From Winogradskyella ursingii (GTDB lineage: Bacteria > Bacteroidota > Bacteroidia > Flavobacteriales > Flavobacteriaceae): a DNA stretch of 64,000 nucleotides. A program made the position numbers and the translations under genes. Positions 1 to 64,000 of the stretch are shown here, piece after piece. The notes below the pieces were generated by a model, which was given only the letters and a program-made list of their open reading frames with translations, made no database searches and was not told where the DNA came from. The DNA lies in NCBI RefSeq assembly GCF_013403975.1, contig NZ_JABFDH010000006.1:62001-126000 (forward strand), given 5' to 3'. Every line of letters begins with the position of its first letter. Position 1 is the stretch's first letter.

Positions 1-334
1 TGGCATTAAGTTTCAATACCGAAATATTGTTTTCACTGTAAGTGTCTGCCTTGACTTGTGCTTCGGGTAAAAAGTCTTCTGTGACATAAATTAAAACTGC
101 CGTGCCGTCTCTCATTTCGCCGTAACGCGCTTGTTCTAATTTGTATGACGTGATTTCGGCCTCGCCAGCGTACCAATAATCTTTAAATTCTTTTGAGAGT
201 TGAGCTTTACTTGCGAGTTGTTCGTTTTCCGGACGAGCAGCTTCGCTTAATTTTGATGTGGTCTCAACTGTTTCTTTGCAGGAAAAAGCTAATATTATTA
301 ATAGAACTAAACTATAAATTTTAAAAATTTTCAT
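1..334 (-). CDS. Small lipoprotein, C-terminus cut by window edge
   Basis: The frame starts at the ATG complementary to 332-334 and stays open to base 1, giving about 111 residues without a stop. It begins with a short basic and hydrophobic signal ending in a lipobox-like LAFSC, so an exported lipoprotein is likely. The mature part is polar, with YWYAGEAEI and RYGEMRDGTAVLIYV segments. From memory, similar proteins in flavobacterial genomes carry the name septum formation inhibitor Maf, probably only because the gene lies beside maf; nothing here resembles Maf. Its start overlaps the upstream gene's stop (ATGA), so the two are probably translationally coupled. Function unknown. Confidence 0.75.
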   Translation of the reverse strand, partial: MKIFKIYSLVLLIILAFSCKETVETTSKLSEAARPENEQLASKAQLSKEFKDYWYAGEAEITSYKLEQARYGEMRDGTAVLIYVTEDFLPEAQVKADTYSENNISVLKLNA

Positions 335-711
335 CTGTTTTGTTTTTCTATTGTGATGTGCAACGCTTTTCTAAAAGGTAAGTTTAAATATTTATAAATC
401 ATAATTGCAGACATTATAAAATTTACAATCCAGATAGAGATACCTACAAAAATTAATTGTTTTGCTTCACTGCTAAATTCTTTGAATTCATTAAATTCTG
501 ATAGTAATGCACCTAAAAAATAAAGATTGACCATAAAGAAAATTGCACCTATTAATATTCCTGAAATTCTGTTTTTAAAGATTAGCTGAAGTATTATAAT
601 AGTGGCAATGGCAATAAAAATGGGGTTGATAAAATATGGCGGTGCATATCCTGCTAAAATCAATAAAATGATTAGGTAGTATTCAGGTGATTTAAACAGT
701 AGTTTTTTCAT
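331..711 (-). CDS. Small multi-pass membrane protein, unknown function
   Basis: A 126-residue protein made almost entirely of four hydrophobic segments (about residues 11-45, 48-68, 88-108 and the C-terminal stretch), so an inner-membrane protein is expected. I recognise no family motif. It starts at an ATG 54 bases downstream of maf and its TGA overlaps the ATG of the following lipoprotein gene, which suggests one transcript running from the DUF2520 gene to the window edge. The C-terminal tail is basic and probably cytoplasmic. No function can be assigned from sequence alone. Confidence 0.7.
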   Translation of the reverse strand: MKKLLFKSPEYYLIILLILAGYAPPYFINPIFIAIATIIILQLIFKNRISGILIGAIFFMVNLYFLGALLSEFNEFKEFSSEAKQLIFVGISIWIVNFIMSAIMIYKYLNLPFRKALHITIEKQNR

Positions 712-764
712 TTTATGAAGTTTCGGCTCTAAATTCTTATCAACTTAAACATAAAGTTACGAAC

Positions 765-1358
765 CTAATTACCTTCAGCAATAACGTTTAACGTTTCATA
801 AAGCAAATGGGTCGGCAAACCGACCACATTGTTGTAAGAACCTTCAATGTTTGTGATGCCAATTGCACCAATCCACTCTTGTATGCCGTAAGCACCAGCT
901 TTGTCTAACGGTTTGTAAGCTTCAACGTAATATCTTATTTCTTCGTCCGTAAGTTTTTTAAAAGTGACCTTTGTGATGGTATGAACAACTTCTTGCTGTG
1001 ATGCTCTTGTGAAACATATTGATGTAACGACTTCGTGGGTTGCATTGCTCAAACTCTTAATCATATTGAGGGCATCTGATTCATCAGTTGGTTTTTCTAC
1101 GGCTTTACTATCGTGCCAAACAATGGTGTCACTCGTGATGAGAATGTCCTTCTCTTTCAATTCTTCTTTAAAAGCTTCAGCCTTTAGTTTCGCTAAATAA
1201 TTTGTGATTTCTTGACATTTTAAATGGTTTGGGTAAACTTCGTCAATGGGTTTTAGTCGGACCTCAAAATTGAGATTCAATGTTTTAAAAAACGCATGAC
1301 GACGTGGCGAGGCGGAAGCCAGAATAAGATTGAAATTTTTTAGTTTTTCGTTCAGCAT
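765..1358 (-). CDS. maf: Maf-family nucleoside triphosphate pyrophosphatase
   Basis: 197 residues, the usual length for Maf/YhdE proteins. The N-terminal substrate loop ASASPRR (residues 14-20) is intact. TSDT with the likely catalytic Asp77 follows, then KPTDESDA, a DKAGAYGIQ segment and the C-terminal GSYNNVVGLP. Maf proteins hydrolyse NTPs to NMP and pyrophosphate. The last motif and the AGAYGIQ segment fit the YhdE subgroup, which acts on dTTP and UTP and cleans modified nucleotides from the pool. It is cytosolic. Four bases separate it from the ubiA-like gene upstream, so co-transcription is very likely. Confidence 0.93.
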   Translation of the reverse strand: MLNEKLKNFNLILASASPRRHAFFKTLNLNFEVRLKPIDEVYPNHLKCQEITNYLAKLKAEAFKEELKEKDILITSDTIVWHDSKAVEKPTDESDALNMIKSLSNATHEVVTSICFTRASQQEVVHTITKVTFKKLTDEEIRYYVEAYKPLDKAGAYGIQEWIGAIGITNIEGSYNNVVGLPTHLLYETLNVIAEGN

Positions 1359-1362
1359 AAGA

Positions 1363-2286
1363 TTAAATCACAAATTTATAGAGTGCCAATGACAGCATTC
1401 CCGTGAGCATGATCAGTTTTAAAATTTGGCTTATGTGGTTGTATTGCCCTTTATGTTCGGCATTAAAGATTTTGATACAAACGTAAATTAATGGTGCAAT
1501 GACCAATATAAGAAAATAGCCTATGACCAATTGTTGGGTGAACAGGTAGGTGATGACGTAATAGATCACGGAAAAAAGCGTCAGTAACACCACAATAAAT
1601 GCCACTTTATTAGCGCGCTCGCGACCAATGGCAATAGGCAATGTGTTCATTCCGGCTTTATGGTCACCGTCAATATCTTCGATATCTTTTATGATTTCAC
1701 GAACGAGATTAATTGCAAAAGCAAAAATCGCATAATCCCTTATAATATTGAAAAACAGAATCTGTACGCTTTTGTTGTTAGCATTCATGATTGGAAATAA
1801 TTCAAAAATCCCAATTGTTAAAATGGATAATGCTATAACGACTGAAACTACAATATTACCAACCAATAGCATTTGTTTTAGAGCTGAAGCATAAATATAG
1901 AGTAGTGCTGAAGCGGCAAAAAATACCACAAACAAGGCAGATTTGCCAACGTGATTAGCCAGATAAAACCCTAAAACAACTCCGATAATATTTAACACCA
2001 TAAATATAGTAAAGCCATTTTTTTCTGAAATTTGTCTGTTTATGATTATTTTTTCAGGTTTGTTTATGGCGTCAGTCGTGAGATCATAAATATCGTTAAT
2101 CACATAACCTCCTGCGGCAATACACATTGTTGAAAGGACCAACAGCGCAAAATGAAAATGATCCAAACTGGTCATTACTCCATGAGATTCAGTAAAGGGT
2201 AGCAACAACGCATACTTAATTAAGTATTGCACCAGAGCAATCATTAAGAGGTTTTTCCAGCGGATGAGTTTGAAGAAGGATTGCAT
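1363..2286 (-). CDS. UbiA-family prenyltransferase
   Basis: 307 residues with eight to nine membrane segments. Both aspartate-rich motifs of UbiA enzymes are present: NDIYDLTTD (residues 64-72), and the DIEDIDGD stretch (about 201-208) for Mg-diphosphate binding. These enzymes move a polyprenyl chain from its diphosphate to an aromatic or glycerol-phosphate acceptor in the inner membrane. Flavobacterial proteins of this type are usually named geranylgeranylglycerol-phosphate geranylgeranyltransferase. The acceptor cannot be read from the sequence, and menaquinone or another lipid acceptor is possible. It lies in a run with kdsC and maf. Confidence 0.85.
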   Translation of the reverse strand: MQSFFKLIRWKNLLMIALVQYLIKYALLLPFTESHGVMTSLDHFHFALLVLSTMCIAAGGYVINDIYDLTTDAINKPEKIIINRQISEKNGFTIFMVLNIIGVVLGFYLANHVGKSALFVVFFAASALLYIYASALKQMLLVGNIVVSVVIALSILTIGIFELFPIMNANNKSVQILFFNIIRDYAIFAFAINLVREIIKDIEDIDGDHKAGMNTLPIAIGRERANKVAFIVVLLTLFSVIYYVITYLFTQQLVIGYFLILVIAPLIYVCIKIFNAEHKGQYNHISQILKLIMLTGMLSLALYKFVI

Positions 2287-2338
2287 TTAAAGATATAAAA
2301 ATTAAGAATTTCTGAAAACTGAGACTGTGAATTAAAAA

Positions 2339-2869
2339 CTAATCATACTTAGCACTAAAATTTCCATTCCATTTATCCTGAACTTTCATTACTTGCTCAA
2401 TCACATCTCTTACAGCACCTTTACCACCGTTTTTGTGCGACACATATTTTGAAATGGATTTAATCTCTGAAACCGCATCTTGAGGACAACAAGGCAAAGC
2501 AACCATTGCCATAACCGGATAATCTGGAATGTCATCTCCCATATAGAGCACTTGGGTTTTTGAAACATTATGTTTTTTCAAATAGGAGTTAAGTTGTTCA
2601 ATTTTATTATGTGCTCCTAAAAAAATATCTCTTATACCCAGCCCTGAAAGTCGTTTGCGCACTCCTTCGTTTGATCCACCCGAAATTATGCACACATTAT
2701 AACCTGCATCCACAGCGGTTTTTAGTGCAAAACCGTCTTTGATGTTCATTGTACGAAGAAGTTCTCCATCGGTTGTTACGGAAACGTTTCCATCGGTTAA
2801 TACTCCGTCCACATCAAAAATGAACGTCGTAATGTCGTTTAGATATTCTTTATAGCTTTTGTCGCTCAT
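2339..2869 (-). CDS. KdsC-like HAD phosphatase
   Basis: 176 residues with no cap domain, as in the KdsC group that removes phosphate from 3-deoxy-D-manno-octulosonate 8-phosphate for lipopolysaccharide core synthesis. The HAD nucleophile motif FDVDGVLTDG is at residues 18-27 (Asp19 and Asp21). The Ser of IISGG, the NGGKGAVRD loop and the GDDIPDYPVM metal motif follow in order. KDO-8-phosphate phosphatase is the best guess. Related enzymes act on other nonulosonate phosphates, and no other KDO gene is nearby. Its ATG overlaps the stop of the upstream DUF2520 gene by four bases. Confidence 0.85.
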   Translation of the reverse strand: MSDKSYKEYLNDITTFIFDVDGVLTDGNVSVTTDGELLRTMNIKDGFALKTAVDAGYNVCIISGGSNEGVRKRLSGLGIRDIFLGAHNKIEQLNSYLKKHNVSKTQVLYMGDDIPDYPVMAMVALPCCPQDAVSEIKSISKYVSHKNGGKGAVRDVIEQVMKVQDKWNGNFSAKYD

Positions 2870-3639
2870 TCGTTTTTGTTTTTTAAGCCGTGTGTTTGTT
2901 GAATAGATTCCGTTAACAATTTATAAATTTTTTGATGGTCTCTGTTCTCAAGCTGATTCAAATGTCGGTTTATAGTTTTTTTATCATTTCGCTTTGCAGG
3001 TCCTGTTTGTGCCATATAGGGCGAGATGTTTTGAACTTTTTTAGCAGTCTCTGAAATTAACGGTTTCAAAATATCAAACTCTATGTTTTTATTATCCGTA
3101 ATCTCATGTGCAATGCGGTAGAGTTGATTTACAAAATTATTGATGAATACAGCCGATAGGTGCAAGGTCTGTCGTTGTTCAGTATTGATTTTATACGATG
3201 GACTACCAATAGCTTTGGCTAAAGTTTTCAACAGCTTATTATTGGATTTTTCTAAAGCTTGGTAACAGATGGGAACTTGTGAAAAATCCACTTTAGCATC
3301 TTTAGAAAACGTCTGCAGAGGATAGAAAACTGCACGCTCATTTTTCTTGTCTAAATCATGAATGTTCACGCTTCCCGAAGTATGTGCGACCAAACGATTT
3401 TTAAAAGGTAAATTTTCAGAAAGTTTGCCAATGCTATCATCACTAATTGCAATGATATAAATGTCGGCAGTTCTTAATTCATTTAGTTCGTCAGTAATTT
3501 CAACTTTATTAACATAAGAAGAGATAGAAGCTTTAGTACGATTGTACCATTGCACCACATCTACATTTTCAGCCTTGTTGAAAGCTTTAAAAAGATGGGT
3601 AGCTACATTGCCTGCGCCAAGTAAAACAACTGAAATCAT
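2866..3639 (-). CDS. Rossmann-fold protein with DUF2520-type C-terminal domain
   Basis: I place the start at the ATG complementary to 3637-3639. The peptide then opens with MISVVLLGAGNVATHLF, a complete dinucleotide-binding beta-alpha-beta loop (GAGNVA). The frame is open further upstream, but that extension carries no domain. The N-terminal half resembles F420/NADP-dependent oxidoreductases; the C-terminal half (from about residue 125) is the helical DUF2520-type domain, with LQTFSKDAKVDFSQVP at the boundary. The substrate is unknown. It is the first gene of a tightly packed minus-strand run, and its TGA overlaps the ATG of the KdsC-like gene. Confidence 0.85.
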   Translation of the reverse strand: MISVVLLGAGNVATHLFKAFNKAENVDVVQWYNRTKASISSYVNKVEITDELNELRTADIYIIAISDDSIGKLSENLPFKNRLVAHTSGSVNIHDLDKKNERAVFYPLQTFSKDAKVDFSQVPICYQALEKSNNKLLKTLAKAIGSPSYKINTEQRQTLHLSAVFINNFVNQLYRIAHEITDNKNIEFDILKPLISETAKKVQNISPYMAQTGPAKRNDKKTINRHLNQLENRDHQKIYKLLTESIQQTHGLKNKNE

Positions 3640-3698
3640 GCTGTAAAAATAGGTAAGAAAAGACACTTGGACGGACTCAATGAGCAAAAATTATCAAC

Positions 3699-3706
3699 TA
3701 TATTTG
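3699..3706 (+). promoter_or_regulatory. TAnnTTTG promoter element upstream of mscL
   Basis: TATATTTG matches the Bacteroidota -7 consensus and lies 33 bases before the mscL ATG. I could not find a TTTG or TTG at the expected spacing, so only the -7 half is supported. It lies in the short divergent gap between the DUF2520 gene and mscL. Confidence 0.5.
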
Positions 3707-3738
3707 CGCTTCAAATTCTCAAAATCAATATCAACAAT

Positions 3739-4182
3739 ATGAAACTACTAAAAGAATTTAAGGAATTTGCCGTAAAAGGTAATATGATGGAAATGGCCAT
3801 AGGCATTATAATTGGAGCATCTTTTAACAAGGTTATTGATGTGCTTGCCAAAAAGGTATTATTGCCACCATTATCGTTGCTCTCAGACGGTGCAAATTTC
3901 CAGAACAAAAAAATTGTTTTGCGTGAAGCCCTTTTAGATGCTTCTAACATGGTAATAACAGAAGAAGTGGCTATTGCTTATGGTGAATTGGTTGGTGTTT
4001 TTTTAGATTTTTTGATTATTGGTTTTACAGTTTTTATTGTGGTAAAGTTTATGAACCGATTGAAGGATAGAGCACAAGACACCAAAGACCCAACTGTAAA
4101 AACACCAAAGGATATACAATTGTTGTCTGATTTAAAAGAGTTGATGGAAGAACAAAACAAATTATTGAAAACGGGTGTATAG
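3739..4182 (+). CDS. mscL: Large-conductance mechanosensitive channel MscL
   Basis: 147 residues from the ATG at 3739; the in-frame extension to 3667 is not MscL-like. MscL opens a wide pore in the inner membrane when turgor rises and lets solutes out during osmotic downshock. The first segment, FAVKGNMMEMAIGIIIGASF, is the amphipathic N-terminal helix leading into the pore-lining TM1 with its conserved glycines and Asn. A periplasmic loop, TM2 (about residues 83-105) and a charged cytoplasmic helix follow, as expected. It is transcribed divergently from the DUF2520 gene and followed by a separate promoter for ccsBA. Confidence 0.95.
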   Translation: MKLLKEFKEFAVKGNMMEMAIGIIIGASFNKVIDVLAKKVLLPPLSLLSDGANFQNKKIVLREALLDASNMVITEEVAIAYGELVGVFLDFLIIGFTVFIVVKFMNRLKDRAQDTKDPTVKTPKDIQLLSDLKELMEEQNKLLKTGV

Positions 4183-4256
4183 CCCTTATAAATATTATCA
4201 CAAAACTTTAACGATTTCATCTTAATTTTTGGGTCTTCCGAATAGGTAAAAAGACG

Positions 4257-4264
4257 TATCTTTG
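4257..4264 (+). promoter_or_regulatory. TAnnTTTG promoter element upstream of ccsBA
   Basis: TATCTTTG is a perfect -7 match 27 bases before the ccsBA ATG. A TTG at 4229-4231 is the nearest -33 candidate but lies 25 bases away, slightly beyond the usual range. Confidence 0.5.
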
Positions 4265-4290
4265 CACGAGCTAAAAACAGCCCATCTGCT

Positions 4291-7200
4291 ATGCAAAAGA
4301 AAATCGCTAATATTCTATTTTCCACAAGACTTACCGCCGTTTTATTCATTGTTTTTGCCGTTGCTATGGCCACAGGTACCATATTGGACAGAAATATGGA
4401 AACCTCGCCAACGCCCTACACACGAGAGTTAATTTATAATGCTTGGTGGTTTGAGGCGATAATGGTCTTTTTTGTTATAAATTTTGTGGGTAATATATTT
4501 AGGTTTAGACTGCACAAAAAAGAAAAGTGGGCAACGTTAACACTTCATTTGGCATTTATTCTTATTCTCGTCGGTGCATTCATTACACGTTACACTGGTT
4601 TTGAAGGCATGATGAACATTAGGGAAGGTGCTACAGAAAGCGAGTTTCTTTCAGAAAAAACATACATAAAAGCATACATTGTTGGAGATTATAAAATTGA
4701 TGGTGTTTTACAACGCTATAATTTCGAAGAACAAGTAGACTTTTCCCCAAGACTTGACAACGACTTTGATGAAACGGTTGACTACGCTGGCACACCTGTA
4801 AATTTTCAACTGCAGAAATTCGTAAAAGGTGCTGAAAAGGATATCATTCCGGATGAAAGTGGTGAGCGCTATCTTAAGATGGTCGAGGCTGGTGACGGAA
4901 GACCACACAATCACTTCTTAAAAGATGGAGAAGTGTCTAGCTTACACAATATTTTAGTATCTCTCAATAAAGAAGTTGATGGAGCTATTAATATATCTGA
5001 AACGGAAGAAGGCATGTTTATAAAATCGCCCTACGATGGTGAATTTATGACTATGGCGACCGGACAAACGGGTCAATTAGTGAAGGACAGTTTGCAACCT
5101 TTGGCATTACGTTCTCGATATGTCATCGGGAATATGCAGATTGTTTTCCCAAAACCTGTAGTTAAAGGGGTTTTTGATATTGTGAAAAAACCAGTCATTC
5201 TAAAAAACGATGAAGATGGGGTAGTGCTAAATGTTACAGCTAACGGTGAAACGAAGCAAGTTAATTTACTAGGTGGTAAAGGAAATTATAGTGGATACGA
5301 AGATGTAAATGTTGGTGGTTTGGATGTTTCTGTTCAATATGGCTCCAAGGTTTTAGAATTGCCATTTCAAATAAAGTTAAATGATTTTATAGCTGAAAAA
5401 TATCCTGGTACTGAAAAAGCATATTCTTCTTACGAAAGTAAAGTGACCGTTATAGATAATGATGATGAAAATTTTGACTATCACATTTATATGAATAATG
5501 TCTTAGATCATGATGGTTATCGTTTTTTTCAAGCGAGTTTTGACCCAGACGAAAAAGGAACCATACTTTCCGTTAATCATGATTTATGGGGAACTTATGT
5601 GACTTATGCAGGATATATGTTGTTATATTTTGGATTAATGGCCATTCTTTTTGCCAAGAATACACGATTTGATGATATAAGGAATCGACTTAAAAAGATT
5701 AAAGTCAAAAAAGCAAAAATGGCCACTGTCATTTTAATGCTTTTAAGTTTTTCTACTTTCGCTCAAGAACATTCTGAGGACGATGGTCATGACCATTCTA
5801 CAAAAACAGAAAAGCCTTTAAAGGTACAATTGGATTCTGTTCTAAAAGCCAATATTGCACCAAAAGAGCATACAGATAAGTTTGCAGAAATGGTGATTCA
5901 GGATTACAGTGGCCGTATGATGCCTATCCATACATATGCTTCAGAAATGCTCCGAAAAATTAGTAAGAGTGACGTTTATGAAGATTTAGATGCCACCCAA
6001 ATTTTCCTGTCAATACAGGAAAGTCCTATGTTATGGTATAATATGCCAGTGATTTATTTAACTCCTAGAAAAGCAGACTCTATTAGAACCATTATTGGGG
6101 TTCCAAAGGATCAAAAATATGTAAGTCTTCTCGATTTCTTTACTCCAAAGGGTAGAAATAAATTGGGACCTTATATAGAAACTGCTTTTAAGGCACAAGT
6201 GCCAAATGGTTTTCAGAAGGAAGTTAAGAATACCTATGGCCGTTTAAATTTATTGTCTGATGCAATTGAAGGGCGTTCAATGAAAATATTTCCCGTTCCT
6301 AATGATGATAATAATACATGGATTTCTTCATTTCAGTATAGAAATGGTGACTATAAAGACGCCATAAATGATTCACTTTACGGCGGCTTTGTTAGTAAGG
6401 GATTCAACTATTACCTGATGACCTTAAATAAGGCCAAGCAAACAGGCGATTTTACCAATGCTAACAAATTGTTGGATGATTTTAAAAAAACCCAACAAAA
6501 GCTTGGAGGCGAAGTGATGCTGTCCGAAAAGAAGATTGAAACTGAAATCCTTTATAACAAATACGATATTTTCAAAAAATTGTTTAGCTGGTACATGTAT
6601 GCTGGAACACTGCTTTTTGTATTGCTTATTTTTCAAATTTTTAAATACCGAAACAACGCTCTTAAAATTGCTATAAAAATATTGATAGGCATAATAATTT
6701 TATTATTTGCTCTTCATACGGGCGGTTTAATTGTGCGTTGGTATTTATCTGGTCACGCACCATGGAGTGATGCCTACGAATCCATGATTTATGTGGCATG
6801 GGCAACAATGCTGTTTGGATTGTTATTTGGTAGAAAAAGTGATTTAACTATTGCTTCGACTGCTTTTGTGACATCAATGATTTTAATGATTGCACATTGG
6901 AATTGGATGGATCCTGCAATTGCGAATCTTCAGCCAGTTTTAAATAGCTATTGGTTAATGATTCACGTAGCTGTTATTGTAGCAAGCTACGGACCATTTA
7001 CTTTAGCGATGATATTAGGTGTTGTGGCATTATTGCTTATGATTCTTACCAATAAAAATAATAAAGAACGTATGCTACTCAATATAAAGGAACTCACAAT
7101 CATCAACGAAATGGCATTAACAGTTGGGTTGGTCATGCTTACCATCGGTAATTTCTTAGGAGGAATGTGGGCTAATGAAAGTTGGGGACGTTATTGGGGC

Positions 7201-7494
7201 TGGGATCCAAAAGAAACTTGGGCTTTAATAAGTATTATGGTTTATGCTTTTGTGATTCATATGAGATTAGTACCAGGATTAAGAGGGCGTTGGTTTTTCA
7301 ATTTTATGTCTATCATTGCTTTTGGAAGTATTTTAATGACCTATTTTGGTGTTAATTTTTATCTATCTGGGTTGCATGCTTATGCAAGTGGAGATCAAAT
7401 TTTAAGTTTTCAATTCATTGCCATTACTTTGGGTGTGGTAGCTTTACTTGGCTTTTTCGCATATAGAAAACACCGGATTTATTATAAAAAGTAA
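4291..7494 (+). CDS. ccsBA: Fused ResB-CcsA cytochrome c synthase (System II)
   Basis: A 1067-residue inner-membrane protein that would export heme and attach it to apocytochrome c outside the membrane. The N-terminal part (about 1-470) is ResB-like, with three early membrane segments, a large periplasmic domain and one more segment. The C-terminal part (about 765-1060) is CcsA-like, multi-pass, with the WGWDPKETW heme-handling motif near residue 970 and conserved His residues in flanking loops. Between them lies a long soluble insert. It begins right after a signal-like segment (residues 477-495) and a His/Asp-rich stretch, suggesting three joined modules. Fused proteins of this kind are known in Bacteroidota and epsilonproteobacteria. 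Confidence 0.93.
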   Translation: MQKKIANILFSTRLTAVLFIVFAVAMATGTILDRNMETSPTPYTRELIYNAWWFEAIMVFFVINFVGNIFRFRLHKKEKWATLTLHLAFILILVGAFITRYTGFEGMMNIREGATESEFLSEKTYIKAYIVGDYKIDGVLQRYNFEEQVDFSPRLDNDFDETVDYAGTPVNFQLQKFVKGAEKDIIPDESGERYLKMVEAGDGRPHNHFLKDGEVSSLHNILVSLNKEVDGAINISETEEGMFIKSPYDGEFMTMATGQTGQLVKDSLQPLALRSRYVIGNMQIVFPKPVVKGVFDIVKKPVILKNDEDGVVLNVTANGETKQVNLLGGKGNYSGYEDVNVGGLDVSVQYGSKVLELPFQIKLNDFIAEKYPGTEKAYSSYESKVTVIDNDDENFDYHIYMNNVLDHDGYRFFQASFDPDEKGTILSVNHDLWGTYVTYAGYMLLYFGLMAILFAKNTRFDDIRNRLKKIKVKKAKMATVILMLLSFSTFAQEHSEDDGHDHSTKTEKPLKVQLDSVLKANIAPKEHTDKFAEMVIQDYSGRMMPIHTYASEMLRKISKSDVYEDLDATQIFLSIQESPMLWYNMPVIYLTPRKADSIRTIIGVPKDQKYVSLLDFFTPKGRNKLGPYIETAFKAQVPNGFQKEVKNTYGRLNLLSDAIEGRSMKIFPVPNDDNNTWISSFQYRNGDYKDAINDSLYGGFVSKGFNYYLMTLNKAKQTGDFTNANKLLDDFKKTQQKLGGEVMLSEKKIETEILYNKYDIFKKLFSWYMYAGTLLFVLLIFQIFKYRNNALKIAIKILIGIIILLFALHTGGLIVRWYLSGHAPWSDAYESMIYVAWATMLFGLLFGRKSDLTIASTAFVTSMILMIAHWNWMDPAIANLQPVLNSYWLMIHVAVIVASYGPFTLAMILGVVALLLMILTNKNNKERMLLNIKELTIINEMALTVGLVMLTIGNFLGGMWANESWGRYWGWDPKETWALISIMVYAFVIHMRLVPGLRGRWFFNFMSIIAFGSILMTYFGVNFYLSGLHAYASGDQILSFQFIAITLGVVALLGFFAYRKHRIYYKK

Positions 7495-7638
7495 ATTTTT
7501 TATTTTTTTGAGTTAAAATTTTTGAATTCCTTCTTTTAGTTTTAACAAAAAATTAAGAAATGGTTGTGTCGAATTCATTGAAGTTATTTAATAATGATTT
7601 AATATTTAGTAACTTTCAGTTTTTAAACCAATCATTTC

Positions 7639-7827
7639 ATGAACTACTTCAAAAAATTAGGAACTGGAAATCTCATTATGCTCATGCTATGTGTGGCAAT
7701 CATTTTGGTTGCAGAGTTTTTGTTTCTCAGTGGCGATCGCATTCATGGTCTCTTTGTGGGACTTTGGGCGCCTACACTTTTAGGTATAATGATTTATCTA
7801 AAGCTTATAGACCATGGTAGCAGATGA
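7639..7827 (+). CDS. Small two-helix membrane protein downstream of ccsBA
   Basis: 62 residues from the ATG at 7639, with two hydrophobic helices (about 12-31 and 37-55) joined by a short SGDRIHG loop. A longer frame from 7560 in another phase covers the same bases but reads as non-membrane, His/Trp-rich junk and was not chosen. A near-consensus -7 element (TAACTTTC, 7610-7617) lies just upstream. Its end overlaps the start of the next small gene by 14 bases. I do not recognise a family; position after ccsBA and pairing with another tiny membrane protein suggest a role near cytochrome assembly or respiration. Confidence 0.55.
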   Translation: MNYFKKLGTGNLIMLMLCVAIILVAEFLFLSGDRIHGLFVGLWAPTLLGIMIYLKLIDHGSR

Positions 7828-7924
7828 TATAGTTTTTTGGTTTTCGGTCATTGTAGTCATTTGCGTTGCCATTTGGGCTTTTCTTATGATTCGGGCATAC
7901 AATCGAGTGAGTAAGGATAAATAG
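7814..7924 (+). CDS. 36-residue single-helix membrane peptide
   Basis: An ATG at 7814 opens a 36-codon frame ending in TAG at 7922-7924. It has a polar start (MVADD), one strongly hydrophobic helix of about 21 residues, and a basic tail (RAYNRVSKDK), a clean N-out/C-in single-pass profile. It overlaps the preceding small gene by 14 bases in another phase, typical of coupled genes. The size resembles accessory peptides of respiratory complexes such as CcoQ or CydX, but no residue identifies it as one. The call rests on layout and hydrophobicity only. Confidence 0.45.
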   Translation: MVADDIVFWFSVIVVICVAIWAFLMIRAYNRVSKDK

Positions 7925-8015
7925 AATTCTCTAAATCTTCTTTATTATTATCATACTGGTATAACGTACTATTATTTTCTTTTTCGTTAATTTTAACTAT
8001 TCTAAAATTTAATTA

Positions 8016-9173
8016 ATGAATAAAGAAAATTTAGGCCTCAATACAATTTGTACTCACATTGGTGAAGTACCAGACGAACAGTTTAAAGGTGCTGTTTCTC
8101 CAATGTATCTCAGCTCTTCTTATGAGTTTTTGGATGTTGATGTAAAACGTTATCCACGTTATTTTAATACACCGAACCAAGAACATCTATCTAAGAAAAT
8201 TGCTGCTCTAGAACACGCTGAAGACGCAATGATATTTGGTTCTGGTATGGCAGCGATAAGTACAATGTTTTTAGCGTTTTTACAGCATGGAGACCATTTA
8301 GTCGTGCAAAATACGTTGTACGGTGGAACCGTAAATTTTATAAAAGAGGAATTCCCAAAATATGGGATTGAGTATACTTTCACAGATGGTTATTCGGCTA
8401 ACGATTTCGAAAAAGCCTTAAAGTCAAATACAAAGTTGATTCATATTGAAACGCCGTCAAATCCATTAATGACTATAACAGATATTGCGGCAATTGCCAA
8501 ATTGGCAAAATCTAAGTCCATTTTAACATCTATAGACAATACGTTTGCTTCACCGGTAAATCAAAATCCAATTGATTTAGGAATTGATATGGTTATGCAT
8601 TCGGCCACCAAATACATGGGAGGCCATAGCGATATATGTGCAGGTGCAGTTGCAAGTTCATCTGAACATATTGAAAAGATTTGGAATGTTGGAAAAAACT
8701 TAGGAGGAAGTTTAAGTGATATGACTGTTTGGCTGTTGGAACGCAGTATGAAAACTATGGGATTGAGAGTTAAAGCACAAACCGCAAATGCTATGGAAAT
8801 GGCGCAATGGTTAGAAGCGCATTCAAAAATTTCAAAAGTATATTATCCAGGTATAGAATCCCATCCAGAATATCAATTGGCAAAATCCCAAATGAAAGGA
8901 TTTGGAGCGATGCTATCCTTTGAGCTGACGGATGATTTAGATTCCTATCAGTTTCAAAAACATTTAAAATTGATAAAATCTTCCATGAGTTTAGCAGGTG
9001 TTGAGAGTACTGTGATATCACCACACTTAACATCTCATGCATTATTAACGCCAGAGGAGAGAGAAAATGTTGGTATTAGTGACCAATTAATACGTTTTTC
9101 TGTTGGTATAGAGGAGGTTAAAGATTTAAAAACTGATATTGATCAAGCAATTGATTGTATTTCAAAATTATAG
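8016..9173 (+). CDS. Cys/Met-metabolism PLP enzyme (trans-sulfuration family)
   Basis: 385 residues of the fold-type I PLP family that includes cystathionine gamma-synthase, cystathionine beta/gamma-lyase and methionine gamma-lyase. The PLP lysine is Lys199 in HSATKYMGGH. The phosphate-binding loop GSGMAAIS (about 75-82), the active-site Tyr in TLYGGT and SIDNTFASP with the ring-binding Asp174 are all present. Substrate choice cannot be decided by eye: homologues in Flavobacteriaceae are variously named cystathionine gamma-synthase or methionine gamma-lyase-like. bshB1 follows after eight bases, so thiol metabolism is a plausible shared theme. Confidence 0.85.
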   Translation: MNKENLGLNTICTHIGEVPDEQFKGAVSPMYLSSSYEFLDVDVKRYPRYFNTPNQEHLSKKIAALEHAEDAMIFGSGMAAISTMFLAFLQHGDHLVVQNTLYGGTVNFIKEEFPKYGIEYTFTDGYSANDFEKALKSNTKLIHIETPSNPLMTITDIAAIAKLAKSKSILTSIDNTFASPVNQNPIDLGIDMVMHSATKYMGGHSDICAGAVASSSEHIEKIWNVGKNLGGSLSDMTVWLLERSMKTMGLRVKAQTANAMEMAQWLEAHSKISKVYYPGIESHPEYQLAKSQMKGFGAMLSFELTDDLDSYQFQKHLKLIKSSMSLAGVESTVISPHLTSHALLTPEERENVGISDQLIRFSVGIEEVKDLKTDIDQAIDCISKL

Positions 9174-9181
9174 AATAACCT

Positions 9182-9898
9182 ATGAAATTAGATATACTCG
9201 CCATTGGCGCACACCCAGATGATGTTGAATTAAGTTGCAGTGCTACTTTGGCCAAAGAAGTTTCAAAAGGCAAAAAAATAGGAATTATAGATTTAACTCG
9301 TGGTGAACTAGGCACAAGAGGTACGGCAGAAACAAGAGATAATGAAGCGAAGAATGCTGCAGAGATTCTAGGAGTACAGACAAGATTAAATATGAAATTT
9401 TCTGATGGATTTTTTATTAATGATAAGGTACACCAATTAAAGCTCATTGAGCAGATTAGACGTTTTCAGCCAGAAATAGTTATTTGTAACGCTATTGAAG
9501 ATAGGCATATTGACCATGGTAAAGGCAGTCAATTAGTGAGTGACGCTTGTTTTTTGAGCGGGTTGAGAAAGATTGAGACTGTTTATAATAAAACATCCCA
9601 AAAACCTTGGAGGCCAAATGCCGTTTATCATTACATTCAATGGAAGGATATTGAGCCAGATATAGTAGTTGATGTTACTGGTTTTATGGATAAAAAAATG
9701 GCTTCGGTAAAAGCTTATAAAACACAGTTTTTTGATCCTGATAGCAAAGAACCGCAGACACCAATAAGTAGTGCTAATTTTACAGACAGTATTATTTATA
9801 GAGCCAGAAATTTAGGAAGACTAATCGGTAAAGAATACGGAGAAGGATTTACAGTTGAGCGCTATCCTGCTGTTGATAGCCTTTTCGATTTGATTTAA
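9182..9898 (+). CDS. bshB1: Bacillithiol biosynthesis deacetylase BshB1
   Basis: 238 residues, full length. BshB1 removes the acetyl group from GlcNAc-malate to give GlcN-malate, the second step of bacillithiol synthesis in the cytosol. The PIG-L/LmbE fold is shown by the zinc-binding AHPDDVE near the N-terminus (His11, Asp14) and RHIDHGKG (residues 108-115, third ligand His112). The early segment LTRGELGTRGTAETR is the signature that separates BshB1 from other LmbE proteins. It follows the PLP enzyme by eight bases and ends just before a strong terminator hairpin. bshA and bshC are not in this window. Confidence 0.95.
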   Translation: MKLDILAIGAHPDDVELSCSATLAKEVSKGKKIGIIDLTRGELGTRGTAETRDNEAKNAAEILGVQTRLNMKFSDGFFINDKVHQLKLIEQIRRFQPEIVICNAIEDRHIDHGKGSQLVSDACFLSGLRKIETVYNKTSQKPWRPNAVYHYIQWKDIEPDIVVDVTGFMDKKMASVKAYKTQFFDPDSKEPQTPISSANFTDSIIYRARNLGRLIGKEYGEGFTVERYPAVDSLFDLI

Positions 9899-9907
9899 TG
9901 CACAAAA

Positions 9908-9934
9908 AAAGCTTCTCTATTATAGAGAAGCTTT
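9908..9934. terminator. Bidirectional terminator between bshB1 and tRNA-His
   Basis: A 12-bp perfect stem (9908-9919 with 9923-9934) closes a TTA loop. On the plus strand it is followed by TTTGTTTTT. On the minus strand it runs into seven T residues, so it can end both bshB1 and the tRNA-His transcript. Confidence 0.85.
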
Positions 9935-9941
9935 GTTTTTG

Positions 9942-10016
9942 GGTGGAAGACCGGGTTCGAACCGGCGACTTTCGGTACCACAAACCGACGCTCTAACCAG
10001 CTGAGCTACAACCACC
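9942..10016 (-). tRNA. tRNA-His (anticodon GTG)
   Basis: The minus strand folds into a 75-nt cloverleaf including the extra G at position -1 that marks tRNA-His, opposite C73. The D stem is GCTC/GAGC, the anticodon stem TCGGT/ACCGA encloses loop TTGTGGT with anticodon GTG, and the T arm is GCCGG-TTCGAAC-CCGGT. CCA is not encoded. Acceptor-stem positions 5-68 and 6-67 both read as U opposite U, leaving two adjacent mismatches in an otherwise normal helix. Confidence 0.95.
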
Positions 10017-10088
10017 ATTTTAATTTGGACTGCAAATGTAATTTATTTCCTATTTTCTCCAAAGTGTTTTTTCAACTTATTTAAATAA

Positions 10089-10123
10089 AAAAAGCCTTTC
10101 AAAAAATTTATGAAAGGCTTTTT
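10089..10123. terminator. Terminator downstream of the first M28 peptidase gene
   Basis: Arms AAAAAGCCTTTCA (10089-10101) and TGAAAGGCTTTTT (10111-10123) form a 13-bp stem with a 9-nt loop. A- and T-runs on both sides make it work in either direction. On the minus strand it lies about 20 bases after the stop of the M28 gene. Confidence 0.85.
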
Positions 10124-10141
10124 AATTAATCTAACGTTGAG

Positions 10142-11719
10142 TTACTCTGTCGCTTTATCTACAACAATTCTTTCGTCTCTATTTGCAATTTCCCAAGCTG
10201 TATGAAATACTAATCGAGTTCTATTCTCTAGTAGATCATACTCAATCTTATCTGGTGTATCACTAGGTTTATGATAGTCTGCATGTGTACCATTAAAATA
10301 AAAAATCACAGGAACATTGTTTTTGGCAAAATTGTAATGATCAGATCTGTAGTAAAAACGATTCGGATCATTCTCATCATTATAGGTGTAATCTAATTCT
10401 ACATTTGTATATTTTTTATTTACTTCTTCTGAAATATTGTGTAAATCCGTACTCAATTTATCACTTCCAATAAGATATACGTAATTTCTATCTCCTTCTT
10501 TTCTGTTTGGGTCAATTCTACCGATCATATCAATATTTAGATCTGCGACTGTATTTTCTAAGGGAAATATAGGGTCGTTATCGGTGTAATATCTAGAGCC
10601 TAAAAGTCCTTTTTCTTCTCCTGTAACATGTAAAAATAAAATAGATCGTTTTGGACCACTTCCTGCTTTTTCTGCCATTTTAAATGCTTCAGCAATTTCT
10701 AAAATAGCAACAGTACCTGAGCCGTCGTCATCTGCACCGTTGTAAACTTGTCCGTCCTTAATACCTTCATGGTCTAAATGCGCTGAAATAACGATAATTT
10801 CATCAGGTTTTTCAGAACCTTTGATGAAGGCTACAACATTCTCTGACATGACTTCTTCAACTTGATTCTCAACTTCCAAAGTTAATTTAGCATCTAAAAC
10901 TTTAGGTGTGTCGTTTTCCAAAATTGATGGGTTTAATGCTTTACCTAAATTTTCATTTATCATGAGCATGGCCATGCCTTCCTCATTGCTCTTTAGAGCT
11001 AATCTACCAGAAGCGCCTGATTCTGCTTGTCTTTGGAAATAAGGTGCATATCTACCAAACATATTGTTATCCATTAGAATCAGTGCTTTTGCGCCGTTAT
11101 CCTTCGCGGCATCCCTTTTGCTCGAAATGGATTGGCGACCATTTGTCCATTTGGTATCATCGGTAGTACCTGATGTAATGTAGTTGCCCTCAGCATCTTT
11201 AGGCTCTCCAGCTTTTGCCAAAACTAATTTACCATTCACCTCGACATTGCTATAATCTGAATAATTTTCAGCATCAATTCCGTACCCAACATAAACGATG
11301 TCATCTGTAGTAATATTCATACTTTTAGATGCCGCAAGGACGATGTGATCTTCAAAACTGTTGAAAGATTTTCCGTTAACGCTTAGTTTGGCTTCAGCTA
11401 CGCTTTGTTTCTCCAAGGGTACTTCCTGAAAATAGTCATTACCACCGAGTGGAGTAGGGATGCCCATTGAGATGTATTGATTTTTTAAATATTCAACAGC
11501 CATCTTTTGACCTTTTTCGCCAGTTTCTCTTCCTTCAAATTCATCTGAAGCATACTTATAAAGCATTTCCTTTAACTCGGCAGAAGTAATGGTTGAAGCA
11601 AACTCGGTTGGACTTGCCATTTCCATTTTTGCTTTCGTTGAAGAATTTGTACTTTTTGAGGATGTTCCGCAGTTAAATAACATGGCAGAAACACCAAATA
11701 CTAAGAGTAGTTTTTTCAT
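10142..11719 (-). CDS. M28 family zinc aminopeptidase lipoprotein with PA-type insert
   Basis: 525 residues. A signal ends in a lipobox-like MLFNC with Cys17, so it is probably anchored to the cell envelope. M28 peptidases are two-zinc aminopeptidases; the ligand motifs are in order: AHLDH, GADDDGSG, TGEEKGLLGSR (general base Glu and bridging region), NIDMIGR and SDHYNFA. About 190 residues between the N-terminal helix region and the catalytic core look like a protease-associated (PA) insert. A paralogue lacking this insert lies just upstream. The 123-base gap between them means they may have separate promoters. Peptide scavenging is the likely role. Confidence 0.9.
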   Translation of the reverse strand: MKKLLLVFGVSAMLFNCGTSSKSTNSSTKAKMEMASPTEFASTITSAELKEMLYKYASDEFEGRETGEKGQKMAVEYLKNQYISMGIPTPLGGNDYFQEVPLEKQSVAEAKLSVNGKSFNSFEDHIVLAASKSMNITTDDIVYVGYGIDAENYSDYSNVEVNGKLVLAKAGEPKDAEGNYITSGTTDDTKWTNGRQSISSKRDAAKDNGAKALILMDNNMFGRYAPYFQRQAESGASGRLALKSNEEGMAMLMINENLGKALNPSILENDTPKVLDAKLTLEVENQVEEVMSENVVAFIKGSEKPDEIIVISAHLDHEGIKDGQVYNGADDDGSGTVAILEIAEAFKMAEKAGSGPKRSILFLHVTGEEKGLLGSRYYTDNDPIFPLENTVADLNIDMIGRIDPNRKEGDRNYVYLIGSDKLSTDLHNISEEVNKKYTNVELDYTYNDENDPNRFYYRSDHYNFAKNNVPVIFYFNGTHADYHKPSDTPDKIEYDLLENRTRLVFHTAWEIANRDERIVVDKATE

Positions 11720-11842
11720 TTTTATATAAGTGATTATAAATTAAAGTGAGATAAAGCTGGCTTTAAATCAGTTAGTATGTAATAATACAAAAATATTGAA
11801 TACAGCTTAGTTGGCTTAGATTTCTTTTAACAGAATTTAACA

Positions 11843-12874
11843 TCAAATAATCTCAACTTCGAGGCGATGGTCTGCATTGGCGATATACCATGCTGTTGCA
11901 AATATTAATTTTGTTCGTTTTGCCAACAGAGTATAGTTAATTTTATCTGCTGTATCCGATGGTTTTGTATAGTCTTCGTGCTCACCATTAAAAAAGAAAA
12001 TTACAGGAACCCCTTCTAACGCAAAATTGTAATGGTCAGATCTGTAATAGTATTGATTATGATCGTTCTCTGCGTTATATTTATAATCTAGGTCTAAATT
12101 TGTGAAAGTCGTATTAGCTTTTTGAGCTACAAAATGCAATTCTGTACTCACTCTGTCTGAACCGATAACATAGATGTAATTTTCATTCTGTTTATGTCTG
12201 TCGTCCACCCGACCTATCATATCAATATTAAGGTCGACTACGGTATTTTCAATAGGAAAAATTGGGTTTTGTGTATAATACCGAGATCCGTGAAGACCGA
12301 CTTCTTCAGCTGTAAGATGCAAAAAAACAATACTTCGTTTTGGTCTATAGCCGTCTTTTACAGCTTTACTAAATGCTTCTGCCATCTCCAAAACTGCTGC
12401 AGTACCTGAGCCATTATCGTCTGCACCATTATATATTTCTCCGTTGATAACACCTTCATGGTCTGAATGTGCCGAAATAAACACATATTCATCAGGAAAT
12501 TCTTCACCCTCTATATAGGCGATGATATTTTGTGAATCATTTAAATTTTCTGGAAGAATCTCTTTAGGAACTTTTTGGTAATAATCAGGTAACGATTTAG
12601 GTGCATTTATATCTTGTGAGATATAGTAGTTTCGGATGTAGCCACAAACATCATTATGTCCATCTTCACCGGTTTTTCGACCATTATACTTATCTGAAGC
12701 AACTTCCTCAACGTGAATTTGTAGATCTGTAGGTTGTATTGTTTGTAGATAATTGTTTATTAAATTTTCATCTTCGAAAGAAATACTCTTTTTTAGATTA
12801 TCGATTTTTTCACTGTGCCTGAGCGTTGCACATGATCCAACAAGTATAAGTGCGGAAGCAATTAAAACTTTCAT
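11843..12874 (-). CDS. M28 family zinc aminopeptidase lipoprotein, short form
   Basis: 343 residues, clearly paralogous to the neighbouring downstream peptidase. It shares AH-DHEG, GADDNGSG, EEVGLHGSRYYT, NIDMIGRVD and YRSDHYNFA, so all zinc ligands appear intact. A short signal ends at a lipobox-like VGSC with Cys15. It lacks the PA-type insert: the segment ending in YYQKVPKE runs almost directly into IIAYIEGEEFPDEYVFISAH, which in the longer paralogue are separated by about 190 residues. This may widen access to the active site and alter substrate range. Likely an envelope-bound aminopeptidase arising by tandem duplication. Confidence 0.88.
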   Translation of the reverse strand: MKVLIASALILVGSCATLRHSEKIDNLKKSISFEDENLINNYLQTIQPTDLQIHVEEVASDKYNGRKTGEDGHNDVCGYIRNYYISQDINAPKSLPDYYQKVPKEILPENLNDSQNIIAYIEGEEFPDEYVFISAHSDHEGVINGEIYNGADDNGSGTAAVLEMAEAFSKAVKDGYRPKRSIVFLHLTAEEVGLHGSRYYTQNPIFPIENTVVDLNIDMIGRVDDRHKQNENYIYVIGSDRVSTELHFVAQKANTTFTNLDLDYKYNAENDHNQYYYRSDHYNFALEGVPVIFFFNGEHEDYTKPSDTADKINYTLLAKRTKLIFATAWYIANADHRLEVEII

Positions 12875-12939
12875 AATGAAATATTTGCGCTAAAATAAGT
12901 TAAAAAACTGAAAAAATTTTCTTGCTATTAGAATAGAAA

Positions 12940-13275
12940 TTAAAAGTCATCATCAATTTCAATATCCTCTAAAATATCTTTAGAATCTTCCAAATTTTCT
13001 TCTGCTCGTTGTTCAAGTTGTTCTGTGTCGCCTAATTCTGCAGTGCTGAATAGATTTTTGTAAATGGTTAAACTCAATGATATAATAATCAAAAGAAAAA
13101 TATACTGAATGGTCTTGGTTTTTTTCTTGTCTCTCTTAGAAATGAGAACAACAATCAAACCACAAAGAAATGCTACTATAATCGGTGCAATTGCTAAGTT
13201 TGATAATGGAGTGACAGCCAGAACTACTGCTAATAACGCACTGACAAAACCTAACACGATAAAAACTTTTTTCAT
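12940..13275 (-). CDS. Small membrane protein with acidic tail
   Basis: 111 residues from the ATG complementary to 13273-13275; an upstream TTG two codons earlier is possible but less likely. Three hydrophobic segments (about 2-20, 24-45 and 57-76) are followed by a very acidic C-terminal tail (LEDSKDILEDIEIDDDF). The DUF3108 gene ends six bases before it, so the two probably share a transcript. I do not recognise a family. Predicted inner-membrane protein of unknown function. Confidence 0.65.
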   Translation of the reverse strand: MKKVFIVLGFVSALLAVVLAVTPLSNLAIAPIIVAFLCGLIVVLISKRDKKKTKTIQYIFLLIIISLSLTIYKNLFSTAELGDTEQLEQRAEENLEDSKDILEDIEIDDDF

Positions 13276-13281
13276 AACCAA

Positions 13282-14061
13282 TTAATTTTTGAGACCAGAT
13301 GCTGATATTAATTTCAGTTCGCCATTACCTACTGGTATTTTAAATTTAGCATATACGGGCGTTTTGTTAGCATCCGCAGTTAGCCACAACAGATTAGCAT
13401 TATTGCCTTTTAGAACGTCACTTCCTTTAATTGAAAGAGCCAGTTTATAACATAACTTATTTCCGATTTTTGTAGACAAAGTTTCTTTACCGATTAGTTG
13501 TACAGTAACGATAGTTTCTTTATTATCAAAGAGCACGATGAAATTCTGTTGGTCACCAACGTTTGCTTTGTCAATATCTAAATTTCTTATATGGTATAGT
13601 GTAGATACAATGTCCTTGGTGTTTGTGCTGATTTTTATTGATTTATTCTCATCCCAAATTTCACCGTTATTTTTCTTTTTCCGTTTAAGACTTTTAACCA
13701 AATTTGATTTGTGATCATAGGTATACTGCATAAATTTGTAATACCCACCTTCGCTTATATCTCTTTTGTAAAGGTATGGAGTCAAGGTTTTTGGGTGCAC
13801 GTAGCTTTCGTATAAATCTCTAATTTTAAAAAAATTATCCATTTTACTATACGTGGCAGCAGAGCACTTTAATCGCATTAAAGTATTTTTTGAAGTTTTT
13901 ACTTCACTTGTTTCCATTGTTACCTGTGCAATATCGGTCATAAGTCCAGACATATTGTAGGATGCTGAATACACTAATTTTTCACCGTTTGCTATTGTTG
14001 TATTCTGAGCCCAAGCCAAAGAACTAAAGAAAGCTAAAAAAATAATCAGAAAATTTTTCAT
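13282..14061 (-). CDS. DUF3108 family periplasmic protein
   Basis: 259 residues with a clear Sec signal (MKNFLIIFLAFFSSLAWAQ, cleavage after AWA). The mature protein shows the DUF3108 pattern: GEKLVYSASYNMSGLMTDIA near the start, then strands with a YLYKRDISEGGYY segment, and DANKTPVYAKFKIPVG near the end. DUF3108 proteins are about this length and are beta-rich envelope proteins of unknown function. The small acidic-tailed membrane protein follows after six bases. The function beyond export cannot be read from sequence. Confidence 0.85.
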   Translation of the reverse strand: MKNFLIIFLAFFSSLAWAQNTTIANGEKLVYSASYNMSGLMTDIAQVTMETSEVKTSKNTLMRLKCSAATYSKMDNFFKIRDLYESYVHPKTLTPYLYKRDISEGGYYKFMQYTYDHKSNLVKSLKRKKKNNGEIWDENKSIKISTNTKDIVSTLYHIRNLDIDKANVGDQQNFIVLFDNKETIVTVQLIGKETLSTKIGNKLCYKLALSIKGSDVLKGNNANLLWLTADANKTPVYAKFKIPVGNGELKLISASGLKN

Positions 14062-14184
14062 ATTTATTGATGTAATAATAGTATCATTTACTGTGCCGAA
14101 AAATACGATTCAAAATTAAATGAAGCTAATTTTTATTTTTCAATTAGTAGTATTGAATTTTAATTAAAAAACTAGATAAAAAAC

Positions 14185-14215
14185 TTTGACTAGAATAAAA
14201 AGGACTATATATTTG
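14185..14215 (+). promoter_or_regulatory. Full Bacteroidota promoter for tRNA-Ser
   Basis: TTTG at 14185-14188, a 19-base spacer and TATATTTG at 14208-14215 match the TTTG-N19-TAnnTTTG consensus exactly. The tRNA begins 12 bases after the -7 element. This is the best promoter in the window and identifies the sigma factor type. Confidence 0.88.
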
Positions 14216-14226
14216 CACCCGCTAAA

Positions 14227-14311
14227 GGAGAAATGGCAGAGTGGTCGAATGCGGCAGTCTTGAAAACTGTTGAGGGTCACACCTCCGGGGGTTCGAATCC
14301 CTCTTTCTCCG
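14227..14311 (+). tRNA. tRNA-Ser (anticodon TGA)
   Basis: An 85-nt class II tRNA. Acceptor stem GGAGAAA pairs with TTTCTCC and G73 is the discriminator. The anticodon stem GCAGT/ACTGT encloses CTTGAAA with anticodon TGA. A long variable arm and a T arm with loop TTCGAAT follow. CCA is not encoded. A perfect promoter precedes it and a terminator follows nine bases after its end. Confidence 0.96.
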
Positions 14312-14319
14312 CGAAAATT

Positions 14320-14349
14320 AAGCCAAATGTCCTGCATTTGGCTTTTTTA
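14320..14349 (+). terminator. Terminator after tRNA-Ser
   Basis: Stem AAGCCAAATG (14320-14329) with CATTTGGCTT (14335-14344), a 5-nt loop, then a run of T residues. Confidence 0.85.
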
Positions 14350-15004
14350 TTGTTCTATACTGAAGAAGATAAGCGAATAATTCTTAGAGTTTAGAAATTT
14401 GATTTTTATAAGAAATTTAATTGCAATTTTTAACTGATGAGCTTTGTTATTTTATTTGTTTCTCAAATGTAATTTTATCGAAAGTATTTAATATAGCTGT
14501 GATCAAATCAATACAATTAAGAAAATAGTTGCAATTTTAATTAAAACAATAATCGTGAGGATGTTTTTTGATCTCAAGTTCTTAGGAGGATCCACTATCC
14601 AATTATTAATTCTGCAAAAACAGCAAAATGGTCTTAAGGAAATTTAGAAATAATAGTGCGGACAGCATCTAATGTTTAATTATTCTAAGATGGATGTGCA
14701 TTCCAAACGCACCTATTAAATTCTAAAAGATTTTTGTTGTCGGTAATATAGGTAAAACTGTTGTCGCTTTAGCTTATCAATCAGATTTGGTTGTCGTCAC
14801 CATATTCCATACTTGTAAATTTTTCAATTAGCGGTTATTATTGTCCATAGCCTTGAGGCACAGTTAGGTTAGGATTTGAAAAAAAATTAATTTCATAGGA
14901 CAAGATTCAATTTATCAGTCTAAAGGTTAGGCGTCTTTTAGTAAGCGAACCAGCAAAATTCGAAATTTGATCAATCTAATTGGGTTCAAATTTTGTGAAC
15001 GATA
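14350..15004. other. 655-base stretch without a supported gene
   Basis: Both strands are broken by frequent stops. No tRNA, terminator hairpin or TAnnTTTG element stands out. Two short minus-strand runs look faintly protein-like: about 26 codons around 14690-14770 and about 20 codons near 14840-14905 (ending NPNLTVPQGYGQ then a stop). They lie in broken frames and may be decayed gene remnants, but I cannot name a family. The stretch separates tRNA-Ser from the 3' end of the glycerol operon. Confidence 0.4.
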
Positions 15005-15733
15005 TTATGATAAAAAAAGCATAAGTGCCGCCGCAAGTGCGCCGCCAACTAGTGGGCCAATTACGGGAATCCATGCGTACGACCAGTCACTTGGAGCTTT
15101 ATTCTTTATTGGTAAAATAGCATGCATAATTCTTGGGCCTAAATCTCTAGCAGGATTAATAGCGTAGCCAGTTGTACCACCCAGAGAAAGACCAATAGCC
15201 CAGACCAAAAAGGTAACGGGTAATGCTCCTAAAGAGCCCAAACCTACCACGGTTTCTGTATCGTTTATGGTGGCGTCTGTAAAATACAGAATTGTAAATA
15301 ATAGAACAAAAGTGCCTACTGCTTCGCTGAAAAAGTTCGAGAATGTATGTTTAATTGCTGGAGCTGTACAAAACACGGCTTTTTTAGTCTCAGCATCTTC
15401 GGTTACTTCAAAATGTTTTTTGTACATCACCCAAACTGTTGTTGACCCTATCATTGCACCAAGCATTTGAGCTACAATATACATTGGTACATCTGCCCAA
15501 GGAAGCGAGCCAGCTATGGCGAGAGAAATCGTTACGGCTGGGTTGATGTGTGCGCCACTGTATGGGCCACTGATGACAACGGCTACATAAACTGCCAGTG
15601 CCCAACCCGTTGTAATTACAATCCATCCGCTGCTATGGCCAAAGGTTTTGTTAAGTGCGACATTCGCAACTACGCCACCACCAAGTAATATTAAAATTGC
15701 AGTTCCAATAATTTCAGCTATAAATGGTGTCAT
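15005..15733 (-). CDS. glpF: Aquaglyceroporin, glycerol uptake facilitator
   Basis: 242 residues of the MIP family with six membrane helices and two half-helices carrying the pore motifs: HINPAVTISL in the first half and YAINPARDLGPR in the second. The Asp after NPAR (NPARD) is typical of glycerol-conducting members rather than strict water channels. It lets glycerol enter by facilitated diffusion. It is the last gene of the glpD-glpK-glpF run; seven bases separate it from glpK, so it must depend on the same transcript. Length is slightly shorter than E. coli GlpF. Confidence 0.95.
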   Translation of the reverse strand: MTPFIAEIIGTAILILLGGGVVANVALNKTFGHSSGWIVITTGWALAVYVAVVISGPYSGAHINPAVTISLAIAGSLPWADVPMYIVAQMLGAMIGSTTVWVMYKKHFEVTEDAETKKAVFCTAPAIKHTFSNFFSEAVGTFVLLFTILYFTDATINDTETVVGLGSLGALPVTFLVWAIGLSLGGTTGYAINPARDLGPRIMHAILPIKNKAPSDWSYAWIPVIGPLVGGALAAALMLFLS

Positions 15734-15740
15734 AATAAAT

Positions 15741-17243
15741 TTATTTTATGTTATTATCTGTCCAATATTCTAAAGCATCAATTGCTCTGTACCAACCTTT
15801 TATGTTTGCTTCGATTTTCTCTCTATTTGAGATTGGGTCAAAGCTTTTGTCAATTTGCCATATATTTTGTATTTCCTCAGGACTTTCCCAGAAACCAACT
15901 GCCAAACCTGCTAAAAATGCCGCACCCATTGCTGTGGTTTCTACCACTTTTGGCCTTATTGTTTTAGTGTTTAGTACATTAGATTGAAATTGCATCAGCA
16001 TATTATTGATTGTTGCTCCTCCATCTACACGTAATTCCTTAATTGACATATCCGCATCTGCTTCCATGGCTTTTAAAATGTCCATAGTTTGAAATGCAAT
16101 AGATTCCAATGCGGCTCTCGCGATATGAGCATCAGTACTTCCGCGAGTAAGTCCGAAAATAGTTCCTTTTGCATGTTGATTCCAATGTGGTGCACCAAGA
16201 CCCGCAAAGGCAGGAACAAAATATACTCCATCCGAAGATTCAACAGAAGAAGCGAGTTGTTCTATGTCTGAAGAATTTCGAATAATTTTTAAGCTGTCTC
16301 TTAACCACTGTACTACAGCACCTGCGATAAAAATACTTCCTTCTAAAGCATAGGTGGTTTTTCCATCAATTTTCCATGCTACAGTAGTCAGGAGATTGTT
16401 TTCTGAAATAATAGGTTTATCGCCAATATTCATAAGCATAAAACAACCAGTACCGTAGGTGTTTTTTACCATTCCAGGCTTGGTACACATCTGACCAAAT
16501 AATGCCGCTTGTTGATCTCCCGCAATTCCCGCGATAGGAATTTTAGAATCATAAAAAGTAGAGGTGGTGTGGCCATATATCTCACTGGATTGTTTTACTT
16601 CTGGCAACATGCTTTTTGGGATGTTTAGAAGTTCTAACAGCTCATCGTCCCATTGCATAGTATTTATATTGAACAACAGGGTTCTCGAGGCATTAGTAAC
16701 ATCGGTAATGTGTTGTTTTCCTTTAGTGAAATTCCAAATGATCCAGGAATCAATGGTGCCTAAAATTAAATCTCCGGCTTCAGCTTTTTTGCGTGCACCG
16801 CTAACATTATCAAGAATCCATTTTACTTTTGTGCCAGAGAAGTATGAGTCAATTACCAGTCCGGTTTTTTCTTTAATTAATTTCTCCTTGCCATCTTTTT
16901 TTAGTTGATCACAGTGATCTGATGTTCTTTTGTCTTGCCAGACAATGGCATTATAAATAGGTTGGCCTGTCTTTTTATCCCAAACTACAACAGTTTCTCG
17001 CTGATTGGTTATACCAATTGCAGCTATATTTTCAACATTTAAACCCTTCTTCGCAATGGCTTCAGCGGCAACTCCAGCTTGTGTGGACCATATTTCCTGT
17101 GCGTCATGTTCTACCCAGCCTGGCTTCGGAAAATGTTGTGTAAATTCTTTTTGCGCCATTGATACAATGTTTCCTTTTTTGTCAAAAACAATTGCTCGTG
17201 AGCTCGTGGTTCCTTGGTCCAAGGCAAGAATATATTTTTCCAT
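15741..17243 (-). CDS. glpK: Glycerol kinase
   Basis: 500 residues, full length. It phosphorylates glycerol with ATP to sn-glycerol 3-phosphate, trapping the glycerol that enters through GlpF. FGGY-family marks are present: the N-terminal phosphate loop [36 protein letters not shown], an IVWQDKRT segment for glycerol binding, [13 protein letters not shown] in the middle and [16 protein letters not shown] near the C-terminus. The gene lies 13 bases after glpD and seven before glpF. Cytosolic. Regulation is probably by the divergent DeoR-type protein through the AAACGAAAT boxes upstream of glpD. Confidence 0.97.
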
Positions 17244-17256
17244 AGTTAAAGATTGA

Positions 17257-18822
17257 TTATTTTAGGACATATTGATCTGCCACAGTTAGAAATTCGGAAA
17301 TTTGAATTTGGCGCCATTCATCTGTCTGGTTTAATTCTTTACGTAAAACTTCCCCAACATAAGGTGAAATTTCTATAGCGGCTTTAGCATCTAAAAATAA
17401 TACTCTTACGCGACGTGCTAACACATCTTCAATCGTTCTGGCCATTTCATTTTTTATTGACCAAACAACTTCAGCTTTCGTAAATTCTAGCCTTGGATGA
17501 AGTGGTTCTGCTAAGGTTGGGTCTTCATCTATTAATTTTTGAATGCCATATTTGTCCGTCCCATAGAAAAAAAGCCTGTTAGATTTATCAACGGTGCCAT
17601 TGGCTCCGTGAATGAGTAAATCTTCTGTCTTACAATCTCGCTGCTGTAGATTTTTAAGATTAATCATTTTATCAACGGTGTCTTGAGCCATTTTACGGTA
17701 GGTTGTCCACTTGCCACCTGTAATGGTAATCAATTCTGAATTTGAAACAATAATTTTATGGCTACGTGAAATTTCCTTGGTCTTCTCAGATTTATCTTTT
17801 GGTGCGGCCAACGGTCTTAAACCAGCAAAAATGCTCAACACATCGTCCTTGGTGACATGTTTATTTAGATATTTGTTAGCCGTATCAAGAATAAAATTAA
17901 TTTCTTCCTTCAAAGGTTTTGGTTCTAAACTATGGCTGTCCAAAAGCGTGTCTGTAGTACCAACAACCACACGATCATGCCAAGGGACTAAAAATAAAAC
18001 ACGTCCATCGTCGGTTTTTGGAATCATAATGGCATCATTTCCCGGTAAAAAAGAACGGTCTAGAACGAGATGGATACCTTGGCTGGGACGTATTTTATCT
18101 TCAGCATGTTGGTTGTCCATTTTAAGAATTTCATCAGTAAAAACTCCGGTTGCATTTATAATGGTTCTACCGCTGAGTTCATATTCCTTAAGTGTTTCGG
18201 TATCAATAGCAATTATCCCATTTACCAAGTTCTTTTCGTCTTTGGTAAGGTTTTTTACTTTAAAATGATTTAGTAAGGTTGCTCCATTTTCTATCGCGGT
18301 TTGTGCAATATTAACTGCTAATCTAGCGTCGTCAAATTGACCATCATGATAGACAACGCCTCCTTTTAGTTTATCTTTCCGTACTGTTGAAAGTCTGTTT
18401 ACTGTCTCTGATTTGCTGATGCCCATTGATTTTCCGAAACTCAATTTTCCTGCTAAAAAGTCATAAACTTTGAGTCCTAAAGTGTAAAACCATTTGTCCC
18501 ACCATTTGTAATTAGGTATAATAAAAGGTTGATTGCCAACGAGGTGCGAGGCATTTTTTAACATTAGACCACGCTCATGTAGGGCTTCTTTTACTAAATC
18601 TATATGTCCTTGTGCTAAATAACGGACACCTCCGTGAACTAATTTTGTGCTTCTGCTTGATGTTCCTTTTGCAAAATCGACCTGTTCTAAAAGTAACGTC
18701 TTGTAACCTCTTGTGGTGCAGTCTAACGCAACTCCAAGTCCTGTTGCTCCGCCACCAATGATAATAACATCCCATTTTTTGGTGTGTTTTAGTTGGTCAA
18801 TCAATAAGGATCTTTCGAACAT
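17257..18822 (-). CDS. glpD: FAD-dependent glycerol-3-phosphate dehydrogenase
   Basis: 521 residues from the ATG complementary to 18820-18822. The open frame continues upstream, but the extra 29 codons lie in the promoter. The enzyme oxidises glycerol 3-phosphate to dihydroxyacetone phosphate and passes electrons to quinone at the inner membrane. The FAD loop is [17 protein letters not shown] near residue 25. [17 protein letters not shown], the GlpD signature, and [13 protein letters not shown] and [14 protein letters not shown] follow in order. The C-terminal domain with [13 protein letters not shown] is also typical. It is the promoter-proximal gene of glpD-glpK-glpF. Confidence 0.96.
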
Positions 18823-18847
18823 TAAATTTTCTAATATATAGTTGAAA

Positions 18848-18963
18848 CAAATATATGGTTTTTTTAAAACGAAATTAAACGAAATAAATAATAATCTATA
18901 TAACATCAAAAAGGTTTCATATAATTTCGTTTTATTATATTTGTGTCATATATGAAACGACAT
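18848..18963. promoter_or_regulatory. Divergent glpD/glpR control region with repeated AAACGAAAT boxes
   Basis: Two direct copies of AAACGAAAT (18867-18875 and 18877-18885) are ten bases apart, one helical turn. An inverted copy (ATTTCGTTT) is at 18924-18932, and a one-mismatch copy (AAACGACAT) at 18955-18963 covers the repressor's first codons. TATATTTG elements face both ways: minus strand at 18848-18855 for glpD and plus strand at 18936-18943 for the regulator. GTTTCATAT (18914-18922) and ATATGAAAC (18950-18958) form a further inverted repeat around the second promoter. The likely ligand is the adjacent DeoR/GlpR-type protein acting on the operon and itself. Confidence 0.7.
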
Positions 18964-19725
18964 CAAATTATATTAGAGAAGTTAAGGCAGGAAAAATACC
19001 TTGAAGTGGCAGATCTTTGTGAAAAATTTGATGTCTCTGCAGTGACCATTAGAAAAGACCTTAAATTTTTAGAGGAGAAAAGGTTGCTTTATAGAACTCA
19101 CGGTGGAGCGTCATTGGATAATCCTTATATTAATGAGCGTGCGGTAGTTGATAAAGAGAAAATTTCTGTGGAAGAAAAAAATGGTATCGCTCAAATGGCT
19201 GCAAGTCGTATTGTGGAGAATGATTCTATAATGATAGCTTCTGGTACTACGGTACAAGCACTTTCAAAATTTTTAGTAGCCAAAAACAAGCTAACGGTGA
19301 TTACTTCTTCGCTCTATGTAGTGTTAGAATTGCTACCATATAAAAATATAGATATTTTGCAGTTGGGTGGCTACATAAGGCATAGCTCGGCATCTGTTGT
19401 AGGTTCATATTCAGAATATATTCTCGATAACATATCATGTAGCAAAGTTTTTTTGGGTGTGGATGGTATCGACTTTGATTATGGATTGTCAACCACCAAT
19501 CTTGATGAGGCTGAACTCAACAAAAAAATGATTACCGCAGCTCAAAAAGTTATTGTATTGGCTGATTCCTCAAAATTTGGAAAAAAGGGCTTTGCGAAAA
19601 TTTGCTCGCTATCTAATATTGACGAAATCATTACTGACAAAGGAATTTCAGATTATAACGTTAAACGACTCAAAGAAAAAGATATAAAAATAACTATAGC
19701 TAATCTGCCAACAAGAATCAATTAG
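18952..19725 (+). CDS. DeoR/GlpR-family transcriptional repressor
   Basis: 257 residues from the ATG at 18952, since MKRHQIILEKLRQEKYLEV is the usual DeoR N-terminus; an in-frame GTG at 18943 is within the promoter element. The helix-turn-helix domain covers residues 1-57, with VADLCEKFDVSAVTIRKDL and the RTHGGAS wing. The C-terminal sugar-phosphate isomerase-like effector domain follows, with ASGTTVQALSKFL and FLGVDGIDFDYGLSTTN. Divergent placement from glpD-glpK-glpF points to glycerol 3-phosphate as the inducer. The -7 element ends only nine bases before the ATG, so the mRNA may have almost no leader. Confidence 0.9.
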   Translation: MKRHQIILEKLRQEKYLEVADLCEKFDVSAVTIRKDLKFLEEKRLLYRTHGGASLDNPYINERAVVDKEKISVEEKNGIAQMAASRIVENDSIMIASGTTVQALSKFLVAKNKLTVITSSLYVVLELLPYKNIDILQLGGYIRHSSASVVGSYSEYILDNISCSKVFLGVDGIDFDYGLSTTNLDEAELNKKMITAAQKVIVLADSSKFGKKGFAKICSLSNIDEIITDKGISDYNVKRLKEKDIKITIANLPTRIN

Positions 19726-19842
19726 CAATAAAAAAAACAACCATTTTACTTCTGTTAAAAGTACCTGTTTACTAAGAGAATACTTAGAAGAGTGAGTCAT
19801 TTGCTGAATATATTGCTCCCATACGTGATGATTTAAGTTTAA

Positions 19843-19962
19843 AAATTATTTCATATTGAAGAAGATCCGGAAGAACGAAACGACTTGGCAAAATCCTATC
19901 CTGAACTTATTGAAGAGTTTGAAGAGGCCTATAGAAATGGGTGTATTAAGAATATTAAATAG
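19843..19962 (+). pseudogene. Relic of a sulfatase C-terminus
   Basis: The frame ending in TAG at 19960-19962 reads IEEDPEERNDLA followed by a short charged helix, YPELIEEFEEAYR. This is the typical end of a formylglycine-dependent sulfatase (the N-x-DDPxExxNLA pattern and the last helix). Only about 39 codons remain. A TAA at 19840-19842 closes the frame directly upstream, there is no start codon, and nothing of the catalytic domain with its C/SxPxR motif is present. It therefore looks like the leftover 3' end of a deleted gene. Base composition is like its surroundings. Confidence 0.6.
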
Positions 19963-20006
19963 ACTATATTTTAAAACTGAAATTTATTATAGTAGGTTGA
20001 ATTGTG

Positions 20007-20014
20007 TACTTTTG
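20007..20014 (+). promoter_or_regulatory. TAnnTTTG element upstream of the nitroreductase gene
   Basis: TACTTTTG matches the -7 consensus and ends 12 bases before the ATG at 20027. No -33 partner at a normal distance was found. Confidence 0.5.
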
Positions 20015-20026
20015 TAAAAAAGTAAT

Positions 20027-20656
20027 ATGTCTATAATAGAACAGTTAAAATGGCGCTATGCGACCAAAAAATTCGACCCTACAAAAATTCTTTCTAAAGA
20101 TAAACTCAATATTTTAAAAGAAGCTTTTAATCTAACAGCACTGTCTTACGGTCTACAGACGTTAAAAATGGTAGTTGTTAAGAATAAAGAATTACGTGAG
20201 AATTTAGTTGCAATTTCCTTTGGCCAACGGCAGGTTGTTGATGCCTCACATTTATTGGTTTTGTGTATTCAGAACCAGATTAATGAGGAAGATGTAAATC
20301 AACATTTTGATGCAATACAAGAGGTAAGAAAAACGCCTGAATCTATTCTTAAACCTTTCCGATTAGATTTAATGACCACAATTAACAATATGCCAATTGA
20401 AAAAAAATCAGATTGGGCTACAAAGCAAGCTTATATTGCACTCGGTAATTTAATGACTATTTGTGCTGTAGAAAATATAGATAGTTGTCCAATGGAAGGG
20501 TTCGACCCTGCTGAACTGGATAAGATTCTAGGTTTAGAAAAACATGATCTTAAATCTGTTTTACTATTGCCAGTTGGATATAGGGCAGAAGACGACATGT
20601 TCGCGGATTTTAAAAAAGTCCGTAAACCGCTTTCCGAAACCATCGTGGAATTATAG
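20027..20656 (+). CDS. Nitroreductase-family NAD(P)H oxidoreductase
   Basis: 209 residues of the FMN-dependent nitroreductase fold, close to NfsB in length and pattern. It opens with EQLKWRYATKKFDPTKILS, where the Arg-x-x-x-Lys pair binds FMN phosphate. LTALSYGLQTLKMVVV follows, then TKQAYIALGNLMTICAVE and CPMEGFDPAELDKIL. Members use NAD(P)H to reduce quinones, nitro compounds or flavins as a cytosolic dimer; the physiological substrate is unknown. It has its own promoter element and is followed 69 bases later by an aminotransferase gene in the same direction. Confidence 0.88.
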   Translation: MSIIEQLKWRYATKKFDPTKILSKDKLNILKEAFNLTALSYGLQTLKMVVVKNKELRENLVAISFGQRQVVDASHLLVLCIQNQINEEDVNQHFDAIQEVRKTPESILKPFRLDLMTTINNMPIEKKSDWATKQAYIALGNLMTICAVENIDSCPMEGFDPAELDKILGLEKHDLKSVLLLPVGYRAEDDMFADFKKVRKPLSETIVEL

Positions 20657-20725
20657 CTGCAAAACACTGTTTAGAAATCTCAAAATATTATCTTTAAACT
20701 ATACCTAAAATTTTAGAAATAACTT

Positions 20726-21919
20726 ATGCCAGGATTTGAATTATTTAGTGATTTAGAAAGAAAAGAAGTTAACGATGTTTTGGATAACGGAGTGCTGATG
20801 CGTTATGGATTTGATGGTATGCGCAACGGTCACTGGAAGGCAAGAGAACTTGAGTTTGAGTTGAGCGAATCTTTTGGCTCAAAGCACGTGCAATTAGTAT
20901 CAAGTGGAACTGCTGCTGTTTCTGTGGCACTGGCTGCTGCAGGTGTTGGAGCAGGTGATGAGGTCATTATGCCAACATTTACGTTTGTAGCAAGTTTTGA
21001 AGCCATAATGATGCTTGGGGCCATTCCGGTTTTAGTTGATATTGATGACACTTTAACATTAGATCCTAAAGCTGTTGAAACTGCAATTACAGATAAGACA
21101 AAAGCCGTTATGGTGGTTCAGATGTGTGGTAGTATGGGCAATATGGATGCTTTGAGTGACATTTGTAGAAAACATAATTTGATTTTTATCGAAGATGCCT
21201 GCCAAGCTATTGGCGGAACTTATAAGGGTAAACCATTGGGTAGTATTGCCGATTTAGGGTGTTTTTCATTCGACTTTGTAAAGACGATTACATGTGGAGA
21301 GGGTGGAGCAGTAGTAACCAATAATATTGATTATTACAGAAATGCCGATCATTTTAGCGATCATGGTCACGACCATATTGGTAGCGATAGAGGTGCGGAA
21401 ACTCATCCATTTTTGGGCTATAATTTTAGAATTTCAGAACTACATGCTGCTGTTGGTTTGGCACAAGTGAGACGACTGCCAGAGTTTATCGCTATTCAGA
21501 AAAAAAACTATACCATCTTGAGAGACGCGTTATCCGAAATACCTGAGGTTACATTTAGAACTGTACCTAAAGGTGGTGAAGAAAGCTACGCATTTTTAAA
21601 TTTCTTTCTGCCAGATTTAGAAACAGCTCGTAAAGTCTCCACGGGCTTCAAGGAGAATGGAGTGGATGTTTGTTGGAATTATTATGACAACAATTGGCAC
21701 TATATTAGAAAATGGAATCATTTTAAGGATTTAAAATCACTATATCCTATCTCGCCAGAAGTAAAAAATGGGTTAGAATATCTTAAAACAAAATCTTTTG
21801 AGCAATCTGATCATTTTATTGGTCGCAATATTTCTTGCTTGATAAAGCTTTCTTGGACTGAAGAAGAGATTAGGGATAGAGCTGCTAAAATGAAGAAAAT
21901 CATACAAGGCTTAGTGTGA
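20726..21919 (+). CDS. DegT/DnrJ/EryC1/StrS-family aminotransferase
   Basis: 397 residues. These fold-type I PLP enzymes usually aminate a keto-sugar or cyclitol during synthesis of surface polysaccharides or antibiotics. The PLP lysine is in SFDFVKTITCGEGGAVV. SSGTAAVSVALAAAGVGAGDEV and PTFTFVASFEA form the cofactor-phosphate site, and EDACQAIGGTYKGKPLG holds the ring-binding Asp. YNFRISELHAAVGLAQ near residue 235 is another family mark. The substrate is not predictable: no sugar-nucleotide genes are next to it, only a nitroreductase and a GH16 enzyme. A near-consensus -7 element (TATCTTTA, 20689-20696) lies upstream. Confidence 0.88.
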   Translation: MPGFELFSDLERKEVNDVLDNGVLMRYGFDGMRNGHWKARELEFELSESFGSKHVQLVSSGTAAVSVALAAAGVGAGDEVIMPTFTFVASFEAIMMLGAIPVLVDIDDTLTLDPKAVETAITDKTKAVMVVQMCGSMGNMDALSDICRKHNLIFIEDACQAIGGTYKGKPLGSIADLGCFSFDFVKTITCGEGGAVVTNNIDYYRNADHFSDHGHDHIGSDRGAETHPFLGYNFRISELHAAVGLAQVRRLPEFIAIQKKNYTILRDALSEIPEVTFRTVPKGGEESYAFLNFFLPDLETARKVSTGFKENGVDVCWNYYDNNWHYIRKWNHFKDLKSLYPISPEVKNGLEYLKTKSFEQSDHFIGRNISCLIKLSWTEEEIRDRAAKMKKIIQGLV

Positions 21920-22005
21920 TTCGAAATTAAGTCTAGATGTATGGTTTTTGTATAGCCCATTTATTGATAACAAGCCATGAAAGATCTTAATTTTGAAAAT
22001 AAAAA

Positions 22006-23562
22006 ATGCTATTAGATAATAGATCAATAATATTACTTGTTCTTTTTGTCAATGGCTTGATGGCTCAACAAATGCCAATTGATTTTTCAGATAATGCCGA
22101 TAATTTTATTGGTTTTGCCAATAGTAGTTTTTCTTTTGCCACAGATCCTGAAGACTCGACCAATTCAGTTGGTCAGTTTTTTAATGACGGATCAGAATCT
22201 TGGCAAGGGTTTTATATTGATTTAGCTTCTCCTATAGATTTAAATTCCGAAAAAATTATAACCCTTTCATTTTATGCTTTCGATCCCAATGTCCACAATA
22301 TATATGTGAAGTTAGAGCAGGGCAGTAATCCAGATATAGAAGTAGTTAGAAATACATCAACTATAGGGTGGACCAATAATATTTCTTTCGATTTTTCTAA
22401 TGCTACAATTAGCGGAACATCGACTTCTGTTAATGCTACAGGAAGTTACTCAAGATTAACTATATTTATAGATGGAGGAGAAACAGTTTCAGGTACGTAC
22501 TTAATTGACAATATTGACGATGGTTCGGAGCCAACTGATCCTTATGAACTGGATGTGATTTATAATGATTTAGTTTGGGCAGATGAATTTGATACAAATG
22601 GAACAATTGATAGCAACAATTGGTTCCATCAAACGCAATTGCCTGCTGGTGGCAATTGGTTTAATGGTGAAGAGCAACACTATACCAACCGCATTGAAAA
22701 TTCTTTTGTTGAAGATGGATTTTTAAACATTGTAGCCAAAAAAGAAAGTTTCACAGATCAAGGTGAAACAAAGCAATATACGTCGGCTAGATTAAATTCT
22801 AAGTTTGCCTTTACTTATGGTAGAGTAGATGTTAGGGCAAAATTACCATTTGGAGAAGGCACTTGGCCCGCAATTTGGACCCTTGGAAAAAATGTAAATG
22901 AAGATGGAGGCTATTGGGATACTCAAGGTTTTGGTACAGTAAACTGGCCAGGCTGTGGTGAAATTGATATTATGGAACATGGCTTAGGCGAAACAAATCA
23001 CGTTAGTAGTGCTTTGCATACACCCTCTAGTTTTGGTAATACCATAAATGTTAGATCTTACATTTTAAATGATGTTGCCAACGAATTTCATGTGTATTCC
23101 ATGAACTGGTCTCCAGATCAGATTACGTTTTTAATAGATGGAGTAGGTTTCTATACGTACAATCCTGCGGTAAAGGATAGTGATACGTGGCCATTTTTTG
23201 AAGATCAATACTTGTTACTAAATGTTGCAATGGGAGGAATCTCCGGTGCTATAGATTCCAACTTTACCGAAAGCAGTATGGTTATTGATTATGTGAGGAT
23301 ATACCAGAATAGTGCATTGGGAATTGAAGATAAAATCTCGGAAGAATTCAGAGTATATCCTAATCCTGCGACATCTACTATAAAAGTGCAATCAATTAAT
23401 CAAATTGACCGTATAGAACTCTATAATTCTTTAGGTCAATTGGTTTTGGTTAATAACCATGATATAAAAGAATTGAACTTAGAGGATATCGAAGCAGGGA
23501 TATATTTAGTAAAAATATACTCAGAGAATACGACGGTTATAAAAAAGGTTGCGGTTAATTAA
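22006..23562 (+). CDS. Secreted GH16 beta-glucanase (laminarinase-like) with T9SS sorting domain
   Basis: 518 residues in four parts: a Sec signal (about 1-20), a carbohydrate-binding-like beta domain (about 22-170), a GH16 catalytic domain (about 185-435) and a type A T9SS sorting domain (from FRVYPNPATSTIKV to the end). The GH16 motif EIDIME carries nucleophile Glu319, Asp321 and acid/base Glu324. The upstream GRVDVRAKLPFGEGTWPAIW and downstream YSMNWSPDQITFLIDG segments fit beta-1,3-glucanases acting on laminarin. The protein should be exported to the cell surface or medium. Its stop codon overlaps that of the convergent ribB gene. Confidence 0.92.
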   Translation: MLLDNRSIILLVLFVNGLMAQQMPIDFSDNADNFIGFANSSFSFATDPEDSTNSVGQFFNDGSESWQGFYIDLASPIDLNSEKIITLSFYAFDPNVHNIYVKLEQGSNPDIEVVRNTSTIGWTNNISFDFSNATISGTSTSVNATGSYSRLTIFIDGGETVSGTYLIDNIDDGSEPTDPYELDVIYNDLVWADEFDTNGTIDSNNWFHQTQLPAGGNWFNGEEQHYTNRIENSFVEDGFLNIVAKKESFTDQGETKQYTSARLNSKFAFTYGRVDVRAKLPFGEGTWPAIWTLGKNVNEDGGYWDTQGFGTVNWPGCGEIDIMEHGLGETNHVSSALHTPSSFGNTINVRSYILNDVANEFHVYSMNWSPDQITFLIDGVGFYTYNPAVKDSDTWPFFEDQYLLLNVAMGGISGAIDSNFTESSMVIDYVRIYQNSALGIEDKISEEFRVYPNPATSTIKVQSINQIDRIELYNSLGQLVLVNNHDIKELNLEDIEAGIYLVKIYSENTTVIKKVAVN

Positions 23563-24707
23563 TAGTTAACGTATTCAACAATTTCAAGACCATAACCAAT
23601 CATTCCTACTCGTTTAGTTTGCAAACTATTGGATATTAGCTTCAACTTGCTGATTTTGAGATCATGCAAAATTTGAGCACCTATACCAAAATCTTTTGAA
23701 TCCATTGCTATGCTTGGGGCTTTTATCAATTCACCTTCAACTTGATTTTCTTTTAAAACAGCCAATCTGGCTAAAAGATTCATGGATTGTGCCTGTTGAT
23801 TAATAAATATTATGGCTCCCTTACCTTCGTTATTAATCACCTTGAACATATCATCCAATTTCTTGTCGGCATTGTTTGTGAGCGTTCCCAAAATATCATT
23901 ATTAACCAATGTGGCATTAACACGAGTTAGGATAGGATCGTCTAATTTCCAAGTTCCTTTTGTTAGTGCAATATGCACTTGATTGTTGGTAGTCTGTTGG
24001 TACGCTCTAAGTCTAAATTTACCGAAACGAGTTTCAATATTAAAATCTTCCTTTTTTTCTATTAAAGAATCGTGCTCCATTCTATAGGCCACTAAATCTT
24101 CAATCGAAACAATTTTAAGATCAAATTTTTTGGCTACTTTGAGCAACTGTGGCAAGCGAGCCATAGTACCATCATCGTTCATAATTTCTACAATGACTCC
24201 AGCTGGTTCGAAACCTGCTAAGCGAGCAAAGTCAATTGCAGCTTCTGTATGGCCAGTTCTTCTTAAAACACCACCATCTTTGGCAACGAGTGGAAATATA
24301 TGTCCAGGCCTGGCAAGTTCAAACGACTTAGTTTCCTTATTTATAAGTGCCTTTATTGTTTTTGCTCTATCACTAGCAGAAATTCCCGTGCTTACACCAT
24401 TACCGCGTAAATCTACTGAAACGGTAAAGGCCGTTTCCATTGGGTCAGTATTATTACGTACCATCATGGTCAAGTCTAAATCCTTGCAACGCTGTTCGGT
24501 TAAAGGAGCACAAATTAGTCCACGTCCATGAGTTGCCATAAAATTAATGGTTTCGGGTGTGACGCTTGCTGCTGCTGCCAAAAAATCACCTTCGTTTTCA
24601 CGATTTTCGTCGTCTACTACGATAATCACCTTTCCTTGGCGAATATCTTCAATAGCCTCTTCAATAGTATTTAATTGTGTTTTTGCACTAACGGAATTAG
24701 AAATCAT
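23559..24707 (-). CDS. ribB: 3,4-Dihydroxy-2-butanone-4-phosphate synthase with degenerate GTP cyclohydrolase II domain
   Basis: 382 residues with the layout of RibBA. The N-terminal domain makes dihydroxybutanone phosphate from ribulose 5-phosphate for riboflavin synthesis and keeps its active site: [39 protein letters not shown] and RRTGHTEAA. The C-terminal domain (from about residue 225) is GTP cyclohydrolase II-like, but all three zinc cysteines are replaced (Leu, Asn and Ala at the aligned positions, residues 268-281) and RQEGRG has become NQQAQS (303-308). That half is therefore probably inactive, as in the described RibBX type. A separate functional ribA should exist elsewhere. Confidence 0.9.
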
Positions 24708-24725
24708 AGTAGTTATTTATGCCTG

Positions 24726-24758
24726 CAAAGATAAGCTTATTTTATTTTTTGAATACAA
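24726..24758 (-). promoter_or_regulatory. Promoter for ribB inside the end of lptF/G
   Basis: On the minus strand TATCTTTG (24733-24726) lies 18 bases before the ribB ATG. A TTG (24758-24756) is 22 bases upstream of it, within the allowed spacer range. The -33 half is inside the last codons of the upstream permease gene. Confidence 0.55.
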
Positions 24759-26719
24759 CTAAGGTAGAAGTCTTGCGCTGTTTTTCCTTTGAGATAAAGA
24801 TGTTTTACTGGATAAAAAGGTATTGAAAGAAGCACCCATATCGGATTGATTTTCTTTTCTTTAAGGTCAATGGCATTATAGAACTTTGAATAATAAATAG
24901 TGTTGACCACTAAGTAAATAACAAAAAATACAAAAGCAATAATACTTAGACTTAGTGAAGCCTCGGCAATCTGAGGTAGTTTATTGTTCTTAAAAACAAA
25001 ATGAAGAATCATTAAAATACCTCCAATACAAAAACTAACTAAAGATGTTTTTGAATAATCATTAAAATCCTTCAAAAATGTTTTGGCTTTAAAAATTTTA
25101 TCAGGAATTTCAAGACCTTCGGACTGTAATGCTTCTAATGAAATAGGTCTATTTAATAAATTATGGAGGGCTATCTCTTTGGGTTTTTTATCAATATCAA
25201 ACTCATCTTGCTTTTTAACAACGGCAACCAATTCTTCTATAGAATAGCGACTATAATAGTTATAGGATTTGGTATCACTTTCTGAAAGCTGTAATTTTTT
25301 GGCAGAAAACAGCCTTTTAAACGGTACCATAAGGGCATCAAATTGAAATACACCTTTGTCATTTGTAGCTCTTGAAGTGAGATAAATACTTAGTGGTAAC
25401 ATGATTCCTGTTGAAAGCCATGCACCAATTATAGGACTAAAACTTCCTTTTTCTGCACTGTTTTTTGCGAAAATTCCTAAAAAGTGATATGTCAAAAATA
25501 AAACTATGGCAATAACCATAGGCAGTCCTAAACCACCTTTACGTATCAAAGCACCCAAAGGAGCACCAACAAAAAATAGCACAATGCAGGCAATGGCCAA
25601 AACAAATTTATCTTGTAGTGCAATCACGTGCTTATTGAGCCTAGTTTCTTTAAGTTCAAGATTATTTGTGTTGGAATCTATGATTTGGCTTGTACTATTA
25701 GCCGAATTGATAGCAAGGTTTAAAATCTGAATCTTACTACCGATATTATATAATTGCAGAATATCGTTGCCATCATAAATCGAATCATTTTCATTCGGTT
25801 TTATGTTAAAACCTAAAGCAGAATAGGTCGATCGGTTGTAGAGTGTAGTTGCTAATGCATCGTAATCCTCTTTTTGTTTGATTTTTAGGCTATCAATGGT
25901 TTTATTGAGGCCATTAACATTAAGCATACTTGCTTTACCTGAAAAATTCATGTCATCAACGTCTTCTGTACTAAGAATCTCTAAATCTACATTAATGGTA
26001 TAGGTATCAAAGTAACTTTTAACGTGTGGTTTTTTGATATTTTTACGCGTATCTCGATCTACTATTTCCTCATAATAATTGCCGTTAATAAGTTCTAGTT
26101 GTAGAATGTTAGAATCTTCGCTGCTCTTCAGCTCGCCTTTTTCGGCTATAATTACTTTGTAATTGCCTGATCTATTTGAGGTTTTTTCATGAATAATAAC
26201 TTGTTCTAAAAACTGATCTCGGTCACCAGATTTTTTATCAACTTTAATATTTATGTTCCCAATCTCGTTAAACTGCCCTTCAGCTATAGCCAATGCTGGT
26301 TTTACTTTAGCAATATTTCGTCTTAAATTGTAGAAATTATATTCGCCCCAAGGAATTACATTATTGGCAAAAAAGAAAGTCGCAATGGCAAGTCCCACAA
26401 TAAAAACGCTCAAACTTCGCATTGCTCGTTGAAGAGAGATGCCGGTCGATTTCATTGCAGCAAATTCATAGTTCTCAGCAAAGTTTCCAAAAACCATTAT
26501 AGAAGATAACAATATCGTCAATGGCACAACCAAAGGAATAAGTTTTGGCATGTAATATAAAATGAATTTGGCGGTGACGGAAATGTCTAAATCCTTACCG
26601 GCAAGTTCGGTAATATACAGCCAGACCCCTTGTAAAACAAAGATGAACATGAATATAATAAAGACGCTAAAAAACGTCCTTAAAAAAGTGATAAGTATGT
26701 ACCTATCTAATATTTTCAC
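24737..26719 (-). CDS. LptF/LptG-family lipopolysaccharide export permease
   Basis: 660 residues. The protein is the YjgP/YjgQ permease type that, with LptB and LptC, pulls lipopolysaccharide from the inner membrane. Membrane segments at about 10-35, 52-75 and 98-120 flank [20 protein letters not shown] and a coupling-helix [20 protein letters not shown] periplasmic beta-jellyroll domain (about 125-355) precedes three more membrane segments, and the chain ends in an extra 200-residue C-terminal part with further helices. The start is GTG (complement of 26717-26719), since an in-frame TAA lies two codons upstream. lolA is next upstream, consistent with an outer-membrane assembly group. Confidence 0.9.
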
Positions 26720-26781
26720 ACATTAAAATATTAAGAGAGATCTCTTATTTATTGGATTTGTAGGCGAATGGTTATTAAACC

Positions 26782-27423
26782 TTAATCAATATTATTGATG
26801 TAGTAATCGCTATATTTACTTTTGTCAAATGTAAATAAGGTTTTTGATATAGGCTCATCGGTTTTAAAAGAATTAACAGTGAGTGTGGTTTTAGTTCCGT
26901 TTTTACCTACTTCAATTAAATTATATATATGCTTTGTCGTGGCATCTATCCCTAAAAGTACGTGCTTAATTTCAGCGTCACTGTCAATTGGGTTTAATTT
27001 TACATACTGTATTTTTCTACCCTTTAAATTTTGCTCAATATCCATTTTGTACGTGTAACCATCTTCGTAAAATGATAACATCTTGCTCGGCGTAATTGTG
27101 CTTTCGTCTTCACTATTATCAGAAGAAATGGTCACCTCTTCGTCTTCAGGACTTATTGTGTACAAGGTTTTGCCATCAAAAATACGCGTCACGCCCAAAA
27201 TATTAAGAAGATATTTATCGCCTTCAATAACAACATTTCCACGTGTTTCTTGATTAATGTTTTCACTCACATTATTCAGCTCGTATTTAAAATCTAAACT
27301 AATATTGTTATAAGCTTTTATTTTTTGGCTTACTTCATTTAACAATGTCTTGGCTTTTGCATCACTCTGTGCAAATCCTGAAAATCCCATTGCTAAAATT
27401 GCTATTACTATTAATCTTTTCAT
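26782..27423 (-). CDS. lolA: Outer-membrane lipoprotein carrier protein LolA
   Basis: 213 residues with a Sec signal ending near GFAQS. LolA carries lipoproteins across the periplasm from the LolCDE exporter to the outer membrane. The sequence has the open beta-barrel pattern: a helix with LLNEVSQKIKAYNNISLDFKYEL, strands with RGNVVIEGDKYLLNILGVTRIFDGKTLYTI, and a final KTLFTFDKSKYSDYYI segment typical of Bacteroidota LolA-like proteins. It lies between ftsK (24 bases) and the LptF/G permease, an arrangement I associate with Bacteroidota genomes. Periplasmic. Confidence 0.88.
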   Translation of the reverse strand: MKRLIVIAILAMGFSGFAQSDAKAKTLLNEVSQKIKAYNNISLDFKYELNNVSENINQETRGNVVIEGDKYLLNILGVTRIFDGKTLYTISPEDEEVTISSDNSEDESTITPSKMLSFYEDGYTYKMDIEQNLKGRKIQYVKLNPIDSDAEIKHVLLGIDATTKHIYNLIEVGKNGTKTTLTVNSFKTDEPISKTLFTFDKSKYSDYYINNID

Positions 27424-27446
27424 TTGTGTATAGTTCTAATTTTTAG

Positions 27447-29858
27447 TTAATCTTCATTTTCGAGTAATTGATCTAAAGAGGCTAAATCTGGTACTAAAAC
27501 TTGCCTCGCTTTACTACCTTCAAAATTACCTACAATTCCTGCAGCTTCCAACTGGTCTATAATTCGACCTGCTCTATTGTAGCCTAACTTTAATTTACGC
27601 TGCAAAAGTGAAGCAGATCCTTGTTGGGATGTTACAATAATTTCGGCAGCTTCCCTAAACAATTTATCTCTGTCTGACTTATCTATATCAAGATTTGTGC
27701 CACCTTCTTCACCAACATATTCTGGCAGTAAATGTGCATCCGGAAATGCTTTTTGTGAACCGATAAATTCAGTTATTTTCTCAACCTCTGGTGTGTCTAC
27801 AAAGGCGCATTGAATTCTTATTAAATCGTTGCCTTGTGTGTAAAGCATATCACCACGGCCGATCAATTGATCTGCTCCCGAGCCATCTAGGATAGTACGT
27901 GAATCAATTTTACTTGTCACTCTAAATGCTATTCTGGCTGGGAAATTTGCTTTTATAATACCTGTGATTACATTTACCGATGGACGTTGTGTAGCAATAA
28001 TTAAATGAATACCAATAGCACGTGCCAACTGTGCCAAACGTGCAATAGGTGTTTCAACTTCCTTGCCAGCCGTCATGATTAAATCGGCAAATTCATCTAC
28101 AACTAATACAATATAAGGAAGAAAGGCGTGACCATCATTTGGATTGAGTTTTCGAGCCTTAAACTTTTTGTTGTATTCTGCAATATTTCTACAAAATGCG
28201 TTTTTGAGCATTTCGTAACGGTTGTCCATTTCTATACAAAGTGAATTCAATGTATTGATCACTTTAGTATTATCTGTAATAATGGCTTCTTCGCTATCTG
28301 GTAATTTGGCCAAATAATGACGTTCTATTTTGTTGAAAAGTGTTAATTCTACTTTTTTAGGGTCGACTAATACAAACTTAACTTCGGCTGGATGCTTTTT
28401 ATATAATAAGGAGGTTAACACTGCATTTAATCCAACAGATTTACCTTGTCCCGTAGCACCAGCCATAAGCATATGTGGCATTTTTGCTAAATCGACCACA
28501 AAGGTTTCGTTGCTAATGGTTTTTCCAAAAGCGATTGGTAATTGCATTTCAGATTTTTGAAATTTCTGCGATGCAATCACAGAGCGCATAGAAACAATGG
28601 TAGAATTTTTATTAGGTACTTCAATACCAATTGTTCCTTTCCCAGGAATTGGAGCAATAATACGAATACCTAACGCTGATAATGAAAGCGCGATATCATC
28701 CTCTAGGTTTTTAATTTTTGAAATACGAATCCCTGCATCTGGTACAATTTCATAAAGCGTTACAGTTGGTCCAATAGTGGCCTTAATGCTGGTGATACCG
28801 ATTTTATAATTACTGAGTGTTTCAACAATTCTATTTTTATTTTCCTCAAGTTCATCCTGGTCTATGGAAATACCTTCGTTATCGTATTTTTTTAGTAGAT
28901 CTAACGGTGGAAATTGGTATTTACCCAATTCCAGCGTGGGATCAAATTGTCCAAAATCTTCAACCAACTTGTCGGCTAAATTATCTGTTTCTGATTTTTC
29001 TTCCGTTGTTTCTTCAACTTCAATTTTCAGTTCAGGTTCATCAATAGTTTCTTCTTTTGGTTTCTCGGCCACTTCCATTTTCAGATTCTCTAATTTTGAT
29101 TCTGGTTGGGAATGATTTTTAATGGTTGGTTTTGTGTCTTCAAGCGGAACTTCAAATGAAGATTTTATAGCTTCAGCTTCTTCCGAAAAACTATTGTCGA
29201 CTCCGACGACTGTAGTTGCTGTCTCGTCGGACTGTAAATCGTCTTTAATATTTCGTTTTGCATTTTTAAACAGGTTCACAAAGGTGTCTCCTGTAACTTT
29301 AAATCTAATAGCGAGATATGTAATTAATCCAAATAACAACAATAATGCCGTACCGATTTTACCAATGTAGTCCTGAAAGAACTGATTCATTTCAAAACCA
29401 ATGGTTCCACCAAGGATATCATATTTATGGGTGAAAAATCCCAAAAGTATAGATAGCCAAATGACTATTAGAGTTCCCCAAATCCAATGCTTTCTTAGTT
29501 TAGCTTTTTTAAGGCCTAAAGTAACATATACGCCAGAGAGAAATAATAGACCAGAAAAAATGAAGGATGAAATTCCAAAACCTTTAACAATAAATAGATC
29601 GCTCACTTTTGCACCCAACAATTTTGCCCAGTTTTTGGCTTCAACATCGCGAGACGGAAATTGGGAGAGGATACTTTGATCTTCTTTTCCTGTAAACACA
29701 AACGAAAGAAAAGAGATAAATAAGAGTACGCCAAGAATTATTAATAAGCTACCAAATATTAGTTTTTGTTGATTGGATAACTGAAATGAAAGCTTCCTAA
29801 GTTTAACCTTATTTTTTGTTTTGGTTGTGGTTTTCTTTTTTGTACTGCGTTTTGCCAT
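27447..29858 (-). CDS. ftsK: DNA translocase FtsK/SpoIIIE
   Basis: 803 residues. FtsK is anchored at the division septum and pumps chromosome termini towards their own cell, helping XerCD resolve dimers. Four hydrophobic segments lie within residues 30-185, followed by an acidic low-complexity linker (about 200-310). The motor domains come next with GIEVPNKNSTIVSMR, Walker A in AGATGQGKSVGLNA, the Walker B strand YIVLVVDEFADLIMTAG and HLIIATQRPSVNVITG. The C-terminal winged-helix gamma domain (TSQQGSASLLQRKLKLGYNRAGRI) is intact. The basic, threonine-rich N-terminus (MAKRSTKKKTTTKTK) is cytoplasmic. Confidence 0.96.
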   Translation of the reverse strand: MAKRSTKKKTTTKTKNKVKLRKLSFQLSNQQKLIFGSLLIILGVLLFISFLSFVFTGKEDQSILSQFPSRDVEAKNWAKLLGAKVSDLFIVKGFGISSFIFSGLLFLSGVYVTLGLKKAKLRKHWIWGTLIVIWLSILLGFFTHKYDILGGTIGFEMNQFFQDYIGKIGTALLLLFGLITYLAIRFKVTGDTFVNLFKNAKRNIKDDLQSDETATTVVGVDNSFSEEAEAIKSSFEVPLEDTKPTIKNHSQPESKLENLKMEVAEKPKEETIDEPELKIEVEETTEEKSETDNLADKLVEDFGQFDPTLELGKYQFPPLDLLKKYDNEGISIDQDELEENKNRIVETLSNYKIGITSIKATIGPTVTLYEIVPDAGIRISKIKNLEDDIALSLSALGIRIIAPIPGKGTIGIEVPNKNSTIVSMRSVIASQKFQKSEMQLPIAFGKTISNETFVVDLAKMPHMLMAGATGQGKSVGLNAVLTSLLYKKHPAEVKFVLVDPKKVELTLFNKIERHYLAKLPDSEEAIITDNTKVINTLNSLCIEMDNRYEMLKNAFCRNIAEYNKKFKARKLNPNDGHAFLPYIVLVVDEFADLIMTAGKEVETPIARLAQLARAIGIHLIIATQRPSVNVITGIIKANFPARIAFRVTSKIDSRTILDGSGADQLIGRGDMLYTQGNDLIRIQCAFVDTPEVEKITEFIGSQKAFPDAHLLPEYVGEEGGTNLDIDKSDRDKLFREAAEIIVTSQQGSASLLQRKLKLGYNRAGRIIDQLEAAGIVGNFEGSKARQVLVPDLASLDQLLENED

Positions 29859-29910
29859 ATAATGCCAAATTACTTTCGGTATAATTTATTTAAATTATTA
29901 AATCAATATA

Positions 29911-30651
29911 TCAATTAAAAATTTGGGCCTTTCGAGCAATTCCGTTGACATATTCTTCAATCATTTTCATATTTTTTGCCAAATGATCTCCTTTAAAACC
30001 TCTGATATCATTATAGTTAATATTTAGGTTATAAAACTCTAAATAATCCTTAGCTAGGGGTAAATAGGACCAATGCCATTTTTCGAGATTATAGCCAGTT
30101 CTTCCATTATCTTTATCAGTATAAACTTGATAAAAACCGAATGTGCTCGCGTTTTTTGTTAACCAATCGTATACTACCTTGCCCTTTCCAGTTTCAAAAT
30201 ATGAATTTGTGAGATGGTTCAAGTCTAGATCCGTTCCCCAATGATGTCTAGAGGTACTCGGCATAGAACTATATTCAAGTATATGTCTAGCTCGTTTGGT
30301 TTCTTCTAGATTGTCGTATTTACGCCATTTTCGTTCCCAAATGGCTTTTTGTTCTTTAAAGTTACGAGTGCAGGAAATGATAAATAGGTTAATACCATCT
30401 TTTTTTGCAGCTTTATCCATTTTTAAAAAAGCATCATAAACTTTAATCTGAAGATAAATTGGTTTTGACGTGAATTTAGAATTGACTTTAGTGAAGGATT
30501 TGTGAGTTTTATAGTCAAATTTACCCAAAACAAAGTCTTCGTTTACTTGTAAATTATTATTAATGTGAGTGGATTGTAATGCAAAAACAGTTGTTGTGCC
30601 GAGACCAAAAAGGGACAGTGCAAATGCTAAGTATACTATTAGTTTATTCAT
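29911..30651 (-). CDS. M15 family D-Ala-D-Ala carboxypeptidase-like metallopeptidase
   Basis: 246 residues with an N-terminal signal segment. The VanY/M15B pattern is clear: FIISCTRNFKEQKAIWERKW, then SRHHWGTDLDLNHL with zinc ligands His and Asp, and EKWHWSYLPLA with the catalytic Glu and third ligand His. These enzymes trim the terminal D-Ala from peptidoglycan stem peptides in the periplasm. Such a protein beside ftsK and dgkA (undecaprenol recycling) would fit cell-wall maintenance, though the gaps of 52 and 80 bases do not prove an operon. The substrate is inferred from the family. Confidence 0.88.
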   Translation of the reverse strand: MNKLIVYLAFALSLFGLGTTTVFALQSTHINNNLQVNEDFVLGKFDYKTHKSFTKVNSKFTSKPIYLQIKVYDAFLKMDKAAKKDGINLFIISCTRNFKEQKAIWERKWRKYDNLEETKRARHILEYSSMPSTSRHHWGTDLDLNHLTNSYFETGKGKVVYDWLTKNASTFGFYQVYTDKDNGRTGYNLEKWHWSYLPLAKDYLEFYNLNINYNDIRGFKGDHLAKNMKMIEEYVNGIARKAQIFN

Positions 30652-30731
30652 ATTACAGACCTACGAAAAGCTGAGTTTCTTATTGAAACAAAAATACAAA
30701 TATGTAACGGTTATCCTAGTGGTTTTGGTAT

Positions 30732-31100
30732 TTAAAGAATTTTAGGAATATATATTATTCCTGCAACAACAACTGCAATAATAGAAGCGATGAAAACCGC
30801 ACCGGCAGCTACATCTTTTATGAGTCCGATTTTAGTATGAAATTCGGGATGGATAAAGTTGGCAATATGCTCAACTGCTGTGTTTAGTCCCTCGATGCTC
30901 ATCACCAAGCCAATCATTGTAATCTGAAACATCCATTCCGTTGTTGAAATTTCATAGTAGAACCCTGCAATGGTGATCAAAATAGCGATAAACAATTGAA
31001 TTTGAATACTTGCTTCAGTCTTTATAAGAATTAACATACCCTTGCAGGCGTAGCCAACACTCTTTAGTCTGTTGATAATAAAGGGTTCTTTTTTTTGCAT
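30732..31100 (-). CDS. Diacylglycerol/undecaprenol kinase family protein
   Basis: 122 residues with three membrane helices, the DgkA fold. SVGYACKGMLILIKTEASIQIQ begins the amphipathic surface helix, and the active-site segment SIEGLNTAVEHIAN (family pattern E-x-x-N-T-A-x-E) and KDVAAGAVF are conserved. Gram-negative DgkA phosphorylates diacylglycerol; many homologues phosphorylate undecaprenol. Sequence alone does not settle which lipid is used here. It lies in the inner membrane, 39 bases downstream of tpx, so co-transcription is possible. Confidence 0.9.
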   Translation of the reverse strand: MQKKEPFIINRLKSVGYACKGMLILIKTEASIQIQLFIAILITIAGFYYEISTTEWMFQITMIGLVMSIEGLNTAVEHIANFIHPEFHTKIGLIKDVAAGAVFIASIIAVVVAGIIYIPKIL

Positions 31101-31139
31101 GTATTCTGAATTGTTTTCAGAATTGAAATTCTAATAAAT

Positions 31140-31640
31140 TTAAGACAGGGCCTCTAATGCGGCTTCATAATTAGGTTCGTCTACGATTTCGCTCACTTGC
31201 TCTGTGTGTTTCACTATGCCATCACTATCAAGAACTACAATACAACGAGAATGTAGGGTTTCTAATGGACCATCGGAAAATGTAAGACCATAATCTTTTC
31301 CAAAATCGCCGGTTTTGTAATCCGAAAGGCTCACAACATTTTCAATACCTTCGGCACCACAAAAACGGGCTAAAGCAAAGGGTAGATCTTTACTTATGCA
31401 AAGTACTTTCGTATTGCCAAAAGAGGCAGCCTTTTCATTAAAAGTTCTTACGGATTTTGCGCAAGTTCCTGTGTCTATACTAGGAAAAATGTTCAAAATT
31501 AATTGATGACCCTCAAAGTCTTTTAGTGATTTTTCGGAAAGAACTGTAGATGTAAGCTGAAATGAAGGTGCCTTGCTGCCAACTTTTGGAAGTTCGCCTA
31601 AAGTATGGATTTTATCTCCTTTTAGTGTAATAGTTGCCAT
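31140..31640 (-). CDS. tpx: Thiol peroxidase (atypical 2-Cys peroxiredoxin)
   Basis: 166 residues, the normal Tpx length. It reduces hydrogen and alkyl peroxides using thioredoxin. The peroxidatic Cys60 is in FPSIDTGTCAKSVRTFNE, with the conserved Thr at 57; the resolving Cys94 lies in FALARFCGAEGIENV. Both match the positions in E. coli Tpx (61 and 95). The ending GIVKHTEQVSEIVDEPNYEAAL is also characteristic. Its upstream region (31641-31973) holds an FNR-like palindrome about 116 bases before the ATG. Cytosolic or periplasmic location is uncertain; no signal peptide is visible. Confidence 0.96.
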   Translation of the reverse strand: MATITLKGDKIHTLGELPKVGSKAPSFQLTSTVLSEKSLKDFEGHQLILNIFPSIDTGTCAKSVRTFNEKAASFGNTKVLCISKDLPFALARFCGAEGIENVVSLSDYKTGDFGKDYGLTFSDGPLETLHSRCIVVLDSDGIVKHTEQVSEIVDEPNYEAALEALS

Positions 31641-31755
31641 AATGTAATGCTTGATTTATTGAAATTTAAAAATAGACATATTTCATGTCAATTGTATAAA
31701 ATAAACTATAATCTTTGAAGTTTTCTAGTTAAGTTTTTAACCAGATTTTTCCAAA

Positions 31756-31769
31756 TTGATATTGATCAA
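31756..31769. promoter_or_regulatory. FNR/CRP-type box between tpx and the next gene
   Basis: TTGAT-ATTG-ATCAA matches the FNR core TTGATnnnnATCAA exactly. It lies 116-129 bases upstream of the tpx ATG and about 205 upstream of the gene at 31974. The rest of the 333-base gap (31641-31973) is AT-rich and, apart from the direct repeat described separately, shows no gene. Which regulator binds is unknown; Bacteroidota carry several CRP/FNR-family proteins. Confidence 0.4.
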
Positions 31770-31900
31770 TGTTATCTTATTGTTAATCGAATGTAAATTA
31801 ATATGTCATTTCATCGAGATTTCTCGTCGTTGAGATATATTATTGAGAAGGTGTGATTTTATATTCTAGTTTTATACTTTATAATGAAATTTACATGCTA

Positions 31901-31944
31901 TAATTCCCTGTTATTGGCATTAACAAAAGATAACTCCCTGTTGT
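31901..31944 (+). repeat. Two 14-base direct repeats, 30 bases apart
   Basis: TAATTCCCTGTTAT (31901-31914) and TAACTCCCTGTTGT (31931-31944) agree at 12 of 14 positions. Their starts are exactly 30 bases apart, about three helical turns. The second copy ends 29 bases before the ATG at 31974, so this looks like an operator or activator site for that gene. Confidence 0.5.
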
Positions 31945-31973
31945 CTTTATAATAATCAATAATATTTAATCAT

Positions 31974-32699
31974 ATGAATTTTGATTTGAACAGGTTTTCA
32001 ATATTTCGTACGCTATCGATCTGCGTGGTATTATTGTTTATAGGACATTTGTTGAGTCTTTATATATTGACTGCTATGCCGCCTGAAAGTTTAGAAAGTG
32101 GCATTTATTGGAAATTGATGCATACTTTTAACTTTAATTTGGAAGCTAATTTGCCTACCTATTTCTCGTCACTGGTTTTAATGGGTAACGCTGGACTTTT
32201 ATTCCTGATTGGACGCTGTTGGAAACGTGAAGGAAAAAAATATTGGAAGTGGATGGGTCTTGCCGTCATTTTCTTTATTCTATCTATAGACGAAATGATA
32301 AAAATCCATGATCATTTTAGGTCTCCAATGGAAAAATTTCTTGGAACATCTGGAATATTATATTATGCGTGGATTATACCATACGGCATTGTAACTGTCA
32401 TTTTGGGTGTTGTTTATTTCAAGTTTTTTATGGCATTGCCAAAACGCATTTTATCATTATTTGTGCTATCTGCTATACTTTTTATTTCAGGTGCAATTGG
32501 TCTCGAAGCTATCGGAGGAATGTACGATGAACAATATGGTCAGGATAACATAACATATTATATATTATATACTGTTGAAGAATTATTGGAAATGTTCGGT
32601 TCAATCATTTTTTTATATTCGTTAATTATGTATTTAAATATAGAGTATCCTCATTTGAAAATTAAATTTGGTAAAAATGAATTGGAAGCTAATTCATAA
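31974..32699 (+). CDS. Six- to seven-helix membrane protein, unknown function
   Basis: 241 residues, hydrophobic, with about six to seven membrane segments and a short polar C-terminus (KIKFGKNELEANS). Striking buried or interfacial charged residues occur in SIDEMIKIHDHF (about residue 103) and YTVEELLEMFGS (about 202), arrangements of Asp, Glu and His that could form a metal or proton site. I do not recognise the family and assign no function. It stands alone with its own upstream region containing the 30-bp-phased repeats, and precedes the HAD/COG5610 gene by 77 bases. Confidence 0.7.
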   Translation: MNFDLNRFSIFRTLSICVVLLFIGHLLSLYILTAMPPESLESGIYWKLMHTFNFNLEANLPTYFSSLVLMGNAGLLFLIGRCWKREGKKYWKWMGLAVIFFILSIDEMIKIHDHFRSPMEKFLGTSGILYYAWIIPYGIVTVILGVVYFKFFMALPKRILSLFVLSAILFISGAIGLEAIGGMYDEQYGQDNITYYILYTVEELLEMFGSIIFLYSLIMYLNIEYPHLKIKFGKNELEANS

Positions 32700-32776
32700 C
32701 AATAAGGATTTTTATATTGCACTTAATTGATGTATTGTAACCTATAAAAATCTTCAGTTTCAAATTATTCATAAAA

Positions 32777-34846
32777 ATGAACAAAGCTATTTTAACCTAC
32801 GTAGATAAAAATCCATCCATTACTACCGTATTTACTGATTATTTTGATACCATAGCGCACCGAACGGTTCATCCCAATAATATTATTAGGTTATGGGCTA
32901 AGTTTATGATTCGTGAAATGGGATTGAGTTTATCAATTGATGAATTATTCCTAATACGTAAAGAGGCCAAGTCATTTCTTGCAAAGAAAAATAATGTCGA
33001 TGCCCACAAAATCCCTTACGAAAATCATAAGTATGAAGTTTTTAAGAGAATTGTAAATACTAATGCTTTATTAGCAGATCAAAAAGAATCGTTTTTTAAA
33101 TACTTCGAACTTGCTGAAATAAGGGCAGAACAATCAGTGCAATTTCTCAATAAGGAAATGCTTAAAACCTTGGAGGCCTTTAAAACCAAGAATATTAAAA
33201 TCTGTCTGGTATCTGATTATTATGCCTCAACCAACGTTTTGGTGGCACTATTAAAATATCATAAAATTGATCAGTTATTCGACCATATCTTTGCTTCTTC
33301 TTCTATTAAAACCAGTAAACAAGCTGGAGATATATATCCTTTTTTGCTAAAAAAATTATCACTAAAACCAGAAGAGGTCTTAATGGTGGGAGATAATAAG
33401 GTAAGTGATTACAAAAACTCAACCAATCAAGGTCTTCATGCCTATTTATTACCGCATGATAGATACCTAAAACAAAACAGATTAAATAATTATGGAAATG
33501 ATGCAAAAGACTACCGAGCATTCATAGATTTTTATCTGAAGCAGTGCCAGAAAAAAGAAGCGGAGCCATTAAGTCAGTACATATTGATTTTTTACGTATT
33601 TATAGAACGGTTGTACGTCAAGTGTAAAGTTGATGGAGTAAAAAATTTATTCTTTTTGGCAAGAGAAGGGCAGTATCTCAAGAAGTTGTTTGATTATTAT
33701 CAAGATTATCAAATACTCTTTGAAGGAGATCGAATAAAAACCCACTACTTTAGAACCTCAAGGCAAGCATCATTTCAAATTTCATTTAAACCTATAGATG
33801 AAGAAGATTTTAGTTTTCTAAAAAAGAAATTCAAAGGGTTATCTATTAATTATTTTTTGAAAGGATTTAATTTTTCTGAAGCTATTGTTAAAGATATTAA
33901 ATCTTCTTATCCGTATGATTATGATAAAGTTATTACATCTTTTTTTGAATCAGAAGCATATAAAGGTTTGGCAAAAAATCAAACTTTCAGGAATTATTAC
34001 GAAAAAAATAGAGTAGAACAGAAAGTAGCATTTGAAAAATACATTGCATCCTATAATGTAGATTTTCAAAGTGAAGGGATGAACTTAGTAGATATTGGAT
34101 GGGGCGGAACGATGCAAGAATCATTATATAAATATTTTAATGAATCTTTAAAAGTTACAGGCTATTACCTCGGTTTGAAACTCATTTATGATATAAAGCC
34201 AAATACCAAGCGCTATGGATTAATATATAGTGTATATCCAATTAAAAAATACAAAGACGATATTTTGGATGTCAATGCCCAAATTTATGAACAACTACTT
34301 TCGGCAGATCATGGCAGTACTTTAGGCTATGATGCAAATTCCGAAACTTATACCGTAGAGTACCATCAGCCTATTGAGAAAGCACTTTACGAGAAGCATA
34401 TTGCTAAACTACAAGACTACATGTTCATAGTATTTAAGAAATTACTTCGAGATTCTGAAAATATATGCTACGAGGATAAAATCGTAGATAAAAATTTGGT
34501 ACGTTTATCTTTAAAAATAGGACTGTTTCAAACTAATAAAGAGCTCAAATTTTTAAATTTCCTAAATAAATCCTTATATAATAATATTGGTGAATTTAAA
34601 GTTGGCATAACATATAGTGCAAAAGATGTTGGAGGCTTATCTAGCTTTATCAAAAAATTTGTAGTGAACCCAGAAAAAACGTTCCGTTACTTTACCAAAT
34701 TAAATACAATGCTTTATAATAAAAATAGAGTATTGCCCAAATTGTTTCCAATGTTCTTGGTTTATGGCTACATTAGAATGAATGGTTATGTCAAAAGAAA
34801 AATTCTAAAGAAGCGTTTTTATTTTAAGTATGCCTCAATGGAATAA
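32777..34846 (+). CDS. Large HAD-superfamily protein of the COG5610 type
   Basis: 689 residues. The N-terminal 230 form a HAD domain: motif I is FTDYFDTIAHR with Asp21 and Asp24, the DxFDT variant seen in COG5610 proteins. Motif II is CLVSDYYAS and motif III/IV is EEVLMVGDNKVSDYKNS. The remaining 450 residues are an all-cellular-looking domain with YFRTSRQASFQI and MNLVDIGWGGTMQES, which recur in this group. COG5610 genes often sit in capsule or O-antigen loci, where they may act on sugar phosphates, but no such locus is visible here. No signal peptide or membrane helix. Confidence 0.75.
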   Translation: MNKAILTYVDKNPSITTVFTDYFDTIAHRTVHPNNIIRLWAKFMIREMGLSLSIDELFLIRKEAKSFLAKKNNVDAHKIPYENHKYEVFKRIVNTNALLADQKESFFKYFELAEIRAEQSVQFLNKEMLKTLEAFKTKNIKICLVSDYYASTNVLVALLKYHKIDQLFDHIFASSSIKTSKQAGDIYPFLLKKLSLKPEEVLMVGDNKVSDYKNSTNQGLHAYLLPHDRYLKQNRLNNYGNDAKDYRAFIDFYLKQCQKKEAEPLSQYILIFYVFIERLYVKCKVDGVKNLFFLAREGQYLKKLFDYYQDYQILFEGDRIKTHYFRTSRQASFQISFKPIDEEDFSFLKKKFKGLSINYFLKGFNFSEAIVKDIKSSYPYDYDKVITSFFESEAYKGLAKNQTFRNYYEKNRVEQKVAFEKYIASYNVDFQSEGMNLVDIGWGGTMQESLYKYFNESLKVTGYYLGLKLIYDIKPNTKRYGLIYSVYPIKKYKDDILDVNAQIYEQLLSADHGSTLGYDANSETYTVEYHQPIEKALYEKHIAKLQDYMFIVFKKLLRDSENICYEDKIVDKNLVRLSLKIGLFQTNKELKFLNFLNKSLYNNIGEFKVGITYSAKDVGGLSSFIKKFVVNPEKTFRYFTKLNTMLYNKNRVLPKLFPMFLVYGYIRMNGYVKRKILKKRFYFKYASME

Positions 34847-34891
34847 GACTAAAATTATTAAAAGCAATTTCCAAAAATTCACTGAAATGTT

Positions 34892-37318
34892 TTAACGTAA
34901 CTCAGCACCAACTTTACTTTCAAAATTAGCCTGAAGCTTGCTCATTATTTTGTCAATCTGTTTATCCGTAAGCGTTTTGTTTTCATCTTGAAGTATAAAA
35001 CTTATAGCGTAACTTTTCTTATCACGTGGAAGATTTTCACCTTCGTATACATCAAACAGGTCTACACTTTTAAGTAATTGTTTTTCGGTTTGTTTGGCGA
35101 TAGTTTCAATATCTTCAAACTTGATATTGCGATCCAATAATAACGCAAAATCACGTCTAACTTCCGGATATTTAGGAATTGGAGAGAACTGAACATTATT
35201 ATGTTTGGCCATGGCAATTACATTGTCCCAATTAAAATCTGCGAACAATACAGGTTGGGAAATGCCAAAATGTTTTAATATTGATTTTTTTATCAATCCA
35301 AATTCAACAATCTTCAGTTTGCCTATAGAATATCCGATGCCTTCACTTAGAGTATCTCTTTTTAAGGCAGATGTCTTAAAACGTGATAGTCCTAAACGCT
35401 CCAAAACACCTTCAATCGTACCTTTTAGAAAAAAGAAATCGCTTGGTGTATTGGGAGAATTCCAACGTTCTTTAGATTTATTTCCTGTAACAAATAGAGA
35501 AAGGTGTTTGTTTTCTTCACGTTGCTCTGAATATTGATGATATGTTTTTCCAAATTCAAACAACTTTAAATCTTCACGCTTTCTATTGATGTTATGTGCA
35601 ACTGCCTCTAGTCCTGAAAATAATAGCGATTGGCGCATTACTCCCAAGTCATTGCTCAATGGATTAAGCATTTCAACATTATGCTCAGCACTTAGTTGTT
35701 CGCTCAATTCTATATATTTTGGAGAAGTTAGCGAATTGGCCATAATCTCATAAAATCCTTGGGATGCCAATTGGTTGCCTATAATATTCTGAACTTTATA
35801 ATCTTCAAATCTTGAGGAATTGGAGATAGAGGCATTGAGCTTTTCTGTTGTCGCTATATTATTATAACCGTAAACTCTCAAAATTTCCTCAATGATATCA
35901 GCCTCGCGCTGCACATCATTTCTATAAGCAGGCACGGTTAGACCTAATCCCGTTTCAGTAACATTATTGACTTTTATATCCAAAGAGGAAAGAATGCTCT
36001 TGATTGTTTCTCGCGGAATTTCTTCGCCAATCAATTTTTTAGCATTATCAAAACTTAATCTCACCTGAAAATCTTCAATTTTCTTTGGGTATGCATCAAC
36101 AATATCGCTAGAAATTTCACCTCCGGCAATATCCAGTATTAGAAGTGCGGCGCGTTTTAGCGCGTATTCAGTAATATTTGGGTCAATACCTCTCTCAAAT
36201 CTAAAGGATGCATCAGTGTTTAACGCATGTCGTTTTGCGGTTTTGCGAATGCTTATTGGGTTAAAGTAGGCACTTTCAAGAAAAATACTTGTTGTATTTT
36301 CTGTAACACTAGAATTTGTTCCTCCAAAAACTCCGGCTATACACATTGGTTTTTCGGCATCGCAAATCATTAAATCATCTTCATGAAGTTCTCGTTCCAC
36401 TTCATCCAAAGTAGTGAACTTGGTGCCAGCCTCACATGTTTTTACTACTATCTTGTTACCGGCAACTTTATTGGCATCAAACGCGTGAAGTGGTTGGCCT
36501 AATTCGTGCAAAACGTAATTGGTAATATCTACAATATTGTTTTTTGGTGTTAACCCAATAGATTTAAGTCTGTTTTGTAACCATTCTGGGGATGATTGGA
36601 CTTTAAGTCCAGAAATGGTAACACCACAGTAACGTGGAGCTTTTTCTTTGTTCTGTACGTCTACATCTATTTTAAGCGAACGTGCGTCGACGTGGTAAGA
36701 ACTAACTGAAGGTGTTATTAATTCCAATGAGACTTCACGTTGCAAAAGGCCTGCCTTTAAGTCCCTGGCAACGCCATAATGACTCATGGCATCTGCACGG
36801 TTGGGAGTTAATCCAATTTCAAAAATATAGTCGGTTTCGATATTAAAAACTTTTGAAGCTGGAGTTCCAACTTTTAAGTCGTCATCCAATACCATTATAC
36901 CATCGTGCGATTCACCTAAGCCTAATTCGTCTTCAGCGCAAATCATACCATGGCTTTCTTCGCCTCGTATTTTTCCTTTTTTAATTTTCCAAGCTTCGCC
37001 TTCTGCCGTATAAAGTGTGGAACCGATAGTTGCAACAGGGACTTTTTGTCCAGCAGCTACATTTGGCGCACCACAAACAATTTGCACTGGGTCTTTTTTA
37101 CCAATATTGACAGTCGTTAATTTTAAGCGGTCTGCATTTGGATGTTGCACACAGGTTAAAACTTCGCCGACAATGATGCCCTCAAGTCCTCCTTTTACGG
37201 ATTCAAAACGTTCAATTCCTTCAATTTCCAGACCGAGGTCTGTAAGTAGTTCGCCAGTTTTTTCAGCGTTCCAATCTATGTTTATAAACTGTTTGAGCCA
37301 GTTGTACGAAATTTTCAT
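34892..37318 (-). CDS. pheT: Phenylalanyl-tRNA synthetase beta subunit
   Basis: 808 residues, full length. With PheS it forms the alpha2-beta2 enzyme that charges tRNA-Phe. The MKISYNWLKQFINI start is typical. The tRNA-binding EMAP-like domain (about 42-155) has VQIVCGAPNVAAGQKVPVA. The B3/B4 editing domain follows (APRYCGVTISG, VDITNYVLHELGQPLHAFD), then B5 (RNDVQREADIIEEILRVYGY) and the C-terminal anticodon-recognition domain beginning SPIPKYPEVRRDFALLLD. pheS is not adjacent, as is common in Bacteroidota. A consensus -7 element lies 22 bases before the start. Confidence 0.97.
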   Translation of the reverse strand: MKISYNWLKQFINIDWNAEKTGELLTDLGLEIEGIERFESVKGGLEGIIVGEVLTCVQHPNADRLKLTTVNIGKKDPVQIVCGAPNVAAGQKVPVATIGSTLYTAEGEAWKIKKGKIRGEESHGMICAEDELGLGESHDGIMVLDDDLKVGTPASKVFNIETDYIFEIGLTPNRADAMSHYGVARDLKAGLLQREVSLELITPSVSSYHVDARSLKIDVDVQNKEKAPRYCGVTISGLKVQSSPEWLQNRLKSIGLTPKNNIVDITNYVLHELGQPLHAFDANKVAGNKIVVKTCEAGTKFTTLDEVERELHEDDLMICDAEKPMCIAGVFGGTNSSVTENTTSIFLESAYFNPISIRKTAKRHALNTDASFRFERGIDPNITEYALKRAALLILDIAGGEISSDIVDAYPKKIEDFQVRLSFDNAKKLIGEEIPRETIKSILSSLDIKVNNVTETGLGLTVPAYRNDVQREADIIEEILRVYGYNNIATTEKLNASISNSSRFEDYKVQNIIGNQLASQGFYEIMANSLTSPKYIELSEQLSAEHNVEMLNPLSNDLGVMRQSLLFSGLEAVAHNINRKREDLKLFEFGKTYHQYSEQREENKHLSLFVTGNKSKERWNSPNTPSDFFFLKGTIEGVLERLGLSRFKTSALKRDTLSEGIGYSIGKLKIVEFGLIKKSILKHFGISQPVLFADFNWDNVIAMAKHNNVQFSPIPKYPEVRRDFALLLDRNIKFEDIETIAKQTEKQLLKSVDLFDVYEGENLPRDKKSYAISFILQDENKTLTDKQIDKIMSKLQANFESKVGAELR

Positions 37319-37339
37319 AGTCTAAATTCAATCAAGATG

Positions 37340-37347
37340 CAAAGATA
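37340..37347 (-). promoter_or_regulatory. TAnnTTTG element upstream of pheT
   Basis: On the minus strand TATCTTTG ends 21 bases before the pheT ATG. A TTG at 37365-37363 is only 15 bases further upstream, short of the usual spacing, so the -33 half is uncertain. Confidence 0.5.
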
Positions 37348-37436
37348 GCAAAAGCAATAAGTCAATGAAATAACGGTTTGCTTTTTTATGTAAGGTCTAT
37401 GTTATAATTTCGAACTTTATTGAAAGCTATTTAATT

Positions 37437-38651
37437 ATGAAAAAAATATCAATTTTGTTAATTACTATTTTGTTTCTGAATTGTAATAAGGAAAAACAAG
37501 CTAATGAACTGCAAGTTGGAACGTATAGAGCAGTTTTAGAGGTTCAGGATAACGAGGAATTGCCATTCGTTTTTGAAGTAGAATCGCCTAAAAAATTAAA
37601 AATCTATAATGCTGAAGAAGTAATTGAAGTCGACGAAATCGAATATAAGAATGATTCCATATTTATTAAAGCACCTGTTTTTGAAGGCATAATAGCCGCA
37701 AAGTTTGATGGTGATCATCTTAAAGGCAGTTTTACAAAAGAAAGTTTAGATAGAGTAGTGCCCTTTTCTGCTGAATTTAATAATGAATTAAGATTTGATT
37801 CTGAAACAAAACCGACTCAAAACGTTTCTGGTACTTGGGAAACTGTTTTTAGTGAAGGTATACAAGACGACGAATATATTGCCAAGGGAATTTTTAATCA
37901 AAAAGGTAGTAAAATCACAGGAACTTTCCGCACAACAACTGGAGATTATCGATACCTTGAAGGTGTGATGGATGGAGATGTAATGAAACTTTCAACATTC
38001 GATGGCGCGCATGCCTTTTTGTTTACGGCAAAAGTTTCTGATTCTACCATGAAAGGCACCTTCTATTCTGGGAACCATTGGAAAGAACCATTTGTGGCCA
38101 AGCGCAACGAGAATTATGAATTGCCAAGTGCTAATGAACTCACTTTTATCAAAGATGGATACGATGGTTTAGAATTTTCTTTCCCCAATGAAAAAGGTGA
38201 AATAGTTTCCATCAGCGATGATAGATTTAAGGATAAGGTTGTGGTAGTGCAAATAATGGGAACATGGTGCCCAAACTGTCTTGACGAAAGTAAATACTAC
38301 ACTAAATTTTACGAAGAAAACAACGACAAGGATTTTGAAATGGTAGCGTTAGCCTTTGAGTATGCCAAAACCGAGCAAAAGGCTTTCAAAAGCATTAATA
38401 GACTGAAAGAAAAACTGAATATTAATTATCCTATACTATTAGCACAATACGGAACTTCAGACAAAGCAAAGGCCCAAGAGAAACTCCCAATGCTTAATCA
38501 TGTATTGTCTTATCCAACCTCAATTTTTATTGATAAAAAAGGGAATGTGCGCAAAATACACACAGGATTCAATGGGCCTGCTACAGGCCAAAAGTATGTT
38601 GAATTTAAGGACGAGTTTGAAGGTTTTGTTAGCGAATTGTTGCAAGAATGA
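37437..38651 (+). CDS. TlpA-like thioredoxin-fold lipoprotein
   Basis: 404 residues. A signal ends in a lipobox-like LFLNC (Cys16), so it is probably a periplasm-facing lipoprotein. The N-terminal 230 residues are beta-rich and of unknown role, with EFNNEL and a GTWETVF region resembling lipocalin-like repeats. The C-terminal domain (about 245-404) is a thioredoxin fold with MGTWCPNCLDES (Cys278, Cys281). YPTSIFIDKKGNVRKIHTGF contains the cis-proline segment. Such proteins keep cysteines of envelope proteins, such as cytochromes, reduced. It stands alone between pheT and the YqaE-type gene. Confidence 0.88.
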   Translation: MKKISILLITILFLNCNKEKQANELQVGTYRAVLEVQDNEELPFVFEVESPKKLKIYNAEEVIEVDEIEYKNDSIFIKAPVFEGIIAAKFDGDHLKGSFTKESLDRVVPFSAEFNNELRFDSETKPTQNVSGTWETVFSEGIQDDEYIAKGIFNQKGSKITGTFRTTTGDYRYLEGVMDGDVMKLSTFDGAHAFLFTAKVSDSTMKGTFYSGNHWKEPFVAKRNENYELPSANELTFIKDGYDGLEFSFPNEKGEIVSISDDRFKDKVVVVQIMGTWCPNCLDESKYYTKFYEENNDKDFEMVALAFEYAKTEQKAFKSINRLKEKLNINYPILLAQYGTSDKAKAQEKLPMLNHVLSYPTSIFIDKKGNVRKIHTGFNGPATGQKYVEFKDEFEGFVSELLQE

Positions 38652-38805
38652 GAAAATGCCCAGCATTGGGCGTCAGCTACACTGTTCTGTTTAAATTAAA
38701 TTTTCTATTAAATGAATTTTTCATTTGAGATTTTTAATTGTTGCTATTCTTTCATATACGCTAACAATAGAATGTTTCAAGCAAAGGTCACGGCTTTTTC
38801 TATTG

Positions 38806-38813
38806 TAAATTTG
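38806..38813 (+). promoter_or_regulatory. TAnnTTTG element upstream of the YqaE-type gene
   Basis: TAAATTTG matches the -7 consensus and ends 22 bases before the ATG at 38836. It supports independent expression of the 50-residue gene. Confidence 0.45.
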
Positions 38814-38835
38814 GTTATAACCAAAAAATAGAATT

Positions 38836-38988
38836 ATGTCGATATTAACAATTATACTTTGCATTTTATTACCACCATTAGCTGTATTTCTTAAACACGG
38901 CTTGGGAACAGAATTTTTAATCAGCCTATTATTAACTCTAATTGGTTGGCTGCCCGGTGTTATTTATGCATTTTATGTAAATAGTTAA
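38836..38988 (+). CDS. YqaE/Pmp3-family small membrane protein
   Basis: 50 residues with two membrane helices. The Pmp3/YqaE signature is clear: ILLPPLAVFLKHGLGTEF, then a second helix and WLPGVIYAFYV. Members occur from bacteria to plants and fungi, usually induced by salt, cold or membrane stress, and are thought to stabilise membrane potential. It has its own -7 element and lies 26 bases upstream of an atypical SDR gene, followed by a DJ-1/PfpI gene, so a small general-stress cluster is likely. Confidence 0.9.
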   Translation: MSILTIILCILLPPLAVFLKHGLGTEFLISLLLTLIGWLPGVIYAFYVNS

Positions 38989-39013
38989 GAATACCAACAA
39001 TAGAAAAAAGAAA

Positions 39014-39655
39014 ATGGAAAATATATTAGTAGCTGGTGCCAACGGTACTACTGGAAAACAAGTTGTTAACCTTTTAAAATCATCACAGTATTTTAACCCT
39101 GTAGCTATGGTTAGAAATGAGGATCAGATAAAACAATTTAAAGATGATGGAATCGATGTTGTTTTGGGTGATCTGCAAAAAGATTTGGCTCATGTTGTAA
39201 AAAATACGGACAAGATAATTTTTGCGGCCGGCTCTGGCGGGAAACAAGTAGTCGAAGTTGATCAGGAGGGTGCAAAACGCTTAATTGATGTATCTAAGAT
39301 GGCGAATGTTAAAAAATTTGTTATGCTCAGCTCAATGGGAGCAGATAAACCTGAGGAGGCAGATGATTTACAGGAATATTTGAAGGCCAAACACAAAGCA
39401 GATGTTCATTTGCAAAACAGTGGATTAAATTATGCAATTGTACGTCCAGGCACTTTAAATAATAATAAAGGAAAAGGAAAAATTGAACTTAGTGAAAAGT
39501 TAAATAAACGTGGTGAGATCAGTAGGGCAGATGTGGCAAGGACATTAGTTCAAGCTGTTCATGATAATGCACCAAATCATTCGACCTTCGAAATTCTTGA
39601 GGGAGATATTTTAATAGGTAAAGCGTTCGATAAATTAAATGATAATGTAAGTTAG
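39014..39655 (+). CDS. Atypical SDR, NAD(P)-binding oxidoreductase
   Basis: 213 residues. The Rossmann loop GANGTTGKQVV (residues 8-18) binds NAD(P), VMLSSMGADKP sits where the catalytic Ser strand lies, and LNYAIVRPGTLNN follows. The canonical YxxxK of classical SDRs is replaced by YLKAKHKAD, which fits the atypical SDR or NmrA-like group such as YwnB. Substrate unknown; such proteins often reduce quinone-like compounds or sense redox state. The preceding gene is the YqaE-type protein and the following gene a DJ-1/PfpI protein, suggesting a stress-response role. Confidence 0.88.
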   Translation: MENILVAGANGTTGKQVVNLLKSSQYFNPVAMVRNEDQIKQFKDDGIDVVLGDLQKDLAHVVKNTDKIIFAAGSGGKQVVEVDQEGAKRLIDVSKMANVKKFVMLSSMGADKPEEADDLQEYLKAKHKADVHLQNSGLNYAIVRPGTLNNNKGKGKIELSEKLNKRGEISRADVARTLVQAVHDNAPNHSTFEILEGDILIGKAFDKLNDNVS

Positions 39656-39728
39656 GCCTTTTGCCTATTAAAATTATTAACATTTAACACTTGAAAAAAT
39701 TAAAGTAGAACAATAAATAAAAAATAAA

Positions 39729-40289
39729 ATGGAAAATTTAAATAAGAAAACAGTAGCAATATTAGCAACCAACGGATTTGAAGAGAGCGAACTAAGCGAA
39801 CCTAAAAAAGCCCTTGAAAAAGCGGGAGCTGACGTGCATATTGTATCGTTGGAATCTGGTGAAATTAAAGGATGGTCAGATGGTAATTGGAGCAATAGCT
39901 ATAAGGTTGATAAAACTCTAAGTGAAGTAAATCAAAAAGACTATAACGCGCTGGTATTGCCAGGAGGACAGATTAATCCAGATGTATTGCGTAAGGATAA
40001 AAATGCAGTAGCATTTGTAAAGTCATTTTTCGAAGCTCACAAACCGGTCGCGGCAATTTGTCACGCGCCATGGTTATTGGTAGAAGCAGAAGTTGTAAAA
40101 GGTAGAAAAGTAACTTCTTACGATTCTATTAAAACAGATTTGATTAATGCAGGTGCCAATTGGGTGGATGAAGAAGTAGTTGTAGATGCAGGTTTAGTAA
40201 CTAGTAGATCACCCGAGGATTTACCGGCGTTTAATGCAAAACTAGTGGAAGAGGTTTATGAAGGCAAGCACGAAGAGCAGACTGCATGA
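39729..40289 (+). CDS. DJ-1/PfpI-family protein (general stress type)
   Basis: 186 residues of the PfpI/YhbO/YraA group. Nucleophile Cys111 sits in the nucleophile elbow AAICHAPWLLVEA, preceded by VLPGGQINPDVLR, with Glu in NGFEESEL near residue 18 and His112 beside the Cys. Members are credited with glyoxalase III-like or deglycase-like repair and chaperone activities; which applies here is not readable. C-terminal motif VTSRSPEDLPAFNAKLVEE is standard. It is followed by a terminator hairpin and closes a stress cluster with the SDR and YqaE-type genes. Confidence 0.92.
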   Translation: MENLNKKTVAILATNGFEESELSEPKKALEKAGADVHIVSLESGEIKGWSDGNWSNSYKVDKTLSEVNQKDYNALVLPGGQINPDVLRKDKNAVAFVKSFFEAHKPVAAICHAPWLLVEAEVVKGRKVTSYDSIKTDLINAGANWVDEEVVVDAGLVTSRSPEDLPAFNAKLVEEVYEGKHEEQTA

Positions 40290-40333
40290 TTAATATGAAA
40301 TAGGTAATTGAATTTATTCAATTATTTATGAGG

Positions 40334-40363
40334 GAGACATCTATGGTTGGGTGTCTCTTTTTT
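40334..40363 (+). terminator. Terminator after the DJ-1/PfpI gene
   Basis: Stem GAGACA (40334-40339) with TGTCTC (40352-40357) and a 12-nt loop, followed by a run of T residues. It lies between the stop of the DJ-1 gene and the convergent end of recG. Confidence 0.7.
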
Positions 40364-40383
40364 ATTTCTGTGTTCTGCTTTTA

Positions 40384-42486
40384 TCAACTTATGTAGTTCC
40401 AAATGTTCCGGTATTTACTCATCTGTCTATAGGTGTTTAAAATCAATTTATGCTCCGGTGATTTGAGGCTTGGATCTACTTTCAGTACTTGTTTGGCATA
40501 ATATCGTGCTTGTTGCAAAATATCTTTGTCTTTTATTATATCTGCAATCCTAAGATTTAATACACCACTTTGTTGCGTGCCCATTATGTCTCCTGGTCCT
40601 CGAAGTTTTAGGTCTACTTCTGCGATTTCAAAACCATCACTACTTTGTACCATAGTTTGTAATCGTGTTTTGCTGTCTTGGCTCAATTTGTGCCCTGTCA
40701 TTAAAATACAATAACTCTGTTCGGCACCACGACCTACACGTCCACGTAATTGGTGCAGTTGGGATAAGCCAAAACGTTCAGCGCTTTCAATAATCATTAC
40801 TGAGGCATTGGGAACGTTCACGCCGACTTCTATTACGGTAGTGGCGACCATAATATTAGTTTCGCCCTTAGCAAAACGTTGCATTTCGTATTCTTTGTCT
40901 GCCGCTTTCATTTTACCGTGTATTATGGAAATTTGATAATTTGGCAATGGGAACTCTCGTGAGATACTTTCGTATCCATCCATCAAATCTTTATAATCCA
41001 TTTTTTCGCTTTCCTGAATTAATGGATATACGATATAAATCTGTCTTCCCTTGGCAATTTCATCCTTCATAAACCGAAAAACTTTCAGCCTATTATTGTC
41101 ATATCTATGAACGGTTTTTATAGGTTTCCTGCCAGCGGGTAATTCATCAATTACAGATATATCCAAATCCCCATAAACGGACATTGCCAATGTTCGAGGA
41201 ATTGGAGTAGCGGTCATTACAAGCACGTTAGGAGGAAGATCATTTTTATGCCACAATTTTGATCGTTGGGCGACTCCAAATCGATGTTGTTCATCAATAA
41301 TTGCTAAACCTAAATTTTTGAATTTCACCTTATCTTCTAGCAGCGCATGTGTGCCTATAAGTATCTGCAAAGTGCCATTTTCTAGATTTTTGTGAATAGT
41401 TCTTCTTTGTGAAGTGTTACTTGATCCAGTAAGAATTGAAACACTGATTTTTAGTGGTTTACATAATTCTAATATTCCATTATAGTGCTGGACTGACAAA
41501 ATTTCAGTCGGCGCCATTAAACAGCATTGAAAACCATTGTCAAGTCCCATGAGCATTGACATAAATGCAACTATGGTTTTTCCAGAGCCCACATCTCCCT
41601 GCAAGAGTCGGTTCATCTGAGCCTTGCTGCCTAAATCTGATCGAATTTCTTTTAGTACACGCTTTTGGGCATCGGTCAATTCAAAGGGTAAATGGTCATT
41701 ATAAAACGTGTTGAAATAGTCTCCTACTTTATCAAAAACAAAACCTTTAATTTTCGATTTATGGATTAAATTCTTTAAAATTAATTGCAATTGAAGGTAA
41801 AATAATTCTTCAAATTTAAGTCGGAATTGAGATCTTAAAAGTAGTTCCGGAGTCTTTGGAAAGTGAATGTTAAATAGTGCATCAGACTTAGAAATCAGTT
41901 TCAATTCTTCCATAATTGAAACCGATAAAGTTTCGGCAAATCGTCCTTTGGTTTCCAGGAATAACTGCTGCATTATTTTGGTCAATATGCGATTGGTAAT
42001 CCCTTTATTCGAAAGTTTTTCGGTAGAAGGATATATGGCTTGCATGGCAGACCTTAAGTTGCTTTCGTGTTCTGATTGCAATTCTATTTCAGGATGTGGC
42101 ATGCTAAATTTGCCGTTGAACCAATTCACTTTCCCAAATATTACGTAGGTCTGATTGATTTTTAAACTTTCTCTAGTCCATTTTTGTCCTCTAAACCATA
42201 CAAGCTCCATCATTCCCGTGTCGTCTTTAAAATTGGCGACCAATCGTTTTCCACGCTTTTGGGGCACTTCTCTAAAGTCGGTGATTTTTCCAACTATCTG
42301 AACTTCGGAGCTGTTTTGTAGCAACTCGTTGATTTTGTAATAGCGCGTGCGATCAATATAGCGATTTGGGAAAAGGTTGAGTAAATCTTGGTAGGTGTGG
42401 ATTCCTAGTTCTGAACGTAACAAATCCGCCCTATTAGGGCCAACGCCTTTGAGGTAGTCGATGGGAGTTTGGAGATTCGCGCTCAT
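40384..42486 (-). CDS. recG: ATP-dependent DNA helicase RecG
   Basis: 700 residues from the ATG complementary to 42484-42486; a TTG six codons upstream is open but less likely. RecG rewinds stalled replication forks and branched intermediates. The N-terminal wedge domain contains PIDYLKGVGPNRADLLRSEL and the OB-fold strand QIVGKITDF. The helicase core follows: Walker A LLQGDVGSGKTIVAF, IGTHALLEDKVKF, DEQHRFGVAQR (motif II), VLVMTATPIPRTLAM and ATTVIEVGVNVPNASVMIIE. The TRG element (QLRGRVGRG) and FLRPPG-like KLRGPGDIMGTQQSG motif are also present. Confidence 0.97.
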   Translation of the reverse strand: MSANLQTPIDYLKGVGPNRADLLRSELGIHTYQDLLNLFPNRYIDRTRYYKINELLQNSSEVQIVGKITDFREVPQKRGKRLVANFKDDTGMMELVWFRGQKWTRESLKINQTYVIFGKVNWFNGKFSMPHPEIELQSEHESNLRSAMQAIYPSTEKLSNKGITNRILTKIMQQLFLETKGRFAETLSVSIMEELKLISKSDALFNIHFPKTPELLLRSQFRLKFEELFYLQLQLILKNLIHKSKIKGFVFDKVGDYFNTFYNDHLPFELTDAQKRVLKEIRSDLGSKAQMNRLLQGDVGSGKTIVAFMSMLMGLDNGFQCCLMAPTEILSVQHYNGILELCKPLKISVSILTGSSNTSQRRTIHKNLENGTLQILIGTHALLEDKVKFKNLGLAIIDEQHRFGVAQRSKLWHKNDLPPNVLVMTATPIPRTLAMSVYGDLDISVIDELPAGRKPIKTVHRYDNNRLKVFRFMKDEIAKGRQIYIVYPLIQESEKMDYKDLMDGYESISREFPLPNYQISIIHGKMKAADKEYEMQRFAKGETNIMVATTVIEVGVNVPNASVMIIESAERFGLSQLHQLRGRVGRGAEQSYCILMTGHKLSQDSKTRLQTMVQSSDGFEIAEVDLKLRGPGDIMGTQQSGVLNLRIADIIKDKDILQQARYYAKQVLKVDPSLKSPEHKLILNTYRQMSKYRNIWNYIS

Positions 42487-42667
42487 GCTTGCGAATTTAC
42501 CCAATTCCTTTGAGAAAATAAATCTCTTTTTGTTATTCAGATTTTAACAATCAGAGATCAATGAAGGAATCTCAAGAACTAAAGATTTTACTTGTGTTTA
42601 TTAACACCGTTAGCGGAAAGACTACAATTTATTGTATTTTGGTCTTATTCTTGATTAAAATCTATTC

Positions 42668-44629
42668 ATGAAGAAATTCTTAGTCATTTTTACCGTGTTT
42701 GTAGCGGGTTGTTCTTTTTCTCAGCAAACGGAAAATGTAGATTTTACAAACATTAAAGCTGCAATAGAACTGGTCCCTGATTCTTCCAAAGTTATCGGCA
42801 GTGTTTATTGTGAGTTCAAAATTCTTCGTGAAGTGGATTCGGTTTATTTAGATGCTATTGATATGGCTTACATTTTCCCAGAAAAGGATGAGAATGAGGT
42901 AGGCTTTAGTTATGATAGTGATAAGCTATGGTTAAAATCAAACTTCAAAAAAGGTAAAACTTATTCCGCGGTATTTAGATATGAAGCTGTTCCTAAAAAA
43001 GCGCTCTATTTTTTGAGAAAGAATGATAAATGGCAAATTTGGACGCAAGGTCAGGGAAAATATACCAGTAATTGGCTACCGAGTATTGATGATACTAACG
43101 ATAAAATTGAGTTTGATTTAACGATTGAATTTAACAGCAATTATGAAGTCGTCGCAAATGGCGTGTTGAAAAACAGAAAAGTTGAGGGTTCAAGTATAGT
43201 TTGGCATTACGACATGCAAAAGCCTATGTCTAGTTACTTAGTTGCCTTCGCTATTGGCAAATACAACCAAACAACTGAAACCTCAGAAAGCGGTATTCCT
43301 TTAAAATATTACTATTATCCAGAAGATTCCCTAAAGGTTGAGCCGACCTATCGTTATTCCAAACAAATGTTCGATTTTTTGGAAAATGAGATCGGCTTTG
43401 CATATCCTTGGCAAAATTATAAACAAGTTCCGGTGCACGACTTTCTTTACGCTGGCATGGAAAACACTACGCTCACTATATTTTCTGATGCCTTCGTTGT
43501 GGATAATATTGGATTTAATGACAAAAATTACGTCAACGTTAATGCCCATGAACTGGCTCATCAATGGTTTGGCAATTTGGTAACTTCTACATCAGGTGAG
43601 CATCATTGGCTCCAGGAAGGTTTTGCAACCTATTATGCGCTTCTTGCAGAACGTGATATTTTTGGCGATGATTATTTTTGTTTTAAACTATATGAATCGG
43701 CATTAGATTTAGGCAGACAAGATATCGCGGGCAATGGTACATCTTTGCTCAATCCAAAATCGAGTAGCTTGACCTTTTATCAACGTGGATCTTGGGTGTT
43801 GCATGCATTGAGAGGTAAAGTTGGTGACGCCGTTTTTAGAAAAGCGGTAAAGAACTATCTAGAAAAGTACCAGTTCGCCAATGTAGAAACGTCAGATTTT
43901 ATTAAAGAAATCCAGTCATTATATGGAAAATCACTAACCAGTTTTGTAAATGAATGGATTGAACAGGAAAAATTTCCAGTATATAAAGCTTTAGAGTTGT
44001 TGGAAAAAGAATCGGCTAAAATTCAGGAATATTTGATGGTAGATTGTGAGGCAAAAAACTCAAAATGTGCTGATTATTTAAAGTACGATGTGTCTGATGA
44101 GGCAAAAGTAAAAGTCATTTCGCAATTTCCGAGCTTGGTTAATAAAAATACGTTTAGAAGTAGTTTAAAAGTGCGTCAAGCGATTTCGCAATACATCACT
44201 AAGGTTCCAGTAGAATTAAAATCTGAGTACGAATCACTATTGGATGATAAATCTTATGTCACTGTTGAAAACGCTTTGTATAATTTATGGGTCAGTTTCC
44301 CTGAAGATCGTCCTAGGTATCTTTCTAAAACCAGAAACATAGAAGGATTCAATGATAAAAACGTACGTCTGCTTTGGATAATGCTTAATCTCAATACGCC
44401 ATTTTACCAAACAGATAACAAACAAGGTTTGTATAATGAGCTTTTGAATTATACGGAAACACGATATAATGCCGACTTAAGGATGAAAGCATTTCAGTAT
44501 CTTAAATTAATTAATTCATGTAACGAAAAATGTCAATCCAATCTGAAGGAGGCCAAATCGCATCATAATTGGAGAATGGTTAAGTTTGCAAAGGATATGT
44601 CAGAACAATTAGAACAAAATAAAGGATAA
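42668..44629 (+). CDS. M1 family zinc aminopeptidase lipoprotein
   Basis: 653 residues. A signal ends in a lipobox-like VAGC (Cys15), pointing to the envelope. The gluzincin motif HELAHQ-x18-E is complete, with ligands His294, His298 and Glu317 and catalytic Glu295. The exopeptidase-type substrate loop GMENTTLTIF (GAMEN equivalent) lies about 30 residues earlier. M1 enzymes remove N-terminal amino acids; the leading beta-sandwich domain (about 20-200) is typical. The C-terminal helical half is shorter than in PepN. Its TAA overlaps the ATG of the patatin gene, so the pair is coupled. Confidence 0.93.
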   Translation: MKKFLVIFTVFVAGCSFSQQTENVDFTNIKAAIELVPDSSKVIGSVYCEFKILREVDSVYLDAIDMAYIFPEKDENEVGFSYDSDKLWLKSNFKKGKTYSAVFRYEAVPKKALYFLRKNDKWQIWTQGQGKYTSNWLPSIDDTNDKIEFDLTIEFNSNYEVVANGVLKNRKVEGSSIVWHYDMQKPMSSYLVAFAIGKYNQTTETSESGIPLKYYYYPEDSLKVEPTYRYSKQMFDFLENEIGFAYPWQNYKQVPVHDFLYAGMENTTLTIFSDAFVVDNIGFNDKNYVNVNAHELAHQWFGNLVTSTSGEHHWLQEGFATYYALLAERDIFGDDYFCFKLYESALDLGRQDIAGNGTSLLNPKSSSLTFYQRGSWVLHALRGKVGDAVFRKAVKNYLEKYQFANVETSDFIKEIQSLYGKSLTSFVNEWIEQEKFPVYKALELLEKESAKIQEYLMVDCEAKNSKCADYLKYDVSDEAKVKVISQFPSLVNKNTFRSSLKVRQAISQYITKVPVELKSEYESLLDDKSYVTVENALYNLWVSFPEDRPRYLSKTRNIEGFNDKNVRLLWIMLNLNTPFYQTDNKQGLYNELLNYTETRYNADLRMKAFQYLKLINSCNEKCQSNLKEAKSHHNWRMVKFAKDMSEQLEQNKG

Positions 44630-45522
44630 TGCGCGCATTGGTGATTTCTGGTGGTGGAAGCAAAGGCGCATTTGCAGGTGGTGTGGCGCAATATCTCATG
44701 GAGCGGGAAAAACATAATTACGATATGTTTTTGGGCACATCAACTGGTAGCCTTTTGGTGCCACATCTGGCTGTTAACGAAATTGGTAAACTCTACGATA
44801 TTTTTACCAATGTGCAGCAGCACGATATTTTTAGCATTAGTCCCTTTGTGCAGCGAAAAAAAGGAGATAGGGAATATGTTACTATCGATTTCGTGAACTC
44901 ACTCTGGCAATTTATAAGAAGGAGGAGGACGTTTGGAGAGAGCAAAGCCTTAAAGCGAAATATTAGGCGCAATTTTACGCAAGATGAATATAGCAAAATT
45001 AAAAAAGAAAAGCATGATGTCGTAGTAACCGTGTCCAATCTATCAATGAATCGGGTAGAGTATAAGTCAATAAATGACTGTACTTATGATGAATTTTGTA
45101 ATTGGATTTGGATTTCCTGTAATTACATTCCGTTTATGTCACTGGCAAAAGTCAATGGCTATGAGTACGCTGATGGAGGTCTTGGAAGTGTTATTCCTAT
45201 TCGTGAAGCAATTATTAGAGGGGCAACAGAAGTAGATGCCATTGTTCTTGAAGCTGAAAATCTTGGAAAACAGAAAATTCTTGGGAAAAACCCATTTTCG
45301 TTAATGATAAGTTTGTTTGGACATCTTTTGGACCAGGTAGAACGCAACGACATCATCATTGGTAAATTGGCCGCCCGTAATAGAGATGTAAAACTAAACT
45401 TGTATTATACACCAACAAGTCTTACCGAAAATTCGTTGATATTCAGCAAACGCTTAATGGAAAAATGGTGGAAAGAAGGTTACGAGTATGCTGAAAAACG
45501 ACACGACATTAGTACGCGATAA
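44629..45522 (+). CDS. Patatin-like phospholipase
   Basis: 297 residues. The oxyanion hole is SGGGSKGAFAGG (residues 7-18), the nucleophile Ser38 lies in GTSTG (36-40) and the catalytic Asp is in EYADGGLGS near residue 180. No signal peptide or membrane helix is visible, so it may act in the cytosol or at the membrane face. Patatins hydrolyse acyl chains from phospholipids or other lipids. The start codon shares bases with the stop of the M1 peptidase (TAATG). The coupling suggests joint expression rather than a shared reaction. Confidence 0.92.
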   Translation: MRALVISGGGSKGAFAGGVAQYLMEREKHNYDMFLGTSTGSLLVPHLAVNEIGKLYDIFTNVQQHDIFSISPFVQRKKGDREYVTIDFVNSLWQFIRRRRTFGESKALKRNIRRNFTQDEYSKIKKEKHDVVVTVSNLSMNRVEYKSINDCTYDEFCNWIWISCNYIPFMSLAKVNGYEYADGGLGSVIPIREAIIRGATEVDAIVLEAENLGKQKILGKNPFSLMISLFGHLLDQVERNDIIIGKLAARNRDVKLNLYYTPTSLTENSLIFSKRLMEKWWKEGYEYAEKRHDISTR

Positions 45523-45612
45523 GTAACATTTAGTATTAAGCATGAATTCGTGCTGATAGGGTTGAAGAATTGTAATTAATTTTTCAATTTCTAACTCACA
45601 GATTGGCTCTCG

Positions 45613-46134
45613 CTACCACAACTCTCCAACTTCTTGTTTGATGAAAGATAAAGCCGTACTACTCGGTGCTGGCTTCTCCATAAGTTCGGTAAGAACTATT
45701 TCCCTAAGCTTGTTAGCAGAATCCGTTTTTTCCTGCATATTCGCTTTTCTGATCAGCTGAATTGTGGCATTTTTTGCTGCCGTAATAATGTTCCAGCATT
45801 CATCCGAAACGTAGATTTGCTGTGATAAATTATGTTCAAATTCTTGTTCGATTGAAGCTATAAGTAAAGATTCATAATTATCTTTATCAGAAGATGTTGG
45901 GTTAATTCTTGTTAATAATTTTGATGGCGATATGCGTTCTAAAAAAAGCGACATTCGTTCATAAGCTTGTAACCTGATTGGAAGTGTTTCTTTGTGAACA
46001 TCACGATGCAAGAGATAGCGTCTTCTGCTACGTTCGTTTTCGATATGTTGTTTAAAAAAATAGTAGGCGATTAAACCTACAACTATTGCGGGTAGCAAGT
46101 TCAATAAATAAGGGATAAAATCTTCGATGTCCAT
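45613..46134 (-). CDS. Membrane-anchored protein, unknown function
   Basis: 173 residues from the ATG complementary to 46132-46134; an upstream frame extension is not used because it overlaps the neighbour. One membrane helix (about 6-27) is followed by a basic RSRRRYLLHRD segment and a helical, charged domain with LPIRLQAYERMSLFLERISP and a CWNIITAAKNATI segment. It looks like an inner-membrane anchored cytoplasmic coiled or helical domain. I recognise it only as a conserved flavobacterial protein. It follows the glutamate-synthase-like gene by ten bases, so a joint function is likely. Confidence 0.65.
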   Translation of the reverse strand: MDIEDFIPYLLNLLPAIVVGLIAYYFFKQHIENERSRRRYLLHRDVHKETLPIRLQAYERMSLFLERISPSKLLTRINPTSSDKDNYESLLIASIEQEFEHNLSQQIYVSDECWNIITAAKNATIQLIRKANMQEKTDSANKLREIVLTELMEKPAPSSTALSFIKQEVGELW

Positions 46135-46144
46135 AGAATAAATT

Positions 46145-47707
46145 TTAATAGTTCTCTGATTGTCCACCAAGGTGCATGCAATTTTTCAATTCTTGCATAG
46201 ATCCAAATGGCACAGCGGTTTTTTGATATTGATAGGTGTTGCTTAACTCTTTTGAAAGGTTATGGTCGTCTACATTTACTTCTATATCATCCATGGTAAA
46301 TTGGCAGGGATGTTCATAACCTGCTGCATGTGTAATTTCTACTAATTCCTTTCTAAATGTTTTAAAATATTGTCCCAGCCGTTCGGACTTTAAAGGTATA
46401 TCGATGCCGCGTTGTAACCATTTGCTTTGAGTTGCGACGCCAGATGGGCAACGGTTGGTATGGCAAACCTGCGCCTGTATACAGCCAATACTCATCATAG
46501 CTTCACGAGCCACATTGATGCAATCAGCTCCCATGGCGAAGGCCATTGCGGCTTTTGCTGGAAAACCTAGTTTTCCACTTCCAACAAAGACGATTTGCTC
46601 AGATAGGCCTTTGCGCTGAAACAGTTTGTACAAATCCCCAAAACCATAAACCCAAGGCAAAGAAACATGGTCTGCAAAACTCGGTGGTGCAGCACCTGTG
46701 CCACCCTCGCCTCCATCAACAGTAATAAAATCTGGTCCTTTTCCGGTTTTGACCATGGTATCCGCTAGCTCTTCCCATTGATCTAACTTTCCTATTGCAG
46801 CTTTTATTCCCACAGGTAAGCCTGTCTCTTCTGCAATAGCTTCAATAAAATCGACCATTTCAGGAATGGTCTTAAATGCATTATGGTTGGGTGGGGATAA
46901 TACGGTTTTGCCCACTTCAACTCCTCGTATTTCAGCAATTTCCTCACTTATTTTTTCGCCTGGTAACACACCTCCTTTACCTGGTTTTGCGCCTTGGGAC
47001 AACTTAATTTCAATAGCTCTTAAAAAAGGATGGTCATCTACCATCTTTTTCATTTTTTCCATAGAGAACCCACCATCATCAGACCTTACTCCAAAATATC
47101 CTGTGCCAAAATGAAATACGACATCTCCACCATGTTTATGATAAGGTGATAGCCCGCCTTCTCCTGTATTTTGGTAAGCTCCTGCAATTTTAATTCCTTT
47201 GTTTAGAGATTCAATGGCTTTAGCGCTTAACGAACCATAACTCATTGCAGAAACGTTAATAATTGATGCTGGTCGATAAGGTCTCCTGCGTTTATTATGC
47301 AAACCCATTACTTTAGCGCAAGGTAAAAATGTCTTATCAATTGTATTTGGGTGGTCTTCAGTTATGCGGTATGGAAACATCGCATTATTAACAAAAATAT
47401 GCTGATGACTATAAATATCTCTATCGGTACCAAAACCTTCGTAGTTATTCTCGTTTTTAGAAGATGCATAGACCCATCCACGTTCTATCCTGTTAAATGG
47501 AAGTTCTTCTCTATTGTTTGCCACTAAATATTGACGTAATTCCGGGCCAATACTTTCCAGCAAATACCTAATATGTCCTACGATGGGAAAATTTCTGCTT
47601 ATGGTATGTTGTCTTTGAAAAATATCTCTCAAGGCAATGAGAGCAAAAATTATTAATATCCATGCCCACCATGGAACATGTGATAAAAAGCCTAAAACAG
47701 AATTCAT
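46145..47707 (-). CDS. Membrane-anchored FMN-binding glutamate synthase-like protein
   Basis: 520 residues from the ATG complementary to 47705-47707; a short membrane segment lies at about 7-30. The rest is the FMN/Fe-S barrel of glutamate synthase: SAMSYGSLSAKAI, GEGGLSPYHK, EIKLSQGAKPGKGG, FITVDGGEGGTGAAP, and GCIQAQVCHTNRCPSG with the C-x5-C-x4-C 3Fe-4S cluster. The glutamine amidotransferase domain and the C-terminal GXGXG domain of full GltB are missing, so it cannot take ammonia from glutamine alone. Its true substrate is unknown; similar proteins are usually annotated as FMN-binding glutamate synthase family. Confidence 0.9.
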   Translation of the reverse strand: MNSVLGFLSHVPWWAWILIIFALIALRDIFQRQHTISRNFPIVGHIRYLLESIGPELRQYLVANNREELPFNRIERGWVYASSKNENNYEGFGTDRDIYSHQHIFVNNAMFPYRITEDHPNTIDKTFLPCAKVMGLHNKRRRPYRPASIINVSAMSYGSLSAKAIESLNKGIKIAGAYQNTGEGGLSPYHKHGGDVVFHFGTGYFGVRSDDGGFSMEKMKKMVDDHPFLRAIEIKLSQGAKPGKGGVLPGEKISEEIAEIRGVEVGKTVLSPPNHNAFKTIPEMVDFIEAIAEETGLPVGIKAAIGKLDQWEELADTMVKTGKGPDFITVDGGEGGTGAAPPSFADHVSLPWVYGFGDLYKLFQRKGLSEQIVFVGSGKLGFPAKAAMAFAMGADCINVAREAMMSIGCIQAQVCHTNRCPSGVATQSKWLQRGIDIPLKSERLGQYFKTFRKELVEITHAAGYEHPCQFTMDDIEVNVDDHNLSKELSNTYQYQKTAVPFGSMQELKNCMHLGGQSENY

Positions 47708-47777
47708 AAATATTATTTGAAAGTAAAGATATTTAAATTTAATTGTTCCCAAAGTAATGAAATTATATCTTTATAGA

Positions 47778-49349
47778 ATGCAGAAAAAATATAAAAAGAA
47801 AGTTCTTATAGTTGGTGTGGTGATTCTATTTCTCATATTAGCTTACTTTATAGTCAATAGCATAGCTAAAAATAGAATTGAGAACTATGTGAAAAACCTT
47901 CCTGATACTATAAAAGTTGATTACAGTGATATTGATGTAAGCATTATTGGCGGTGATCTAGAAATTACATCACCGAAAATTTTTATAACGGGAAAAACAA
48001 CGGGCAAAACCATACTTGATGCCAATCTTGAAAAAATCAATATTGAAGATGTAAGTATTTGGAGCTATTTGTTTTCTGATAAAATTTCTATTCAAAACAT
48101 TAACCTCAATCAGCCAAACATATCGTTCTACTATAATAAGAATGTAGATATGAAGGATTTAGGATCGTCTCAATCGAACTCAGAATCAAAACCAATAAAC
48201 ATCGATAATTTTAATATAAATGATGCTAATGTCATAATATATAATACTGCAAATGACTCTATTAAGTTTTCTGCCAATGCATTGAATTTTAATATGAAAT
48301 CAATTCAAATCGATTCAACAACCAAAAATCAAATCATCCCATTTGAATATGAAACTTTTAATTTAAACGGAAATGCACTCTTTTTTCAAATGAGCGATTA
48401 TGAAAACTTAACTGCAAAAACATATAAAATAACCGATACCACATCCTTAATAGAGGATATCAAATTAAAAACCAAATATTCAAGACAGCGATTATCGCAA
48501 ATTATACCAAAGGAACGTGATCATTTTGATGTGGTCTTCGAATCCTTGAAAATTGAAAACCAATCCATCGACAGTAAAAATGATTCGGTTTTCTCGTTTG
48601 GAGCGGATAAATTGATTTTGGAATCTGCAGATGCCACCATTTATAGGGACAAACTCGTAAATGACGACAATACCTACAAACCGCTTTATAGCAAAATGTT
48701 ACGGGACTTAGAGTTTGATTTGGGAATCGATTCGGTAAAAGTGAATAATGCTAAACTTACCTATGCTGAAAAAGTAAAGGCAGATAATAAAGCCGGTGAA
48801 ATCCACTTCACAAACTTTGATGCAATAATTGCCAAAGTGGGTAATGTCTATGGAACATCTGAGCCAACTAAAATAAATGTAAATACATCATTTATGGGCA
48901 GTTCTCCTCTCAATGTAGATTGGTCGTTTACGGTTCAGGATCCATCAGATAGATTTGTGTTTAAGGCGGATTTAGGGTTTTTAAATGTGCCACAATTAAA
49001 TGAATTTACAGAACCAAATCTCAATGTACAGTTGGAAGGAGATTTGCAACAAACCTATTTTACCATTAGCGGAAATCCATCCACATCTTCTATCGATTTA
49101 AAAATGAAATACGATGAATTTAAGGTTGCCCTTATGAAGGATGATGGTAAAGAAGAGAAAAACTTTCTTTCGGGAATCGTAAATCTTTTCGTCTCAAAAG
49201 ACAGCGATGGAGATGAGGACGGCTTCAGATTTGGACATGCCGAAGGTGTTGAGCGTAACACCAATCAATCCATATTTAATTTTATTTGGATAAGTACAAA
49301 AGCCGGTTTACGTTCTGCGGTGGCAGGCGACGGTGATAAAGCTAATTAG
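47778..49349 (+). CDS. AsmA/DUF748-like envelope protein
   Basis: 523 residues from the ATG at 47778, where MQKKYKKKVLIVGVV gives a basic start and one membrane helix; an in-frame ATG at 47757 would add seven residues. A long beta-rich periplasmic domain follows, with repeated D-V-S-I-x-G-G-D-L and INIEDVSIWSYLF segments typical of AsmA-like and DUF748 proteins. These extended beta-grooves are thought to move lipids between the membranes. There is no second membrane segment. The stop overlaps that of the convergent M20 gene. Function is by resemblance only. Confidence 0.7.
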   Translation: MQKKYKKKVLIVGVVILFLILAYFIVNSIAKNRIENYVKNLPDTIKVDYSDIDVSIIGGDLEITSPKIFITGKTTGKTILDANLEKINIEDVSIWSYLFSDKISIQNINLNQPNISFYYNKNVDMKDLGSSQSNSESKPINIDNFNINDANVIIYNTANDSIKFSANALNFNMKSIQIDSTTKNQIIPFEYETFNLNGNALFFQMSDYENLTAKTYKITDTTSLIEDIKLKTKYSRQRLSQIIPKERDHFDVVFESLKIENQSIDSKNDSVFSFGADKLILESADATIYRDKLVNDDNTYKPLYSKMLRDLEFDLGIDSVKVNNAKLTYAEKVKADNKAGEIHFTNFDAIIAKVGNVYGTSEPTKINVNTSFMGSSPLNVDWSFTVQDPSDRFVFKADLGFLNVPQLNEFTEPNLNVQLEGDLQQTYFTISGNPSTSSIDLKMKYDEFKVALMKDDGKEEKNFLSGIVNLFVSKDSDGDEDGFRFGHAEGVERNTNQSIFNFIWISTKAGLRSAVAGDGDKAN

Positions 49350-50614
49350 TTGTTGAGATAATCCAAAGTTATGTTGGTAAAAGCTTTAACCCCTAACAAC
49401 ATACCACTATCATCAATCATAAAATCTGGTGTATGATGCGGAAATGATTCTGTGGTACCAGGTGTCATGCCACCCAAAAAGAAATATACTCCGGGTACTT
49501 CTTCTTGAAAATATGAAAAATCCTCTCCGCCAGTTGTGGCTTTCATGATCTGTACATTAGTTTCTCCTGCTGCTCTTTGTATAGACGGTAAAACCTGAGC
49601 TGTCAAATCTGGATCGTTAAATGTAATAGATGTATTATTTTGAAACGTAATGGTTGCATTACCGCCGTAAGCCTTAGCGATAGTTTCCACCATTTCTTTC
49701 ATGCGTTTTTCAATATGGCTGCGCATTGCTGGGTCTAAGGTTCTGACAGTGCCAATCATTTCCGCAGATTCTGGAATAATATTAAATCGTGTTCCTGCAG
49801 TAATCTTACCGACTGTAATCACGGCGGCTTCATTGGTAAGTTGAGATTCTCGACTTATAATAGTCTGTAAACCATCGATAATTTTAGCTGAAATTAAAAT
49901 CGGGTCCACACCAGACCATGGTTGTGAGCCATGTGTTTGTTTTCCTTTTACATCAATGACAAAACGCTCTACCGAGGCCATAATTCCACCAGTCTTGTAT
50001 TTAATGGTGCCAACAGGTGTCTGGGAATTAATATGTAATCCAAAAATAGCATCTACATCTGGATTTTTTAGAACATTTTCTTTGATCATCAGTTTTGCAC
50101 CTCCTTCTTCTCCAGGTGGCGGACCTTCTTCAGCAGGTTGAAAAATGAATTTTACGGTACCGTTAATTTTATCTTTGTGTTTTGATAGCACCTCGGCAGT
50201 AGCCATTAATATAGCGATATGTGTATCGTGACCGCAAGCATGCATTACTCCTGTTTCGGTGTTGAGAAATGTTGTTCTTACTTCAGATTTAAAAGGTAAA
50301 TCATTCCGTTCGGTAACAGGAAGTGCATCTATATCTGCTCTTAATGCTACCACTTTTCCGTTATTATTCCCTTTTAAAATACCGACTACGCCTGTTTTTG
50401 CGATACCAGTTTCAACTTCCATTCCAAGAGATTTTAAATGTTCGGCAATCTTTTCGGCAGTTTTAAATTCGCGATTAGATAGTTCTGGATTTTGATGGAA
50501 GTGATGTCGCCATTCAATCAATTGGTCTTCAATATCAATAATATCTTGGTCCATTGAGTTTTGTGAATAACTAACAAGTGACAACATTAAAACGAGCAGC
50601 GATAGAAATTTCAT
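49346..50614 (-). CDS. M20 family amidohydrolase, exported
   Basis: 422 residues with a Sec signal (MKFLSLLVLMLSLVSYSQ). The family covers carboxypeptidases and IAA-amino-acid hydrolases. Metal and catalytic motifs are in order: HHFHQNPELSNREFKTA, MHACGHDTHIAILM, FQPAEEGPPPGEEGG and FGLHINSQTPVGTI, then an HGSQPWSGVDPI dimerisation-domain segment and TGGEDFSYF. The likely substrate is an N-acylated amino acid or peptide in the periplasm. An upstream region of about 130 bases separates it from the divergent helicase gene. Confidence 0.93.
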   Translation of the reverse strand: MKFLSLLVLMLSLVSYSQNSMDQDIIDIEDQLIEWRHHFHQNPELSNREFKTAEKIAEHLKSLGMEVETGIAKTGVVGILKGNNNGKVVALRADIDALPVTERNDLPFKSEVRTTFLNTETGVMHACGHDTHIAILMATAEVLSKHKDKINGTVKFIFQPAEEGPPPGEEGGAKLMIKENVLKNPDVDAIFGLHINSQTPVGTIKYKTGGIMASVERFVIDVKGKQTHGSQPWSGVDPILISAKIIDGLQTIISRESQLTNEAAVITVGKITAGTRFNIIPESAEMIGTVRTLDPAMRSHIEKRMKEMVETIAKAYGGNATITFQNNTSITFNDPDLTAQVLPSIQRAAGETNVQIMKATTGGEDFSYFQEEVPGVYFFLGGMTPGTTESFPHHTPDFMIDDSGMLLGVKAFTNITLDYLNN

Positions 50615-50747
50615 ATTAAATATTTTGTACTAAGATATTGAAATTAATTCAACCATAAATTCTTAATAGTTTGTTTATAATTATTACTATTTCTGTTCGG
50701 TAAAACCTAGGGTTATTATTAATTTCACAGCTCGAAAAAAATTGCAT

Positions 50748-53078
50748 TTGGAAAAGTATCTCAGTCAGCTTAATGAAGCCCAATTAGCACCTACGTTGCA
50801 GAAGGATGGCCCAATGATTGTCATTGCTGGTGCAGGTTCTGGTAAAACACGTGTACTCACATACCGTATTGCTTATTTAATGAGTCAAGGTGTCGATTCT
50901 TTTAATATTTTGGCATTGACCTTTACTAATAAGGCTGCCAAGGAAATGAAAGGCAGAATTGCAGAAATTGTTGGTGATGGTGAAGCCAAAAATTTGTGGA
51001 TGGGCACATTTCACTCAGTTTTTGCAAAAATCTTACGTTTTGAAGGTCATCATCTAGGTTTCCCAAGCAATTTTACCATTTACGATACCCAAGATTCGCA
51101 AAAACTACTAGGCTCTATTATTAAGGAAATGGGTTTAGATAAAGACATCTATAAAACCAAACAGGTTTATAGTAGAATATCGTCTTATAAAAATAATCTC
51201 ATCACTGTAAAAGCTTATTTTAAGAATCCAGAACTCATGGAGGCAGATGCAGCCACGAGAAGACCAAAAATGGGTGAGATTTACGCGGAGTATGTTGATC
51301 GATGTTTCAAGGCAGGAGCTATGGATTTTGATGATTTGCTGTTGAGAACTAACGAATTGCTTACTCGCTTTCCAAATGTTTTGGCACAATATCAAAATAA
51401 GTTCAGATATATCTTGGTGGATGAGTATCAGGATACCAATCATTCGCAATACCTTATTGTGAGAGCCTTATCAGATCGTTTTCAAAATATCTGTGTGGTG
51501 GGCGATGATGCCCAAAGTATTTATGCTTTCCGTGGTGCAAACATCAATAATATACTGAATTTTCAAAAGGACTACGATAATGTAAAAGTCTATAGGCTGG
51601 AACAGAATTACCGTTCTACAAAAAATATTGTTGGTGCGGCAAATTCTGTCATTGAACATAACAAAACTAAACTTGATAAAGTGGTTTGGACCGCAAATGT
51701 TGAAGGTGAACAAGTGATAGTACATCGTACCATGACTGATGGTGACGAGGGCCGTTATGTAGCTAGCACTATTTGGGAAACCAAAATGAACGATCATTTA
51801 CCGAATAGTGATTTTGCGGTTTTGTATAGAACCAATGCCCAATCACGTGCTATTGAGGATGCGTTGAGAAAACGGGATATTCCGTATAGAATTTATGGTG
51901 GACTTTCATTTTACCAACGTAAAGAAATTAAAGATGTTACTGCTTACTTACGGCTAATTCTCAACCCTGCCGATGAAGAAGCGCTAAAACGCGTAATAAA
52001 TTATCCTGCTCGCGGTATTGGTCAAACTACTGTAGATCGATTGATTGTTGCTGCCAATGGTATGGGAAAAACAATATTCGAAATAATTCAGAATATTGAC
52101 AGCATTAACATCAACATTAATAACGGTACTAAAAATAAGTTGAAGAATTTTGCCACACTTATTGAGAGTTACCAAGTGATGAACCAAACAGCCAATGCAT
52201 TTGAATTGGCAGAGCATGTGACCAAAACTAGTGGATTGATCCGTGAGTTGAATAAAGACGGCACTCCGGAGGGTGTGACCAAAATGGATAACGTTCAAGA
52301 ATTATTAAACGGTATTAAAGATTTTGTCGAAGGGCAGATTGAAGTGGCCGATAGCACTGGATCTCTGGCCGAATTTTTAGAGGATGTGGCTTTGGCAACA
52401 GATTTGGATGCAGATAAAGGCGATCCGGATCATGTGGCTTTAATGACCATCCATTTGGCAAAAGGTTTAGAATTTTCCCATGTGTTTATTGTAGGTATGG
52501 AAGAAGACCTATTCCCAAGTGCCATGAGCATGAATACCAGAAGTGAGCTTGAAGAAGAACGACGTTTGTTTTACGTGGCACTGACGCGTGCCGAGAAACA
52601 GGCCTATTTAACTTATACAGTTTCCCGATACCGTTGGGGAAAATTGATTGATGCCGAGCCTAGTCGTTTTATTGAAGAAATTGACGAAAAGTTTGTAAAT
52701 ATCACTACACCGTTGAAAGAACAACGATTCAACCCAATGTTGGATGCTTCAATTTTTGGGGACGTAGAACCAAATAAAATTAGGTTTGCAAAACCAAAAT
52801 CAAGAAATGTTCAGAAAAAGGAATCTCGAAAAAAGCCTGAAGGGTATAAAATAAGCGCACCTAAAAAGCTAAAACCAGTTGGTAAGTCAAATGGAGGTAC
52901 TAATTTATTTGATAGTAAATTGACTGTAGGTAATGTGGTGAATCATCAACGTTTTGGTAGAGGTGAAGTTGTAAAAATTGAAGGAGCAGGTGGTGATGCA
53001 AAAGCTGAAATTAAATTCCAAAATGGTGATACCAAAAAACTGCTACTCCGATTTGCTAAGCTTGAGTTGATTAGTTAA
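50748..53078 (+). CDS. UvrD/PcrA-type DNA helicase
   Basis: 776 residues from a TTG at 50748. No in-frame ATG occurs before codon 23 (at 50814), which would delete the Q-motif. TTG here gives M-EKYLSQLNEAQLAP, the expected N-terminus. Superfamily 1 motifs: QLAPTLQ, GAGSGKTRVLTYRI (Walker A), LALTFTNKAAKEMK, YILVDEYQDTNHSQY (Walker B), VVGDDAQSIYAFRGA, YRLEQNYRS, VALMTIHLAKGLEFSHVFI and RRLFYVALTRA. The enzyme unwinds DNA in nucleotide-excision and mismatch repair and removes RecA. The C-terminal tail has a VGNVVNHQRFGRGEV motif as in PcrA, which contacts RNA polymerase. Confidence 0.93.
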   Translation: MEKYLSQLNEAQLAPTLQKDGPMIVIAGAGSGKTRVLTYRIAYLMSQGVDSFNILALTFTNKAAKEMKGRIAEIVGDGEAKNLWMGTFHSVFAKILRFEGHHLGFPSNFTIYDTQDSQKLLGSIIKEMGLDKDIYKTKQVYSRISSYKNNLITVKAYFKNPELMEADAATRRPKMGEIYAEYVDRCFKAGAMDFDDLLLRTNELLTRFPNVLAQYQNKFRYILVDEYQDTNHSQYLIVRALSDRFQNICVVGDDAQSIYAFRGANINNILNFQKDYDNVKVYRLEQNYRSTKNIVGAANSVIEHNKTKLDKVVWTANVEGEQVIVHRTMTDGDEGRYVASTIWETKMNDHLPNSDFAVLYRTNAQSRAIEDALRKRDIPYRIYGGLSFYQRKEIKDVTAYLRLILNPADEEALKRVINYPARGIGQTTVDRLIVAANGMGKTIFEIIQNIDSINININNGTKNKLKNFATLIESYQVMNQTANAFELAEHVTKTSGLIRELNKDGTPEGVTKMDNVQELLNGIKDFVEGQIEVADSTGSLAEFLEDVALATDLDADKGDPDHVALMTIHLAKGLEFSHVFIVGMEEDLFPSAMSMNTRSELEEERRLFYVALTRAEKQAYLTYTVSRYRWGKLIDAEPSRFIEEIDEKFVNITTPLKEQRFNPMLDASIFGDVEPNKIRFAKPKSRNVQKKESRKKPEGYKISAPKKLKPVGKSNGGTNLFDSKLTVGNVVNHQRFGRGEVVKIEGAGGDAKAEIKFQNGDTKKLLLRFAKLELIS

Positions 53079-53080
53079 GA

Positions 53081-54022
53081 CTATTTTACCATACAGACAG
53101 AGTTTATATTTCCCTTGCCGTCGTATTCTTTTATTTTGTTTGCTGGGTCCGTAATCCAAGTGCCATCAACAATAAATTTATAATGATGTTTTCCTGAAGA
53201 CAGACGTTTTGTGTAGGTCCAACAATCATCAATTTTCTCCATTTTCAACTCCTCTAAAGCCCAATTATTGAAGTCTCCAGATAATATGACGCTTTTAGCA
53301 TTGGGATAATCACATAAGCGGAATTCAACATTTTTTTGAATATCTATTACCGAATTATAACCATTGTATTCGTTTTTAACTTTCGAAGGATTTTGAGGGT
53401 CTTCAATCCAGTTACCATCTACAATAAACTTATATTGATATACGTCGGGTTGCAATTGTAATGTAACTTCCCAACCGTCTTCCGTTCGTTTCATTTTAAA
53501 TCCAGATTCGTCCCATCGATTAAAGGTACCACTCAAAATAACCTTTTCGGCATCTTTATGTCCGTTGAGTCTAAATCTAACATTGCCATATTCTGTCGCA
53601 AACGCACTGTAAAGTTTTAGATTATACGTCATTAATGGAAGGCCGCCCCAATCTCGTGCATCGACGATATTACTAAATTCGTCTGATGGTTCTGCCCAGT
53701 GTATGCTATTAACGATAAACTTGAATTCCCAACCAAATTCCGAAGAAAAAGCAGATAAATCTTTTTTAAGATGATAGATTGAATCGTTTACTCTATTCAT
53801 TTTCCATTGATCCCTTGCCCAATTATTAAATTCTCCCGAAACAAATACATCATTTATAGGGTCTATAATATTGTTAATGTTTGGATAGTCATTCACATTA
53901 AAAATAAAAACAACGGTTTCACCTTCAATTTTATAACCTTTTTTTGTGCTATTTTGAGCGTAAGTGGTTAATACAAATAGAATTGAAAAAATGAGTGCGA
54001 TATGTGTTTTTAAAACTGTCAA
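53081..54022 (-). CDS. Exported protein with three CBM48/AMPK-like glycogen-binding modules
   Basis: 313 residues. The start is the TTG complementary to 54020-54022: a TAA lies two codons upstream, and the next ATG is inside the first module. A signal (about 1-22) is followed by three E-set modules at about 30-140, 148-230 and 233-313, each with a FxFNxW core (VSGEFNNWARD, LSGTFNRWDES, LSGDFNNWALEE) and YKFIVDGxWxxDP. These bind glycogen- or starch-like glucans in AMPK beta subunits and branching enzymes; no catalytic domain is attached. TTGA overlaps the stop of the protease-like gene, so the pair is coupled. Confidence 0.85.
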   Translation of the reverse strand: MTVLKTHIALIFSILFVLTTYAQNSTKKGYKIEGETVVFIFNVNDYPNINNIIDPINDVFVSGEFNNWARDQWKMNRVNDSIYHLKKDLSAFSSEFGWEFKFIVNSIHWAEPSDEFSNIVDARDWGGLPLMTYNLKLYSAFATEYGNVRFRLNGHKDAEKVILSGTFNRWDESGFKMKRTEDGWEVTLQLQPDVYQYKFIVDGNWIEDPQNPSKVKNEYNGYNSVIDIQKNVEFRLCDYPNAKSVILSGDFNNWALEELKMEKIDDCWTYTKRLSSGKHHYKFIVDGTWITDPANKIKEYDGKGNINSVCMVK

Positions 54023-54993
54023 TGCTTAACGATTGGATTATCTATAAAATAAAGTATCCTTTTTTTATAATTAATAATTGTTCTTTTTTGCGCAAAAAAC
54101 TCAAATCCTAGAATACCATCTAGATGAGTGCCGAAAGCGTTATTCATTTGTTTTAAGTTGGTCAGTACTGTTTTCATTGGTCCAAAATAAATAGAATCAT
54201 TTAGTTTTACTCTAAACAATTTGCCTGCCAAAACCTGTTTTTGTTTGCCACTGGCTCCGGTTAATTTTAGTGGATTGCCCGGATAAAAGTACTTTAATAT
54301 TTCTGAATCAATATTTTTATTGAGTTGATTGTATTCTGCTGCGGTGTCTAATCCAAATTGCACAGGTTTATTTTCTACGTAGGCATTCAAAATTATAGTA
54401 TGCCGTTTTAGCTTAAACTCTACACTATCAGTTATTGTTTCTGCATAAACTTTCTGCGAGAGACGCTCACCATATTTATCCGTTTTAGTGAGGGTAATTT
54501 GGCGTAAATGCATATCTATAAACACTTCAAAATCTTTAAGAATACTGTAACCAATAATACCTAATAAATTAATTTTTTTTGTTTTTTCGATGTGTGATAG
54601 ATCAAGAATGTCGGCATTCAGCTTTGCTAAGTTAATATCTTTAATATTTAATGCTTTAAGGTATTTTTCTTTGACATCCTTTATTGTTTGATGCACTCCA
54701 TTTTTCTCCTTTCCTCGGTCTAAATATTTACGAGGTGCTTTAAAATGTACGCTGTTTAGTAATAATGTTTCGGAACCCGTATCTACAATAAAATTTCCTA
54801 TTTTATCTAATAATTCAGCTTCGACCACTATAAGTTGATCGACAACCTTAAAAGGAATTCTTGTTGTAGTTACGTTTATAATTTCCGCTTTCAAAAAAAT
54901 AATAGGAGGTTGTGCTTCTGTAGGATGATTTTCAGTAGCGAAAAGTTGAGCACTAAATACAAGCGCAATAATTATTTTGATGTACAGATGCAT
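54019..54993 (-). CDS. Retropepsin-like aspartyl protease-fold protein, exported
   Basis: 324 residues with an N-terminal signal (about 1-20). Two aspartyl protease half-domains are visible: FIVDTGSETLLLNS with Asp71, and FGLDTAAEYNQLN with Asp216 (DTA instead of DTG). Later GILGFEFFAQKRTIINY matches the flap-proximal hydrophobic G motif of the second half. If both Asp residues pair, it could be a periplasmic peptidase; the weak second motif leaves activity open. Its TGA overlaps the TTG of the CBM48 gene, an ATGA-like arrangement. Substrate unknown. Confidence 0.75.
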   Translation of the reverse strand: MHLYIKIIIALVFSAQLFATENHPTEAQPPIIFLKAEIINVTTTRIPFKVVDQLIVVEAELLDKIGNFIVDTGSETLLLNSVHFKAPRKYLDRGKEKNGVHQTIKDVKEKYLKALNIKDINLAKLNADILDLSHIEKTKKINLLGIIGYSILKDFEVFIDMHLRQITLTKTDKYGERLSQKVYAETITDSVEFKLKRHTIILNAYVENKPVQFGLDTAAEYNQLNKNIDSEILKYFYPGNPLKLTGASGKQKQVLAGKLFRVKLNDSIYFGPMKTVLTNLKQMNNAFGTHLDGILGFEFFAQKRTIINYKKRILYFIDNPIVKH

Positions 54994-55063
54994 ACATTAA
55001 AGACTCTAATATAGCCTTAAATGTTACAGAAATTTAAAATTTTAACAATTGAAAATCGGCTAA

Positions 55064-55927
55064 TTACAAATGCGTTTCAATAAAAGCTTGCAGTTTTAAG
55101 GATGTATCCAATAAATTAAGGCCAGTCCAACCGTGACCTTCATTTGGATATAAAGTAAATTCGTGTGCTATATTTAGTTCAACTAATTGATCGCGCAAAT
55201 CCGTTCCCTGGGTGGTTGGGATTAACGGGTCTTGGCCACCATAAAACAAAATAGTTGGTGGAGCTGAGGATGTAACACGATGAAACGGACTTACTTCTTC
55301 TAAAAAAGAAGTAGATAATTCTGCTCCAAAAGTTGCAAAGAGCTCATTATAAACAGGATTATTGGCGTTGGTGTAAGCTGGATCTGTAAAATTTGTAGGT
55401 CCAACTACACTACAAACCATTTCAACTTGATTGTCATCATCAAAAGCATAGCTCCATAATAATGATAAATGTGCACCAGCACTTACTCCAATAAAACCTA
55501 AATCATCTGATAGGACATAATAATCTTCGTTATCTTCTAAATAATCAACCACAGCGGTTATGTCGTTAATTTGCATTGGGTAAGGCGAATTATTTTCATC
55601 TGCCAATCTGTAATTCATATTTACAATTGCATAATCAGGCATCTGCGTTTTAATGTAATCCCTAAATGCATTCATATCCGCTTTATCACCAGATGTCCAT
55701 CCGCCACCATGTACTAAGACTAACATTTTGGTTGTGGCAGTTCTGTTGGCAGGCAAATACAAATCAAAAACCTGATCGCTATCAATCCCGTATGAAATAT
55801 TGAACTCCTCATAAATTTGAGAAGGGTCAAGTGATGTTATATTTGAGTTGGTATCATCATTTTTTGAGCAAGCCATTAAAAATGTTGCAATGACTGTAAA
55901 AACGAATAGAGTTTTAATTTTTTTCAT
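55064..55927 (-). CDS. Alpha/beta-hydrolase lipoprotein, BD-FAE-like esterase
   Basis: 287 residues. A signal ends in a lipobox-like LMAC (Cys20), so it is exported. The fold is shown by LVHGGGWTSGDKADMNAFRD (oxyanion HGGG), GFIGVSAGAHLSLLWSYA with the nucleophile Ser in GVSAG, and FYGGQDPLIP with the acid Asp and NEGHGWTG with the catalytic His. The pattern resembles bifunctional feruloyl/acetyl-xylan esterases and carboxylesterases of the DLH/BD-FAE group. The substrate cannot be fixed; deacetylation of plant or algal polysaccharide is plausible. It stands alone in a short intergenic setting. Confidence 0.88.
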   Translation of the reverse strand: MKKIKTLFVFTVIATFLMACSKNDDTNSNITSLDPSQIYEEFNISYGIDSDQVFDLYLPANRTATTKMLVLVHGGGWTSGDKADMNAFRDYIKTQMPDYAIVNMNYRLADENNSPYPMQINDITAVVDYLEDNEDYYVLSDDLGFIGVSAGAHLSLLWSYAFDDDNQVEMVCSVVGPTNFTDPAYTNANNPVYNELFATFGAELSTSFLEEVSPFHRVTSSAPPTILFYGGQDPLIPTTQGTDLRDQLVELNIAHEFTLYPNEGHGWTGLNLLDTSLKLQAFIETHL

Positions 55928-55975
55928 ATTGAAAATAATAGTTAAATTGGTAAACGCTTAGATAACTTAAAAATT

Positions 55976-56596
55976 ATGGCAGAGCTTATAAAAATATATC
56001 CAGAAAATCCTAACCCGAAGGAAATTCAGAAAGTGGTTAAAACTCTTAAGGATGGCGGTTTGGTAATTTACCCAACAGATACAGTTTACGGTTTGGGCTG
56101 TGATATCACGAACATAAAAGCCTTAGAGCGAATTGCTTTGATAAAAGGTGTAAAGCTTGAAAAGTCGAATTTTTCTTTTGTTTGCGAAGATTTAAGTAAT
56201 CTTAGTGATTATGTAAAACAGATTGACACCACAACGTTTAAAATATTGAAACGTGCTTTACCTGGACCTTATACTTTTATTTTACCAGGTTCTAGAAATT
56301 TACCAAACCCTTTTAAAAAAAGAAAAACTGTGGGAATTAGAGTACCAGATAATTCCATAGCCTTAGCTTTAGTAAAAGCCTTGGGCAATCCAATTGTTTC
56401 AACATCTATCAGAGATGAGGATGATGTTTTGGAATATACCACAGATCCAGAATTGATTCTCGAAAAGTGGGATAAATTGGTGGATATAGTTATTGATGGT
56501 GGTTACGGTGACAATGAAGCTTCTACAGTTATTGATCTTTCTGAAGATGTGCCTATCGTAATAAGAGAAGGTAAAGGGAGTTTAGAAATATTTTAA
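55976..56596 (+). CDS. L-threonylcarbamoyladenylate synthase-family protein (YciO/YrdC-like)
   Basis: 206 residues of the Sua5/YrdC/YciO family. The family makes threonylcarbamoyl-AMP, which the TsaD complex transfers to A37 of ANN-decoding tRNAs. Key segments are GGLVIYPTDTVYGLGCDI, KSNFSFVCEDLSNLSDYVK, LPGPYTFILPG and VGIRVPDNSIALALV. The KRKTVGIRVP basic patch binds nucleotide. YciO-type proteins share the fold and may act differently; a second Sua5 gene could be present elsewhere. Cytosolic. It is divergent from the esterase gene, with 48 bases between the starts. Confidence 0.85.
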   Translation: MAELIKIYPENPNPKEIQKVVKTLKDGGLVIYPTDTVYGLGCDITNIKALERIALIKGVKLEKSNFSFVCEDLSNLSDYVKQIDTTTFKILKRALPGPYTFILPGSRNLPNPFKKRKTVGIRVPDNSIALALVKALGNPIVSTSIRDEDDVLEYTTDPELILEKWDKLVDIVIDGGYGDNEASTVIDLSEDVPIVIREGKGSLEIF

Positions 56597-56694
56597 TTAC
56601 TACAAAAATAGGGTAGAGGAGAACTCGTTTACCGCTTTAGCATAGGCTAGTAAAAAAAATCTTTATGACATTCTTCATAGAATAATAGACCGCT

Positions 56695-57906
56695 TCAAGC
56701 TTTGCTAAAAGCTCTTATAAATTTTGGACTATCGCTATAAAACAAGGCTAAAGATATTATTCCGCAAACCAAAAACCCTACAAAAAGTGGAGCTACGGAA
56801 TCGATTACAAACCCACCAATATAATTGGCAATCGGTACTGCCATTACTGTTGAAATAAATCCGTTCAAAGCAGAACCAATTCCTGCGATATGTCCAATTG
56901 GTTCCATGGCCAAAGACCTTAAGTTTCCAAATAAGAATCCGATACAGAAAAACTGAACAGCAAAAAAGCCAATTAAAACTTCAACACTTGGATTTTGTCC
57001 TGACCTAAAAAGAATTATAAACAATAAAGAAATGATCACAAAACTCAGCATTGCTATATGTACAATCTTACGCGTACCAAATCGCTCGACGAGTTGGCTA
57101 TTCAGAAATGTAGCTAAACCAACTGATATAGCTAAGCTGGCAAATATCAGCGGAAACTCTTCAGCCAAATTATATTGATTTTCAAATATTTGCTGCGATG
57201 TACTCAAATAAACCATAAAAGATCCTGTAATCAGTCCTGACAGTAAGGTGTAGATAACGGCAGACTTAATCTTCAGAAATTCAACTGTTCCTGTTTTATA
57301 AATTGAAAACTTAAATTTCCTTTTGTATCGTTCGTGTAAAGTTTCGGGCTGTCTTAACCAAAACCAAATCATGACTAAAACCCCAAAAATTAGATTGAAG
57401 ATAAAAATGGATTTCCAATCGTAAATTTTCATTAAAAACTGTCCAAGTGTTGGTGCTACTACAGGGACGAGAATAAACACCATAACAACGATGGATAAGA
57501 TTTTAGACATATGATCGCCATTATAAGAATCCCTTACCATGGCAATAGACATAGTTCTTGGTGCTGCTAAACCAATACCTTGCAGCACTCTTCCAAAAAG
57601 CATGATTTCAAAATTTTTGGTGGTAATACAGATAATAGATGCGATAATAAAAATGACAAAGCCGATATATACAATTGCCTTTCTGCCTAAACTATCTGAC
57701 AACGGTCCAAGTAGCAATTGTCCAAAGCCCAAACCTAGGAAAATAAAAGTCACCAATTTAGGATATTCGGTTGGGTCGCTCACATTGAGATACCCTCCAA
57801 TATCGGGCAATGCTGGTAATAAAGCATCAATAGATAATGCCACAATAGACATTAATGCAGCCATTAAAACCACAAATTCAAGTTGCGAACGATCTTGTTT
57901 TACCAT
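56695..57906 (-). CDS. Bcr/CflA-type multidrug MFS transporter
   Basis: 403 residues with twelve membrane segments, the DHA1 layout. LMSIVALSIDALLPALPDIG starts TM1. Between TM2 and TM3 is LLGPLSDSLGRKAIVYIG, the motif A of MFS exporters. RVLQGIGLAAPRTMSIAMVRD in TM4-5 and VVAPTLGQFL in TM5 are typical of Bcr/CflA drug efflux pumps. Proton-driven export of antibiotics or sulfonamides is the family role. The gene starts five bases downstream of a -7 element, so its mRNA may be leaderless. An inverted repeat in the divergent gap suggests an operator shared with the DinB-family gene. Confidence 0.92.
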   Translation of the reverse strand: MVKQDRSQLEFVVLMAALMSIVALSIDALLPALPDIGGYLNVSDPTEYPKLVTFIFLGLGFGQLLLGPLSDSLGRKAIVYIGFVIFIIASIICITTKNFEIMLFGRVLQGIGLAAPRTMSIAMVRDSYNGDHMSKILSIVVMVFILVPVVAPTLGQFLMKIYDWKSIFIFNLIFGVLVMIWFWLRQPETLHERYKRKFKFSIYKTGTVEFLKIKSAVIYTLLSGLITGSFMVYLSTSQQIFENQYNLAEEFPLIFASLAISVGLATFLNSQLVERFGTRKIVHIAMLSFVIISLLFIILFRSGQNPSVEVLIGFFAVQFFCIGFLFGNLRSLAMEPIGHIAGIGSALNGFISTVMAVPIANYIGGFVIDSVAPLFVGFLVCGIISLALFYSDSPKFIRAFSKA

Positions 57907-57910
57907 GTCG

Positions 57911-57918
57911 CAAAAGTA
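57911..57918 (-). promoter_or_regulatory. TAnnTTTG element immediately upstream of the MFS gene
   Basis: On the minus strand TACTTTTG ends four bases before the MFS ATG (57906). The transcription start would fall at or near the start codon, giving a leaderless message. No -33 element was found. Confidence 0.5.
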
Positions 57919-57959
57919 AGGTATTAATTAGCTATTTTTAATGTTGAAAATTTGTTTTG

Positions 57960-57975
57960 TTGATATACGTATCAA
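57960..57975. promoter_or_regulatory. Inverted repeat in the divergent MFS/DinB gap
   Basis: TTGATA-TACG-TATCAA has 6-bp perfect arms around a 4-base centre. It lies between the two divergent starts, 54 bases from the MFS ATG and 23 from the DinB ATG, where an operator would be expected. No regulator gene is adjacent. Confidence 0.4.
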
Positions 57976-57997
57976 TATTCTTAATACCTAAAAAATT

Positions 57998-58441
57998 ATG
58001 CGACAAAGTCTGGTAAAATTATTTAATCGTGATCTTAATAAATTAAAAGAAGAACTACAATTATATAAAAATGAAAGCAATTTGTGGAAAGTGGAAAAAG
58101 CCATTACAAATTCAGCTGGTAATTTAGCGCTTCATTTAGTGGGCAATCTAAATACCTATATTGGTGCGAACTTAGGAAATTCAGGATATATAAGGCAAAG
58201 AGATTTAGAATTTTCAAATAAGAATGTTCCTCTTTCTGATTTAATTTCATTAATTGAAGACTGTCGTTTTACCGTAGAGAAAGTTCTGGAATCATTATCT
58301 AATCAAGATTTGAAAAAAGAATATCATCAAAACCCATTTAAAGATACAATGACCACTGAGTATTTTCTGTTGCACCTTTTAGCGCATTTATCCTATCATT
58401 TAGGCCAGATTAACTACCATCGCCGTTTGGTTGTCTCATAA
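57998..58441 (+). CDS. DinB-family four-helix protein
   Basis: 147 residues of the DinB/YfiT-type four-helix bundle. Three His at the expected places suggest the metal site: LALHLVGNLNTYIG in helix 2, and LLHLLAHLSYHLGQINYHRRL with the HxxxH pair in helix 4. Members include bacillithiol and mycothiol S-transferases and uncharacterised stress proteins. As this genome has bshB1, a bacillithiol-dependent role (BstA-like) is plausible, but the closest family could be DUF1572. It is divergent from the MFS pump with a shared inverted repeat, hinting at detoxification. Confidence 0.8.
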   Translation: MRQSLVKLFNRDLNKLKEELQLYKNESNLWKVEKAITNSAGNLALHLVGNLNTYIGANLGNSGYIRQRDLEFSNKNVPLSDLISLIEDCRFTVEKVLESLSNQDLKKEYHQNPFKDTMTTEYFLLHLLAHLSYHLGQINYHRRLVVS

Positions 58442-58558
58442 AATGAGTTCTTTCGTATTTTATCCATAGAAATTTTGATTCATTAGCTGAAATGGCCAGA
58501 TGATTCAATATATTAAGTTTTTATTGCATTAACTTTACGAAGCATAAAAATCATTAAA

Positions 58559-61450
58559 ATGAGAACCCTAATTGCCCTTATTATATCAGTTATTTGCATT
58601 CAGCCTTTTTTTGGTCAGAAACAATCGAACAGTGAAGTTCAAAAATTGATTCAAGAATATAAAAACGATATCCGAGGACCTTATTACCGGATCAAATGGT
58701 TTTGCGAGGATGGTAGTATAAGGGATCCAAAAGACCCTTGTCCAGATAAAGTTGAAGGAATTCAGCACGCTACATTTAAAGAAAGTGCTTTAAAACTTAG
58801 AAAAACAAACGACTTATATTTTGGGGAAATTCTTGCTGCAAATGAAATCCAACCGTTTTTGGATAGGGAAGAGAACTTTAATCGCCTAAAACAATACCAA
58901 ATTAATAAATACCTTCAAAGTATCGATAATGGTTGGGTATTGCGAAAAGGTCAATTTTACCGAGGAGCCATTCAATCTGAAGATGAAGAAGCATGGGGAA
59001 GAAATTTTTTCGAAACGATTCTAAGGGACGAAAAATTGTTGAAAGAGAATTATTATCTCATTAGGCAAGCTTTAAAAGATATTCCGCATAATGGTGATAC
59101 CAATATTGCACAGTTAGTGCGAAGCCAGTCTAAATTGATTTCTGAAAAATACGAGCCGTTTATGGATCTAAGAATTAAAATTCACGGTCAGCCAGAAGTC
59201 ACCGACATTAGTAAAGTAGAGCGTTTTTATTCTGAAAATAATTCAAAATTAAGCAGTGATCTTAAAAAGGATTTCGATGAGTTAATTTCTACCATGAAGA
59301 CTAATTACGCACCATTGGATTTTTCGGAATTGGAACAGCAAATCAACAGCCTACCTAATTCAAGCTCAGTAACTAAGCGCATGGAAGAGTTTATTAAAAC
59401 CAATAAAAATGCTTCAACCGAGATCGCTATCATAAACATTACAGAAACTCTGAATACGATCCGAGAAGGGATTTTGTCGTATGCGTCCGCAAAAGACCGA
59501 TTAACAATTTTAGACATTTCTAATGATCTCGAACACTTTCTTTTAACCAAAACTCAAGAATGGCAACCAGAAAATCTTCAGGAAAATCTGCATAAAATCA
59601 TGACTATGATTTGTGCTGCAGATGGCACAGGACTTATTGAGGGTTGGGAATATAATGCGATTGAATATCAGCTCAACGAAATTTATTCAAAGCAAGATTT
59701 GAAGGTGCAGGATTTATCCGAATTTCTGAACATTTCCCGCAGTGTGGTAGAGTGGTGTTCTGCTACGGTAAAAGCAAATTACACCGAAGTTGTAAATACA
59801 TATGCGGCTTTCGAACCATTGGCTTACGGATTTATAGACGATAAAGTGAGAAGTAGTGTGGCTTTAAGTTTAGGCGAATCCGTCAGTAATTTAGGTACCT
59901 TTTTTGCTAATGCAACAGATCTTAATAATAATGTTGTGGGTGTCGATAATACAAGCAGTTTTAGAGGGTTAAATCCTGGCTACGCCTTTGGTAAATTGGT
60001 GGTGGTAGATGGCAATCCTGACGATATAGAGGTGAACCCAAAAAACATATATATTTTTGAAAGACCACCTGCAGACCTCAAGCCTGTTGCAGGTATAATG
60101 ACCGTTTCCGAAGGTAATTTGGTCTCTCATGTTCAGCTGTTGGCTCGAAATTTAGGTATCCCAAATGCCGCTTTGTCTTATGATAATTTAAAAGAACTAA
60201 AAGACTACAATGGAGAAAATGTGTTTTACGCTGTTTCTAACAGAGGCAACATTATTTTAAAGCAAGAAGACGATATGACTTCTGTTGAAAAAGATCTTTT
60301 TAGCAAACAAGAGCGTAATAAAAATGTAATAGAGGTTCCAACAGACCAAATAAACCTAAGTAAAACTTCGGTCGTAAATATGCGTAATGTAGACGCTTCT
60401 GATTCAGGTAAGTTGTGTGGACCAAAAGCCGCAAATTTAGGGGAACTCAAAAAGATGTTTCCCGAGAACGTTGTTGAAGGATTAGTAATTCCTTTCGGGA
60501 TATTTAGAACGCACATGGACCAGCAAATGCCTAACGAATCTAAAACTTATTGGCAGTATCTAAATGACACCTTTAAAATGGCCAACACTATGAGAGAGGA
60601 AGGTACAAGCGAATCTACGGTTGAAGATTTTCAACTTTCAGCATTAGATAAATTGCATAAATCCATTATCAATATGCCATTGAAGGATGAATTTTTAACC
60701 GATTTAAAACAACAATTTGTTTCAGTCTTTGGAAAAAATATAGGTAACGCACCAGTGTTTCTTCGTAGTGATACTAATATGGAAGATTTAAAGGAGTTTA
60801 CTGGAGCAGGATTAAACTTGACGCTTTTTAACATTAAAGATGAAGATGAAATTCTTCAAGGTATCAAGCGTGTTTGGGCCTCTGCTTATACGGAGCGTAG
60901 TTTTAAATGGAGACAGAAGTATTTATCAAATCCAGAAAATGTATTTCCTTCTATTTTGATTATTCCGAGCGTTGATGTAGATTATTCTGGTGTAATGATT
61001 ACAAAAGGTATTAATTCCGGAAATGATAACGATCTTACCGTTGCTTTCAGCAGAGGAGCAGGAGGTGCAGTAGATGGGCAGTCTGCCGAAACCCGATTAA
61101 TTACAAATGAAACAGATATGGTATTAGCTCCTGCGAGACAGCCAGATTATATACGTTTGCCAGAAAGTGGCGGCACTAAAAAATACTACACATATTTTGA
61201 TGAACCGATTTTAAATCAAAAAAACATTGAAGATATTAGAGATATCGCTAGAAAAGTGAGAGCTAAAATGGGGTCGGAAAGCAGTGGTCAGGCTTTTGAT
61301 GTGGAGTTCGGATTTCAGAATGATAAATTATGGCTTTTTCAAATTAGACCATTTGTAGAAAATAAAGCAGCTAAAAGTTCAGACTATTTGGCTTCCATTG
61401 CTCCAAAAATTGATAATGATAAAGAAGTGAATCGCACAGCAAAACTATAA
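58559..61450 (+). CDS. Exported phosphohistidine-ATP-grasp protein (dikinase-like, GWD domain order)
   Basis: 963 residues with a Sec signal (about 1-19). The region 20-460 is helical and unrecognised, with a Cys pair in WFCEDGSIRDPKDPCPDK. A phosphohistidine swivel domain follows (about 470-590) with GIMTVSEGNLVSHVQLLARN and His524. A PEP-synthase-type ATP-grasp domain comes last (about 618-935): CGPKAANLGELKK, VFLRSDTNMEDLKEFTGAG, SRGAGGAVDGQSAETRLIT and LWLFQIRPF. There is no PEP/pyruvate TIM barrel. Swivel-before-ATP-grasp order is that of glucan water dikinases, not PEP synthase. Activity outside the cytosol would need ATP there, so the role is unclear. Confidence 0.82.
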   Translation: MRTLIALIISVICIQPFFGQKQSNSEVQKLIQEYKNDIRGPYYRIKWFCEDGSIRDPKDPCPDKVEGIQHATFKESALKLRKTNDLYFGEILAANEIQPFLDREENFNRLKQYQINKYLQSIDNGWVLRKGQFYRGAIQSEDEEAWGRNFFETILRDEKLLKENYYLIRQALKDIPHNGDTNIAQLVRSQSKLISEKYEPFMDLRIKIHGQPEVTDISKVERFYSENNSKLSSDLKKDFDELISTMKTNYAPLDFSELEQQINSLPNSSSVTKRMEEFIKTNKNASTEIAIINITETLNTIREGILSYASAKDRLTILDISNDLEHFLLTKTQEWQPENLQENLHKIMTMICAADGTGLIEGWEYNAIEYQLNEIYSKQDLKVQDLSEFLNISRSVVEWCSATVKANYTEVVNTYAAFEPLAYGFIDDKVRSSVALSLGESVSNLGTFFANATDLNNNVVGVDNTSSFRGLNPGYAFGKLVVVDGNPDDIEVNPKNIYIFERPPADLKPVAGIMTVSEGNLVSHVQLLARNLGIPNAALSYDNLKELKDYNGENVFYAVSNRGNIILKQEDDMTSVEKDLFSKQERNKNVIEVPTDQINLSKTSVVNMRNVDASDSGKLCGPKAANLGELKKMFPENVVEGLVIPFGIFRTHMDQQMPNESKTYWQYLNDTFKMANTMREEGTSESTVEDFQLSALDKLHKSIINMPLKDEFLTDLKQQFVSVFGKNIGNAPVFLRSDTNMEDLKEFTGAGLNLTLFNIKDEDEILQGIKRVWASAYTERSFKWRQKYLSNPENVFPSILIIPSVDVDYSGVMITKGINSGNDNDLTVAFSRGAGGAVDGQSAETRLITNETDMVLAPARQPDYIRLPESGGTKKYYTYFDEPILNQKNIEDIRDIARKVRAKMGSESSGQAFDVEFGFQNDKLWLFQIRPFVENKAAKSSDYLASIAPKIDNDKEVNRTAKL

Positions 61451-61453
61451 ATC

Positions 61454-62758
61454 ATGAAAAAGTCTATAAAAATATTAATCGTATTAGCCGTAGCCGTGTC
61501 TTTCGGTTTTACATTCTATCCTATTGACGGTTATACAAAAACGGGAATTAAACGATTGTACCAAATTCAGAAATTTCAGGAAGACAGCGTACCCTATAAA
61601 AGAATACCTGCGGGAGCTTACAAAAAAATGGAAGATATAAAACTGAATCTTACTTCCGTAAACGATAGTCTAGATGATGTTTTGGTCGAGGATAAGGAAT
61701 TCGCCAAAAGAATAAATTCTTTGTTTCCTAGTGGTAACTATTCCGCAGCGGTAATGGATATGACAAATCCAGACGATCTAAAATATGCTGCATACAGAGA
61801 AAATGCTGGTTACCAACCCGGAAGTGTAGGTAAAATAGCTGTCTTAAATGCCGTTTTTGATCAATTGGCGAAAATTTGTCCGGACTCTTGGGAGGACCGT
61901 GTTATGTATTTAAAAGATATTAAAGTATCATCCAGATATTGGGGAACTGGAGATCATCATACAGTGCCTATTTACGATATTGAGAAAGATAAATTGGTAA
62001 AAAGACAAGTTGTTGCGAGTGATGTATTCTCATTGTACGAATGGTTGGATCATATGGTGTCCGTAAGTAATAATGGTGCGGCAAGCGTTATGTATAGAGA
62101 AGCTATGCTTATGGCCGCATTTGAGGCAAATTATGTCAATCTCACCGAAGAACAAGCTGAAACATATTTCAAGGAAACACCGAGAGATTCACTTACCAAT
62201 TTGGCACATTCCGTTGTCAATGACCCTTTGCGTAAATTAGGAATTACTGAGGACGATTGGCGTTTGGGAGGTCTGTTTACCAATGGGCCAGGTAAATATG
62301 TTGGTCGCAAAGGCGGTAGTATTGGTACACCAAAAGGCTTGATGAAATTTTTGGTAAAAATGGAACAAGGAGAAGTAATTGACGAAAACTCCAGTCTAGA
62401 GATGAAGCGCTTATTATATCTTACCGATAGAAGAATTAGGTACGCAAAATCACCTCGTTTGGATAGTGCGGCAGTTTATTTTAAATCTGGAAGTTTTTAT
62501 AAATGCGACCGTAATAAAGACCCAAATTGTAAGGCTTATGCAGGTAATGTATTTAACTATATGAATTCGGTTATTATTGTTGAGCACGACGATGGTGTAA
62601 AATATATTGTCTGTTTAATGACAAATGTGTTAAACCGTAATTCAGCAGGTGCACACATGTACTTAGCCAGCAAGATTGACGATTTAATTACTATGGATAA
62701 TACTAAGCCAGAGGTTAAAGAAGTACCGTATAAAGATGAAGAAGATACTGGTAATTAA
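61454..62758 (+). CDS. Exported serine hydrolase of the beta-lactamase/PBP superfamily
   Basis: 434 residues with an N-terminal signal-anchor (about 5-24). The three catalytic motifs are S-x-x-K in GSVGKIAVL (Ser124, Lys127), SNN (Ser205-Asn207) in VSVSNNGAASV, and KSG (Lys344-Gly346) in YFKSGSFYKC. A class A beta-lactamase-type layout is likely, but substitution of the usual Glu-x-x-L-N loop is not evident. It may hydrolyse D-Ala bonds in peptidoglycan or act on esters. It starts three bases after the dikinase-like gene, so they form an operon. No direct link of the two reactions is known. Confidence 0.82.
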   Translation: MKKSIKILIVLAVAVSFGFTFYPIDGYTKTGIKRLYQIQKFQEDSVPYKRIPAGAYKKMEDIKLNLTSVNDSLDDVLVEDKEFAKRINSLFPSGNYSAAVMDMTNPDDLKYAAYRENAGYQPGSVGKIAVLNAVFDQLAKICPDSWEDRVMYLKDIKVSSRYWGTGDHHTVPIYDIEKDKLVKRQVVASDVFSLYEWLDHMVSVSNNGAASVMYREAMLMAAFEANYVNLTEEQAETYFKETPRDSLTNLAHSVVNDPLRKLGITEDDWRLGGLFTNGPGKYVGRKGGSIGTPKGLMKFLVKMEQGEVIDENSSLEMKRLLYLTDRRIRYAKSPRLDSAAVYFKSGSFYKCDRNKDPNCKAYAGNVFNYMNSVIIVEHDDGVKYIVCLMTNVLNRNSAGAHMYLASKIDDLITMDNTKPEVKEVPYKDEEDTGN

Positions 62759-64000
62759 GTATGTAGTTTATGCGTTTGTTCCTTTAATACAGCTAGTGTT
62801 TCAGTAGCAAAAGTTTTTATCTCTTTATTTTTTTGGAGTGTTTGCTGATGGACTAGCGTTGTATAAGACTGGTCTTTAAGTATACGGATAAGGTGAAGTA
62901 CTTCTAACTTAATACGTTTTCCACGTTTTTTTAATAGTGATTGTAATAATAGATGTTCTGGTAGAATTTCAATTTGAATGATTTTATCCGTATCTACATT
63001 TTTATTGTCAACATTATAATATTCAATTAAAGGCAGTATTTGTATCTTGATTTGGCTTTGTAATAAGTTATCCAAGAATTCCATAGCATTCACTTGTGCT
63101 TCTTTGACGTCACTTATCAAACCAGAATAGCTTACCTTGATATCCGCTTCATCATAAAGTAGTCCCAAAACTTGAAATACTGTCTTAAGACTCATATCCA
63201 ATTGTTCTTCGAGTACAGATATGATACTCTTTCTTGCAATTGACAGTTCTATTTCTTTATCTGAAGGCTGGTCATATCCAACCGCATTGTTTAGTGCGCG
63301 CAGAGATGCTAATGCTGTTAAGGTTTCTTTACCATATTTGCATTCGCGAATAACTTCTTTCTTAAGCCTCCTTTTGCTAATAGAAATAGATTCGTTTTTA
63401 GACTTTAATTTATTTAAGGCTCTTGCCGATTCATATCTAATGATGATGTCTTTACTCTTTAAAAAGCGTAAAAGAATCTTAACTGATTTTTGAGTTTTAA
63501 AAGAACCTATCAATGAAGGGATATGGCGCTTGGAATCGTTGGTCAATTCCTCATTTTGCTCTAATTTTATAATCGTATTTGTAATATTGCTACCGTAATT
63601 TTTCAGGGCTTTTTTTGCAGCTTTGCGATAAATCTTAACCGATAAAAATCCTAAAAGTGTTCTGCTGTAATCCTCGCTAGAAGTAATACCTGCAGCTTTA
63701 ATAGCGTGTTTTACTATATATGGATTTCTGTTTTGAAGGTTGACCGAAATATAGGAATAGTGTTTTTCAGTTTTAGAATATGCAATAGTCAGTAATAATT
63801 TGGCAATATCCTCTTGTCTACTCACATCATCGTTGAGAAGTAGCTCATTCAATCTATCATTGATGCGTTTTTCGAGATGAAAACCTCTAGCTAAACTATA
63901 ATTATCCATAACTTCCTGTGATAAACACAATAAGGCAGCGCTTGAAATCATCGGATCTTCATGGTCAAGATATTCAGTAAAAAAATCATTATGCGATATA
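62755..64000 (-). CDS. HEAT-repeat protein, N-terminus beyond window
   Basis: The frame ends at the TAA complementary to 62755-62757 and stays open past 64000, giving at least 415 residues; the ATG at 63951 is not necessarily the true start. The visible part is tandem helical repeats (for example LQNRNPYIVKHAIKAAG and SKDIIIRYESARALNKL), an alpha-solenoid of HEAT type. In Bacteroidota such C-terminal solenoids are sometimes fused to an N-terminal ATP/ADP-translocase-like or MFS membrane domain; that part would lie outside the window. The stop overlaps that of the convergent serine hydrolase gene. Confidence 0.75.
   Translation of the reverse strand, partial: ISHNDFFTEYLDHEDPMISSAALLCLSQEVMDNYSLARGFHLEKRINDRLNELLLNDDVSRQEDIAKLLLTIAYSKTEKHYSYISVNLQNRNPYIVKHAIKAAGITSSEDYSRTLLGFLSVKIYRKAAKKALKNYGSNITNTIIKLEQNEELTNDSKRHIPSLIGSFKTQKSVKILLRFLKSKDIIIRYESARALNKLKSKNESISISKRRLKKEVIRECKYGKETLTALASLRALNNAVGYDQPSDKEIELSIARKSIISVLEEQLDMSLKTVFQVLGLLYDEADIKVSYSGLISDVKEAQVNAMEFLDNLLQSQIKIQILPLIEYYNVDNKNVDTDKIIQIEILPEHLLLQSLLKKRGKRIKLEVLHLIRILKDQSYTTLVHQQTLQKNKEIKTFATETLAVLKEQTHKLHT

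Follow-up and report, generated by a model that had tools for sequence, protein, structure and literature searches.

The window analysed here, a stretch of 64,000 nucleotides from Winogradskyella ursingii, contains a gene encoding an apparently exported dikinase of 963 residues (hereafter DK; positions 58559..61450, + strand), recognized from its open reading frame, a PPDK_N domain, an AlphaFold2 model and matches to PDB structures. Translation, Pfam and model converge on the domain order helical region, His swivel, ATP-grasp. At the N-terminus, alignment of homologues delineates a predicted signal peptide (residues 1-19; 58559..58615, +) with Gln20 at position +1. Indeed, a hydrophobic N-terminus is present in 35/35 distinct DK homologues (best 12-residue mean hydropathy 1.8-3.3), those of L037, L048 and L049 being read from stop to stop with the start codon not fixed. 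In the same alignment, Gln occupies position +1 in 33/35 and Ala, Ser or Gly position -1 in 32/35, while the exceptions (L032, L036 and L045) have A-Q or S-Q a few residues away. This pattern matches the expectation of the Bacteroidetes Q-rule, which predicts Gln after the signal-peptide cleavage site (PMC5837995). As judged from the sequence, DK apparently leaves the cytoplasm by a Bacteroidota-type signal peptide, its export having been proposed in a first-pass annotation of this DNA.

The region that follows (residues 21-455; 58619..59923, +) is mostly helical in the model and of unassigned fold, holds Cys49 and Cys61, both kept in 35/35 distinct homologues in the alignment, and has no Pfam family above cut-off in any of the 13 members scanned; it is probably the substrate side of the enzyme. 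Elsewhere among the Pfam matches, HTH_24, Tipalpha and GCIP_C (E 0.009-0.09) fell under their cut-offs and were set aside as DK domains. The swivel phosphohistidine domain is assigned to residues 465-570 (59951..60268, +) and carries His524 (codon CAT, 60128-60130). Because the PEP-utilizers profile of swivel domains matches residues 507-535 below the Pfam cut-off (13.3 vs 23.1 bits), this assignment rests on motif, position and model. Regarding the PPDK-type ATP-grasp (residues 601-934; 60359..61360, +), PPDK_N covers residues 619-941 with an E-value of 2.4e-30 (106 bits for a cut-off of 27) and, in the AlphaFold2 model (mean pLDDT 80.6, pTM 0.76), residues 601-934 superpose on rifampin phosphotransferase (RPH) in complex with AMPPNP (PDB 5hv1) with a Z of 30.8 over 307 residues (rmsd 3.2), the Foldseek and VIA structural matches mainly spanning 509-946. 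By alignment to RPH, K623, R736, T755 and E916 of DK are equivalent to Lys22, Arg117, Thr136 and Glu297, whose roles have been described (PMC4844700), and these four residues, together with His524, are invariant in 35/35 distinct homologues. DK possesses thus the features of the PPDK/PEPS/RPH superfamily, i.e., a PPDK_N-type ATP-grasp, the swivel His and the ATP-phosphate-binding residues. The succession of a His524 domain and a PPDK-type ATP-grasp read in the first-pass annotation is supported by Pfam, by the predicted model and by this conservation, and the comparison of structures that it called for gives a predicted ATP-grasp that fits RPH-AMPPNP with its ATP-binding residues retained. The lack of a PEP-binding barrel also holds, PEP-utilizers_C being absent at E<=1 and no sequence domain following the ATP-grasp. 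The samples behind these comparisons comprise 22 loci from a scan of genome contigs, whose reach is that of close relatives, structure alignments A1 and A2 with 20 and 21 relatives plus the window protein, and a tree with an arbitrary root built on 49 rows (24/39 DK-family loci and 25 other PPDK_N loci).

Glucan and phosphoglucan water dikinases (GWD) have their His domain ahead of a C-terminal ATP-grasp, an order shared by DK. Together with the S-H-V motif at His524, which we take to resemble that of GWD and counted on the same side, this order would agree with a bacterial glucan water dikinase acting on an envelope or storage glucan. Such an enzyme is nonetheless very improbable here: at E<=1, Pfam gives DK neither a GWD nor a carbohydrate-binding model, no starch-binding module or GWD-named profile was found on DK (E<=1) or in 13/13 N-terminal regions (E<=0.01), and no glucan gene belongs to the conserved gene set. 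The likeness to glucan water dikinases first suggested is kept for the domain order and is not supported as kinship, the nearest solved ATP-grasp being that of RPH and the HpeH and HpeI pair showing the same order when placed in series (PMC12167813). When the helical and His portion of DK was compared by hhalign with RPH-like proteins, the shallow profiles aligned over swivel residues only and without significance (probability 0.4%).

Three bases past the stop codon of DK begins the open reading frame of BL-A (61454..62758, +), a predicted exported serine hydrolase of 434 residues with a beta-lactamase fold, assigned by Pfam, model and PDB matches. The Beta-lactamase2 family is matched with an E-value of 7.2e-10, the motifs S124xxK127, S205xN207 and K344SG346 are in place, SxxK, SxN and K[ST]G being invariant in 22/22 sequences, and a conserved YPIDGY directly follows the hydrophobic N-terminus. 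The BL-A model (pLDDT 82.3) aligns with many class A beta-lactamases and PBP-A at effectively tied Z of 22.7-23.9, its top structural matches being tied between both kinds. The class A beta-lactamase fold usually acts on D-Ala-D-Ala peptides or beta-lactams. A second predicted exported protein of this fold, BL-B, is encoded by the fourth gene, beyond the window end (L073:9616-10620), and preserves SxxK, SxN and K[ST]G in 14/14 sequences. Searched as profiles against PDB sequences, BL-A had no match at E<=0.1 and BL-B none at E<=0.001.

On the opposite strand, 62755..63999 (-) encodes the HEAT-repeat C-terminus (Pfam) of a membrane protein, NTT-HEAT, whose open reading frame runs off the window. 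The full gene (L073:6756-9605) specifies 949 residues, with the N-terminal transporter domain located outside the window. Among three NTT-HEAT proteins scanned, two matched the TLC profile (46.4 and 49.0 bits for a cut-off of 21), and the third, from L033, did not at E<=1. A profile of the NTT domain run against structures gave just two matches at E<=1, to NTT1 of plants (E 4.9e-16) and to another ADP,ATP carrier (6.1e-14). In AtNTT1, Lys155, Glu245 and Lys527 are required for nucleotide binding or exchange (PMC3306366); Tyr, Ala/Ser and Leu align with them in NTT-HEAT, an offset of 84 in numbering having been deduced from the fit and the Lys155 region aligning weakly. These counterparts are also absent from the more distant NTT-HEAT proteins compared. 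As for related proteins, a published study states that NTTs take up nucleotides in parasites, and that NTT-HEAT fusions occur in free-living bacteria, with functions called unknown (PMC5381601).

DK, BL-A and BL-B are inherited together, nearly always with NTT-HEAT. A BL-A homologue lies directly after DK on the same strand in 38/39 full-length loci (34/35 distinct), so that the serine-hydrolase neighbour noted at first is conserved. In the lone exception (L045, genome G235), BL-A lies elsewhere on the same contig and the set is scattered but complete, with DK at C1:547689, BL-A at C1:309471, NTT-HEAT at C1:397896 and BL-B at C2:106580. The NTT-HEAT gene and BL-B, absent from the initial two-gene view, follow DK and BL-A: among 60 relatives, all four are confined to the same 6 genomes, and in wide loci NTT-HEAT is present in 21/21 and BL-B in 20/21, three loci with altered gene order still having all four genes. 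A separate reading of gene neighbourhoods covered its loci except L108-L112, and took in L107 and L113 in part. In a search of 395 Bacteroidota genomes, which share descent and each contributed only 2 to 5 scored candidates, DK, BL-A and BL-B were found in an identical 13/395. Close NTT-HEAT proteins (E<=1e-200) occur in 11/395 genomes, all within the 13 having DK, and their gene adjoins DK in 10/11; G240 and G256, the DK genomes without a close NTT-HEAT, have other TLC types away from DK. At E<=1e-10, a TLC-type gene is present in 13/13 DK genomes vs 28/382 of the others. In the genomes of two other exported families with ATP-grasp last, a TLC gene was found in 0/7, the controls of that search being also without a match and two other searches agreeing; because TLC is absent in 7/7 such genomes, an exported enzyme of this kind needs no TLC partner. 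MFS, DinB, acyl-CoA carboxylase and other genes are common to subsets of the wide loci only, and for this reason they were treated as local synteny and not as part of the module. Neither loss of the signal peptide, nor loss of ATP-binding residues, nor a non-conserved neighbourhood was found in the sequences and the predicted model.

The presence of the module is patchy and at one chromosomal site, according to an empty-site test on 16/31 same-genus genomes without it. Such a distribution would suit an island inactivating drugs or toxins, in which DK would phosphorylate a periplasmic antibiotic, the hydrolases would cleave others and the MFS-like protein would export, all the more as RPH is the closest solved fold to DK and both hydrolases share the fold of class A beta-lactamases. 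We consider this reading improbable, since the domain order of DK is permuted with respect to RPH, all parts are very strongly conserved between distant families, unlike a resistance cassette, and PLSDB plasmids gave no match at E<=1e-20. A role in anti-phage defence was also considered and rejected, PADLOC having no match to any of the four proteins at E<=0.01; in PHROGs, no match to DK or BL-A was obtained at E<=0.01.

The export of DK and its co-inheritance with hydrolases and NTT-HEAT suggest a previously undescribed ATP-driven chemistry of the envelope. We give about even chances to the view that DK, BL-A, NTT-HEAT and BL-B form a co-inherited module for phosphotransfer in the envelope, fed with nucleotide by its transporter. 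DK would be exported by Sec and cut before Gln20. By analogy with RPH and PPDK, whose residues are intact in DK, its ATP-grasp would bind Mg-ATP and hand a phosphate to His524, releasing AMP and Pi. The swivel would then turn toward the helical N-terminal region, and there the phosphate may pass to a hydroxyl group on an envelope substrate. In the inner membrane, NTT-HEAT could carry nucleotide between cytosol and periplasm, which would explain how an ATP enzyme works in the periplasm. BL-A and BL-B would prepare or process the substrate of DK, most plausibly peptidoglycan or attached material, peptidoglycan being a candidate because of the hydrolase fold alone. An envelope glycan or peptidoglycan had been put forward as possible substrate in the first-pass annotation and remains a candidate at that level. 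The more specific proposal of a periplasmic ATP chemistry in some Bacteroidota, in which a dedicated NTT-HEAT feeds DK, DK acts as a kinase of peptidoglycan or of a bound polymer of the envelope and the hydrolases act on the same polymer, is tentative. The absence of the NTT1 charges, the genomes G240 and G256, the 7/7 TLC-free genomes and L033 all count against the phosphotransfer module described above.

The bacterial periplasm is generally regarded as lacking free ATP. Such an expected scarcity and a transporter devoid of the key charges of NTT1 would be accommodated if DK, while retaining the fold, served for binding or regulation instead of phosphorylating, which we judge quite improbable, the invariance of His524 and of all tested ATP residues in 35/35 homologues being hard to square with an absence of catalysis. 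It is also unlikely that the system serves scavenging, with DK phosphorylating an incoming substrate at the expense of extracellular nucleotides and NTT-HEAT importing nucleotide or product. The import of nucleotides by parasite NTTs (PMC5381601) and the scavenging of small phenols by HpeHI, a related dikinase of the same serial order (PMC12167813), are precedents for it, but no SusCD or TonB receptor recurs among the conserved neighbours in wide loci and the two peptidase-like partners would be left unexplained.

If an envelope phosphotransfer module is indeed at work, NTT-HEAT in free-living bacteria would gain a role, and phosphorylation of the envelope would be a novel way in which bacteria modify their wall or surface. 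We know of no described bacterial counterpart of an envelope kinase system of this kind. Moreover, as this all-or-none set links an NTT-type transporter with an exported enzyme that uses ATP, the questions of periplasmic ATP and of the role of NTTs become open to direct test in harmless marine bacteria.

In the open-licence literature, we found no described system matching the four-gene set and no paper on an exported dikinase. BL-A resembles class A beta-lactamases and PBP-A in its predicted fold, without a sequence match in the PDB at E<=0.1. PEP synthase and PPDK share with DK the ATP-grasp fold and the swivel His, whereas in DK the ATP-grasp comes last, the PEP/pyruvate-binding barrel was not found and the N-terminus is mostly helical in the model. 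RPH of Listeria (PDB 5hv1, 5fbs) is like DK in its ATP-grasp fold, its four ATP residues and its swivel His, but is ordered ATP-grasp, drug domain, His, gave no significant match to the helical region of DK and, to our knowledge, is not exported. The described NTT-HEAT proteins share the TLC/NTT membrane domain and C-terminal HEAT repeats, with cNBD proteins as operon partners, the available part of their description mentioning no exported dikinase or hydrolase partner (PMC5381601). HpeH and HpeI are two separate proteins of aromatic catabolism for which the accessible text reports neither export nor hydrolase partners; placed in series, HpeH (substrate domain and swivel) and then HpeI (ATP-grasp) reproduce the order of DK (PMC12167813), and the HpeI structure (9goj) matches residues 601-937 of the DK model with a Z of 26.0.

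The dikinase gene DK (58559-61450, + strand) encodes 963 residues and a 434-residue ORF begins three bases past its stop codon, both located as in the first-pass annotation. When the flanking genes of 21 wide loci were clustered, the pair seen there, DK with an exported serine hydrolase (BL-A, of beta-lactamase fold), was retained in all 21. These loci also all encode a ~920-950 aa protein, NTT-HEAT (HEAT repeats in 3/3 scanned, TLC transporter domain above cut-off in 2/3), and 20 of them a ~300-340 aa protein, the second such hydrolase BL-B (Beta-lactamase2 in 3/3 scanned), the exception being L030, whose contig ends soon after. The order DK>BL-A> <NTT-HEAT <BL-B is found in 18/21 (L030 counted, without BL-B) and is rearranged in L032, L033 and L036. 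For the window's genome, NTT-HEAT lies at L073:6756-9605, only its HEAT end (62755-63999) falling within the window, and BL-B at L073:9616-10620.

Among 60 relatives, full-length DK occurs in G000 (the window's own genome), G002, G006, G008, G015 and G032, exactly the six that hold BL-A, BL-B and NTT-HEAT; seven others have partial PPDK_N-region matches only. Across 395 Bacteroidota, which are not independent genomes and in each of which scoring was limited to 2 to 5 candidates, 69 gave any DK match and 13 a full-length one (729 bits or more; next match 51 bits). BL-A and BL-B (E<=1e-20) are present in exactly these 13, and NTT-HEAT (E<=1e-200) in 11 of them and no other, TLC-type matches at E<=1e-10 occurring in 41 genomes, all 13 included. 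G235 possesses all four genes, dispersed over two contigs. The case for a four-gene module is strong as regards DK, BL-A and BL-B, and good as regards NTT-HEAT. In G032, BL-B is split into two ORFs (L134:414-644 and 659-1381) and the NTT-HEAT match includes one stop, possibly through decay or assembly error.

As to whether the module is gained or lost as a whole, the MFS gene preceding DK and the acyl-CoA carboxylase gene following BL-B share a contig in 22/22 same-genus genomes tested, 8.5-11.2 kb apart in the six with the module and 0.3-5.6 kb apart in 15 of the 16 without it; the sixteenth, G036, has ~9.4 kb of other DNA there (C43:5497-14884). No ORF of at least 60 aa separates the two genes in G018. 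The G002 and G032 version is 57% identical to the window's and groups with Psychroserpens (support 100/99, unrooted tree); one site in one genus therefore holds two lineages, which could have arisen by transfer or by old divergence with loss.

The BL-A model (pLDDT 82.3) matches class A beta-lactamases and PBP-A equally (Z 22.7-23.9). Its S124xxK, S205xN and K344SG motifs are invariant in 22/22, and BL-B has S123xxK, S159xN and K275SG in 14/14. The fold suggests a D-Ala-type peptide or similar as substrate, and is the sole lead pointing to peptidoglycan as the module's target.

Searched against the PDB, the NTT-HEAT transporter-domain profile retrieved at E<=1 only AtNTT1 (9j3j, E 4.9e-16) and, at E 6.1e-14, 9j3n, whose name is likewise ADP,ATP carrier protein 1. 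NTT-HEAT and AtNTT1 have a block (K339xS, E348, K363, D367) in common. Changing Lys155, Glu245 or Lys527 is reported to impair AtNTT1 binding or exchange (PMC3306366), and these residues are not conserved in the module's NTT-HEAT nor present in the more distant ones examined. NTT-HEAT is therefore a TLC relative but not a proven ATP/ADP exchanger. A periplasmic ATP mechanism can reasonably be proposed, with real evidence standing against it. NTT-HEAT fusions of free-living bacteria have been described, with function unknown (PMC5381601). Three distant NTT-HEAT genes without DK nearby (L106, L115, L116) adjoin a ~570-616 aa lipoprotein-like protein, accompanied in L106 and L116 by an Omp85-family protein, possibly another NTT-HEAT context.

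The signal peptide first ascribed to DK is borne out at sequence level by 35 distinct homologues (39 loci minus four duplicates): all have a hydrophobic N-terminus of varying letters, 33 a Gln after it and 32 an A, S or G before that Gln, a pattern fitting the Q-rule as reported (PMC5837995). The invariant C49 and C61 would suit an oxidising compartment. Pfam gave no match to a T9SS sorting domain for DK (E<=1), so the periplasm appears likelier than the cell surface.

Two further Bacteroidota families combine a signal-peptide-like start with ATP-grasp last. They share an N-terminal region (E 2.4e-14), and DK has only the swivel in common with them (E 1e-4); no TLC match was found in their genomes. 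An unrooted 49-row tree splits the ATP-grasp-last from the ATP-grasp-first proteins with support 100/99. The ~830 aa family (L007:535-3042, L052:604-3096) consists of exported proteins with the swivel His ahead of ATP-grasp, as are also seen in L010 and L011. A T9SS sorting domain closes the L007 and L052 proteins, so such a dikinase may even reach the cell surface. The ~625 aa family (L050, L055, L058; contexts L123-L125) adjoins a ~185 aa membrane protein, DUF4956 in both scanned.

By sequence, DK is well supported as an exported enzyme. Its AlphaFold2 model (pLDDT 80.6) begins with a largely helical N-terminal region, followed by a small alpha/beta swivel that surrounds His524 (Pfam match below cut-off) and then an ATP-grasp domain (PPDK_N, residues 619-941, E 2.4e-30), in agreement with the phosphohistidine-then-ATP-grasp order initially read. 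As DK is the sole PPDK_N match in the whole G000 genome (family found in 13/14 control genomes), a cytosolic PEP synthase or PPDK was not found there. Residues 601-934 superpose on the Listeria rifampin phosphotransferase (RPH) with AMPPNP (Z 30.8, 307 residues, rmsd 3.2), PEP synthase 2ols (Z 28.4) and HpeI 9goj, the ATP-grasp half of a two-part phenol dikinase (Z 26.0). Loss of ATP-binding residues was looked for, and K623, R736, T755 and E916 are kept in 35/35 homologues, H524, Q928 and R930 being likewise invariant. The RPH study (PMC4844700) assigns Lys22, Arg117 and Thr136 to positioning the ATP phosphates, Glu297 to Mg coordination (Glu297Ala being still active) and His825 to carrying the phosphate; K623, R736, T755, E916 and H524 are their respective counterparts in DK.
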